Shown here in pieces: positions 1 to 64,000 of a stretch of 64,000 bases of DNA. Within the stretch, counting starts at the first letter, position 1, and every line of letters starts with the position of its first letter. The position numbers and the translations under genes are program-made. Source of the stretch: Narthecium ossifragum. Its lineage: Eukaryota; Streptophyta; Magnoliopsida; Dioscoreales; Nartheciaceae. The notes under the pieces are model-generated. The model was not told the DNA's origin and ran no database searches. It was given only the letters and a program-made list of their open reading frames with translations. The stretch is taken from the NCBI GenBank assembly GCA_963920575.1, contig OY986967.1, positions 2,136,527 to 2,200,526 of the forward strand, written 5' to 3'.

Positions 1-85
1 AGCAACGAGCCTTGCCATCTATTTCAATCAGCTTAAACTTTTGGGACAATTAATTGATGACTTAATATACTTTTCATGATTGCAG

Positions 86-1172
86 AGGAGAAGATAGAGA
101 GTAATTTGTCAAGGGTCACGGTGATTGTATGGGTGTTTGTCGTGTTGATCCTCACATCGAGCTACACGGCCAGTTTGACGAGCATGTTGACAGTGCAGCA
201 GCTCCAGCCAACGCTGACTGATCTCAATGTGCTCTTGGGGAATCAGGACTACGTGGGGTACCAAGATGGAGCCTTTGTGAAGGGGTTGCTGGAGAGGATG
301 AAGTTTAATGAGCAGAAGCTCAAGGGCTACAGCAACCCCGAGGAATACAATATCGCGCTATCCAAGGGGAGTCAAGGTGGAGGAGTCACAGCCATTTTCG
401 ACGAGATACCTTATCTCAAGCTCTTCCTCTCCAAATATTGCGCCAACTACACAATGGTCGGGCCGACATACAAGACTGCCGGATTTGGATTCGTGAGTGG
501 CGATGTTTGTTAGATTAGAATTTTCTCCCAAAGCTCTTAACCAGATATATAGCAGATCGATAATGTTGTCATGGATGCCTTCATCTTATGTAGGTTCTCC
601 CGAAAGGGTCTCCTCTGTTGTCTGACCTTTCGTGGGCGGTGCTTAACGTGACGGAGGGGGACAAGATGAAAGAGATCGAAAGGAAATGGTTCGGCGATCA
701 GACGACATGCCCAATTGAAGACAACAGCCTCGGCTCCCCAAGCCTCGACTTTAAGAGCTTTGGCGGCCTCTTCTTCCTGACCGGACTCGTCTCCTTCCTC
801 GCACTCTTGGTCTTTCTCACCATGTTCATATACATGAACTGGAAGGAGTTGAGAGGTGTCGCCTCTGATGGCTCCTTGTGGTCAACAATGGCTTCCTGGG
901 CTCGACATTACGATAAAATAGATCTCAGTTCCCACACTTTCAAGACGAAGGATTCGACCTACGTCGTCAACGGGCAAGCGGGCAATGGCCCGATTGTGCC
1001 AACATCTGATGGCACACAGACGCCGACAAGCATATCGGAGTTGTCAGACATCACCTTCTGCCCAACAACAGCGCCGATCAGTCCCTCTAGAGAGCTTGGT
1101 GACCAACCGAGAGAGATGCTAGAAGACGTTGCTCCTGTAGAGTTACTTGAGGTCAGGAGGGCCGGAGAATGA
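86..1172 (+). CDS. GLR: GLR A: 3' half of a glutamate receptor-like channel (exons 4-5)
   Basis: Ligand-gated, non-selective cation channel subunit of the plant GLR family, expected at a cell membrane. Only the 3' part lies in the window: bases 1-85 are the end of an intron finishing in TTGCAG. Exon 4 is 86-492 and exon 5 is 594-1172, joined by a GT-AG intron at 493-593 with the phase preserved. Exon 4 encodes membrane segment M3 with the gate motif SYTASLTS, then the S2 half of the ligand-binding domain. Exon 5 begins VLPKGSPLL and holds the end of S2, segment M4 (about GGLFFLTGLVSFLALLVFLT) and a long cytosolic tail ending RRAGE-stop. The visible part is 327 codons with no defect. Its tail type matches GLR C and D, not B. 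Whether the upstream exons are intact cannot be seen. Confidence 0.93.
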
Positions 1173-2690
1173 ATGCGTTGTCTACTATTTTTCTTCCCAA
1201 TTAGTTGCACTGAGTGTTATCCTCCTAACTATATAGAAGGATAAATGCTCAACATATATATTGATCTCTACAAATGATCAGATTGATCTGCAGGTGTGCA
1301 CCATTCGATAGCATATTCAATTCCATGTTTCAGCACCTGACAGTATAGTTCCAATTAATTCATGTGTGTAGGTATATATTGGTAATATTTTACTTGTTTA
1401 TGTAATTTCTCTTCATGTACATGTATGCATGTATATGCTGCATGTTGGTAAAGAAGAAATAGGTATACCTTTTCTTGTATATGCATGCCTTTGCTCTTCT
1501 ATAATCTCTACTTTTTTTGCATAGCTCATTAGGAAGGTATTCCTTTTTTCTGTGTTGATTACATGAACCAGTTGATAGAAGAGAAGGATTGAGATCAAAA
1601 TCTCAAAAATGGAAGCCCCACCAGAAAAACGCCACCCTGATCAAGAACCCATGATTGGCACCAATGCCGCAATATACACAATCCTAGCCAATGAATCCGC
1701 CAGCACCACAACCTCCCTCCGAAGAAGACAACCCAAACCTAGCAGCAGAGGTGTGGAGGTGGCAATTGGGCTTCTGGCCCAGGCCTGCATGGGCCCAATT
1801 CATTGCAGGGCCGTGCCCTGGCCCAGGCCACACTTGGTTTGGCACGAGTTGACACGAACTACCAGCTAGGCACGAGCCCAGGCATGCCTTAGGCCGAAGC
1901 CAGTGCCAACCACTCCAAACCCACAACAGTCATCAGGGCCAGCCCATTGGTACCTTACCTAATTACCTGGCAACTTCCTCAAGAACGAGCCTAAGCTCCG
2001 CCATCTCAACTGAGCAAAGCCGGAGCCATAAGAAAAGACGTCTGATCATCGCTTTCCTCAATAGAGTTTGAAATTTCCTTGCAACTTCTTGATGCTGATT
2101 GAACGAAAAGGATTTACTAAGAAGTTTGACATGCATGCTTCAAGTACACGCATAGTAGCTCATGGGCTCTGTCCTATTTCTTGATGTTGATTGGATGGTG
2201 CAATTGAATCCATAAAATGGCCTTTTAGATTCTTTCATACTAGTCAAACTGCTGGCGTAGATTCTATCTAGTTTCCTGATATTAAGCTTCAAGTCTACAC
2301 CCATGAGAATTGAATTCCCTCTTCTTGTGCTCTAATCCTTCATCCTCATAACTCATTAATTATGTAGTGCCGTAAGGTCCATGCACTGCATTGAGCATTG
2401 GGAAGGTTACTAAGAAACTTCATACGATGTCATCGGAAAGGCTCAATCAATAATCATGAGAACTCACTCCTCACTTTCCTCTCTAATAAAGATAGTATGA
2501 AATCTTGTTTTAATGTCATAGATAATAGACAATGACGTTTTATGACTTCAAGTTTGAAGTTAGTCAATTTGTGGTGCTTTAGCGTCTCAAAATGCTATAA
2601 ATTAATAATAGAGAATGATACTGATGAACAGTGCTGTCTTCTTTTTATATATTCTCAACAAGAAGTTGATTAGACCTCCCAAGCTGTAAA
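1173..2690. repeat. GLR A downstream spacer, duplicated near 44963-45240 and 52711-53900
   Basis: There is no convincing gene. The first 270 bases match the sequence after GLR D (44963-45240) and after GLR C (35351-35630). The rest, from about 1450, matches 52711-53900 closely. In the second copy the two halves are separated by a LINE and other insertions. Short open frames at 1609-1926 have no recognisable domain and their frame is not kept in the copy, so they are treated as noise. Confidence 0.8.
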
Positions 2691-2969
2691 CATGATATTC
2701 AAACAAGTGGGGATTTTAGAGTTATATATTCATTTGTCTCATAGACCAGAGTTGAAAAGATCGTGTTACACTAATATTGGAATTCCGAGTCAAGAAACTC
2801 CAGCAAGAATCTATTTCTTTCTCACATCACATGCCAACTTAGCTCTTAACAAGTCATGGTCAATCATTTTTATATGACTACTATCCACGACCCCCGCTTA
2901 ATCAAGGCCGTAGATAAATTTGTGGCATCTAGGACCTATATACATAGATAAAGCCTTGCTCTTTTCTTT

Positions 2970-2979
2970 TATATATAGG
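2970..2979 (+). promoter_or_regulatory. Putative TATA box of GLR B
   Basis: The sequence TATATATAGG lies about 75 bases upstream of the GLR B start codon, a normal distance for a plant TATA box plus short leader. The preceding 180 bases (2690-2877) recur at 21170-21365 and 56295-56400, so this looks like a duplicated GLR promoter region. The assignment is by position and motif only. Confidence 0.5.
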
Positions 2980-3044
2980 ATACAAGGACTCTTGTTTCTT
3001 TGTAGAGTCCGTCTCCAAGCCTCTTGTGGAGGGGTTAATTTCCA

Positions 3045-6668
<3,624 letters not shown>

Positions 6669-7713
6669 ATATATATGCTCACTATTCTTCTTTTCTTCAG
6701 TTAGTTGAGCATGTTGTCCTATCAATAATTATAGGTGACAAATGCTTTACATATGTACTGAAACTCTACGAATTGTCGGATCTCTGCAGGTGTGTTCCGT
6801 TCGATAGCATATTTCCACCTATGTTTCAGCACTTATTAAATGGTCTCGAAGGCATTCATTTACATGTATGTGTTGCATATTGCTAAAAGAAGAAGAAAGA
6901 GTTTTACTCGACAATCTCTTCTGCTCCCGTTTGATTCGAGGTTAGGGTTAAGGGAAATACAGGGTTAGAAAAAGTGAGGATAAGAAATGGGGATAAGAAA
7001 AAATAGAGAGGAATGTGATAGGTAGAATAGTAGTAACTCTGTAATTATTGTTTTGGTATTTGGTGAAAAAATAGGGATAAAGTGAGGGTAACCATCTTAA
7101 CCTCGTTACCAAATAAGGGCTGAGCTAGGCTGTTTTCTTGCTCCTCTCGTATATATATATCTTTTTTGTCAACAAACCCATACTATTACCACCAGTGTGG
7201 CGGTGTAATAGTCGGCTCGTAACCTCTTACGTGAACGTGAGGTCTTAGGTTTGAATTTTCTGTGCGAGAGATTTGTGATTGCATGGGTATTTAGCCATCG
7301 TAAGTCAAGGTAAAATACTAAATGAAAATTTTAATAAATAAATAAATATGTAATACATATTTATATTATACATGTCACTTGCCAGTATAATAAACCAAGG
7401 GACTCAAAAGTCTTTGTTAGTAAATCTGCTGTAGAACAGTAGAAGAGCATATAGCCAATTTGATCAAAGGATTAGACTTTTCCAAACGATTAGGACAATC
7501 TTCTGTCGGCGACCGATCACCCTAGAGTGTTGCTTTCTGTGAGAAATTGAGATCCTTTGGTCTATAGGAAAACTATTATATTAAACTCTATAGCTGGAAG
7601 AAAATATTGTCTGGTTTGAAGAGAGTCCTAATTTGAATCTGAAGGTAGATAACAATTTTGCCTACTTCTGGAACTGAGGAAACAAAACAACGAACTGCCT
7701 CAAAACTGGGGGA
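6669..7713. repeat. GLR B downstream spacer, duplicated after GLR E
   Basis: This non-coding spacer matches 58297-59120 after GLR E. The match ends around 7680, where the LINE remnant begins on this side and other LTR sequence begins on the other. Apart from the MITE-like insertion at 6923-7120, I see nothing functional in it. Confidence 0.75.
6923..7120. mobile_element. MITE-like insertion with imperfect terminal inverted repeats
   Basis: About 198 bp are present here and absent from the duplicate spacer (near 58545). The left end starts GCTCCCGTTTG and reaches CGAGGTTAGG. The reverse complement of the right end starts GCCCTTATTTGG and reaches CGAGGTTAAG. This gives imperfect terminal inverted repeats of about 25 bp. 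There is no coding capacity. A target duplication was not clear, so the class is open. Confidence 0.55.
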
Positions 7714-8747
7714 CTATCCCCCCCACCGGGCCTCTCTTGGGGCTCTCGGGGCTCCTACATAAAACTTGGTTGACCACCTGCCCCTCGTGGCCCTCGCAAG
7801 GCCATCAATCTCCTCGTTATCCTCTCTTGGTACGAACCGTACATGAATCTCTTTCAACTGGGCTGCATTCCAACAAAGTCCTTGCAGTCGGCCGCTTTGA
7901 GAACCGGACCATTGTTTCCTCCCATTAACACATTCAACCAGGTCCTTGGAATCAAACTCCAACAACACCCTCTCACAGCCTCGGCTCCTGGCGATGTCTA
8001 TCGCCCTCTTCATGGCGTATAGTTCACATCCCTAGCCTCATTAGCTCCCCCTGTCAAGAACCACCATTCTTTCCCTCCATAGGCATTCCGGCAGACAACG
8101 CCCAAGCCCGACTCTCCTTGAAAGAAGGAGGCATCGCAATTGATAGTAAAGAAATCCCTCCATGCCTCTCTAGTCGCCCGAACCTCTTGCATGTACTTCC
8201 CTTTCTTTAGCTGCCACTCCTTTCCAAGCCACAAAATGGTCTTCGAGAGTTTCTCCGGTGACTCTGCCTCCCCATCGAAGAGCATTCTATTTTGGTCCTT
8301 CCACAATATCCACAGCCCATAACCGATCTTCCCTTTCCTTAATTGCCATTCTTCCGATCTCTGGGAGGTTGATAGCACCCTCTCCCAAAGCCTCTGTTCT
8401 TCTAACTTCCCCATCCCTGTAGACATTCTGCGCCAAACCTCCCTTGACTTTTCACATTCCACAAAGAGGTGAAACTGAGACTTTCTCTGTTCCTTGCATC
8501 TCGGACACTCCGCGTCACATGCTACCTTCGCGTTGAATAGGGCCCCCCTCGTCGGCAATTTCCGATGGCAAAGCTTCCACAAGAACGTACGAACTCTAGG
8601 CCCAAAGGGCCCTTTCCATATGCAATCCCATCTTAACTCCGGGCTCCCCTCCGCCGCTGCAACCTTCCTCTGTTCTGAGATAAATTTATAGGCGGAGGAA
8701 GAAGATATTCGGCCTCTAGCTTCATGAACCCACACCTCTTGGTCGAT

Positions 8748-10274
8748 TGATGCGACTTGAAAAGTGTACTGGCTTAACAAGTCTAACCAAAATTTCTATA
8801 ATTTCCGGTGCTCTACTTTACTACTAAGGAACTAGTAAATAGCGGAGAGTCCGAGTCGAATCCACAGGGATTAAGGTGATTGAGAATGAAAGCTTAGTAA
8901 ATTTTCTACCAATGAGTTGAGAAAAGATTACGGTTTGATATTAAACTAAATTTATATTAAAGGGTTTTATGAATACGAGAGAAAAGACCACAGGATTCTT
9001 AATCAATAACTAAGGTTCTACCAGGTCTTCCTAACATTAGGGCACGTTAATCACGATGAATGGCTTTCCTAATAGTTGATAAGTAAATGGCTAGTTCTCC
9101 TTATCACTCAACAAATTCTGGTTAGGATTCATTGTTGGGAAGAACAATTATCTAAATGTCAGTGACCGAATGATTAGTTACGTTCACTGCTAATAAACCC
9201 TCTTATCAGAATGAATTCATCGCAAGTAGTAGTACGGATATGGATTTAGGTGTAAGATCAAGATGGTTTTAGCATCTTGATGGCCAAATCTACAAAGGTA
9301 GGATGTATAAAGGATTAGAGATAGAACGTAGTGGGACTAGCACTACTATTGTGGTTCTAGCACTATACAATCCCTAATCACGAAGAAGATTTTATCCGAG
9401 ATACCATGGGACTAGCATGATACTCCTAATTAGATGAATCCAATCCAAGCCCTAGCATAAACAAGCTCCGAAATCAAGTGCAAACGAGAGCAATCCATAC
9501 ATCCAGCAAGAAATCGACACCAAGGAATAAAAGAAATAGAAATCAATCCATATAAGCCAATCAATAATGTATACAAGCCCTAGATCTAAGAAATCCCTAA
9601 TAGAAACCCTAGTTACATCATAAGAATCCCATGGCTAGGGTTTTAGCTACTCATCTTTAGGGGTCGATCCATAGGTGAAAGTCGATGATCTCCTTCCGCC
9701 ATGGATCTCCTCCAAAGAATCTTCAAAGAAAAGTTCACAAGAAGGATAGGAAAACTCTCCCCAAAAAGGTCCAGGAAAAGCCCCCAAAAATCCCTAAAAA
9801 CTGATTATTTATTGCCTAGGAAAACATCCTCCCACGGATTAGATCTGAGCCGTTGATCTTCCTTTCTGGCCGCAAAGGATTGATCCTTTCAAGGAGGAAG
9901 ATCGATCCTACTATCTTCAATTACTGGTGACACCCCGTGAAGGATCGATCCTTCTAGTCGAGTACGATCGATCTTTCAATTGTTGTTATGCTACGTCCCG
10001 TGGAGGATCGATCCTTCCTTTGAAGGAAGATCGATCCCTTTATGCTTGTTCTTTGTCCAGCTGTTGGTCGAGTAGGATCGATCTCTTCAATAGAGGAAGA
10101 TCGATCCTTCATGCCAGAATTGCCAGAATACGCTTCTTTTAGCTCCAAAGTTGATCTAACTCATAGTAGGGTTTGTTATACCTAAAATGGGATAAAAGTA
10201 GTCAGTGAAGCATTGCTTTGATACCAACAAAGCCAAATTACAAAGGTGTTTTGTGTACTTTTCAAGTCTTATCA
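8748..10274. mobile_element. 1527-bp insertion with TG...CA ends and 5-bp target duplication
   Basis: The LINE copy at 60245-61675 reads straight through this site (GGTCGATCGCTTCC near 60806), proving an insertion. It is flanked by TCGAT at 8743-8747 and 10275-10279. The insert starts TGATGCGACTTGAAAAGTGTAC and ends TTTTCAAGTCTTATCA, so the ends are also inverted repeats of about 20 bp. TG...CA plus a 5-bp duplication suggests a solo LTR. The inverted ends and a tRNA-iMet-like TGGTATCAAAGC (minus strand, near 10227-10216) leave the class unsettled. There is no coding frame. Bases 9877-10108 hold an array of GATCGATC palindromes. Confidence 0.75.
9877..10108. repeat. Array of paired GATCGATC palindromes (hairpin-forming), array 1
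   Basis: Eight copies of GATCGATC or one-base variants occur within 232 bases. Neighbouring copies are joined by short complementary arms: for example 10005-10037 can pair GGATCGATCcTTCCTT with AAGGAAGATCGATCC, and 10074-10107 forms a similar stem. Spacers between pairs are unrelated. The function is unknown. Confidence 0.8.
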
Positions 10275-11143
10275 TCGATCGCTCCCATTGAAGCCACGTT
10301 TACCGTAAGGATTTGCTCTGCTTTGCACGACGAAAATAGCCTGCAAACTTTCCGTCGGCTCCATAGTTCATTCCTCCCGATGAGCTTCCCCACCCTCATC
10401 CGATCCAAATTCACCTCCATGTTCAGGACCGTAGGCTTTAGATCCAACAGTAAATCAAGGACCCACCAGTCCTGCATCACGCTTAGGTTACTTCTATGTC
10501 CCAATTTCCATTTTAACCCCAGTCTCATTTGTTTGAGGGAACCACACACACTTCACCATGATGGGGACGCACCGCTTGTCGGCTTCTCCGACGATAAACA
10601 ACCTCTCCATTTGTATTTCGCTTGCACCACCTCCTTCCAAAGGGAGGTCTCCCTCGGGCAAAGTTTGGCGGCACGTAACATCCTCAATGCCACATGCCAT
10701 ATTGCAAGACTCCGTGGAGCCACTCAACCCTGATCCTTAGAGCCGCATACTACATCCCATCTGACATTGGAGAGACCAGACCGCCGGCCATCCCAAAGAA
10801 AGGCTCTCCCCATCTTCTCTATTTTCTTTACAGCCCCTCCCAATATATCCGTTGTCGTCATCATATAAACCGGCAACGCTTGGATCACATGGTGAAGGAG
10901 CGTGATTCTCCCCGGGAGGGAAAGACAAGAACCACTCCATCTAGAGAGCCTGTACGCCACCTTGTCCAAGAGCTCACTGAAATCCTCTCCCCGGAGGCGC
11001 CTCCCGCTGATCGGGACCCCGAGGTACTTCCAAGCCCCCGTCATCTCTGCCATCCGTAACAGTCTGCATATCCGGGTCCTCCTTCCATTCCCAAGCACTG
11101 GAGATATCTTGGCGCTGGACTTGACGGGATTTAGCGCCATAAT

Positions 11144-12692
11144 ATATTCATACTGGCAAGTGACGTCTAAATAGATTGAACGTTTTCACAGCAACTAATA
11201 TATTCCCCGGCAACAAAAACATTTGCTGACAGAAAACAGGGTTTACAACTACTAGATAAGCTGATAATAGCACCCACCTCCGCGAGGGGAAGACACTCGA
11301 TTCGAACAATTAAAGGAAAGGAGCGCCTTACCAACTCACCGAGGAGTTGTTGGTCTCAACTCCCACAGATTTTCAAAGAACTTCATCGTCATATTAGGAT
11401 CTTGTTCATTAACCGTCACACAAATATTGCAAGCATTTAGTCTTTTCAAGCAAAACCTATGAAAACAATAAGCAGGGCAATTCTTTGTAGCTAAAAAGCA
11501 GGTCCACCTCTCTCTATTTTGTTGCCTTGAGACTTAGATCAAGAACCCCACATTCACATAAGAATAGCAACCCATACAGTACAAAGTCCCAAAGACAGTG
11601 CTATATAGATATCAACTTCTCTATAGAACCAAGTCATTACCTGCCTAAAGTTTCTGTAGCTTTCCCTGAAATACACCCACAGATCTCTTCCTTGAAAATA
11701 TTCACAAATACTTGTAATCTCGCAAAACTTTCCTCTTTCAATCTATTTAACTTGGAAAATCATCATAAAATTTCTTTGATGTATTTAGAAGTAAATCTTA
11801 CTTCATGAATTCTTGATTATGATTCACATTATTTAGGCTGATTTCTTTGATTATTTTGTGCCATAAATATGTTATTTCCATTACAGATCCGATAAAGATC
11901 TTTGATTTCATATACATTTAAGCTTTCTTTAACCTATAGCATACTTAGCCTATTCCATCAGTTTTCAATCTTCAGAAGGTTTACAACACAATACACAACA
12001 GCAACACAGGTGTCAACAAAATGAGATATATTATTACTAGGTGTACCCGTAATCACCAATCTCACCTCAATAACCACCCAATAACTCCCTCCCTCTAAAC
12101 CCCTATCAACCTAGAGTTATTAGGTCACATAGACGCCACATAGGCTCCATCTAAGATATTCTTCCACCACGTAGGACAACAAAAGTTTCACTTATAACCA
12201 TAGCCTCTTATAAGGATGATTTAGTTCCTTTGAAAGATGTACCTAACAATGACTGTCCCAACATGTTTTACATACTAGCTTTTGCTCAAGAAACTAAGAA
12301 CATTAGTGCCAACAAACCACTAGCCGCATCATCAAAAGAAACCAGAGAAAACAAGGGCTATGATCAAATATTCAATTGGAACATATATTTGGCACACTAA
12401 GAATACAAAGCTACACAATATGCTTGCTTAGGTAAGCAAGTACCAAGCTATTAGCACATATCATTTTTATGTCGCAAAAGAATGTATGTATACGTACATA
12501 CAAGGTGATCTTCTAACTCTAGCTTACAAGTAGAATTACATATGAACACGCGTGAATACGCTCATCTCCAATTTGCTAACCATGCATGGTCCTGAAAATA
12601 AAAGTCTTCAGCTATAAAACCATGTTGTAATAAATGATCTCTTGGACTACTAGTGGGACAAAAACCCATTAAATAACCTTAAGAAATATGAT
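11144..12692. repeat. Spacer duplicated at 61676-62975
   Basis: This non-coding sequence matches 61676-62975 base for base over long stretches. The copies differ by two clean indels: about 182 bp at 12037-12218 is present only here, and a 257-bp MITE at 62625-62881 is present only in the other copy. Open frames near 11527 and 62030 have no recognisable domain. Confidence 0.75.
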
Positions 12693-13255
12693 TGATGCAG
12701 GACCAAGGGCGGACCTGACTGAGTTCGAACCAGAGCAGCTCCCGAGGCGATCCGGACGCATTCGGATTCCATCCGTCCGACTGAGACCTTTGAATGGCCA
12801 TAACTTTTGATCCGGCCGTCCGATCGGGGCGTATGACCAGTCGAAACGACCGGGTCGACGAGCCCGTCATTTATCATCGAAGATCTTTGATCTCTCCATG
12901 ACTGCTCACCGAATCGCCAAATTCCGTCTCCTTTTGCTCTAAATCTTAGTTTTAGTGAAAACTTTCCTTTTTTGGCAGTTTTATCGGTTTCTATTTTTGA
13001 CAAATTCCTAGTTTGAGTAGGGTTTCTTTTTATTATTGAATTCTGGGTTAATACTTGGATTAGGGTTTGAGTCCATGTTTGAGTTGAGTTGGTCTTTCCT
13101 TAATCCTATAAAAGGAGGCCTTAGGGTTTGTGGAGTTTCAGTTTTTGATGATTAATGAAAGTTAGGGTTTTGTTTTCTCCCCTTGAGAATTCTGGTCTTT
13201 CTCTCCCATAGAGAGGATGGTTGTGTCTCCCGTTGACAAGTTCCACCGTGCGCCA
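12693..13255 (+). mobile_element. Solo LTR, TGATGCAGG family
   Basis: A solo LTR of 563 bp starts TGATGCAGGACC and ends CCGTGCGCCA, flanked by the 5-bp duplication ATGAT at 12688-12692 and 13256-13260. It belongs to the family of the full element at 41298-44154 and has the same internal TATAAAAGG promoter-like block near its 3' third. It carries no internal coding sequence, so it arose by LTR-LTR recombination. Confidence 0.9.
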
Positions 13256-13371
13256 ATGATCATATTAACTTACTACAGAATTACTAATTTTCCTCATAGA
13301 AAACAACTTTGGTCAGTATAACTAGAAATTCCTTTGAAAGTATACCTGAGACCCATGGTAAGTTGGCTGAT

Positions 13372-13530
13372 CTACTCTGCAACCAACATTAGTGACGGAA
13401 AGGGTACCCTCTTAATCTCCACAAATGTTGAATACTCCCTCTTAATTGGCTGCTTCCATGGCTCCCCATCCATTTGCATGTATTCCTGATTCCACTGAAC
13501 ACCTCGGATTTCCAGTTTAATAGCAGCAGC
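13372..13530 (-). pseudogene. DGK: Isolated last exon of a diacylglycerol kinase gene
   Basis: A 159-bp block on the minus strand follows a good acceptor (CTTTCAG) and encodes 52 residues plus TAG. The peptide contains MQMDGEPWKQP and STFVEIKRVP, which I recognise as the conserved C-terminal block of plant diacylglycerol kinase (accessory domain), the enzyme that phosphorylates diacylglycerol to phosphatidic acid. The exon frame is intact, but I found no upstream catalytic exons within the next 2 kb on that strand, where LTR sequence takes over. It is probably a transposed or left-over exon. It could be a real 3' exon only if the gene continues across a very long repeat-filled intron. Confidence 0.6.
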
Positions 13531-14249
13531 CTGAAAGTTACCAACAGTAAAACTTTGCTTTGATGTTCTATCTTTAAGTAACCCATCAGTTGGAAGCTGT
13601 CACTATCCGTATCATCGTCGTCTTCTTTTTCCTTCTCCAAAAATAATAAAAAAGATAAGAAATTCGGATTGAATAACCCTATTTATAAGAGAACTCCCGA
13701 AATTAGAGTTAGAATTGAGTTAGACTCCAATTACAACTCGGATTTCCTTAACTAATTCTGGCAGTCTTATTCCCAGCGCAACTGGGCCCAATCAGTTCGG
13801 AATCTGAAACCTTGTCCAACATGGAAGTTGTAGACTAGGAAGTTCTCTACCATATACCGATATTTCATAATATATGGATTTATCTGGAATATTTGACGAA
13901 TATTCTTTTGAATATCGACGGATCAATTTTCCAGCAGCTATATATCTTTATATTCTTCAAAACCAGTATCAATCCATCAGCTATATATCTTTAGCTCTTG
14001 AAGTTTTATATGACGTACTAAATTTCCAGAATATTTATACTTACACAAAATTTCTGGAGAATATTCTCCTGACAAGAGACAAAGCAATCTTTATCACATA
14101 AATTCATCTTTTTAGCCGAATTTCTTGTATTTCTTCTCAAATCATGATTAAACCTGAAATCAACTAACAAACTATTAAATAACAACGCTCTAGGCCTAAC
14201 AAAGGTAAATTAAGGGGTTTAATTACGAATATTTAGTGACTCATCACCT
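13531..14249. other. AT-rich non-coding stretch
   Basis: I see no gene or RNA. The AT-rich sequence includes repeated ATATATCTTTA-type words around 13935-13995 and leads into retrotransposon LTR sequence. It may be the 5' part of that LTR, but I could not find a start with a matching target duplication. Confidence 0.4.
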
Positions 14250-14836
14250 ACGCCCTGTTGTTTCAGCGCTGGAGCGCTTCGTTGTTGTGAGGGACTGTTG
14301 TTGACAGTGGAGGTCACAGGCCGCGTGCCCTGGGATAGGTGGTGGATGTAACGTGAGTTTTCCTTAGAGATGAGAGGACTCGGGACTTCGTAGTTTTCCC
14401 TTTTTCCTGTTCGACGTAGAGTAAAGCAGAACCCTACTGAGCTTTGTTGCTCACTCCTACCAAGACTGCGTTTGCAGGTGCAGGCGTCGCCTCATCCTCA
14501 GCAGTCCCAGCTGGATCAAGTCTTGGCAGCGCGTAGACTTCTGGAGGCACTTGAGGTCGTAGAGGGACATACTTATTTCTCGCCAGTATTTGTATATAGT
14601 ATCTTTTGAGGATTTGGTATATGTTGTACTTGATCTTAAATATATGAAATCATGTTCCCTCTTTTGATTGAGTTTTATTCCGCAATATTAATCTCTAGAT
14701 TGTTAGATTTATTATCATGCCATTGGAAGTATTTATGTTTAAATTAATTTCGATGTGTTGTAACGCGTCAGATTGGATGTAAATAGTGTAGGAACCCTCA
14801 TGCCCCGGACCAGATGGGTTTTCTAGGGGTGTGACA
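14250..14836 (+). mobile_element. 3' part of a Ty3/gypsy-type LTR
   Basis: The block resembles the 3' end of the other large LTRs in the window. It has the phrase GCTCACTCCTACCAAGACTG followed by TTTGCAGGTGCAGG (compare 40780-40815) and ends GGGGTGTGACA, like GGGGCGTGACA at 31467 and GGGCGCGACA at 41217. The 5' boundary was not found, so it is either a solo LTR with an unseen start or a fragment. Confidence 0.6.
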
Positions 14837-14844
14837 ATAATTGT

Positions 14845-15110
14845 TGAAAGTAACTACCAAAATGGTGGTGGAAAGTAAGTACAAGAACTGTGAAAGTAAC
14901 TACCAAAATTGTGAAAAGTAATTACCGAAATCGTGAAAAGTAACTAATAAAATTATGGAAAGTAACTATCACCGATATTGTGAAAAATAACTACTGTATT
15001 TTCCCAATATTGAAAAGAAACTACAAATATTGAAAAGTAACTACCATCTTATAAGTTACTTTCCAACAAATTACTCTTCAACAAAAATTGAAAAGTAACT
15101 ACAGTGGAGA
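14845..15110. repeat. Degenerate minisatellite, AAGTAACTACC unit
   Basis: Around ten copies of a 20-25 base unit containing GAAAAGTAACTACCAAAATT follow one another with substitutions and small indels. The unit also recurs at 15185-15215. There is no coding potential. Confidence 0.75.
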
Positions 15111-16102
15111 AGGGGCCCCCAATATTTTTCTTCATTTATATCATATTTTCCTTATTTTAGTTGATTTTTTGACATATTATTGGTGAAAATTAACTACTGT
15201 GGAAAGTAACTACCGCGAAAAATAAGAGTTTGGAGACCTAATGACAAATTAGTATATTTTAGAAGACTTACTGACAATTCTCCCTAAATCTTTCAATCAG
15301 GTTTCCAACGGTCTAAGAATCATATAATTGGGATATCAGATGAAGAAGTTATGATCAAAATACTCGGATTATGTCGGAAGTTGTCGAGTTGCCTAATATT
15401 TACCATATTACCATTACGAATTCGACGAATAGGATGTGCGTCGAGTCGAGCAAGAAGGGCCTCGACCAAATATTAGGCATCAACGGATAAGAGATGCGTG
15501 GAGCGTCGATGGTTAACTTGACTAGGTATTTACCAAATTGGCACTCACTTCGATGGCATGTTTGACACACCAAACCTCCGAATTTGGTGATCTCATCAAC
15601 AACAAAGTTATAGATATCTCTGCAAATTTTTGCTCTTCCTATAAATGTAATCATCTCAAAGGTTCTTTCAAACTGTGGAATAACTGCATAGAACATAAGA
15701 TCAGGAACATTACGCTGAGTTTTAGAAACCCAAGGGGTGGAGTGATGATGCAGAGGAGGGGGCAGGGATGGTGTGCTTGGATAGAAATGGTGAGGGGGAG
15801 TGGGACGCATGAGTCGGCAACTATCCTAGTCTTTATTCGCGTGAAAACTCAATTATTGATCAGCATTTAATGATCTTGACCTAGTCGCAACTGGCCTTAT
15901 TTTTATCGATCTAATCCTAGAAGCAGACCAATTTGTTTTGTCAACCAGCCATCAATCTTTCAAACATCGCAAGTACGTACTCAAAGAGTAAGGACTTCGA
16001 TATATAATCGTTAATTTATTGCTCTAATTAGATCACTTAAAGAGAATTCTACACTTAAATTCTACACATAAATCTGCATGTAGATCCCTTAATCATGAAC
16101 TC
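15111..16102. other. Intergenic stretch without a recognisable gene
   Basis: Short open frames on both strands (about 15400-15870) show no domain I recognise. The phrase around 15300-15380 resembles retrotransposon LTR text. I see no RNA gene. Confidence 0.4.
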
Positions 16103-18438
16103 TTGAGCTCGAGACAATATAAATCACATGACACTAAATTCTTCACTTACAAACCGGTATGTCATCACTGTAGGAAAATAGGACACATTAGATGTAACTG
16201 CTATACTTCTCATGGACTGATCAAATCTTATTTTAAACATCGTGTGACAAAAAGGAACCTTCATACAAGTGGGATCTGTAAAGAGTCAGGACAGGATTCA
16301 AATCCTAAGTGGTTAAAACAGCTTGGGTTAGAAAAGAAGATCTTGAGTTTTGCTCTGCACGAGAGAAGCAAAATGGTTCAAAAAAACCCTTGTGGCATCC
16401 TGACAACACTCGTTCCAAGCATATGACAAGGAACAATGCCATGTTTGTTTCTTTTAGAAAACTAACAGGTAATATGGTCAAGTTTGAAAATGGCTCTAGA
16501 CTGATTAATGGCTATGCTCTTGTTGCTCCTGATGAGACTGCATCAGGGGATCACCTCTTTTAGTAATATTTTTTTTTCTCTTAGCCTAGTTGTCTCTTCT
16601 TGCTAGGCCTAGGCTAGTTTGTTTTGTTTTGTGTTCTTTTAGTAGTATAATTCTAAATCTTTTCAGTAGTTGTCAAAAAATAATTCTGTTTGGTAAGAGT
16701 CTTCAGAGCTCAGTTTAGCATTCTCAGCAACTTCTCTTACAGTTTCATTTGTTTCCATGAGGTACTGGTTTGGATTGTGTATTGCATATCTGATTTTCTT
16801 TTTGCTCTAGCTGTTTTGGCCAATGTACTTGCTTCTCCTGCATGATCTTGAGGTTGCTGCAGCCTAAGGACATACCTGTGTTGTTTGGCTATCAAGTCTT
16901 GGTTTTATGATACTCTGAGTACTGTTGGACTAGGTCATGTCCAGTGCTTGGTATGTTTATTTCTCCGGTGTTCTTGAGTATGTTTATGACATGTTTGATC
17001 ATTCTCTCCTCTCGGAAGGAAACCTTGGTTCATCAGGTCATGCATCTTTTTGAGCACCTCTTTCTCTGACTTAAGATATTACATATCTTCTAAGATGCAT
17101 TCTTGATTCCTCTATCCTCATGTCCAAATGAGAGCAGCATGACTTCTGGTTGTTGAGGTGTAAACATGCTTATATAAAATATGTTGAGTTGTGAAAGCTC
17201 TGCTTACATTTGCTGGTACGTTCAAATTAAAGGCTGTTTGAAACATGCTCATGACTGATCTAACCTTGTAGCCAAACTGATCTGAGTAATTAAGTTTGAA
17301 AGGGTCTCTTAAAACCCAATGCCCCGAGCCAACTGGATTGGGAGTCATTGACCCAAAACTCATTAAAGGATCAGTCTTGAGCTTAAGAGGGTTGGACATT
17401 GCACAGTCATTTTTTGCTGTTCTTTTGTGTCCTGTGTTTTACCTACTTAGATGATCATGCTCTGTAACTCTTTCATGATTGGAATTATGAATCTTTATGT
17501 CATCTTAGTTGCATATGTGTCTCTTGAGTCATGAGAAAGCCACACACACATATGTTTCAGGCTTCTTGGTTTATTATGTTCCTCATTTTTGTTTCAGTTA
17601 TTGGCAGGACTATCTCTACTTTCTACTTTGTTTTGTGCTTCCAGACACTGTGGGTTAAATTGTCTTTAGCTTTAAAACTATCTTTTGTCTGCATGCTAAA
17701 TTGATTGAGGTAATACGTTTAGGGGAGCAGTTTTTGTGTTTATTTGAATATGCTTCAATTAAAACTGACCTGCAGTAACTATGTCATGAATGTTTTCTTT
17801 TTCTGTATATGTTTGCAGGAGTATCTGCCTTGCATGACATGTTCATTTCATTAGGGTAATTGACGAAAGTTCTGATTCCTTGCTGAATTGTTGACATATC
17901 TGGCCCTATCTGCTGCTTCCCTGTTGGCTATAGTTTATTGATTGTTGATTGAATGCCATTTCTAAATTTTTCTGCGGTTATCTATTAAAGATGTGATGAG
18001 ATTGCAAAATGTTATTGACCTTGCTACGTCATTTTGTTTACTCTTATCCTTGATTGGGATACTTGATTATCTAGCTAAACTTGAACTATCTGTTGTTTCT
18101 CATGTTTTCACTTTTCTGCTACTTATCATCTTGAGGGGGAGTATCTCAGATGATGATTTGTGGTGTGTTTCTCTCCCAAGATAGTTATGGCTCAGTTATT
18201 ACTTATTGCTGCCTTTGTCTTTTTGTGACAAAAAGGGGGAGAAAAGGTTAAGTTATAACATATTTTCTTGTGTTGCTGGCTCACATTAAGGGGGAGTTTT
18301 TACTTCTTTATCATGGTTTACCTCAGTACCCTGCTGGCTGTTTATGTGCAGATTACAAACTTTTGGCTCAATTACTAAGTCTGATTATATAATGTTAAGA
18401 TTGTATATGTTTTGTCACAAATAGTCAAAGGGGGAGAT
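16103..18438 (+). pseudogene. Decayed Sirevirus-like Copia internal region (gag zinc knuckle, protease remnant, multiple PPTs)
   Basis: A CCHC zinc knuckle (CHHCRKIGHIRCNC) is followed, after a frame change near 16310, by text resembling the Copia gag-protease border: WVRKEDL, then a mutated form of the usual YLDSGCSRHMTG site (here HPDNTRSKHMT), so the catalytic Asp-Ser-Gly is lost. No integrase or RT is legible. Bases 18130-18438 contain four AGGGGGAG-type polypurine tracts (near 18133, 18234, 18289 and 18428), an arrangement known for Sireviruses just upstream of the 3' LTR. It is an old, internally deleted element. Confidence 0.65.
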
Positions 18439-20180
18439 TGTAAGTTATGTAATTGACTGTTTGTGATCAAAACATACTTAGCCTGTAACTTAGGACACAA
18501 GGCATTGTATTTGTTCTTAGTTTTTTAAAGACACTGAAAAAGTTCAGTTCAAGCTGAAATGAGTGAGTTGAAGGTCCATCGGTAAAAGTTCAGAAATAGT
18601 TGAAGAACCAACAGATGTAAGCTGAAAGAATTGATTGAAGCTGGAGTGAAGCAGCTAGATGTCCAGCAGTCAAGATTGCAGAATTTTGCTAAATACTTGA
18701 AGTCGGCATGAGGAAGCTGGAAGACCAGTAGATTGAGGCAGTCACCATAGTTGACTAGCAGCATTGCAGTAAACAAGACTAAAATTTGCATCTTTGAAAA
18801 GCTCGTGGATCAAAAGAAGCTGAAAGAAGTAATCTTCAGCAGAATAGACTGATGAAATCTAACATAGAAGGAGGCTCTGCTACCTTCTTCCCCAAAAGCA
18901 CAAGAACCAAGCTCTTAAAGTTTGACTAAACATCAATGCAGCTGATAGATGGAGCTTACTCAAAAGGATGCTCTGTTTTTCCTTTCAAGCTCAACAGCCA
19001 AATCAAGTTGAAATATGAAATGTTGAAGCACAGAAAAATTGATAGCTCAAGTGTTGACTTTACACTAGAAGCAGCTTAACAGAAGGAAGTCTTGCATCCT
19101 TGTATGGTTCAAGAATCAAGATCTGAGAAGGAACTAAAAGCTACAGAATAGCTTGGAAGCAAGACAATAACTGATGGATCTAAGCATGACTGCGTGGCTA
19201 CCACAAGTAAAGCTAGTTTTTGTTTCTCAGAGCTTAAAGTGAAGGCCAGCTGGCTAAGTAAAGGTAAGAAGCTGAGGTCTTATATATTGAGTTGAAGTGA
19301 AGCAGTGGAAGCTAAGAACACCGGTCCAAAGAAAGTGAGGAGCAACCTGATCAAAGTGAGTTGAAATCCTAGCTTCCTCAGAGCTGCCATTTTATCAAAG
19401 AGAGAGTTCTTCACCCTTGAAGATTTCAAGGGGTATTATCTGAAGAATGAGTTCTTCAGTTACTTGGAGGAGTCCAAGTTAAATCGAAGGTGGAATCCTT
19501 CATCCTTGGTGGATTCCAAGGAGCTTCAAGAAGAGAGGAAGAGTTCTCTATCTATTTCAAATGTGGGTTGAATATTGTCCACTAGAGAAAGGGTTCGGTG
19601 GCAGTGTACTCAACTGTGAGCACCGAGGTTTGATGAGGAGTCATCTAGAAGGGGTGCTAGCTGTGTAATTATCATGATAAAGTTCTAGTGGATGATTTGG
19701 GTGGTCTCCGATAGAGGACCTGTGGTTTTTTACCTGGTTGGGGTTTTCCATGTTAAAAGCCCTTTTATGTTTCTGTTTGTGTTTATTCCTCTTCTTAACT
19801 GCTAGGAATGTGCACTACACTTATATAACTGCTTCACATGTGTCTGACGTTTTGCTTCTTAGAGTTGCTTTGCTAGATTGCTTTCCATTTGAACTAAGGT
19901 TGACCTTATTGTCTTCAAGATAGCTATGAGCTGGAAATTTCTGAGCTTAATTAAGTAATTACTCTGGTGAGTTTTTCTGTTCAGTTACTACCTACTATCA
20001 TAGCTAGATACTTAGGTGATGAACTACACACACACATTGCTCTTTAGGTGTTTGTTGCTTTGTCTCTCAGGTACTTTAAGACAAATAATTTAGCATTGCT
20101 ACTGATACTTTGTTTGTATGTTGTAGTAGCTTACTAAGATCCGAATTAAGTGATAATTAGGGGCTATTTAATTTCAGACA
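18439..20180 (+). mobile_element. Putative 3' LTR of the Sirevirus-like element
   Basis: It begins TGTAAGTTATG immediately after the polypurine tract AAAGGGGGAGAT and is proposed to end TTTCAGACA at 20180. There the sequence switches abruptly to the GLR-associated spacer seen at 2439 and 53665 (GGCTCAACCATGAGAAC). That gives 1742 bp with TG...CA ends. No 5' LTR was found in the window, so the end point rests on the switch to known spacer. Confidence 0.5.
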
Positions 20181-20382
20181 GGCTCAACCATGAGAACTCC
20201 ATCCTCACTTTCCTCTAAAATAATTAAGAATGACAATGACGTTCATTAGATCAATAAAAAGAGTCATAGATAATAAACAATGACGTTCATGACTTCAGTA
20301 TAACAATTAGTCAATTTGTGGCACTTCAGCGTCTCACAATGCCATAAATAATTAAGAATGACACTCATGAACAGTGTTGTCT

Positions 20383-20437
<55 letters not shown>
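20383..20437. repeat. (TA)n microsatellite
   Basis: An uninterrupted TA dinucleotide run of about 55 bases lies inside the duplicated GLR upstream spacer; copy-number length is unreliable in assemblies. Confidence 0.9.
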
Positions 20438-20439
<2 letters not shown>

Positions 20440-21439
20440 TTAATCATAGGCTCACAGGGGAGGATATAAACTTATATATGATACAATAGATAATTTTCAC
20501 AGGGGAGGTTATATATGATACAATAGATAATTTAAAATAATTAACAGCGTACGGTTGCGCTATTGAGAAATATAATTAGAAAAGCTTGTAAAACTCTGCA
20601 CAAATAGGTACGTAACTCAATCTCTTGGATCCTCCGTGGAAGGACATTGTTGAGAGTATCCCTGTGAGCTCCATAAATGGCTCTTGCCATGATAATAAAT
20701 CCTTCGAAGAAGGAAAGACCAATAATGGAAGTTCCAGCCAGCACATAATATCTTCTAAGGAAGAAAAGACTCAGGAGATGACAACTTATTGTCCATATCC
20801 TCTGTAATTAATGTAAAGATTGTAACATCCCTTTTGTCTATTAAAATATATATACACATATACTTCAGGCTAATTGTTAAGACGAAGAAAACCCAATTCT
20901 TTGTCTTCTTCTCTCTTGCTTCTCATAGGTTCTTAAACCTTTTCAGACATGACCTCTCTTGTGGTGCTATATTAATTGGATGTATCTTTTACATTTCGTC
21001 ACCTCTCTTGAGTGAATTTATGTTTATATAGTCCGACATTCGTATCTTCACATCGTGATTACTTTTCCCTTGATCGGCTATATTATAGCCAAGTCTTAAG
21101 AACGAAATAATTTTTCATACTTAAAAGAAATCACGAAGAATCATCTTCACAAGAAGTTGATTAGACCTGCCAAGCTGTAAACATGATATTCAAACAAGTG
21201 GGGATTTTAGAGTTATAAATTCATTTGTCTCAGAGACCAGAGTTGAAAAGTTCGTGTTACACGAATATTGGAATTCCGAGTCAAGAAACTCCACCAAGAA
21301 TCTATTTCGTTCTCACATCACATGCCAACTTAGCTCTTAACAAGTCATGGTCAATCATTTTTATATTGATATTTTTTCATTAATTGAGAGGTATGAAGTT
21401 GCAAAAAAAACAATGAAACGGTATTAAAACGCCAAATGA

Positions 21440-21605
21440 AGATAGTGACTTCGGCTCAGGCATCGTCCCTTCTTAGTCCAACAGTCAGGTTCCTTATCAT
21501 AGTTTTGTCCCACCTTTTGCCACCGATGATCAGATTGCCACCGAGCTCTACAAGCTCAAGACCATGCAAACGAGGGTGTTCGTCGTCCACATGAAGCCGG
21601 ACCTG
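21440..21605 (+). pseudogene. GLR: GLR exon 2 relic
   Basis: A 166-bp block matches GLR C 24941-25132 (part of the amino-terminal ligand domain, reading DSDFGSGIV... then VFVVHMKPDL). It lacks about 25 bases after the CTTAGTC position, which breaks the frame. It is preceded at 21130-21365 by a copy of the GLR promoter-side sequence. It is a remnant of another deleted GLR gene between B and C. Confidence 0.85.
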
Positions 21606-22134
21606 GATATATAATTATTTATATATATATTCTTAATCACAGGCTCACAGGGGAGGTTATATATGATAATACAATAGATAATTTTCACAGGGGAGGTTAT
21701 ATATGATACAATAAATAATTTAAAATAATTCACAACGTACGGTTGCACTATTGAGAAATATAATTAGAAAAGCTTGTAAAACTCTGCACAACTAAGTACC
21801 TAACTCAATCTCTTGGATCCTTCGTGGAAGGACATTGTTGAGAGTATCCCTGTGAGCTCCTTAAATGGCTCTTGAAATAATAATAAATCCTTCAAAAAAG
21901 GAAACACCAATAATGGAAGTTCCAGCCAGCACATGAAATCTTCCAAGAAAAAAAAGACTTAGGAGATGACAACTCATTGTCTATATCCTCTGTAATTAAT
22001 GTAAAGATTGTAACGTCCCTTTTTTTTATTAATATATATGCGAAAAATTATTTCTAGCCAGTTGGCTCCCACCCAACCTATACGTGCAGATTGTGCCACG
22101 TGTCCCATATATTTATTAAAATTATTATATACTT

Positions 22135-22420
22135 CTATGTATATACGTCACGTATGTATATGTATATATGTATAAATATATATGTATATGTATACAATGC
22201 AAATATGTATGTGCATATGTATACTTAGATATGTATATATGTGTATATGTATGTGCAAATATATATACACGTATGATAGATGTACATGTATGTATGTGTA
22301 TGTACATATACATATATGTGTATTTATATTCATAATATATGTATGTGTGTGTATATGTATGTATATATGCATGCATGTGTACATATATACATAAGTAAAT
22401 ATTTTAATGTATGTATGTCT
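22135..22420. repeat. TATG/TGTA-rich microsatellite
   Basis: About 285 bases consist of interspersed TATG, TGTA and ATAC words. Open frames here on both strands are low-complexity artefacts (Tyr/Ile/His/Thr). Flanks at 22046-22070 (AGCCAGTTGGCTCCCACC) and 22480-22510 (CCAACCTC...GGGGTTGGCTAAAT) are weakly complementary, which hints at a foldback insertion inside spacer unit 2. Confidence 0.75.
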
Positions 22421-23726
22421 ATTGTATATCACTAATTACAAGAAACATGTGGTGCAAATCAATGCTGCCACATGTGGTTGGATTTTTGCCAACCTCACAT
22501 GGGGTTGGCTAAATATCACCTCAAACTAATCGTTAAGATGAAGAAGACAAAGAATTAAGATAAAGAAAACCCAATTCTCTGTCTTCTTCTCTCATACTTC
22601 TTATAGGTTCTTAAACTTTTTCAGACATGACCTCTCTTGTGGTGCTATATTAATTGGATGTATCTTTTACATATCGTCACCTGTATTTTAATAATATTAT
22701 AGAAAATTACCTCACTTATTACTTCATATTATAGAAAACTACCTCTCATACTGATACGTACGGTTGCACTATTGAGAAATATAATTTAAAAAGCTTGTAA
22801 AACTCTGCACAAATAAGCACGGAACTCAATCTCTTGGATCCTTCGTGGAAGGACAATGTTGAGAGTATCCCTGTGAGCTCCTTGAATGGCTCTTGTCATA
22901 ATAATAAATCCTTCAAAGAATGAAAGACTTATCCTCTGTAATCAATGTAAAGATTGTAACGTCCCTTTTATTTATTAAGATATATACACATACACCTCAA
23001 GCTAATTATTAAGACGAAGAAAACCCAATTCTTTGTCTTCTTCTCTCATGCTTCTCATACGTTCTTAAATCTTTTCAGACATGACCTCTCTTGTGGTGCT
23101 TTATTAATTGGATGTATCTTTTACATATCATCACCTGTATTTTAATAAAATTATAGAAAATTACCTCACTTATTACTTCATATTATAGAAAACTACCTCT
23201 CGTACTGATTAAACTTACAATAAATTATCAAGATTAACATGAATCCATATATATATATATGGTAAGGGTGTTTTAGTATTTTAAATGTCAGATAAGGTTG
23301 AGTTAACCATGGTAAGGAGGTAAAAGATAACAGTTGATGATGAAAGTTAACGGCGTGTAGTTCTTTTTATCAATTTTATTAATAAGGGAGGTAGTTTTCT
23401 GTAATAAACGATAAGAAAGGTCATTTTATGCGATATAGCTAAAATGTAGTTTATGATACGCAGAAACCCTAAATTTAATTAGTCAACTCAAATGCTTAAA
23501 TTGATAAATGAGTGAAATTATACTTATATAGTCTAACATTTCACCAATTATGTATTTTCCTTCCGCCAAATCTCAACCACCAAAGAATTTTCTTACTTAG
23601 AAAAATCAAAGATGCTTGTATTCCAAGAATTACAAAGAATCATGATGTTGATATTAGAAAAATCAAATATGCTTATCAACCCGTTGCCTCTTTATAAGGT
23701 TGATAAAACATGTGGCCCCTTTTATT

Positions 23727-23732
23727 TATAAA
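23727..23732 (+). promoter_or_regulatory. Putative TATA box of GLR C
   Basis: TATAAA lies 62 bases upstream of the GLR C ATG, in the context TTTATAAAGGATACAA. It corresponds in position to TATATATAGGATACAA of GLR B, so the core promoter is conserved between the paralogues. Confidence 0.55.
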
Positions 23733-23793
23733 GGATACAAAGCCTCTTCATTCTTTGTAGAGTCTCCAGGGCCTCCTTGTGGAGCGGTTTGCT

Positions 23794-27655
<3,862 letters not shown>

Positions 27656-27669
<14 letters not shown>

Positions 27670-28041
27670 ATAAGAGGACTCTGTTATTGTTACTAGCTTA
27701 ACCTCTACAGGACCAAACATGGGTTCATTTATAACAACCCACGAGAGGAAGAAGATCAACTAAAGATAGAAATACAAAGCTCTGCTTTTGGAAATAAATA
27801 AAAAGAGAAGGTACATTGACAACAACTATCTTGACAGCTCCAATAGTCCGTTGAGGAAGCTCCAAGGGATCAACGGCTCTCCATTGATTGCTCTGTTTCT
27901 GATCTGTTTATGGTTTGTGAAGATGAAGCTTCCTTATCTATTGGATTGCCACTGATTGCTCTATTTCTGATTTTTTCTGATCTCAGCGTCTCTCCACTGA
28001 TGATGGCGATCTTGTGGGAGTTGAGGTGTGTTGTGCCAATA
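27656..28041 (-). repeat. 3' LTR of the Copia element
   Basis: A 386-bp terminal repeat, nearly identical to 34965-35350. It supplies the final four codons and the TGA of GLR C on the opposite strand (27655-27669). Confidence 0.93.
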
Positions 28042-31000
28042 CCCTCCCGCAAACTGTGCCGGGGAAGGAGGCAAAGTTTGGGTTGAAAATAACTGAGAGC
28101 AGCCTTGGACATGGGTTTAGTGAAGAGGTCTGCAACTTGATCACCAGTAGAGATATGTCGAGTGATAAGTAGACCAGTGGCAACTCGTTCGCGCACAAAA
28201 TGATAATCCAGTTCAATGTGCTTGCTCCGAGCATGAAAAACATGATTGACAGTCATATGAAGGGCACTGAGATTGTCGCAGTAGAGTGTCGGTGGAGATG
28301 TCATTGGAATGCAAAGATCTTTGAGTATGAACCCCAACCACGTAAGTTCAGCAGTAGTGTTGGCCATGGCTCGGTACTCGGCTTCAGTGCTGGAACGGGA
28401 GATCGTATGTTGTTTCTTGGCACACCATGAGATGAGATTGCTGCCAAGGAAAGTGCAGTAGCCAGTGGTGGAGCGTCTCGTAGTAGGACATCCCGCCCAA
28501 TCTGCATCAGAAAAAGCATGCAGATCAAGTGTAGAGTTGGAAGTAAAATGCAATCCAAAGTCAATGGTTCCTTTGACATAACGTAGGATACGGCGAACCA
28601 TTTTCAAGTGTAATGTGGTAGGGGTATGCATGAATTGAGAGACATAGTTAACACTAAATGAGAGATCGGGACGTGTAAGCGTGAGATATTGTAGAGCACC
28701 AACAAGCCCCCGAAAGTAACTGGGATCATCCAGGGGAGCATCATTCACAGAGATGTTTTGCTTAGCTTCAAGTGGAGTGCTCATGGGCTTACAGTCCAGC
28801 ATGTTGGAACGCTCTAGAATTGTCAAAGCATAGTGTGTTTGAGATAGGTGAAGGCCATCAGATGTTTTTGTGACTTCAATGCCGAGAAAGTGATGAACAT
28901 GCCCCAAATCCTTCATCGCAAACTCACTGTGTAGGAGTTGGATGAGAGATGCAACAAGTGTTGATGAGGACTGTAAGGGCCATAGTGTATTTTCTGGGTT
29001 TTATGTAAATTTGAAGGGGCTTTCGTGTAATTTGGAGTTTTGCAGGGGGTTTTCTGCAAAGCTCCCCACCCACTCCACCGACCCTCTCTTCTCCCCAGAT
29101 TTTTCTCTCTCTCTCTTCACTCTCACCTCATTTGAATCAGCCGAACCAGTGAGAGAGAGAGAGAGATCCAGTGAGAGAGAGAAGGAGATCCGGTGAGATC
29201 CGGTGAGATCGCCGGAGAAAGAAGGGAGAAAGAACGGAGAGGGAGTGGGTGGAGGTGTGATCGCCGGCGCCGAAGAAGGAAGGGAAGAAAGGAGGAAGAG
29301 AAACCGGAAGGAGAGGTGGAGATCGCCGGAAGAGAGGCTAGATCCGGCGAGGAAACCACCGGATTTCGTCTCCTCCTTGGCTCAGGTGAGCCCCTCCCTT
29401 CTTTCCTCCTCCGATCCCCTCTTCTAATGGGTTTTTCCAGTGGGTTTTCGTGGTTACCGGCGACCATCGCCGGAGAGGAGGCCGTGGACGGCTTTGGGGA
29501 CCTTCCTCGGCGACTGCAGCGCCGGAGGAAGGACCCTCGTGGTCTGGGCTCTCCCTCTCCGAGCCATGTCCGGGCATTTTTCCATGGCAGGGGGATCCTT
29601 GATCCTCCTCCCTGCCATGGATTCCGGCGAAGGTCCGGCCGGCTTTCCTCTAGCCGTGGCCGTTGATCTCCCTTGGGGATCCGAAGCTTGGGGCAGCGAG
29701 CTAGCTCCCCACTTCGCCGTGGTGGCTGTCCGGCGGTTAAGCCCGGGTCCTGTGGATCTCCAGCGACCTCCGGCGGCCCTCCTTGGCGAAAGGGTGCGCG
29801 TCACCGGGGCTGGATCGTCGCGGATGCATCGTAGACGTGGCAGATCCTGTAGCTGGCGCGGTGGGTTCCGTCGCAGGCGCGGCAATTTGTAGCCGTGACG
29901 CGGTCGAGCGTCGATGCCATGCTGGGAACGCCGGGTGGCTGGTCCTCCATGGGTGGAGTCGTCGCGCGCTCCGGCGTGTGGAGCGTCGACATTTGATTTC
30001 AGTTTTGTCGGGTCTTTTCGACCGGTTTTTCGAACTCTACATGTTTAGTAGATTTTAATGGCGTTTGAAGCCCTACCTGACCGCTATCGGTGATCTTGTG
30101 TTTAGGCGATCGGGTGAGCGGCCGTGGGGGGCCGGAGCAGGGCGTGGACCCCCGGACTTAAGGAGCGCATCGGCTGTTCTTTTGAGGTAGGAGTTACCTC
30201 CTAGGAAATTGTATGATTGTTTGCTATATGTTGTGTTGTAATTATGTGTGATGCAATGTTGTGTATATGCTATGTTGTATGACTATATCGCTGTGATGAT
30301 GGGTGTATGCTATGTTATGAGGTGTTGGGCTAGTTGAGCCCTGTACTTGCTTTATCATGCTATGGAATGTTATGCTAGCTTTTCCTGAGTTGTATGCATA
30401 AATGAGATTAATTGACCAAGTTATTAATTGATTGATTATTTATGTGATTTGTGCATACATGCTAGGAATGTCAGGCTGTCTTAGGACAGGGATTGTGGTT
30501 GGGTCTAGTCAGGTCATGTAGCTAGACTAGTCAGAGTCTAGGGGATATGTCGACGAGTTGACGGATGGATTTGGATCTCCGTATGTCGATCAAGAACTTG
30601 ACTTGACTTGAGGTTTTGACCTGACTTGAGGTTTTGACCTGACTTGAGGTTGTGTTGTCTATACTAGCATACTGAGGCCTGTATAGAGTCTATAGGGGTC
30701 TGGGCGAGCGTTGACGGCCGGACGCGGCGACTGTGCGTGTAAGACTTACCCATACTAGGCAGACCATACTAGGATCAGCCAGCTAGTATAGGATGTTGTA
30801 CCTATACTAGTATACTGGGGCTGGGTATAGAGTTTATAGGGGTATGGGCGAGCATTGACGGCCGGACGCGGCGACTGTGCGTGTAAGACTTACCCATACT
30901 AGCCAGACCATGCCTGGGCAGTATACTAGGATAGGTGGGTGTACACCAGTGTCCTAGAGTGTGTCAGGTGACTCCTACTGGGCTTTCGAGCTCATGTGTG

Positions 31001-34000
31001 TTTGGGTTTTTGTTGTGCAGGAGGTAGGCCCGGGGCCAGTACTCCCCTTGGAGGTGGTGAGCAGTGACGAGGCGTCATTTTTTGTATTTATTGTTGAGAG
31101 TTAGTTTTGTAGTAGGTAGAGAGATTTGGGTTGCATCCCAAAGTTTGTTTTGTACTCTACCTTAACTCTCAATTTGTGTATTTGACGCCTGTATATGTGT
31201 TGAAAAATCTAGAGGATTGTATATTATTATCTTGTGGCTCAAACATGTATTTGATGACTGAAACCCTGTGTACAAGAATGATAGAATATGTGAATGAATG
31301 AAACTATGATAAATGTTGTAAATTATGTTGAATTTTCATAGGATGTGTAATTTCGTATCTATTGATATGTTGTTTTAGTGATCTCACGTGCCCGTGCCCA
31401 AGGGTCATGCCCAAATTTTTCAGAAATTTGGGGTTATTTTATATTAATTTTGGGGCGGGGCGTGACAAGGACCCTGTTAGAAGAATGTCATCTACATAAA
31501 GAAGCAAGATTAGGGACCCATGATCAGAGTGAAAAATAAATAAGGAGGGATCAGCTAAACTACAGAAGAAACCATATTTAAGAAGAAATGCACTAAATCG
31601 ATCAAACCAGGCACGGGGAGCCTGTTTGAGGCCATAAAGGGCACGTTGGAGCTTGCAGACGTGTGTTGGATGATGAGGATCCACCATCCCTGGTGGTTGA
31701 GCCATGTAGATGTCTCCAGAAATTCGACCATGCAGAAATGCATTTTTTACGTCAAGTTGACGAATGGGCCATTGCCGAACAAGAGCGATACTGAGGATCA
31801 TGCGAATAGTTCCTAGTTTGATAACTGGTGAGAATGTTTCTGTGTAATCCACCCCATCAATCTGATGATAGCCCTTAGCAACAAGACGGGCCTTGAGACG
31901 ATCCAAGGATCCATCGGGTTTGAGTTTTGGCTTTAGAATCCATTTGGAACCAATAATGTGCATGTCAGGAGTGCGAGGAACAATCTGCCAGGTTTGATTT
32001 TGATGGAGAGCAGCAAGTTCTTCATCCATGGCAGCTTTCCAACCAGGGTGAGCTAAGGCTGAGCGAACATTGGTTGGTGTGCGAGGGATATGAGCAGAGG
32101 AGACAATAGTCAAGGCATACTTTGGGTTGGGTTTAACAACACCAATTTGAGAGCGAGTAATCATAGGGTGTGATAGCGGTGCGGGAGGGAGTTGTGGACT
32201 AGCTGGAGAGGGCTCACTTTGTGGAGGCAGCGATGGTGAGGATGTTTGGAAAGACTCAAGATCATTCAAGGTTGGTGCTTGAGCTGACTCAAGTGCTGGA
32301 GATGGCACATGAGGGAGTTGTGGGGCAGCAGTGGGTGGAGATGACAAAGGAATGGGAGTGAGGTCATTAGAGGCTGCACAAGTGGTGGAGCTTGTAGGGA
32401 TATGTGAAGAAGTAGATGAGTGGTGAGGAGGAAACTCTGTCGGTGGGGGGTTTGAGATATGAACAGCAGGTGGTGGTAGAGGGCTCAGACATGGTGGTGG
32501 GGATGCTGGCGGAGATGGCACCATAGTGGGAGAAATGTCTGCAGGAGGCAACCAAGAGTCAAATATACTGATAGCATGCGATGTAACCGGAAGAATATTA
32601 GGAATGCGAGCAGGCTTATATGGAAAGCTTAGTTAATCAAAAACAACATGCCTGGAAATGAAAATTTTTTTTCTGGAAGGATGAAAACATTTGTACCCTT
32701 TATGTTTATCACTGTAACCCACAAAGACACAAGGAATAGTTTTAGGATCAAATTTGTGACGACGGGTATCCCAAGTGTAGGGAAAACACTTAGATCCAAA
32801 GACCCGAAGAGAGGAATACACGGGATGGGTTCCATGAAGAATGAAATAAGGTGTTTCAAAATCAATAGCAGAGGAAGGAAGGCGATTCATTAGGTAAACA
32901 GATGTAGTGAAGGCTTCAATCCATAAAAAGAGAGGAGCGCCAGAATGAAATAACATAGTCATACCAAGTTCTCGAATAATTCTATGACGTCTTTCGACCA
33001 TACCTGTCTGTTCAGGAGTATAGGGACAAGATACCTGATGAGTAGTGCCTGTGGAAAGGAAATGAGAACACAATTGCGAGTTGATGAACTCGCCACCCCC
33101 ATCTGAGTGAAAAATTTGAATCTGTTTGTTGAACTGTCTGGCAACATGCTTTTCAAAGGCTAAGTAGGCACTCACAAAGTCAGATTTATGTCGTAAGGGA
33201 ATGATCCATGTATATTTGGAAAAATCATCTACCAAACAAGCATAATAACGGAATTTTCCAATAGATAAAACCGGTGCAGGTCCCCATAAATCACAATGGA
33301 TTTTTTCAAAGATATCAATACTTGAATTATCAGAACTAGAAAAAGGTAATTTACTAAGTTTTCCTAGCTGACAGCTATCACAAATATGTTGAGATTTTGT
33401 CGCTCCTATGACATCGATTAATCCCTTATTTTTTAATAACTGCAAAGCCGAAGATTGAGGATGTCCTAATCGTTGGTGCCACACATCTGCAGAGCCGGAT
33501 TTGAAACGATGGGAAAAATGCAACTCCAGCGAGTTAGAAATGACGTAAAGATCACCCCTGCGCTTCCCTGTTATCACTGGTCGTCCCGTTTCCCGTTCCT
33601 TTACACAAAGATCAACATTAGAAAATTCACAGTTGACAGGAAATTGAGTAGTTAATTGACTTACAGAGAGCAAATTTTTAGTTAAGTCAGGAACTAGTAG
33701 AACATCAGTGACAGGTAAAGTTGTATGCTTTTGTTTAATACTAGAATCACCAATGCCAACAATCGGTATAGAAGACCCATCTCCAATCAGAACAGAATCA
33801 GTCCCAAAATATTTACGAATATTGGTTAACATACCTGGCTTACCTGTCATGTGGTTGGAAGCCGCAGAGTCTGATGTCCATTCAGTGTCTGTGATGGTGT
33901 TGTCCATGGTAAGTGCTGCAAGAGCTTGTGGAATGTCATGATGTTGAATCGGTTTCTTGGGCACCCACCAACAGATCTTAGCAATATGCCCCTTGACCCC

Positions 34001-34921
34001 ACAATACTGGCATTGCTCTCCACGATATTGCTCTCTCTCAGTAGGAGTCATTCGGCGTTCGCCTGGTGGTGCCGAACGCCGCTGTAAACCGGCAGGTGGT
34101 GTGTTGACTGGGTAGCTGCAATCATGGTCCCTGGATTGTTGCGCCTGGAATCCACGCCCAGTGGAGGTGAATTTTTGTGAAGGACCACGATATCCAGGCG
34201 AAGATTGTTGAGGATGTGGTTGCTGCTGCTTGCTGTAGAAGGCTAGTTGAGGATTGAATTGAGTTGGGACATCTGTATGGCCAGAGAACCAACTTCGTCT
34301 CTGATCAAGATTTTGAAGTTGCGAGACAAGCTCTGAGTAAGATGGTCGTGGGGGCTTCAGCATGGTTGTTGTGAAGGTTTCATACTGAGGCCCAAGGCTG
34401 GTGAGAAGACAGAAGACCTTTTCTTTGTCAGGGATAGGCTTACCAATGGCTGCAAGACTGTCACATAACCCTTTGAAGGTCCGAATGTGTTCACCAATGG
34501 TTTTGTCATCTTCCTTGCGAAGGTATGTGACTTGTTGGCGTAGTGTGAATTCACACTCTTGCGAGTCTTGGGCATATGCATCTTTGAGGGCTTCCCATAC
34601 TGCATGTGTTGTTTCTAAGCCAACAGCGAGTCCAAGGGATTCCTCTGAGAGTGTGCCTATGATCCACCCTCGAAGAAGACGATCAGACTTTCGCCAGGCT
34701 ATGAATTCATCCGTTAGTTTGGGTATGAAGTGTTCTGCATCCAGGGGACTGATTGGATCTGGTGTGCTGTATTGGGTAGGAGCAGGATCTTCGTTGGTGA
34801 GGTGGCCGACGAGTTCTTGGCTCTCTGCAAGAGCCAAGGCTTGTTCACGCCATAATGGGTAGTTGGTTGGAGAGAGCTTGAGGGTGATGAAGTTGCCAAC
34901 GTGGAGGGATAATGAAGACAT
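27870..34921 (-). pseudogene. Copia gag-pol, one nonsense codon, split by a nested LTR
   Basis: Minus-strand polyprotein starting at the ATG at 34921 (MSSLSLHVGNF). In order it has gag, a CCHC knuckle (CQYCGVKGHIAKIC), a protease with DSAASNHMTG where DSGA is usual, integrase (HLGHP-type zinc site; catalytic segment with DLWGP, HSDGGGEF and E in PEQTGMVERRH), reverse transcriptase (YVDDILLTG) and RNase H (DWAGC, SSTEAEYRA). A TAA at 32633 follows HVVFD, between integrase and RT, in the same frame as both sides. The 2496-bp solo LTR at 28972-31467 sits just after YVDDILLTG; leaving out the insert and one target copy restores the frame exactly. The protein runs into the 3' LTR and ends at 27870. 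The element cannot now make a full polyprotein. Confidence 0.92.
28972..31467 (+). mobile_element. Nested 2496-bp solo LTR, Ty3/gypsy type
   Basis: It starts TGTAAGGGCC and ends GGGGCGGGGCGTGACA, with the 5-bp duplication AGGAC at 28967-28971 and 31468-31472 and no internal region. It lies inside the Copia RT gene, so it is younger than that insertion. The interior is GC-rich in the first kilobase (open frames there lack domains). It then has a 22-base unit repeated three times near 30596-30650 and a tandem duplication of about 175 bp at 30660-30900 (GGGCGAGC...TTGACGGCCGG... twice). The TGTGCAGG-style phrase near 31015 resembles the other gypsy LTRs here. Confidence 0.92.
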
Positions 34922-34964
34922 GGTGGAGGAGGAGATGTGTTGTGCCAAACCTCGTCTGATACCA

Positions 34965-35350
34965 AGAAGAAAAGGTGAATAAGAGGACTCTGTTATTGTT
35001 ACTAGCTTAACCTCTACAGGACCAAACATGGGTTCATTTATAACAACCCACGAGAGGAAGAAGATCAACTAAAGATAGAAATACAAAGCTCTGCTTTTGG
35101 AAATAAATAAAAAGAGAAGGTACATTGACAGCAACTATCTTGACAGCTCCAAGAGTCCGTTGAGGAAGCTCCAAGGGATCAACGGCTCTCCATTGATTGC
35201 TCTGTTTCTGATCTGTTTATGGTTTGTGAAGATGAAGCTTCCTTATCTATTGGATTGCCACTGATTGCTCTGTTTCTAATTTTTTCTGATCTCAGCGTCT
35301 CTCCACTGATGATGGCGATCTTGTGGGAGTTGAGGTGTGTTGTGCCAATA
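34965..35350 (-). repeat. 5' LTR of the Copia element
   Basis: A 386-bp terminal repeat. On the minus strand it is followed directly by the primer-binding site at 34964-34950. It should contain the element promoter, directing transcription toward GLR C in antisense. Confidence 0.93.
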
Positions 35351-35640
35351 GAGGCCCGGAGAATGAATGCGTTGTCTACTATTTTTCGTCCCAATTAGTT
35401 GCACTGAGTGTTATCCTAACTATATAGAAGGATAAATGCTCAACATATATATTGATCTCTACTAATGATCATATTGATCTGCTGGTGTGCACCATTCGAT
35501 AGCATATTCAACTCCATAATGTTTCAGCACCTGACAGTATATATAGTTCCAATTAATATATTCATGTGTGTAGATATATATTTGTAATATTTTACATGTT
35601 TATGTAATTTCTTTTCATGTACATATATATAGAGAAATTT
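35351..35640. repeat. Displaced 3' flank of GLR C
   Basis: From GAGGCCCGGAGAATGA onward this matches the end and 3' flank of GLR A (from about 1158) and GLR D (44949-45240). It contains the ancestral last codons and stop of GLR C, now 7.7 kb away from the gene. Confidence 0.88.
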
Positions 35641-35910
35641 TCAAGGAAAACTGGTTCCCTAAGTCTTATGTAGGGAATCAGGATCCTGGCCGTCCGATCC
35701 CATCGGACGGCTAGGATCGCTGATCGGTCTCTAACACCCCACCCACCCTCTAAGCCACCCATTCGTGCCCTAGCTCTCTCTCTCTCCCGACGATCGCCAC
35801 TGCCCGGCCATGCCTCCCTCGTGCCGGCCTTCCTCGCCCGCGCCGGCCTCCCTCGACCTCGCCCGTCCCCGTCCACATTCGACCTCGCCCGCGCCGCTGC
35901 CACAACAATG

Positions 35911-37370
35911 GTGTCTTCGAAGTGCTGTCCACCAGTGGAGACACCCGTCTCGGAGGGGAGGACTTCGACCAGAGAGTCATGGACTACTTCATCAAGCCAA
36001 TCAAGAGGAAGTATGGCAAGGACATTAGCATGGACAACAAGGCCCTCGGCAAGCTCCGGAGGGAGTGCGAGAGAGCCAAGAGAGCATTGAGCAGCCAGCA
36101 CCAAGTGAGGGTGGAGATAGAGTCTCTGTTCGACGGGGTGGACTTGTCGGAGCCGTTGACGCGAGCTAGATTCGAAGAGCTGAACATGGATTCGTTCAAG
36201 ACAAGAAGACGATGGAGCCTGTGAGGAAGGCATTGGAGGATGCTCATTTGAAGAAGAGTGATATCCATGAGACTGTTCTTGTTGGAGGTAGCACCAGGAT
36301 TCCAAAGGCTCAACATCTCTTGAAGGATTTCTTTGATGGAAAAGAGCCCAACAAGGGGGTCAATCCGGATGAGGCCATCGCGTATGGCGCCGCCATCCAA
36401 GGTGGTATTCTTAGCGGCAAAGGTGGTGGAGAAACAAAAGGTAAGAGTGCCATTGTTGATTGTTTGCTAGATAGCACACATAATTTAGCAAGTTTGAAAA
36501 GTTATGATCTCATTTATCTTGTGATGTGCTATGTATCAGATCTTTTCTTGTTGGATGTTACACCATTGAGTTTGGGGATCGAATCGAAACGGCCGGCAGT
36601 GTGATGACAAAGCTAATTCCGAGGAACACAGTGATACCAGTGAAGAAGTCTCAGATCTTCACAACTTATGAAGATCACCAAACAACAGTTACTATCAGAG
36701 TAAGAACATCTGAATTCTTCTAATGTTGTTGATTCCTATCAGATTCGATCTTTCAGGCATTGCTCCTGCTCCAAGGTAAAACTGGTATTTAGCTGATTCC
36801 TACTGTTAAATTTGGGGGGGGGGGGGGGGGGGACTTGATTCACTGATATGTGTGTGTGTGTGTCGTTCAGGGGAAACACCACAAATTGAAGTCACATTTG
36901 ACGGGAATGGTATACTTCATGTGACGACGGAGGACAAGGCGGCCAAGAAGTCAAAATCGATCACAATCACCAACGATAATGGCCGACTCAGCCAGCAAGA
37001 AATAGATAGGATGGTGAAGGAAGTAGAGGAATTTGCAGAGGAAGACAAGAAGATTAAGGAGAGGATTGATGCTAGGAACAAGCTCGAAACTTATGTCTAC
37101 AACATGAAGAGTACCATCAACGACGAAGACAAACTCTCTAGTAAGATCAATACGGATGATAAGGAGTAGATGGAGACTGCATTGAGGGAAACGTCGGAAT
37201 GGCTGGATGACAACCAGACTGCGGAGAAGGTGGATTATGAGGAGAAACTGAAGGAATTGGAGCATGTCTGCAATACTATCATAAAGCAGGTCTATGAGAA
37301 GAGTGGAGCCGTGGAGGAGGTCCACCAGGTTACTCGGAGTCGCAGGATGATGATGATGTCAATAACTTGT
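35911..37370 (+). pseudogene. BIP: BiP (ER Hsp70) pseudogene, C-terminal two thirds
   Basis: The sequence encodes the end of the ATPase domain, the substrate-binding domain and the lid of an ER-type Hsp70 chaperone: [73 protein letters not shown] and [16 protein letters not shown]. Introns are still visible (for example 36441-36539, GT-AG). Defects are: the N-terminal ATPase region is absent, the frame shifts near 36190, a 5-bp TCGAA duplication at 36579-36588 shifts the frame, the block between the TVTIR and FDLSGIAPAP positions is missing, TAG occurs at 37167-37169, and a late shift near 37315 removes the acidic tail. No HDEL end is seen. It lies between GLR C's 3' flank and an LTR, probably as a transposed fragment. 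Confidence 0.88.
36814..36832. repeat. Poly-G run inside the BiP pseudogene
   Basis: Nineteen consecutive G bases, followed shortly by a (TG)n run at about 36850, lie in an intron of the pseudogene. Homopolymer length is unreliable and it could form G-quadruplex structure. Confidence 0.85.
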
Positions 37371-38203
37371 AGAAATTTCTTTATTTTTCTCATATTTGTT
37401 CTGTATAATATGATGATATATACGTCCATCTATGTTTCTTTTTCCTCAAGTCTGTAGAACAACAATGCTAGTAATAGAGGGTCTGATGTTATTTTGAACG
37501 AGTACAGCTCTTTTATTCAAACCTTTTTGGCAGGCAATATATGTAGAAATTGAGCTCTTAAGCATAAAAAGTTAGAGGAAGTTGAAGAATTATGGCTGAA
37601 ATGGTTACCATAATTAAAAACAAAAAAAGCTCATTATTATCATAAAGCAAATCATATGATCTCTTCTTTGTAAATCAGAAAGGAAAAGAGATTTCTAGCT
37701 TCATAGTTCTTTACATACACGATCAATCATATTGAGAAAGTCACTAATTATCATGAAAATTCTGAGAGGGTTTGCTTCATTTTTGTTCAAGTCTCCATGA
37801 TAATACTCTGTGAGCTCTTTGACATGCTGTAAGACTGCTTGCTCATTATTCTTGAGCTCTGTAAGACTGCTTGCTTATTATTCTTGAGCTCTTTGACATG
37901 CTGTAAGTATCTCATAAAGCAAAGCATATGATCTCTGCTGAGCCTAATCTGCTAGCATCCTCTTTGTAGTTAAATAGCTTTTCTTCTTCTTCCTTCGTAG
38001 GAGTCATCCTAGCCAGTGCTTCTAATTGTTGCACAGATAACCCACTACCTAAATCCAATGAGTTAAGAATTTATTCATGACAGCTTCTGCAATATTCAAT
38101 GAAATCATGTGTAATAACAAAGACAACTGTGGCACATGATAGAACTGCTACTATTCTAAGTTCTAAACAAACTGCACCATTCATCAAAGCATCACAGACA
38201 TGT
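37371..38203. other. Non-coding stretch after the BiP pseudogene
   Basis: I see no gene. A short local duplication occurs at 37805-37910 (GAGCTC...TTTGACATGCTGTAAG and GACTGCTTGCT-TTATTCTTGAG appear twice). It is probably the 3' flank carried with the BiP fragment. Confidence 0.4.
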
Positions 38204-38760
38204 TGATGCAGGACAAAATCCGGACAACCCCCGACCGTCAGATGGCCATACCTTTTGATCCGAGTATCCGATCGGGGCGTGCGACCAGTCGAAACGACCG
38301 GGTCGACGAGCCCGTCGTTAATCATCGATCTATCTATGACGGCTGGTCAGATCGTCAAATTCCTTTTCCTTTTGGTCTAAAAATCAGTTTTAGTGAAAAC
38401 TTTCCTTTTTTGGCAGTTTTATCGGTTTCTATTTTTGGCAAATTCCTAGTTTGAGTAGGATTTATACTTTCTTTTAAATTCCGAATTTAATTACAGCTTT
38501 AGGACTTGGATTAGGATTTGATGGTTGAGTCCATGTTTATGTTTGAGTCCATGTTTATGTTTGAGTCCATGTTTTAGTTGAGTTGGTCTTTCCTTAACTC
38601 TATAAAAGGAGGCCTTAGGGTTTGTGGAAAAGAGAGTTTTTTGATGAATAAGAAAATAGGGGTTTTGGTTTCTTCCTCTATAGAAATCTGATCATCTCTC
38701 CCATAGAGAGTTTGGTTGTCTCTCCCATAGAGAGGTTCCACCTCTCTACGTTTTAAACAT
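38204..38760 (+). mobile_element. Damaged LTR of the TGATGCAGG family
   Basis: It starts TGATGCAGGACAAAATCCGG and follows the family sequence, including the TATAAAAGGAGGCC block, to about 38750. There the usual CCCTGCGCCA end is replaced by unrelated sequence. It has an extra tandem repeat of GAGTCCATGTTTATGTTT near 38526-38575. The missing 3' terminus lies shortly before the assembly gap. Confidence 0.8.
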
Positions 38761-38915
38761 GGACTCAAACATAAACATGGACACAAACATGGAAGGTGGA
38801 AGGGGACTGCAAACACAGGAATTGAACTCTACTAATGATATGTAATCCCGAGACCAGTTTCCGCGTGTTCCAAGCAGCAGTATCCTTAATCCAAGACCAA
38901 CAATTTAGTCATCTC

Positions 38916-39115
38916 NNNNNNNNNNNNNNNNNNNNNNNNNNNNNNNNNNNNNNNNNNNNNNNNNNNNNNNNNNNNNNNNNNNNNNNNNNNNNNNNNNNNN
39001 NNNNNNNNNNNNNNNNNNNNNNNNNNNNNNNNNNNNNNNNNNNNNNNNNNNNNNNNNNNNNNNNNNNNNNNNNNNNNNNNNNNNNNNNNNNNNNNNNNNN
39101 NNNNNNNNNNNNNNN
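38916..39115. other. Assembly gap of exactly 200 N
   Basis: Two hundred N form a round-number placeholder, so the real distance is unknown. The upstream end of the LTR at 39116 and possibly the missing 5' part of GLR D lie here. The first bases after the gap (AGCTCATTAGGAAGGT) equal 16 bases of the GLR spacer at 1526 and 52780, possibly a misjoin signal. Confidence 0.95.
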
Positions 39116-41217
39116 AGCTCATTAGGAAGGTTTTCCCCGGCCTTAGCCCTTCCCCTCTCCCTCCCTTTCTTCCCCTGCTTCCTTCGTCTTCCTCACGAGA
39201 GCTCTGCTTCCCCTGTTTCCGGCTGAGCTTTTCTTCGCCGTTCTCCCTCCTCCGGCCACCGTTCTTGGAGCTTGAAGGCTCGTTGGAACCGTGATGGCGT
39301 GAGAAAGATCCTATGCTTGGCCTCGTGGATCGAAGCAGCTCTGAAGAGGTAGGGTTCTTCCTCAAAACTCCGGCTTGCTTTTGAGGGTTTAAATCCGGTT
39401 TTGTTTCTCGTTAGATCTCGTTGTGGAGTTGTTGTTTCCCGATTTTGAAGCCTTGAGTAGCTTCGTGATGCTTAGATCTACCAGCCCCTCAAGTTTGGTG
39501 AGGTTTGGTTGCGTCTTCCGGCGGTTCTCCAGCCGGAAGTGCGCCGGAACCCATCAAGATCGATCCTCCTGGGAGGAAGGATCGGTCCTCTTGTGCTGGC
39601 TTGCTGCGCCCAGCAAATGATCGATCTTCTTATGGGGGAAGATCGATCATGAGGCCTGGGTTAGCATGGTTACCCTTCAGCCCGAGAAGAATCGATCTTC
39701 CTGGGAGGAAGGATCGATCTTCCTTGGTGTGACTGGAAGGGCGCCCTCTGTCTCGAGAAAGATCGATCTTCCTGGGAGGAAGGATTGATCTTCTTTGTCT
39801 CGACAGCGAGGGCAGCTCACTGTTACTTAAGTGATCGATCCTTCCTTCGGAAAGGATCGATCCTTTAGTCGCAGCGAGGGTTTTCAAGGGTTTTGCCCGC
39901 GGGGCTTTGTATGTAAGTAGTTTTTGACGGTTTTGCCCTTGGGGCTTACTATGTTTTCATCATGCTTGAGTGTTTACTGCTTTGTGGTTAACCGAGGTAG
40001 TAACGAACCCTCGGGAATGCCTAGGATAGCGGGGCCATGGGTTATGCCCCTTTATCGCTTTATGGTGAACCGAAGGAAGTCATGATCCTCGGGAGTGCTT
40101 AGAATAAATGGGTCGAAGGTGTGCCTTTGCTGTGTTACATGTTACTGCTTTATTTAATATACTGCCCTGCTCCTGTGCATTAGACATGCTAGGCTAGACT
40201 GGGTGGGGTTGACCCGTGAACTCCGGTGATCAGAGGCTAAGTGGTAGATGCCTTTACCCGACTCGTGTCCCCATGCTGTTGCCCAGCATGGGCAAGAGTG
40301 TCCTACAGGTATCGTCTGGCCCACCCTGTGTCAAGGACCGTTGGAGATAGTTCAGTCCTCGAGCAGTGGCCATCGGAGGGACGTACGTGGACAGGAAACC
40401 TTGGGGAGGGAAACATCGATGGGATCGATGGACGCCCTGGCTAGACTTAGTCTTGGGTCAGGAGTTAGGGGTCCTGTTGGCTCTGTGGCTTGGAGTACTG
40501 AGAGGTGGTAGTCTTAACCTCGGTCGTTCCGCCAAGTGTAGAGATCCCGCTTGGAGGAGGATGTCCTACCAGTAGCGTCATGTCCACCCTGTGTCAAAGA
40601 TTGTCGGAGTTGTCCACCCCTGGGCAGTGGTTGTCGGAGGGGCGTACTTGGGACAAGAGTCCTTCGGGTTATAGACGGGATTTATGGGATCCTTGGCAAG
40701 CCTCAGTACTTGGCTTCAGGGTTGGTTCGTTGGGTTTGCCTTTTTAGCGAGAGTGGTAGAGTAGGACCCTGCTGAGCTGTTGCTCATTCCTACCTGGACT
40801 GTGTGTTGCAGGTGCGGGTCCCAGCTCCTCTCCGGTGCTTCCCCGTCGGCTGTCTCGTGGCGGCGCGCCAGCTCCTGACCATGTCTGAGGGTCAGGATGG
40901 TTTCGTTTGTGCGTTCGTGGAGACCCCTGTGGGTGCTGTAGTTTCTTTTTGGGGATTGTTGATCCCTTATAGCCTGTTGTACTAAACTCTGTTTAACTTT
41001 ATTACTGTTTTGTAATAGTTGTTAATAGATGTTGTAGTATTCGCTTCTGCCTTGTGCGTGTCGACAGCTATTTCCGCCAGCTGTCTTTTAGTCTCAACTG
41101 TTTCCGCCAGTTGAGGCTAGTAGTTGTAGGTTTTTCCCCTCGTGTCCCGGCCCGGTAGTTGTAGGTTTTTCCCCTCGTGTCCCGGCCCGGTCTGGGTCTT
41201 GCGGGTCGGGGCGCGAC
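39116..41217 (+). mobile_element. 3' portion of a gypsy-type LTR, GATCGATC family
   Basis: It ends GGGTCGGGGCGCGACA at 41217, directly against GLR D exon 4 sequence. The middle matches 63660-63990 (for example CTTCCGGCGG...GCCGGAA...GGAACCCATCA then GATCGATC). It contains a palindrome array (39555-39870), a 265-bp-spaced repeat of ATGTCCTAC/GTGTCCTAC...CCACCCTGTGTCAA at 40293 and 40560, and a 35-bp tandem duplication at 41115-41190. The 5' end is lost in the gap. If the adjacent target repeat is 5 bp, it should be ATGAA. Confidence 0.82.
39555..39870. repeat. Array of paired GATCGATC palindromes, array 2
   Basis: Ten GATCGATC copies or one-base variants lie in about 315 bases, arranged as pairs with complementary arms. 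For example 39759-39791 pairs AAGATCGATCTTCC with GGAAGGATTGATCTT across TGGGA, and the pairs beginning near 39617 and 39831 behave the same way. Only these blocks are well conserved among the LTR copies. Confidence 0.85.
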
Positions 41218-41297
41218 AATGAAGTTTAATGAGCAGAAGCTCAAGGGCTACAACAACCCCGAGGAATACAATAACGCGCTATCCAAGGGGAGTCAAG

Positions 41298-41825
41298 TGA
41301 TGCAGGACAAAATCCGGGTAACCCCGACCGTCGGACGGGCGTAACTTTCGATCCGGGTGTCCGATCGGGGCGTATGACCAGTCGAAACGATCGGGTTGAC
41401 GAGGCCGTCATTTATCGTCGGAGATCTTTGATCTCTCCATGATGGCTTGTCGAATCGCCAAATTCCATCTCCTTTTGCTCTAAATTTCAGTTTTAGTGAA
41501 AACTTTCCTTTTATGGCAGTTTTATCGGTTTCTATTTTTGGCAAATTCCTAGTTTGAGTAGGATTTCTAATTTCTTTTAAATTCCAAATTTAATTTCAGT
41601 TTTAGGACTTGGATTAGGGATTGGTTGGTTGAGTTCATGTTTTAGTTGAGTTGGTCTTTCCTTAAACCTATAAAAGGAGGCCTAGGGTTTGTAAAGAGTC
41701 AGTTTTTGATGAATAAGAAAATAGGGTTTTGGTTTCTTCCTCTATAGAAATCTGGTGATCTCTCCCATAGAGAGTTTGGTTGTCTCTCCCATTGAGAGGT
41801 CATCTTCCACGTTTACCCTGCGCCA
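41298..41825 (+). repeat. 5' LTR of the TR-GAG element
   Basis: A 528-bp terminal repeat with a TATA box TATAAAA at 41669-41675 followed by GGAGGCC, the likely promoter of the gag transcript. Confidence 0.93.
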
Positions 41826-41867
41826 GAGTGGTATCAAGAGCTATACGAGTTCCTGGGAAGAGGAGCC

Positions 41868-43532
41868 ATGCCGCCTCGAACCAGAGCTAACCGTGCTCGA
41901 CGGCCGCCTAGTGTATCTCCACCGCCGCCGCCGCCCAGAAGACGAGGCCGGCCTCCTGTCAACGAGGGGTCTCCCCTGCGGGAACAAGGGGTCTTGCAGG
42001 CAACCATCGTTGATCTTCAACGACAGGTGGCTGCCCTCCAGTTACAACATCAGGATCGAGATAGGATGCCATCGCTGGAGGAGGAAGAGGAGTTGTCTTC
42101 GGATGAGTCCTCCTTTCAAAACATGTACGCCGACCCACCCCCCTTTCGACGCCATAACCAGCGGAATCGTGCCATGGATTACGGATTCAAGGTGGACATA
42201 CCTGAATTCGCGGGAGGACTTCAACCCGAGCTTTTCATGGACTGGCTTCATCAAGTGGAGCGTATTTTCGAGTTTCGGGAAGTTCCTGACGACATCAAGG
42301 TGAAGTTGGTGTCTATCAAGTTGAAGGGACAAGCTTCAGCATGGTGGGAACAACTGAAGAGGGTTCGTGAGAGGCAGCAGAAGAGCAAGATCCGAAACTG
42401 GGAGAAGATGAAGAAGAAGTTGAAGGAGCACTTCCTTCCGTTCGCATATACCCAATCCCTCTTCCAGAAACTGCATACTCTTCGCCAAGGTACGCGATCT
42501 GTTGAAGAATATACTGAAGAATTCTATCAGTTGCTTGCCAGGAACGACCTGTCGGAGACAGAGGAGCAGACGGTCGCTAGATACCTTGGAGGGTTGCGAC
42601 TACCTCTCCAGGACGCGCTGAGCCTTCACGCGTTGTGGACGGTGTCCGAGGCCTATCAGCGGGCGTTGACGGCGGAGACCCAGCAAGCGCGGGCGCCTGC
42701 CATGGGACGGACGCCGCAACCACCTCCAGCACCACTGAATCCGATCCCGCTAGTGAAGCCGTCGGGTCCCCGTCCCGTTCCCCCAAATCCGGCATCAGGA
42801 TCCACCTTCAGGTGCTTCCGTTGTGGAGAAGTAGGCCATCGGGCCTCGGACTGTAGCCTACCTGCCAGTCGACCAGGAAAGGCTCTGCTGATTGAGGAAG
42901 AAGCGGAGGAACAAGTGGTCCAGGCAGAGCCCGTCTTCGATGACTATGGCACTGAAGGAGAAGTTCTACACGGCGACGGCCCTGCGAACCTGGTCCTGCG
43001 GAGGAGCTTCTTGTCGTCCAAGGAGGAGGTCGACGACAACTGGATGCGGACCAAACTATTCCAAACGACGTGCACCATCAGCGGACGGATCAGCAAGCTG
43101 ATCGTGGACAGTGGAAGCTATGAGAACGTCATCGCGGATGAAGCGGTGACCAAGCTGCAACTGCCCACTGAGGTTCATCCAGTTCCGTACAGATTATCGT
43201 GGCTCAAGCGGGGCAGCGAGGTAAAAGTCGATAAACGCTGCCTGGTATCCTTTTCCATTGGTTCCACCTATCAGGATAGCGTATGGTGTGATGTGGTGAC
43301 CATGGATGCTTGCCACCTCTTGTTGGGCCGGCGCTGGCAATATGATCGTTCTGTCATCTACGACGGTCGGAAGAACACCTATACATTGCAGGTCAACAAG
43401 AAACGGGTGACTCTAGCGCCGAGACGTGAGGAGCGGCGACCCAAGCCCAAGGAAGGCCGAACTCTGACTATGCTGTCATGGTCACACTCTCTGGAGGGGC
43501 CCTACCAAGTTCGGCGCCCAACCCAAGTGTAG
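41868..43532 (+). CDS. Gag-protease protein of the TR-GAG element, 554 aa
   Basis: An intact frame of 554 residues. A basic, proline-rich start (PPRTRANRARR) and a coiled-coil-like stretch lead into a retrotransposon gag capsid domain (about 95-240: WLHQVERIFEFREVPDD, KVKLVSIKLKGQASAWWEQL, LKEHFLPFAYTQ, RYLGGLR). It continues with a CCHC knuckle CFRCGEVGHRASDC and an aspartic protease of gypsy type with active site VDSGSYENVIADE and a LLLGRRWQYDRSVIYDG flap region. The ATG at 41868 is 43 bases after the LTR. It should package element RNA and process gag, with RT from another element. It ends 95 bases before the 3' LTR. The intact frame together with moderate LTR divergence suggests relatively recent activity. 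Confidence 0.92.
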   Translation: MPPRTRANRARRPPSVSPPPPPPRRRGRPPVNEGSPLREQGVLQATIVDLQRQVAALQLQHQDRDRMPSLEEEEELSSDESSFQNMYADPPPFRRHNQRNRAMDYGFKVDIPEFAGGLQPELFMDWLHQVERIFEFREVPDDIKVKLVSIKLKGQASAWWEQLKRVRERQQKSKIRNWEKMKKKLKEHFLPFAYTQSLFQKLHTLRQGTRSVEEYTEEFYQLLARNDLSETEEQTVARYLGGLRLPLQDALSLHALWTVSEAYQRALTAETQQARAPAMGRTPQPPPAPLNPIPLVKPSGPRPVPPNPASGSTFRCFRCGEVGHRASDCSLPASRPGKALLIEEEAEEQVVQAEPVFDDYGTEGEVLHGDGPANLVLRRSFLSSKEEVDDNWMRTKLFQTTCTISGRISKLIVDSGSYENVIADEAVTKLQLPTEVHPVPYRLSWLKRGSEVKVDKRCLVSFSIGSTYQDSVWCDVVTMDACHLLLGRRWQYDRSVIYDGRKNTYTLQVNKKRVTLAPRREERRPKPKEGRTLTMLSWSHSLEGPYQVRRPTQV

Positions 43533-43627
43533 AGTTCTGATACTGTTAATGTGCGACGTCTGGGTACACACAGAGGGGTTCAGTGCGAGCCAGACTCGAG
43601 GACGAGTCCTTTCCACCCAGGGGAGGA

Positions 43628-44154
43628 TGATGCAGGATAAAATCCGGGTAACCCCGACCGTCGGACGGGCGTAACTTTCGATCCGGGTGTCCGATCGGGG
43701 CGTATGACCAGTCGAAACGATCGGGTCGACGAGCACGTCATTTATCGTCAGAGATCTTTGATCTCTCCACGATGGCTTGTCGAATCGCCAAATTCCATCT
43801 CCTTTTGCTCTAAATCTCAGTTTTAGTGAAAACTTTCCTTTTATGATAGTTTTATCGGTTTCTATTTTTGGCAAATTCCTAGTTTGAGTAGGATTTCTAA
43901 TTTCTTTTAAATTCCGAATTTAATTTCAGTTTTAGGACTTGGATTAGGGATTGGTTGGTTGAGTCCATGTTTTAGTTGAGTTGGTCTTTCCTTAAACCTA
44001 TAAAAGGAGGCCTAGGGTTTGTAAAGAATCAGTTTTTGATGAATAAGAAAATAGGGTTTTTGGTTTCTTCCTCTATAGAAATCTGGTGATCTCTCCCATA
44101 GAGTTTGGTTGTCTCTTCCATTGAGAGGCCATCTTCCACGTTTACCCTGCGCCA
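43628..44154 (+). repeat. 3' LTR of the TR-GAG element
   Basis: A 527-bp terminal repeat matching 41298-41825, ending CTGCGCCA and followed by target duplication TCAAG. Confidence 0.93.
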
Positions 44155-44962
44155 TCAAGGCGGAGGAGTCGTAGCCATTTTTGATGAGATACCTTATCTC
44201 AAGCTCTTCCTCTCCAAGTATTGCGCCAACTACACAACGGTCGGGCCGACGTACAAGACTGGCGGATTTGGATTCGTGAGTGGCGAATGGCGATGATTGT
44301 TAGATTACAATTTTCTCCCAAAGCTCTTAACCATATATATAGCAGATCGATAATGTTGTCATGGATGCCTTCATCTTCTGTAGGTTCTCCCGAAAGGGTC
44401 TCCTCTGTTGTCCGACCTTTCATGGGCGGTGCTCAACGTGACGGAGGGAGACAGGATGAAAGAGATCGAAAGGAAATGGTTCGGCGATCAGACGACATGC
44501 CCAAGCGAAGGCTACAGCCCCAGCTCCTCAAGCCTCGACTTTAAGAGCTTTGGCGGCCTCTTCCTCCTGTCCGGACTCGTCTCCTTCCTCGCACTCTTGA
44601 TCTATCTCACCATGTTCATATACATGAACTGGAAGGAGTTGAGAGGTGTCGCCTTTGGTGGCTCCTTGTGGGCAACAATGGCTTCCTGGGCTCGACATTA
44701 CGATAAAATAGATCTCAGTTCTCACACTTTCAAGAAGAAGGATTCGACCTATGTCGTCAACGGGCAAGCGGGCAATGGATCGAGCGTGCCAACATCTGAT
44801 GGCACACAGACGCCGACAAGCATATCGGAGTTGTCAGACGTGACCTTCTGCCCAACAACAGCGCCGATCAGTCCCTCTAGAGAGCTTGGTGACCAACCGA
44901 GAGAGATGCTAGAAGACGTTGCTCCTGTAGAGTTACTTGAGGTCACGAGGCCCGGAGAATGA

Positions 44963-45228
44963 ATACGTTGTCTACTATTTTTCTTCCCAATTAGTTGCAC
45001 TGAGTGTTACCCTCCTAACTATATAGAAGGATAAATCCTCAACATATATATTGATCTCTACAAATGATCAGATTGATCTGCAGGTGTGCACCATTCGATA
45101 GCATATTGAACTCCATAATGTTTCAGCACCAGACAGTATATATAGTTCCAATTAATATATTCATGTGTGTAGGTTTATATTTGTAATATTTTACATGTTT
45201 AGGTAATTTCTTTTCATGTACATGTGTG

Positions 45229-45259
<31 letters not shown>

Positions 45260-45305
45260 AGGAGCAATGACGGTTAACATGCATTAATTCATATCCCCTA
45301 AGTTT
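44963..45305. repeat. GLR D 3' flank
   Basis: It matches the flank of GLR A to about 45230, then a (TA)n run, then sequence (GGAGCAATGACGGTTAAC) that recurs at 51550. That recurrence marks the left part of the insertion complex ending at 52164. The LINE target copy is 45286-45305. Confidence 0.75.
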
Positions 45306-48300
45306 TTTTGATTAGTTGAGCCAAATGGCTAGGTAACCAAAGAGAAAATAAAACAAGAGTACAAGAAGACCTCATATGTGGGGAACTAACATGTTCGCCC
45401 AAACTGAGGTCGCCAAAGCATCAGCCTCGGAATTGAATTCCCGAGGTATATGAACAAACGAGATCTTGGAGAACTGAGAAGCAAGTCGCCAAAGAGAAAG
45501 CATGAGATCGCGAAGTGTTTGAGGCCACGCGAACTTGCCAGTAACATATCCAACACCGAGCAGAGAATCAGACTCGAGCACGATGGAAGACACCCCTCGC
45601 CTCCGAGCTTCCTGAAGGCCCCCCTTCATAGCGAGAATCTCGGCTTGCACCACGCAAGACACAGTTCCTCTCGCCGCCCAGGACCAAGTCGGATTGCAAC
45701 CGTCAGGAAACAAAATTGCAGCAAGCCCTGCATCACTCCCTCTGACCGCGGCATCCGAACGGAGGACCGGCGACGCATCCAAGCAAGCAGGGGGGTGGGA
45801 ATGAACTCTCGGCAAATGAGAAACAGAAAACTCTCTTGCTTGCCTTGTGATGAGCCTTGCCAGAGTGTCCGGCGCGAGCATTTGATTATCAAAGAATCCT
45901 GCGTTGCGATCCTTCCACAGCCACCATAATGTATATCCAACCCATGTTTTGGAATCCGATGAGGTGGATCTCGGGGATGAGCTGAGAAGGTTGAGGCATG
46001 CATCAAAAGAATCGGGGATGGCTCGGCCAAAAGAAGTCCTCGCCCAAACCTCTTGGGAGACAGGGCAACTGAAGAAAAGATGAAAAGGGGATTCGATGTC
46101 GCCTCTGCACCTCAAGCAAACAGGTTCCAAGGCACACCCAATGGAGTGAAGAAAGCTGGCGGTGATGATCTTCCCATGGAAGAGTCTCCAGAGAAAAAAC
46201 TTCACACGCGGCCCCACTGGCGCTTTCCAAAGATTAAGCCATCCTGCGCTACACTCTTCTCCATTCCAACGTGCTGAGCGCTCATTGGCGAGCCAGTTGT
46301 AGATGGAGGCCGTGGATATCTCCCCACTCGCAGAAAATGTCCACACTGGTCTGTCGAGCTCTCCTCCATCTACCCGGACATCTTGGATCATCTTCATCAA
46401 ATCAGGGTGGAAGAGCTGTCGTAGCAAATCCTCGCGCCAACGTCCGGAGTGGTCAAGCAACTCCGAAACATGAAGATCTGTAGGAAGTAGGACAGAAAAC
46501 AAGGCAGGGGATCTGGAGAGAGGGTAGTCGAGAACCCACCGATCAAAGAGGACGTTAACTTTGCCATGGACTGCCGGGGCCCAAAGGATGCCCTCCTGAA
46601 GCTTCCTCGCAGCGGAACATGTGCGGCGCCAATGCCCGGAACTCCTCGACGGTGGGTTGCCAAAAGGTAAGATACCCTTCCACTTGTATTTGGATCTAGT
46701 GATTCTAGCCCAAGTTGAGGCCGGCGAGATGCAAAGACTTGCCGCTCTCCTGATGCGCAGTGTGTCTTACCAAATATCAAAGTGCCGTAGCCCGAGCCCT
46801 CCTGCTTCTAGCGGCGAACAGACAGTAGCCCACGCTACACGGCCTGCTTTCTTACCACTCCAGAGAAAATTTCTGCAAATAAATTCCAGATCTGCTAACA
46901 CATATTTAGGGACATGAGTTGCCATCAATAGGTGCGTTGGCGTAGCTTGAAGCACGGATTTGATGAGGGTGATGCGTCCCGCTCCTGCCAGCTTCAATGA
47001 AGACCAGTCGCTAAAGCGCTTTTGGAAAGTCTCCACCAGATCATTAAAAGCTTCCTTCTTGAGTCGTCCTCCATCAATCGGGACTCCCAGGTATTTAAGA
47101 AATCCTTGCGCCTCCGTAATCTTTAGAATTCGACATAGTCGCAGACGTCTCTCCGCGTCGACACTGGGAGAAAATCTAACATGCGATTTTGTCTGATTGA
47201 TTTGAAGGCCAGAGAGATGAAAGAATTCCTCCAGAATGTGCATGATCTTGTGGGCTTCCTCCGGCGAGGCCTTAGTCACCAACAAGCAGTCGTCGGCGAA
47301 GAGAAGATGCGAGTAGACTTCCCTATCTCCATAGAACTTCACACCCTTGAGCTTTGTCTTCAAGAGCTGTGACAAGACCTCCTGCACTAATAGGAAGAGG
47401 AAGGAAGAGATGGGATCACCTTGGCGGATTCCCCTGGATGCATTGAATAAGCCAGTCACCCGTCCGTTAACAATGAGGGCGAAGCGAGAGGAAGAGAGAC
47501 AAGCGTGGATCCAATTGCGCCACTGCAGTGGAAAATTCATCCGCTCCATGACTTGAAGAAGGAAGGACCACCTTACGCTGTCGTAGGCGGACTGGATATC
47601 GACCTTCACCGCCATTAGAGCACGCGTCCTAGGTGCACGATGAAGGGAATGAAGCAGCTCCTGTGCAGCGGAGACATTGTCGAAGATCGTGCGCCCATGG
47701 ACGAAAGCGGACTGCTCCGGACCGATAAGATCTCCAACCACGCTGCGAAGACGATTAGCGAGAATTGAAGAGATTAATTTGTAACTTACATTACACAGGC
47801 TTATGGGTTGGTAATCTTTAATCCGCCGGGGATTGGCCACTTTTGGGATGAGTGAGACGAAGGTCTCGTTCCAGTGTGGAGGGAGCCTGGCTGAAGCAAA
47901 GAAGCCTTGTATAAGCTGGATGAAGTCAACTCGGATGATGCTCCAGAACTTGAGGTGGAATTCAATGGGAAGCCCGTCGGGACCAGGGCACTTGTCATTC
48001 CCCATAGCCTTCATTGCAGCAATAATTTCGTCCTCAGTCACGACAGCAAGGAGATCAGCGTGGGAGTCATCACTTAAACTTGGAAGAGCAGGAAGCATGA
48101 GATCTTCATTGGTGCCGGGTTCAGTCCAAAGCATCTTGAAGTGGTTCACCATTGCTTCAGCAACAGCATCATGGGAAGAGAGGATCGTCCCATCGTCAGC
48201 GACAAGCTCGGTGACCCGTGATCGATGTTGGCGACGTTTGGCTAGATTGTGGAAGAAAGACGTGTTACGATCACCCGAAGACACCCAGGATCGTCGGAAT

Positions 48301-51300
48301 CTCTTGCTGACAAACTCCTCTTGTCGGAGAAGAGAGGCGATGTGGCGGTTCTCCGTACATCGAAGCTCGATCTCCTCCTCCTCAGTCAATAAGCCGAGTT
48401 CCTCTTTTTCATACAGGATGGCGAGGATGTTCTCTGTTGCAGCCCCTGATTTGAAGAGGTCAGCCTCGTCGCGTCGATTCCAAGTCTTCAAGGTTTGCTT
48501 GAGCTCAATCAGCTTGGAGGCAACTTGGAACTGCTTTGCTCCCCGGTGTGGCCTGCTCCATACCCGCTTGACCAGCGCAGCAAACTCCTTGTCCCGAAGC
48601 CAGAAGTCTTCAAGTCGAAAAGCCGTTGGTCCAGGGGGGCGCGGGTCAGGCTCAACAGTTAGCAGCAGGGGATTGTGATCAAAGTTGTATCTAGGTAGGT
48701 GACGAATCGAAGCATTAGGGAAGGCTTGTCGCCAAGCTTCGTTGCCCAAGCCTCTATCAAGCCGCTCCAGGATCCTTGCTCTACCTCCTCTCTTGTTGGA
48801 CCAGGTAAACGTTGGGCCGATGAAACCCAAATCTACCAGCTTGGACAAAGACAGAAAGAGGAGGAATTCTCTCACGCCACGATCAAGAAAGAAGGGTCGC
48901 CCTCCTCGCTTCTCCGAAGGGGAGGAGATAACGTTGAAATCGCCGATTACTAGGTGCGGTCCCTCCGTCCAACAAGCACGACTCTTGCCACAGCGGTACA
49001 CGACCTCGGCTATTACGCGCGGCATAGACGCAAGAAATCCGAACCTGGTTACCCCTGGGGTTAGTCCAGATGCCATGAATGGCCTGGCGGGACACGTTGG
49101 CAAAGGAGATCAGCCCCCAATTCAGCCTCCACGCCGCGAATATCCCACCACGGCGCCCGTGGCAAGGGACGAGGAAAGAATCCCAGCCTATTCCAAGACT
49201 ATTAGTGAGACTGGCGTGACCCTGTTCAGAAATCCCAACCTCTTGGAGAAGAAGAAGGTTGGGGGAGTAGCGAGCAAGTAGCCACCGGCAGATTCGACGG
49301 AGTTTCCGGAGACCCACCCCTCGACAGTTCCAGGAGAGAACCAACATGGATGACCAATGGCGGCACCTCCCGGAAGACCAAGCTCCGCCAGCAGCGTGGT
49401 ATCCTCAACATCTTCAGCCTCCTCAGCATCATCTTCATCAGATTCATCCAGATCCCCTCCTATCTCATTGTTCAGGTTCGAGGGGAGGAAAGAAGCAAGC
49501 AGATCACCAAATCCCTTCAAGTGTATAGCCTCCAACCCCTCCCGCGAAAGATTAGACTCTGGTGGTGGGAGTGGAGGGTTCCCCACAAGAGGATCAAGCT
49601 CACCAACCAGCGGTGGAGGATTCTCGGATGCCACCCTCATTGACGTGGCACATCATGAGGAGTAGTCAAAGCAGGAGTGATCTCAAGGCAAGGTTGAGAA
49701 CACACAAAAACCACGGTGGGCTCCACCGTATTTGTCTCATGAAAAGCAAGGTCAGAGCCCACCTGCTCCTCATTAATGAGGTGCAGGGTGTCCTCTTCTC
49801 CAGCAAAGCTCTCTGCTGGAACGCCTGCATCAGGGCCAGGGTCGTATCCCACAGCTGGCGCTAGGGTGGCCTGAAGGGAACCCAACTCTGAATTCAAACC
49901 CTGCAGCTCCTCAGGGGTAGCAGGTGCTGCCACAGAATCAGAGGGGGCCAAAAGAACGTTGTCTCCTGCTCCCACTCCACCAGCTGCTACAGGGGCTGCA
50001 TCAAGGCGACGGGGCGAATCAGCATTAAAGGACTGCGGCGCCTCATTAATGATCTGGTCAGGCGCCACAGCAGGGTTCAAATTCAAATTCTGCAAGTCCA
50101 CAGGAGCTGCAGGAGCTTGAGCCAATCCCAGCGCGTCGCCATTCCCCAATGTTTGACTGGGATCAACGACGAAAGCGTCCTGAATCCGGCGTCTTCTCCG
50201 TTGGCGCCGGCGGCGCAAGTTGGGGACGGGTGCAACAGCGGCTGCTACCAGCGTCGCTACCTCAGTAGGCGGCGAGTGGTCCGTTGCAGACTGAGGGCAG
50301 AAGTGACCTAAACAGCCACAGCCGCCGCAGATCTCCAGGCCCTCAAACACAAACTTCTGAAAGAACGAGTGTTCCGTTCCCTTGCGCTTAATCCATATAC
50401 CATCCTTCACTGGTTTATCCAAGCGGACTTGGACGCACACTCGGGCGAACCTACACCTGGACGCCGAAGCTGATGAGGTATCCACCTTCAGGGGCGTGCC
50501 AACCACGCTGGCGATCTCCAGAAGACGACCTTCCCAGTAATGGTCGACAGGAAGCCCGGGGAACTTAACCCAAACAGAGCGGAACAAGAGAGATTGCTCC
50601 CGAGGCCGGAAGTCATCTTGCCAGCAGAAGATGGTGAGAGTTCTGTCACCTAGTCGCCAAGGTCCGCCCGTGACCGCCTTCAGCCAGTCCTCCAATGATT
50701 TGAAGCGGACGACGAATAGCCCGTCGTCAACATCAGCCACTAGGGAAGGCTTGAAGGACGCCCAAAGACCCTCCACGCGTCGTCGAAACTCATCCAAGCG
50801 CATCCGTCCCTCCATCTTGACGTATACAGCATGTGCCCAGCATCTTCTATTTCGCTCCAGGTCATCTGCTTCGATCACTAAGATGTCTCCCTCCAGACAC
50901 GACCGAGAGAGAAGGTCACGTGGTGGGAAGAGGACTGCTCCTTCCGCCACCGTGCCGACAGGTGGGGCACGAGGCGAAGGATCCGATTCCGTCGGAGGAC
51001 CCACCGGAACTGCTGTCCTAGGAACCATTGTGGGGACTCCTAGGATCTGCTGGTATAATAGGTTTTGCATGGGTAGTTGGGAGGAGTAAAGAAAGTTTGG
51101 TGGATGAGAGTGAATGCTTGGGTGGAGAGAAAGGGAAGGATGAGGCCAGAATAAAGGCATAGGGGGAGGTGGTGGAGGGAGCGGTGGGGTCAGAGGAGGG
51201 GGGTACGAGGGTGGCGATGGTATGGGTGAAGAAGGGGCTGTTGAAAGCAGGGGAGGTTCCAAAGCAGGGGAGGGTGCAGGGACGAGGGATGAGAGGGGAG

Positions 51301-51425
51301 AGGGGAGTTCTCGAGGAGAAGAAGAGGCTGGGGTAGGAGGAGAGGCGGAGGTGGGGGAACCGTGATCCTGCGACGACGTTGTGGCGACGACGACAGAGGG
51401 GAGCCACCCATCCTCGCACAGCCTC
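45306..51425 (-). mobile_element. Nearly full-length plant L1-type LINE
   Basis: A 6120-bp element on the minus strand, bounded by a perfect 20-bp target duplication (AATTCATATCCCCTAAGTTT at 45286-45305 and 51426-51445). Its 3' end shows as a short T run at 45306. It has two coding regions: ORF1 (51427-49637) and ORF2 (49347-45372) with endonuclease, RT, zf-RVT and RNase H. The perfect duplication and few lesions point to a recent insertion. It has almost no 5' UTR, so it may be slightly 5' truncated. Confidence 0.94.
45372..49347 (-). pseudogene. LINE ORF2: endonuclease, RT, zf-RVT, RNase H (one frameshift, one stop)
   Basis: It begins LVLSWNCRGVG, the start of the apurinic-type endonuclease, and continues with HLVIGDFNVI. 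A frameshift near 49025 (after ISCVYA) moves into the frame used by the rest. RT follows, with KCPGPDGLP, FVSLIPKV, VKVDIQSAYDSVRW, GIRQGDPIS and the catalytic FADDCLL. A TAA near 46770 follows GLRHFDIW, but the same frame continues into the zinc-binding region (GPRVKFFLWRLFHGKI, CLRCRGDIESPFHLFFSCP) and an RNase H domain (SDAAVRGSDAGLAAI, LESDSLL, VHIPREFNSEADALA). Only two lesions separate it from an intact ORF2. Role: target-primed reverse transcription. Confidence 0.93.
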
Positions 51426-51427
51426 AA
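49637..51427 (-). CDS. LINE ORF1, DUF4283-type RNA-binding protein, up to 596 codons
   Basis: A minus-strand open frame running from the element's 5' end. The N-terminal 150 residues are proline/serine-rich low complexity. A DUF4283-like domain follows (about residues 185-340: AVYVKMEGRMRLDEFRRRV, VWVKFPGLPVDHYW), then a CCHC-like knuckle (CGGCGCLGHFC) and an acidic/hydrophobic tail. The start codon is uncertain because the frame is open to the boundary; the in-frame Met codons come later, so the first residues may be missing. It is expected to coat element RNA. Intact within what is seen. Confidence 0.85.
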   Translation of the reverse strand: MRLCEDGWLPSVVVATTSSQDHGSPTSASPPTPASSSPRELPSPLSSLVPAPSPALEPPLLSTAPSSPIPSPPSYPPPLTPPLPPPPPPMPLFWPHPSLSLHPSIHSHPPNFLYSSQLPMQNLLYQQILGVPTMVPRTAVPVGPPTESDPSPRAPPVGTVAEGAVLFPPRDLLSRSCLEGDILVIEADDLERNRRCWAHAVYVKMEGRMRLDEFRRRVEGLWASFKPSLVADVDDGLFVVRFKSLEDWLKAVTGGPWRLGDRTLTIFCWQDDFRPREQSLLFRSVWVKFPGLPVDHYWEGRLLEIASVVGTPLKVDTSSASASRCRFARVCVQVRLDKPVKDGIWIKRKGTEHSFFQKFVFEGLEICGGCGCLGHFCPQSATDHSPPTEVATLVAAAVAPVPNLRRRRQRRRRRIQDAFVVDPSQTLGNGDALGLAQAPAAPVDLQNLNLNPAVAPDQIINEAPQSFNADSPRRLDAAPVAAGGVGAGDNVLLAPSDSVAAPATPEELQGLNSELGSLQATLAPAVGYDPGPDAGVPAESFAGEEDTLHLINEEQVGSDLAFHETNTVEPTVVFVCSQPCLEITPALTTPHDVPRQ

Positions 51428-52164
51428 TTCATATCCCCTAAGTTTCTTTATATATATTCTCTAAGTTTGTTTTATATAAATCTGCATTAATTCATATCAA
51501 CCTAAGTTCTATTAATATTATTTTATACATACAATATCAATCTTATAAGGAGCAATAACGGTTAACCTGCATTAATTCATATCCCCTAAGTTTTTTTATA
51601 TATATTCTCTAAGTTTGCTTTTATATAAACATGCATTAATTCATATCAACCTAAGTTCTATTAATATTATCTTATGCAATATGCAAAGACTTATATTTAT
51701 TTTATATACCCTAAGTTAGACATATAATATTTTATTTTATATTTTATTGGCTATGTTTTATGGTGGCAGTGAACAAAAAGCTATGACCAACCTTCGAACC
51801 CTGGATCACCTACGGGTCAACACAGCCGTCTAACCAGACAAACTACAGGGAGTTTGTTAAAATTTTATATTAACAATAACTAAAAACTGTGCCAGGGGCA
51901 CAGGTGAGTACTAGTGCAATATATATGCAAAGACTTATATTTATATTTATTTTATATACCTTAAGTTAAACTTATAATATTTTATATTTTATTATATTGA
52001 CTATGTTTAATGGTGGCAGTAAACAAAAAGCTATGACCAACCTTCGAACCCAGAACCACCTACGGGTCAACACAGCCGTCTAACTAGACAAACTACAGGG
52101 AGTTTGTTAAAATTTTATATTAACAATAACTAAAAACTGTGCCAGGGGCACAGGTGAGTACTAG
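51426..52164 (+). mobile_element. Helitron-like sequence with two tandem 3' ends
   Basis: Each of two 250-bp-spaced copies ends with a 7-bp hairpin CTGTGCC-AGG-GGCACAG, seven bases, then CTAG followed by T (51887-51915 and 52137-52165). This is the Helitron 3' signature of a hairpin plus CTRR with insertion before T. The copies share GGTGGCAGT, ACCAACCTTCGAACCC, CACCTACGGGTCAACACAGC and TTTGTTAAAATTTTATATTAAC. After the second CTAG the sequence returns to the GLR spacer. A clear TC 5' end was not settled; TCTTATAAGGAGCAA near 51540 is one candidate. Confidence 0.6.
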
Positions 52165-52191
52165 TATATATATATGTTGCATATTGGTAAA

Positions 52192-52705
52192 TGATGCAGG
52201 ACAAGAAGATGAACCGGCGCTCCCAAAGCGATCATGACGCATCCGGAATCTGTCAATTCGAATCAGGTCTACGGACGACGGTATCCGATCGGGGCGTATG
52301 AGGTGTCAAAACGACCGGCTCGCCGAGTCCTACAAGAATCATCAGGTATCGACAGATCCACCGTGACCCAAGGCGTCTTGACCCCAAATTCCTTAAACGG
52401 ATGCACGAAAATTTACTTTTTAGTAAAACTTTCCTTTTTTGGCAGTTTTTTTTTAATTAGGACTTTCCATATTTGGCAGTTTCGGGATTAGTTTGATTGG
52501 TAGTTTGATTGAGGATTAGTTATTTGAGTCCATCTGTAAGTGGGTTTCTCCTTAGCTTATAAAAGGAGTTTTAGGGTTAGTAGTTGAACAGTTTTTTATT
52601 AATAAAATTTTAAGTAGTTTTCTCCTCTTGAGGATTCTGATTTTCTCTCCTATAGAGAGGACGGTTGTCTCTCCGACGAGAGACTTTCACGCTCACCCTG
52701 CGCCA
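52192..52705 (+). mobile_element. Solo LTR, TGATGCAGG family
   Basis: A solo LTR of 514 bp starts TGATGCAGGAC and ends CACCCTGCGCCA, with target duplication GTAAA at 52187-52191 and 52706-52710. It is the most diverged family member here in the first 200 bases. The empty site is visible in the duplicate spacer near 1450 (TTGGTAAAGAAG). Confidence 0.92.
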
Positions 52706-52710
52706 GTAAA

Positions 52711-53975
52711 AAAGAAAGAGGTATACCTTTTCATGTATATATGCCTTTGCTCTTCTATAATCTCTACTTTTTTTTCATAGCTCATTAGGAAGGTATTCCT
52801 TTTTTTCTGTGTTGATTACATGAACCAGTGGATAGAAGAGAAGGATTGAGATCAAAATCTCAAAAATGGAAGCCCACCAGACAAACGCCACCCTGATCAA
52901 GAACCCATGATTGGCACCAATGCCGCAATATACACAATCCTAGCCAATGAATCTGCCAACACCACATCCTCCCTCCGAAGAAGACAACCCAAACCTAGCA
53001 GCTGTGGAGGTGGCAATTGGGCTTCTGGCCCAGGCCTTGCATGGGCCCAATTCGTTGAAGGGCCGTGCCCAGGCCATACTAGGATTGGCACGAGCTACCA
53101 GCTAGGCACGAGCCCAGGCATGCCTTAGGCCAACGCCAGTGCCGACCACGACCACTCCAAGCCCACAACAGTCATCAGGGCCGGCCCATTGGTATCTTTA
53201 CCTAATTACCTGGCAACTTCCTCAAGAACAGGCCTAAGCTCCGCCATCTCAACTGAGCAAAGCCGTAGCCATAAGAAAAGACGTCTGATCATCGCTTTCC
53301 TCAATAGAGTTTGAAATTTCCTTTCAACTTCTTGATGCTGATTGAACGAAAAGGATTTACTAAGAAGTTTTACATGCATGCTTCAAGTACACGCATAGTA
53401 GCTCATGGGCCCTGTCCAATTTCTTGATGTTGATTGGATGGTGCAATCGAATCCATAAAATGGTCTTTTAGATTCTTTCACATCGTCAAACTGCTGGTGT
53501 AGATTCTATCTAGTTTCCTGATATTAAGCTTCAAGTCTACACCCATGAGAATTGAATTCCCTCTTCTTGTGCTCTAATCCTTCATCCTCATTAATTATGT
53601 AGTGCCGTAAGGTCCATGCATTGCATTAGATTGGCACTTAAGAAACTTCATACGATGTCATCGGAAAGGCTCGATCATGAGAACTCACCCCTCACTTTCC
53701 TCTCTAATAAAGATAGTATGAAATCTTGTTTTAATGTCATAAGTAATAGACAATGACGTTTTATGACTTCAAGTTTGAAGTTAGTCAATTTGTGGTGCCT
53801 CAACGTCTCAAAATGCTATAAATTAATAATAGAGAATGATACTAATGAACAGTGATGTCTTCTTTTTATATATTCTTAACCGCAAGGGAGTTTATATAAT
53901 ACAGTAATCAATAGATCAATCTAAAATTAATAATCAACAAGAGTCGTGCTAAATGAGTGAATTTATGTTTATAAA
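52711..53975. repeat. Spacer duplicated from 1450-2690
   Basis: This is a close copy of the GLR A downstream spacer, with a few deletions (for example around 2345-2400). No gene is seen; the open frames at 52897-53128 are non-conserved. Confidence 0.8.
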
Positions 53976-54286
53976 GGGCGTGTTTGGTTTATGTGAAGTG
54001 GCTCGGAAGTCACTTTTTGAAGTGACTTCAGCCCCACTTTCAAAACTTTCCATTTCGACTTCGGGTTTTTTTGGCCTGAAGTCAGTTGAGTGGCATTTGA
54101 AGTGGAAAATAATATTAATAATATTATACTGTAATAAAATATTAATATAAGTATGTCTCACATATCACGTGTCACCTCGTGATTGGTCCACGTCATCTAA
54201 AATAGTATTAATAATATTATACTATAATAAAATATTAATATAAGTTATTAAATTATTAATATTTTAAGATTAAAATATTATTTTAA

Positions 54287-55675
54287 GGCTGAATTTTCAA
54301 TTAGTACCCTGTAGTTTGACCCATATTTTTATTTGGTCCTTATATTTCAAAAAGTTGCAATACATACCCTCAAATTTAATAATCGTTCTTATGTGGTCCG
54401 CCACGTCACCCGCCGTGAGCTACCGTCCGCGATCTGACGGAAAGTGGGGCCACGTGCGCCGCACGTGACCCCACACCGTCGCTCCCCGTTACCCCGTTAG
54501 GGACTTAACGAGTGATCGGGGTAGTTGGCCACGTGGCCAACATTTAGAGGAGGAGACCACCTGCTCCATCTCCGACTGCCCCTTCCCTCTCGTTGTGAAC
54601 GCCTCCATTCTCTCCGACGTCGGGCAAGAATGAGATGGAGGCGAAGCGGCGCACTGCCCGATCCCTGGTGAGCCGCCTCTACTCGGCCCCCAGTGACGCC
54701 TCCCTCGCCTCGGCCGTCGCCGCGATCCGCCTCCTATCCAAGCAAGATCCCGACACCCGAATCCTCCTCATCGAAAGATGGCGACGATCGAAGAAGAGCA
54801 AACCCCACACGAATCCACTCCGATGGAGGCGAAGCGGCGCACTGCCCGATCCCTGGTGAGCCGCCTCTGCTCGGCGCCCGGCAACGCCTTCCTCGCCTCG
54901 GCCGTCGCCGAGATCCGCGTCCTATCCAAGCAAGATCCCGATGCCCGAATCCTCCTCATCGACGCCGGCGTTGTCCCCGTTCTTTTCCATCTGATCTACC
55001 CCCGTACGACCTCCTCGCCTGTGGATCTCCAAGAGAACGCCGCCGCGGAGCTCTTGAACCTCTCGATCTCGTGCCGGGAAGCCCTTATGTCCACTCCTGG
55101 ACTCCTCGACTCTCTAAACCTCGCCCTCCGCTAGCCTTCCCCTCCGATCGTTTCGCAGCACGCCGCCGCCACACTTTACAGCCTCATGATCATCGAGGCC
55201 TACCGTCCCATCATCGGCGCCAAGCGCGACCTCCTCGGCGCGCTTATCGCTCTCCTCCACCAGCCCGGAGCGGCCCTGGCCCGATTCATCAAGGACGCCC
55301 TGAAAGACCTCTTCAGCGTCGCGCTCTACTCGTTGAACCGCTCCGTCCTCATCGAGCTCGGCACACGACGGGAGGGAAGGGGCAGTCGAAGATGGAGCAG
55401 GTGGTCTCCTCCTCTAAATGTTGGCCACGTGGCCAACTACCCCGATCGCCCCGTTAAGTCCCTAACGGGGTAACGGGGAGCGACGGCGTGGGGTCACGTG
55501 CGGCGCACGTGACCCCACTTTCCGTCAGATCGCGAACGGTAGCTCACGGCGGGTGACGTGGCGGATCACATAAGAGCGATTATTAAATTTGAAGGTCTGT
55601 ATTGTAACTTTTTGAAATATAAGGACCACATAAAAATATGGGTCAAACTACAGGGTACAAATTGAAAATTTAGCC
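54287..55675 (+). mobile_element. Pack-MULE with captured ARM-repeat gene fragment
   Basis: Long terminal inverted repeats of about 308 bp (54287-54594 and 55368-55675, beginning GGCTGAATTTTC and GGCTAAATTTTC) are flanked by a perfect 9-bp duplication TTATTTTAA (54278-54286 and 55676-55684). That combination is diagnostic of Mutator-like elements. No transposase is present. The interior is GC-rich coding sequence from a host gene, unlike the AT-rich surroundings, so it is a Pack-MULE. Confidence 0.93.
54635..55400 (+). pseudogene. Captured ARM-repeat (U-box-like) protein fragment
   Basis: Armadillo-repeat text: SAPGNAFLASAVAEIRVLSK, ENAAAELLNLSISCREAL, then HAAATLYSLM, ALIALLHQP and KDALKDLFSVALYSLNRSV. 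I recognise the style of plant ARM-repeat/PUB-type proteins but cannot name the parent. The first part (MEAKRRTARSLVSRL...) occurs twice, at 54635 and 54823, a 188-bp tandem duplication that is not a multiple of three. From 54778 the frame is open except for one TAG at 55132-55134, after LALR. The fragment ends in the right inverted repeat. It could be transcribed from a promoter in the TIR, but a functional protein is unlikely. Confidence 0.8.
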
Positions 55676-56187
55676 TTATTTTAATGTTTTAATTTTAATA
55701 TTTTAAGTGGCAAATAATGTTAATAATATCATACTGTAATAAAATATTAATATAAATGGATCCCACATGTCACGTGGCACCTCGTGATTGGTACACGTCA
55801 TCTAAAATAGTATTAATAATATTATACTGTAATAAAATATTAATATAATTTATTAAATTATTAATATTTTAAGATTAAAATATTATTTTAATGTTTTAAA
55901 TGGCAAATAATGTTAATAATATCATACTGTAATAAAATATTAATATAAATGGATCCCACATGTCACGTTGCACCTCGTGATTGGTCCATGTCATCTAAAA
56001 TAGTATTTATTTTTAATATTTTAATATAGGCAAATTATTAAAATATTAAATAGTTGGGGGTGACCATATCCCACTTCAAACAGCAACCAAACACCAGAAC
56101 TCAGAAACCCCCAGAAATCACTTCACTTCACTTCACTCGCTAGAAGTCACTTCACTTCAGCTCACTTCTCAGCAACCAAACAGGCTC

Positions 56188-56720
56188 ATAGTCTGACATT
56201 CGTCGTGATTACTTTTTCCTTGATCGGCTATATTGTAGCCAGATCTTAAGAACGAAATAGTTTTCATATTTAAAAAAAATCACGAAGAATCATCTTCAAA
56301 CAAGTGGGGGATTTTAGAGTTATATATTCATTTGTCTCATAGACCAGAGTTGAAAAGTTCGTGTTACACTAATATTGGAATTCTGAGTCAAGAAACTGTG
56401 GAATTTTCTTTTTAAATCCACTTGTCTTTCGATTTGTCAATCAAGGAACACTTTCGTGTTTGTTTACAAAACATGCCAAATTCATAAATTCGGGACCAAA
56501 ATACCCTTTCCCAACTCTCTCTCATTATTTAATGGCACCTGACACAAATACGAGAGAGAGAATGGAGAAAATTCCTTTAGTTATGCAATGAATTCCTTAA
56601 TGCCACCTGACATATGCATGTCAATTTTATTCTTCAATAAGTGAGGAATCCTTGTCAATTTCAAAGAATCCTTGATTATTAGTTAGAAATATTTAATTAT
56701 TAATTATTACTTAGAAGATA
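56188..56720. repeat. GLR promoter-side sequence before GLR E
   Basis: 56190-56400 matches 21030-21320 and 2690-2810, the sequence normally upstream of a GLR start. The first exons of GLR E that should follow are missing. 56400-56720 is AT-rich without a gene. Confidence 0.7.
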
Positions 56721-56759
56721 CCATTCACATGTAGAATAAAAAACAGAGTGTCGAGGTTC

Positions 56760-57150
56760 TTTGGAAGATGGGAGCTGAATCCGGAGGGGAGGAGAGAGAG
56801 AGAGGTCGGCGTTGGCGGAGAGAGAGAGAGGTCGAACCGGCGGGGGACGAGCTCGAGACCAGAGGACGGAGATGGCTCCGTAGGCGGGGGACGCTCAAGA
56901 CGACGGAGGGGCGGCGGGGGACGAGCTTGGGATGGCAGAGGGGCAGCCAAGGACGACCTCGAGACGCTCGGATGGAGAGAGTGGGAAAGGAGAGAGGACA
57001 GAGAGATCGGCTGGAGAGAGAGAGTGGGAAAGGAGAGGGGAGAGAGAGTGGGAAAGGAGAGAGGAGAGAAAGATCGACTGGAGAGGGGGGGAGAGAGAGT
57101 GGGAAAGGAGAGAGGAGAGAGAGAGGGAGGGAGAGAGAGAGTGAAATCAT
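56760..57150. repeat. GA-rich low-complexity tract
   Basis: A purine-rich tract of GAGAGAGAGTGGGAAAGGAGAG-like units. Long open frames on both strands are artefacts of this composition. It ends next to a fragment of GLR intron 1 (57150-57200, GATGTCCAACT...TCATTTAA, compare 3622-3645). Confidence 0.8.
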
Positions 57151-57429
57151 GACGACCTTTTCCAAGGTTGATAGATAGATGTCCAACTATATCATTTAAG
57201 GGTGCGGCTATCTGCACCACGTTTTCAACTCAACACACCACACTTCCAGATTTTTCTCATTTTTTGAAAAAAAAATAAAAAAACCCTAAACTACCCTCAT
57301 CCCTAACCTCCCCCTCTCCTCCATCCCACCCTCATCCCCCACCTCCCCCTCTACCCTCATCCCCTACCTCCACCACCCCCCACCCCCCACCACGCCGACA
57401 GCCACCGCCGGCCCGCCGTCACCTCCCCA

Positions 57430-57765
57430 CCCAGCAGCCGGCGGCGACGGCGCCGACCCCCCCCCCCCTTTCTCTCTCTCTCTCCCGCGAGCGACTCAAG
57501 GAAGGGGAGACCCCCCCCTCTCTCTCTCTCGCGGACGACGGCGACCCCCCCCCTCTCTCTCTCTCTCTCCCGCGGGCGACGGCAGCGACCCCCCCTTCTC
57601 TCTCTCTCTCGTGGGCGACGGCGACGACACCTCTCTCTCTCTCTCTCTCTCTCCCTCCCGCGAGCGACGGCGACCCCCCCCCCTCTCTCTCTCCCCTGCG
57701 GGCGACGGCGGCGACCCCCCCCCCCACCTCTCTCTCTCTCTCCCGCGGGCGACGGCGACGAGGGA
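57430..57765. repeat. Imperfect tandem repeat, GCGGGCGACGGCGAC-C(n)-(CT)n unit
   Basis: Seven or so units of 35-55 bases, each with CGCGGGCGACGGCGAC or a variant, a run of C, then a CT run ending in CCCGCG. The array abuts the truncated start of GLR E exon 5 at 57766. Confidence 0.85.
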
Positions 57766-58296
57766 GAGAAGATGACAGATATCGAAAGGAAATGGTTCGG
57801 CGATCCGCTGGCATACCCAACCCAAGACAACAGCCTTAGCTCCTCAAGCCTCGACTTCAAGAGCTTCGGTGGCCTCTTCTTGTTGACCGGACTCGTCTCT
57901 GTCCTCGCACTCTTGGTCTTTCTCTTCATGTTCGTATGCAAGAACTGGAATGAGTTGAGAAGTGTCACCTCTGGTGGCTCCTTGTTGACAACAATGGCCT
58001 CCTGGGCTCGACATTACGATAACATAGATCTCACTTCCCACACTTTCAAGAGGAAGGAATCGATCTATGTCCCTGACAATAGGAGCAGCCTAAACGGGAA
58101 AGCTGGCATTGGCCCGATCGTGCCTAAATTTGATGGCACACAAACTCCGGTGAGCATACCAGAGTCTTTGGATATAAACTTCTGCCCAACAGCTGCGCCG
58201 ACGAGTCCGTCTAGCGACCTCTGCGGACCATTGGCATTGTTGCCAGAAGGCGATGCTTCTGTAGAGTTAACTGAGGTAACGAGGCCCGGTGAATGA
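57766..58296 (+). pseudogene. GLR: GLR E: last-exon remnant of a GLR gene
   Basis: From GAGGGAGAGAAGATGACAG onward it is homologous to GLR B exon 5 from 6162: end of S2 (ERKWFGDPLAYP), M4 (GGLFLLTGLVSVLALLVFLF) and a tail ending TRPGE-stop. The start of exon 5 and all earlier exons are gone, replaced by a CT/C-rich tandem repeat. Its tail retains 11 residues (RSSLNGKAGIGP region) that GLR B lacks, so B lost them by deletion and E is not derived from present B. It could be transcribed only as a fragment; non-functional. Confidence 0.9.
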
Positions 58297-59150
58297 ATAT
58301 GCTCACTATTCTTCTTTTCTTCAATTAGTTGAGCATGTTGTACTATCAATAATTATAGGTGGACAAATGCTTTACATATGTACTGAAACTCTACGAACTA
58401 TCGGATCTCTGCAGGTGTGTACCGTTCGATAGCATATTTCCACCTACGTTTCAGCACTTATTAGATGGTCTGGAAGGCATTCATGTACATGTATGTGCTG
58501 CATATTGCTAAAAGAAGAAGAAAGAGTTTTACTCGAGAATCTCCTCTAGAGCTAGCTAGGCTGTTTTCTTGCTCCTCTGGTATATATATATCATTTTTGT
58601 CAACAAACACATACTATTACCACCAGTGTGGTGGTGTAACAGTCGGCTTGTAACCCATACTATCATTTTTGTCAACAAACCCATACTATTACCACCAGAG
58701 ATTTGTGGTTGCACGGGTATTTAGTCATAGTAAGTCAAGGTAAAATGCTCAATGAAAAAATTAATAAATAAATAAATATGTAATACATATTTATATTATA
58801 CATGCATTTCTAGACGTCACTTGCCAGTATAATAAACCAAAGACTCAAAAGTCTTTGTTAGTAAATCTGCTGTAGAAGAACAGATAGCCAATTTGATCAA
58901 AGGATTAGACTTTTCCAAACGATTAGGTCAATCTTCTGTCGGCGACCGATCACCCTAGAGTGTTGTTTTTTTGTGAGAAATTGAGATACTTTGGTCTAAA
59001 GGAAAACTACTATATTTAAACTCTATAGCTGGAAGAAAATATTGTCTGGTTTGAAGAGAGTCCTAATTTGAATTTGAAAGTAGATAACAATTTTGCCTAC
59101 TTCTGGAAGTGAGATGATTCACTTTAACAAGTTTTTCTTAGAGTTGTGGT
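58297..59150. repeat. GLR E downstream spacer, copy of 6669-7680
   Basis: It matches the GLR B 3' flank without the MITE at 6923-7120. A short internal duplication (CAAACCCATACTATTACCACCAG twice, 58600-58700) is specific to this copy. No gene is seen. Confidence 0.78.
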
Positions 59151-59169
59151 CGTGAATCACCCACGAATC

Positions 59170-59525
59170 ATTGAAAAGTTGGTAGAATGTGTTGAGTTTG
59201 TGGAGCCTGATCATTCCGGACCCGACCATGACCCAGTACGCAGAGTTGAGGGGGTCCGGGGCAATGCCCCCGGAACAAATTCAAATCCGTTGATAGGGGT
59301 AGTTTATGTAATTTTCTATACCATATGTCCCGAAACCCTAGGATATGAGGGGGTGTATGGGCGGCCGTCATTGTATTATGTAATCTGGCTCTTTGCCTCT
59401 GTGATAGTGAAAAAAAACCTCCAGCTACTCCGTGGACGTAGCCCTATTCTGGGGTGAACCACGTAAATATTGTGTCTGTGCTTGCTTGCTTCTTCTCCCT
59501 CCTCCCTTCTAGATCCTTACAGGAA
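59170..59525 (+). mobile_element. Probable Copia LTR fragment
   Basis: It contains CTCCGTGGACGTAGCCCTAT followed by GGTGAACCACGTAAAT and TTGTGTC, a phrase I know from plant Copia LTRs, and ends near CTAGATCCTTACA. The borders are uncertain, and no internal coding region or matching second LTR is present. Confidence 0.45.
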
Positions 59526-59619
59526 GTATGTCTTGTTACAAGCATGTGTCTCTAAAAACTAGAATTCTAATTCACTAATAGACTGAAAACCAGAATTCTA
59601 ATCCTCGGCTGATTCCCCG

Positions 59620-60244
59620 CTAATCAGTCACCAACAAGGTTCCAAACCACTTCAGGGATCTTCCTCTCGTCGCCACGGATCCAACGAGCTTTAGAACACC
59701 CAAAACGGTGGCCGGAGGAAGGACAACGGAGGAGAAGAAGATGGGCAGCCGGAGGAAAACAGAGCAAGCAGAGCTTGCGGGAAGAAGAAAGAAAGGAGGA
59801 AGAAGAAGAGAAGGAAGAAGAGAAGGAGAAGAGAAGGAGAAGGAAGGGGAAGGTCGGAGAAGGTGGGGGAAAATGGGAAGGAGGGGTCCTCTCATCTGAC
59901 AATGGAGGACGACGGCCATCTTCTCCAAGCACAACTGCCGCGACTTTCTGGTAGAGAAGGATCAATCTTCTTCTCAAAGAAGATCGATCTTCTTAACAAG
60001 AAAGATCGATCTTCTATCAAGGAAGATCGATCCCCTTTGCCCAAAAAACAAAACTTGGACTAAAACACAAGCCCAAGCCCGAATCTTCCGATCCCGGGTC
60101 CACCTAATCATTCTAATCAAACACTAACACAACCAAGGTCAGTGTGTGCACACGCGGGTGTGAAACAAACCAACAAGGCGTAATTTGCCAAATTGCTCTT
60201 GCGGTCTACAACGAGCCACAGGGGTAGAGGGACAAGTCCTCACA
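59620..60244 (-). mobile_element. 5' portion of a GATCGATC-family LTR, minus strand
   Basis: On the minus strand it begins TGTGAGGACTTGTCCC at 60244 and matches 63173-63480 in the same order (CTGTGGCTCG, GCAATTTGG, CACACACTGACC, GACCCGGGATCG, palindrome array). It then resembles 39220-39300. It cuts the LINE copy at CATGT (60245). The 3' end was not found near 59620, so it is truncated or joined to other LTR sequence. Confidence 0.8.
59945..60035. repeat. Array of paired GATCGATC palindromes, array 3
   Basis: Four units at 59960 (GATCAATC), 59982, 60004 and 60025, spaced 21-22 bases apart. Neighbours are joined by complementary arms, for example AAGATCGATCTTCTT with AAGAAAGATCGATCTT. Confidence 0.82.
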
Positions 60245-61675
60245 CATGTACTTCCCTTTCTTTAGTTGCCACTCTTTTGCAAGCAACAAGATGGTATTCG
60301 AGAGTTTCTCCGGTGACTCTGCCTCCCCATCGAAAAGCATTCTATTCCGGTCCTTCCACAATATCCACAGCCCATAACTGATCTTCCCTTTCCTTAATTG
60401 CCATTCTTTCGATCTCTGGGAGGTTGATAGCACCCTCTCCCAATCTCTCAAACCCTCTGTTCTCCTAACTCCCCCATCCCTGTAGAAACCCTGTGCCAAA
60501 CCTCCCTTGACTTTTCACATTCCACAAAGAGGTGAAACAGAGACTCACTCTGTTCCTTGCATCTTGGACACTCCGCGTCCCATGCTGCCTTCGCGTTGAA
60601 TAGGGCTCCCCTCATCGGCAATTTCCGATGGCGAAGCTTCCACAAGAACGTACGAACTCTAGGCCCAAAGGGCCCTTTCCATATGCAGTCCCATCTTAAC
60701 TCTGGGCTCCCCTCCGCCGCTGCAACGTTCCTCTGTTCTGAGATAAATTTATAGGCGGAGGAAGAAGATATTCGGCCTCTAGCTTCATGAAACCACACCT
60801 CTTGGTCGATCGCTTCCATTGAAGCCACGTTTGTCGGAAGGATTTGCTCTGCTATGCACGACGAAAATAGCCTGCAAACTTTTCGTCGGCTCCATAGTCC
60901 ATTCCTCCCGATGAGCTTCCCCACCCTCATCTGATCCAAATTCACCTCCATGTTCAGGAACGTAGGCTTTCGATCCAACGGTAAATCAAGGACCCACCAG
61001 TCCTTCATCACGCTTAGGTTGCTTCTATGTCCCAGCGTACATTTTAACCCCAGTCTCATTTGCTTGAGGGAACCACACACAGTTCACCATGACGGGGACG
61101 CACCGCTTGTCGGCTTCTCCGATGATAAACAGCCTCTCCATTTGTATTTCGCTTGCACCACCTCCTTCCAAAGGGAGGTCTCCCTCGGGCAAAGTTTGGC
61201 GGCCCATAACATCCTCAATGCCACATGCCATATTGCAAGACTCCGTAGAGCCACTCCTCCCTGATCCTTAGAGCCGCATACTACATCCCATCTGACATTG
61301 GAGAGATCGGACCGCCGGCCATCCCAAAGAAAGGCTCTCCCCATCTTCTCTATTTTCTTTAGAACCCCTCCCAATATATCCGTCGTCGTCATCATATAAA
61401 CCGTCAATGCTTGGATCACATGGCGAAGGAGCGTGATTCTCCCCGGGAGGGGAAGACGAGAACCACTCCATGTAGAGAGCCTGTTCGTCACCTTGTCCAA
61501 GAGCTCACTGAAGTCCTCTCCCCGGAGGCGCCTCCCGCTGATCGGGACCCCGAAGTACTTCCAAGCCCCCGTCGCCTCTGCCATCCGTAACAGTGTGCAT
61601 ATCCGGGTCCTCCTTCCATTCCAAGCACCTGAGATATCATGGCGCTAGACTTGATGGGATTTAGTGCCATAATAT
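60245..61675 (-). pseudogene. LINE 3' half, copy 2
   Basis: The duplicate of the LINE remnant at 7714-11143, without the 1527-bp insertion. Minus strand 61670-61084 gives the RT end (WKYFGVPISG, FLWDGRR, WDVVCGSKDQGGVALRSL), open past the point where copy 1 has a stop. 61080-60448 gives the zf-RVT region (CPRCKEQ, FHLFVECEKS), which runs across the empty site as SMEAIDQEVWFHEARGR. There is a frame change near 60450. The RNase H domain has been removed by the LTR at 60244. Confidence 0.87.
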
Positions 61676-62975
61676 ATTCATACTAGCATGTGACGTCTAA
61701 ATAGATTGAACGTTTTCACAGCAATTAATATATTCCCTGGCAACAAAAACATTTGCTGACAGAAAACATGGTTTACAACTACCCACCTCCACGAGGGGGA
61801 GACACTCGATTCGAACAATTGAAGAGCGCCTTACCAACTCACCGAGGAGTTGTTGGTCTCAACTCCCTCAGATTTTCAAAGAACTTCATCGTCATATTAG
61901 GATCTTGTTCATTAACCATCACACAAATATTGCAAGCATTTAGTCTTTTCAAGCAAAACCTATGAAAACAATAAGCAGGGCAATTCTTTGTAGCTCAAAA
62001 GCAGGTCAACCTCTCTCTATTTTGTTGCCTTGAGACTTAGATCAAGAACCCCACATTCACATAAGAATAGCAACCGATACAGTACAAAGTCCCAAAGACC
62101 GTGCTATATAGATATCAAGTTCTCTATAGAACCAAGTCATTGCCTGCCTAAAGTTTCTGTAGCTTTCCCTGAAATACACCCACAGATCTCTTCCTCGAAA
62201 ATATTCGCAAATACTTGTAATCTTGCAAAACTTTCCTCTTTCAATCAATTTAACTTGGAAAATCATCATAAAATTTCTTTTGATGTATTTAAAAGTAAAT
62301 CTTACTTCATGAATTCTTGATTATGATTCACAATCACATCATTTAGGCTGATTTCTTTGATTATTTTGTGCCATAAATATGTTATTTCCATTACAGATCC
62401 GATAAAAATCTTTGATTTCATATACATTTAAGCTTTCTTTAACCTATAGCATACTTAGCCTGTTCCATCAGTTTTCAATCTTCAGAAGGTTTACAACACA
62501 ATACACAACAGCAACACAGGTGCCAACAAAATGAGATATATTATTATTTAGTTCCTTTGAAAGATGTACCTAGCAATAACTGTCCCAATAAGTTTTACAT
62601 ACTAGCTTTTGCTCAAGAAACTAAGGGGGCGTTTGATTGCTTGCATAAGCTAATACAATGCATTACTCAATGCAGAGCATTGCATCTGCTAATGCAGCAT
62701 TTGAGGCCCTTTTTACATTAACTAATGCATGCATCAGTTAACGAAGTGGCCAACCAAACACCCTTTTGTATTAGCTGATGCATGCATCAGTTAATGCAGT
62801 TGCCAACCAAACACTTATATAGACCAAAATGCTATATTAGCTCATGCATACATCAACTAATACAAGCAACCAAAGACCCCCTAAAAACATTAGTGCCAAC
62901 AAACCACTAGCCGCGTCATCAAAAGAAACCAGAGAAAACAAAGGCTATGATCAAATATTCAATTGAAACATATAT
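61676..62975. repeat. Spacer, copy of 11144-12420
   Basis: A non-coding duplicate of the spacer after LINE copy 1. It has a 35-base deletion near 61780 and contains the MITE at 62625-62881. Confidence 0.78.
62625..62881. mobile_element. 257-bp MITE, Tourist/PIF-Harbinger-like
   Basis: It is flanked by TAA on both sides (62622-62624 and 62882-62884). Terminal inverted repeats of about 30 bp (GGGGGCGTTTGATTGCTTGC and, reversed, GGGGGTCTTTGGTTGCTTGT) and two internal TGATGCATGCATCAGTTAA-like subrepeats are present. The empty site exists in the duplicate at about 12291-12300 (AAACTAAGAACATT). Confidence 0.92.
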
Positions 62976-63000
62976 TTGATGGATTCCGATTTAAGTACAT

Positions 63001-63037
63001 GCCACGTAGGCATGTGCATTGCACATGCCTACGTGGC
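63001..63037. repeat. Perfect 18-bp-arm palindrome with one-base centre
   Basis: GCCACGTAGGCATGTGCA, one T, then its exact reverse complement. It contains CACGTAGG/CCTACGTG words and could extrude as a cruciform or give a tight RNA hairpin. It stands just past the end of the duplicated spacer. Confidence 0.9.
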
Positions 63038-63172
63038 CACTCACTTTGGATCCCATTACTTTACTTTCCCTTCTCCCGGCCTTCTAAACCTAGCAGCCAT
63101 CGACTCACCTCCTCCAACCAACGCTGCCCTCGTCAAGCCCACCGTCGACCGCGCCACCGCCCAAGGCATCCC

Positions 63173-64000
63173 TGTGAGGACCCGTCCCTCCCCTCCTGTG
63201 GCTCGCTGCGGGCCGCAAGGGCAATTTGGTAAATTGCACCTTGTCGGCTAGTTCCACACTCGCGCTTGTACACACACTGACCTTGTTTGTGGTAATGTTT
63301 GCTTAGGATGATTAGTGGGACCCGGGATCGAAAGATCCGGACTTAGGCTTGAATTCTCGCCTAAGTTTAGCTTTCAGCACACAAAGGATCGATCCTCTCT
63401 AGCTAAGAGATCGATCCTCTTGTGCCAGAAAGTCAAGTGCGATCGTCACGGGTGATCGATCCTCCCTCAGGGAAGGATCGATCCTTCGTAAGTCGGTTCG
63501 TTTGCCTATAAAGCAAACGAGACTTTCTTCTTTTGATCCTTTTGGAAATCCGGCCATTTGAGCTCAAATCTCGCGGAATCCGAAGGTGCTAGAGGACGAT
63601 CCAAGGCTTGGTAGCTTGGATTGAAGCTGCTATAGCTCCGGTAGGGATCCTACCGACATCTCTCTTCGGGGTTTTGAGTTTTCCGGTTTGATCTGTGGTT
63701 TATTGCTTAGATCTGCGTATATAGTTGTTGGTTTCTTGTGTTTTAACCGGTTTTGGACTCGTGGGATCCTGATCTATCAGATCCCAGAGTTTCGTGGTTT
63801 TTGGTTGCCTCTTCCGGCGGTATTCTTCGCCGGAAGGACGCCGCGGAACCCATCATGATCGATCTTCCCTTGAGGAAGGATCGATCTTCTGGGTTGGTCA
63901 TGCTCCGCCCGATGAAGGATCGATCATCAGCTTGGTGAGGATCGATCCTGGTTCTTGGGGAGCATGGCTGTCCTTCGTCGCGAAGAGGATCGATCCTCCT
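63173..64000 (+). mobile_element. 5' portion of a GATCGATC-family LTR, cut by the window end
   Basis: It begins TGTGAGGACCCG, the same start as the minus-strand copy at 60244, and its 63660-63990 part matches the 39300-39700 region of the third copy. The sequence continues past the window. No coding region is seen. The preceding 5 bases (ATCCC) are the expected target duplication. Confidence 0.82.
63380..64000. repeat. Two arrays of paired GATCGATC palindromes, array 4
   Basis: Units near 63387, 63409, 63453, 63476, and again near 63859, 63877, 63917, 63939 and 63987. For example 63386-63417 can fold GGATCGATCCTCTCT against AGAGATCGATCC. The second block corresponds to array 2 at 39555. Confidence 0.85.

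Follow-up and report, generated by a model that had tools for sequence, protein, structure and literature searches.

The question raised by this locus is why an array of paired palindromic octamers, GATCGATC, occurs in long terminal repeats (LTRs) with unrelated ends and bodies, and what the array does there. The window, as we call the whole stretch of 64,000 nucleotides analysed, contains one such array within a 1527-bp insertion. A sequence-only reading had described this insertion as an element; the insertion is real, and the description is corrected here to a solo LTR. An uninterrupted LINE copy at 60245-62978 fixes its exact borders and a 5-bp duplication, TCGAT. Because the LINE without the insertion reveals TG...CA ends together with this duplication, 8748-10274 was identified as a solo LTR (family 1), with the following features.

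8743..8747: left target-site duplication, TCGAT
8748..10274, minus strand (sense): family 1 solo LTR, 1527 bp, TG...CA, with borders taken from the uninterrupted LINE copy
9806..9814, minus strand: TATA box position, here CAATAAATA
9839..9857, minus strand: promoter block ATCAACGGCTCAGATCTAA, separating array and TATA, with counterparts in the gypsy LTR L018 (at up to 4 mismatches) and in the copia-type LTR L023
9878: near octamer GATTGATC, with a single mismatch to GATCGATC
9900, 9943, 9966, 10006, 10029, 10076 and 10099: starts of the exact GATCGATC octamers
9878/9900, 9943/9966, 10006/10029 and 10076/10099, minus strand: the four octamer pairs of the family 1 array, in U3, LTR positions 169-397
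10275..10279: right target-site duplication, TCGAT

The octamer search detected seven exact copies and one near copy of GATCGATC in the block at 9878-10106, with start-to-start distances of 22, 23, 23 and 23 bp within the four pairs, and the paired octamers forming serial hairpins that the sequence-only reading had noticed are indeed present. Across the 64-kb window there are 27 exact copies, compared with a mean of 1.22 and a maximum of 4 in dinucleotide shuffles.

The array of family 1 lies upstream of the TATA position and ends 63 bp from it. A genome search with the last 455 bases of the solo LTR found copies at 89-100% identity; 40 of 2247 candidates were scored, so their number is to be read as "at least". 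Twelve copies were fetched (L033, obtained in two pieces, was used in part), and 11 of the 12 have CTATAAATA as their TATA box, the window copy alone being different. Among four copies whose edges were compared, a target-site duplication flanks the window copy and L029 (GTGGT), and none flanks L027 or L034. At two loci, a distance of 14.7 kb separates family 1 LTR copies that share one orientation. One of these loci, L038, has its LTR copies at C12 5476557 and 5491259, and between them the sense strand encodes PF17917, then PF17921 and PF00665; RNase H thus precedes integrase, as in Ty3/gypsy elements, on the strand that matches the minus strand of the window. In this relative, a stretch resembling a primer binding site, TGGCGCCGTTGTTGGGGA, begins six bases past the LTR end and is presumably a tRNA primer binding site, and a polypurine-like tract, AAGTTGGGGGGTG, stands immediately 5' of TGATAAGACTTG. 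Based on these two stretches and the RNase H-integrase order, family 1 is a Ty3/gypsy element and its array is in U3.

Three further carriers in the window, at 39116, 59620 and 63173, form a single LTR family (family 2), with local matches of 74-78% between them.

39116..41218, plus strand: family 2 LTR copy A, start masked by 200 N
39558-39862, plus strand: copy A array of five pairs, assigned to the leader because of its homology with copy C
59620..60244, minus strand: family 2 LTR copy B, truncated, with four octamers at 59960-60032 (three exact, one near)
63173..64000, plus strand: family 2 LTR copy C, incomplete because the window stops here
63387-63483: copy C, array 1
63425-63434, and 9862-9869 (minus strand): CCAGAAAG-type stretch, similar in L013 and L017
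63507-63512: copy C, TATAAA
63857 onward: copy C, array 2

The ends and bodies of these elements differ from the 1527-bp insertion, as had been claimed; matches between family 2 and the insertion are confined to the arrays, apart from those at chance level. In copy C, one array lies upstream and the other downstream of the TATA box. In the family 2 copies, and in family 1 too, the stretch CCAGAAAG, frequently in the form CCAGAAAGTC, stands close to the octamers in one orientation or the other.

At least four LTR groups whose ends and bodies do not match, including both Ty3/gypsy and Ty1/copia, carry arrays upstream of a TATA box. This position is occupied in family 1, in array 1 of family 2 copy C, in a gypsy LTR at L018 and in two LTRs at L023, the TATA box of the first L023 LTR being identified by eye. 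At L018, the array is in an LTR downstream, on the same strand, of Ty3/gypsy-type gag, protease and RT-RNase H-integrase zinc domain; the start of this LTR was derived from a polypurine tract plus TG, about 3.9 kb from the integrase frame, and not from a comparison of two LTRs. The two L023 LTRs have the form TGTTG...CAACA, carry their arrays just upstream of TATA, belong together, and show by eye the flanking repeats AATAC and TACTT. Relatives of the second occur in pairs 4.8-4.9 kb apart. At L043, an RVT_2 domain (PF07727, E 2e-79) lies between same-orientation LTRs at C8 3826892 and 3831781, and the 3' LTR carries an array; the L023-type carrier is therefore Ty1/copia.

When the LTR groups were compared in sense orientation, only chance-level matches were obtained outside the arrays and a short promoter block. 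The carriers are therefore not one homologous family, sharing through full homology is ruled out, and the claim of one architecture common to non-homologous elements holds and extends to Ty3/gypsy and Ty1/copia. The promoter block, resembling ATCAACGGCTCAGATCT, is found in gypsy and copia-type LTRs (window 9839-9857; L018, minus strand; L023:1638-1656). The interval between array and TATA matches at 72% over 111 columns between family 1 and L018, and L018 matches the first L023 LTR at 72% over 74 columns and the second at 76% over 55. As this shared sequence goes beyond the array itself, it is compatible with U3 recombination and with convergence alike.

L020 was considered as a further copia carrier and rejected, as its presumed copia LTR stretch contains no exact octamer. 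At L020:5115-5560, an array lies between divergent TATA boxes, CATATAAATA on the minus strand and CCCTATATAAAGAG on the plus strand; either two LTRs placed head to head share this array or it serves a two-way promoter. The Copia-type array at L023:7358-7808 repeats mostly every 71-72 bp, with GACAGA ahead of most pairs.

The genome-wide search for close GATCGATC pairs that had been proposed gave 82,680 pairs in 379 Mb, compared with 89 for the reversed pattern, which was the sole control (spacing allowed, 13-33), and many more carriers exist than the window alone would suggest. In 38,860 cases in the whole genome a third octamer follows the pair after 40-60 nt, compared with 0 for the reversed pattern. 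Spacing is narrow: in 97 of 100 listed pairs, counted by eye, the start of one octamer lies 19-23 bp from that of the other, and in the remaining three the distance is 30. We also requested 20 arbitrarily picked 10-kb stretches of the genome, of which 6 did not exist and 14 were used; pairs at 18-26 bp occurred in 6 of the 14. These stretches and the window (204 kb, N excluded) contain 113 copies of GATCGATC, the third commonest octamer after two AT runs, and the next palindrome other than AT runs has 20 copies. An LTR-like repeat family of the window beginning with TGATGCAGGACAAAATCC (12785-13236, 38204-38753, 41298-41825 and 43628-44154) contains no exact GATCGATC, which shows that not every such repeat carries the module.

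In three of the four families compared, the octamers show constraint. In the 12 family 1 LTRs, with CG columns excluded, 3/48 octamer columns are variable compared with 303/964 in the remaining LTR; the corresponding values are 28/59 between the octamers within pairs and 27/96 between pairs. A second count, again without CG columns, defined octamers from any row and distinguished octamers, the rest of the array span and the rest of the LTR, in that order. Variable columns were 4/51, 107/330 and 183/673 in family 1, 2/84, 121/305 and 70/421 in Copia, and 1/54, 137/452 and 23/190 in family 2 (copy C versus L017). In family 3, the octamers (3/46) showed no significant excess of conservation over the array (33/185, p 0.07) or the LTR (18/575, p 0.2). 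As the octamers stay steady and their neighbours vary, the array consists of stable octamers in changing surroundings, and the bases flanking the octamers are array-specific in several arrays.

To evaluate the hairpins, pairs were folded and compared with shuffles that kept the octamers fixed. All 15 window pairs folded better than the shuffle mean when given 8-nt flanks (z -1.1 to -3.5), 11 of them at p<0.06 and the four pairs of the 9878-10106 block at p 0.03-0.07 each. With 24-nt flanks, all 15 z values were negative (-0.2 to -4.8), and three of the block's four pairs gave p 0.11-0.22. The whole 9878-10106 block folds at z -5.4 as RNA and -5.3 as DNA. Arms were also swapped between units of the same array (72 units, 22 arrays), and the cognate arms performed better: inner arms were equalled in 7/5000 swaps, and outer arms of 4, 12 and 20 nt in 478/5000, 7/5000 and 0/5000, respectively. 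Complementarity within pairs also exceeds that of single-site palindromes (p 1e-4) and of neighbouring pairs (p 7e-4; by array 12/18, p 0.017). The pairing between arms is therefore real, and the doubt whether arm complementarity surpasses shuffled sequence is settled in its favour overall, against both shuffled and non-cognate controls; in the half-swap test restricted to the four family 1 units, the difference was not significant. Rfam and tRNA scans of the 64-kb window gave no matches.

With moderate confidence, we read the array as a promoter-proximal, dyad-symmetric DNA module that would be recognized by a putative host factor. It would act as a cis-regulatory unit of LTR promoters, each unit being a pair of palindromic octamers spaced by about 22 bp and recurring about every 60-73 bp, in arrays that end 23-86 bp upstream of TATA, with a second, downstream array in one family. 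A host DNA-binding protein, probably a dimer of dimers, would take each pair as one dyad; a dyad shared at the pair centre would account for the narrow spacing and the mirrored flanks. Binding may activate transcription or keep the promoter open, and either convergence or U3 recombination may explain how the different LTR families came by the module. Of the functions suggested by the sequence-only reading, the predicted protein-binding site is thus favoured, and its proposal of module acquisition or convergent selection agrees with the sharing and with the octamer constraint in three of four families. Several results stand against this reading: the stems of leader arrays reach up to 20 nt past the octamers, which is more than contact with a dyad needs; folding is kept through many changes between Copia LTRs; one family 2 array is downstream of TATA; and family 3 octamers are no more conserved than its other LTR columns. 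As the flanks vary between arrays, protein contact to the flanking bases would not be simple.

In the main rival reading, serial hairpins in the transcript, whether at the 3' end of the genomic RNA or, for the second family 2 array, in the leader, would serve export, stability, packaging or dimerisation. Entire arrays fold at z -5.4, -8.7 and -9.4, and the advantage of cognate arms is strongest in leader arrays. This was seen when 63 of the 72 units were split by placement (the window 6459 unit and 8 of unclear orientation or place were dropped, and the sorting of family 2 arrays depends on homology to copy C): leader arrays gave 3/5000 for inner arms and 207/5000 and 0/5000 for outer arms of 12 and 20 nt. 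In U3 arrays alone, however, the inner swap test was not significant (1027/5000), and the outer tests gave 99/5000 and 162/5000. Between the Copia LTRs L039 and L040-L042, 35-37 of 84 interior sites differ and folding is kept (z -3.4 to -4.3, with at most 1/300 random placements as good); L040-L042 are close relatives and not independent, so they count as about one comparison. The remaining comparisons of this kind were small and not significant, and for L014 and family 3 most random placements folded as well or better. In family 1, the stems are not spared by mutations that fall between or beside the octamers, 189, 147 and 204 of 300 random placements being as good, and the inner arms are its most variable class. 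G-T and A-C mismatches numbered 91 and 56 in 64 of the 72 units; three runs with shuffled right arms gave 85-98 and 49-55, so there is no strand-specific G-U excess, in line with a DNA site, and the test is uninformative on an RNA strand. An RNA stem also has no need of narrow spacing. RNA structure, another of the functions first suggested, is weakened by the unspared folding of family 1 and the missing G-U excess, and we consider it unlikely.

A neutral origin, in which tandem duplication and template-switch quasi-palindrome correction spread a GATCGATC seed with no selection, would fit the array-specific flanks and the fast turnover around the octamers. It is at odds with octamers that stay intact amid changing neighbours, with the identical octamer in LTRs of unrelated ends and bodies and with the tight spacing around 22 bp, and we give it only a slight chance. 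Slimmer still is the chance that small RNAs arise from the hairpins or target them, the hairpins being kept as a cost of promoter function, as proposed for maize Sirevirus palindromes; palindromic, structured LTR regions of maize are tied to small RNAs (PMC10760457), but this reading on its own accounts for no octamer constraint.

The DNA module that we favour resembles known systems in part. That LTR promoters can contain palindromic arrays was known by 2010 at the latest (PMC2829016). As described there, Sirevirus (Ty1/copia) LTRs contain many palindromic repeated motifs in their upper half, shortly upstream of TATA, near-identical in some LTRs of low homology; the motifs were reported as Sirevirus-specific, being present in 13 elements and absent from classic copia, and have a CGG-CCG core except for ACAATCGATTGT in Tnd-1. 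Here, too, palindromic repeats stand upstream of TATA in LTRs. However, the octamer GATCGATC has no CGG-CCG core, it is a single octamer paired about 22 bp apart, and its carriers within one genome include Ty3/gypsy (family 1 and L018) beside Ty1/copia. As the core differs, and for the gypsy carriers the lineage too, the array is not a member of the Sirevirus motifs, though it works like one. The statement that no description exists thus has to be narrowed: upstream palindromic repeats as such are described, and GATCGATC arrays in LTRs were not described in the titles and abstract openings among the matches listed for open-licence PMC papers.

In maize, a Copia palindrome, CACCGGACNNNGTCCGGTG, and miRNA-like LTR structure have been described; the palindrome is reported to recur in a Helitron, and maize Ty3 elements are generally without an obvious structure peak (PMC10760457); structured LTR palindromes are common to both cases, but the sequence differs and, in maize, Ty3 elements mostly lack the peak. 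The target motifs of VANC in VANDAL DNA transposons are likewise short and conserved, and lie within quickly evolving tandem arrays in the non-coding DNA of the transposon (PMC5735166). They are read by the transposon's own protein, have one orientation and are largely confined to their own family, whereas the arrays here are in LTR retrotransposons of several groups. In rice, GATCGATC itself is a predicted promoter motif of sperm-cell genes and in iron excess, and GATA12, GNC and GNL are said to bind a GATC core (PMC3224587, PMC6918188, PMC8207140); these are computational predictions for host gene promoters, and the excerpts mention neither pairs nor transposons.

One octamer with a defined pair geometry occurs in two superfamilies and in about 80,000 pairs of one compact genome, so that one protein pull-down might be enough to find its reader. 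The same GATCGATC arrays in unrelated families suggest that different parasites may exploit one host control protein. It is possible, though doubtful, that a large part of this genome's retrotransposon load passes through one host transcription factor as a shared gate, unrelated families of Ty3/gypsy and Ty1/copia having gained the paired dyad independently or through U3 recombination. By analogy with the rice motif upstream of sperm-cell genes, a germline factor would be a candidate reader, and male-germline use and a factor of the GATA type, which would bind a GATC core, are leads. If the arrays are convergent, unrelated selfish elements have settled on the same host input; if they were transferred, promoters move between retrotransposon superfamilies.

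Two minor observations concern the surroundings of the carriers. A near-perfect 37-bp palindrome is present at window 63001-63037, before family 2 copy C. Glutamate receptor-like frames broken by LTR elements and LINEs occur at window 61-6668, 24655-27669, 44384-44962 and 57307-58296, of which 24655-26085 was identified by comparison (best match 58%, Dioscorea zingiberensis) and the others by eye, and family 2 copy A ends immediately before a glutamate receptor-like fragment at 41219-41297.
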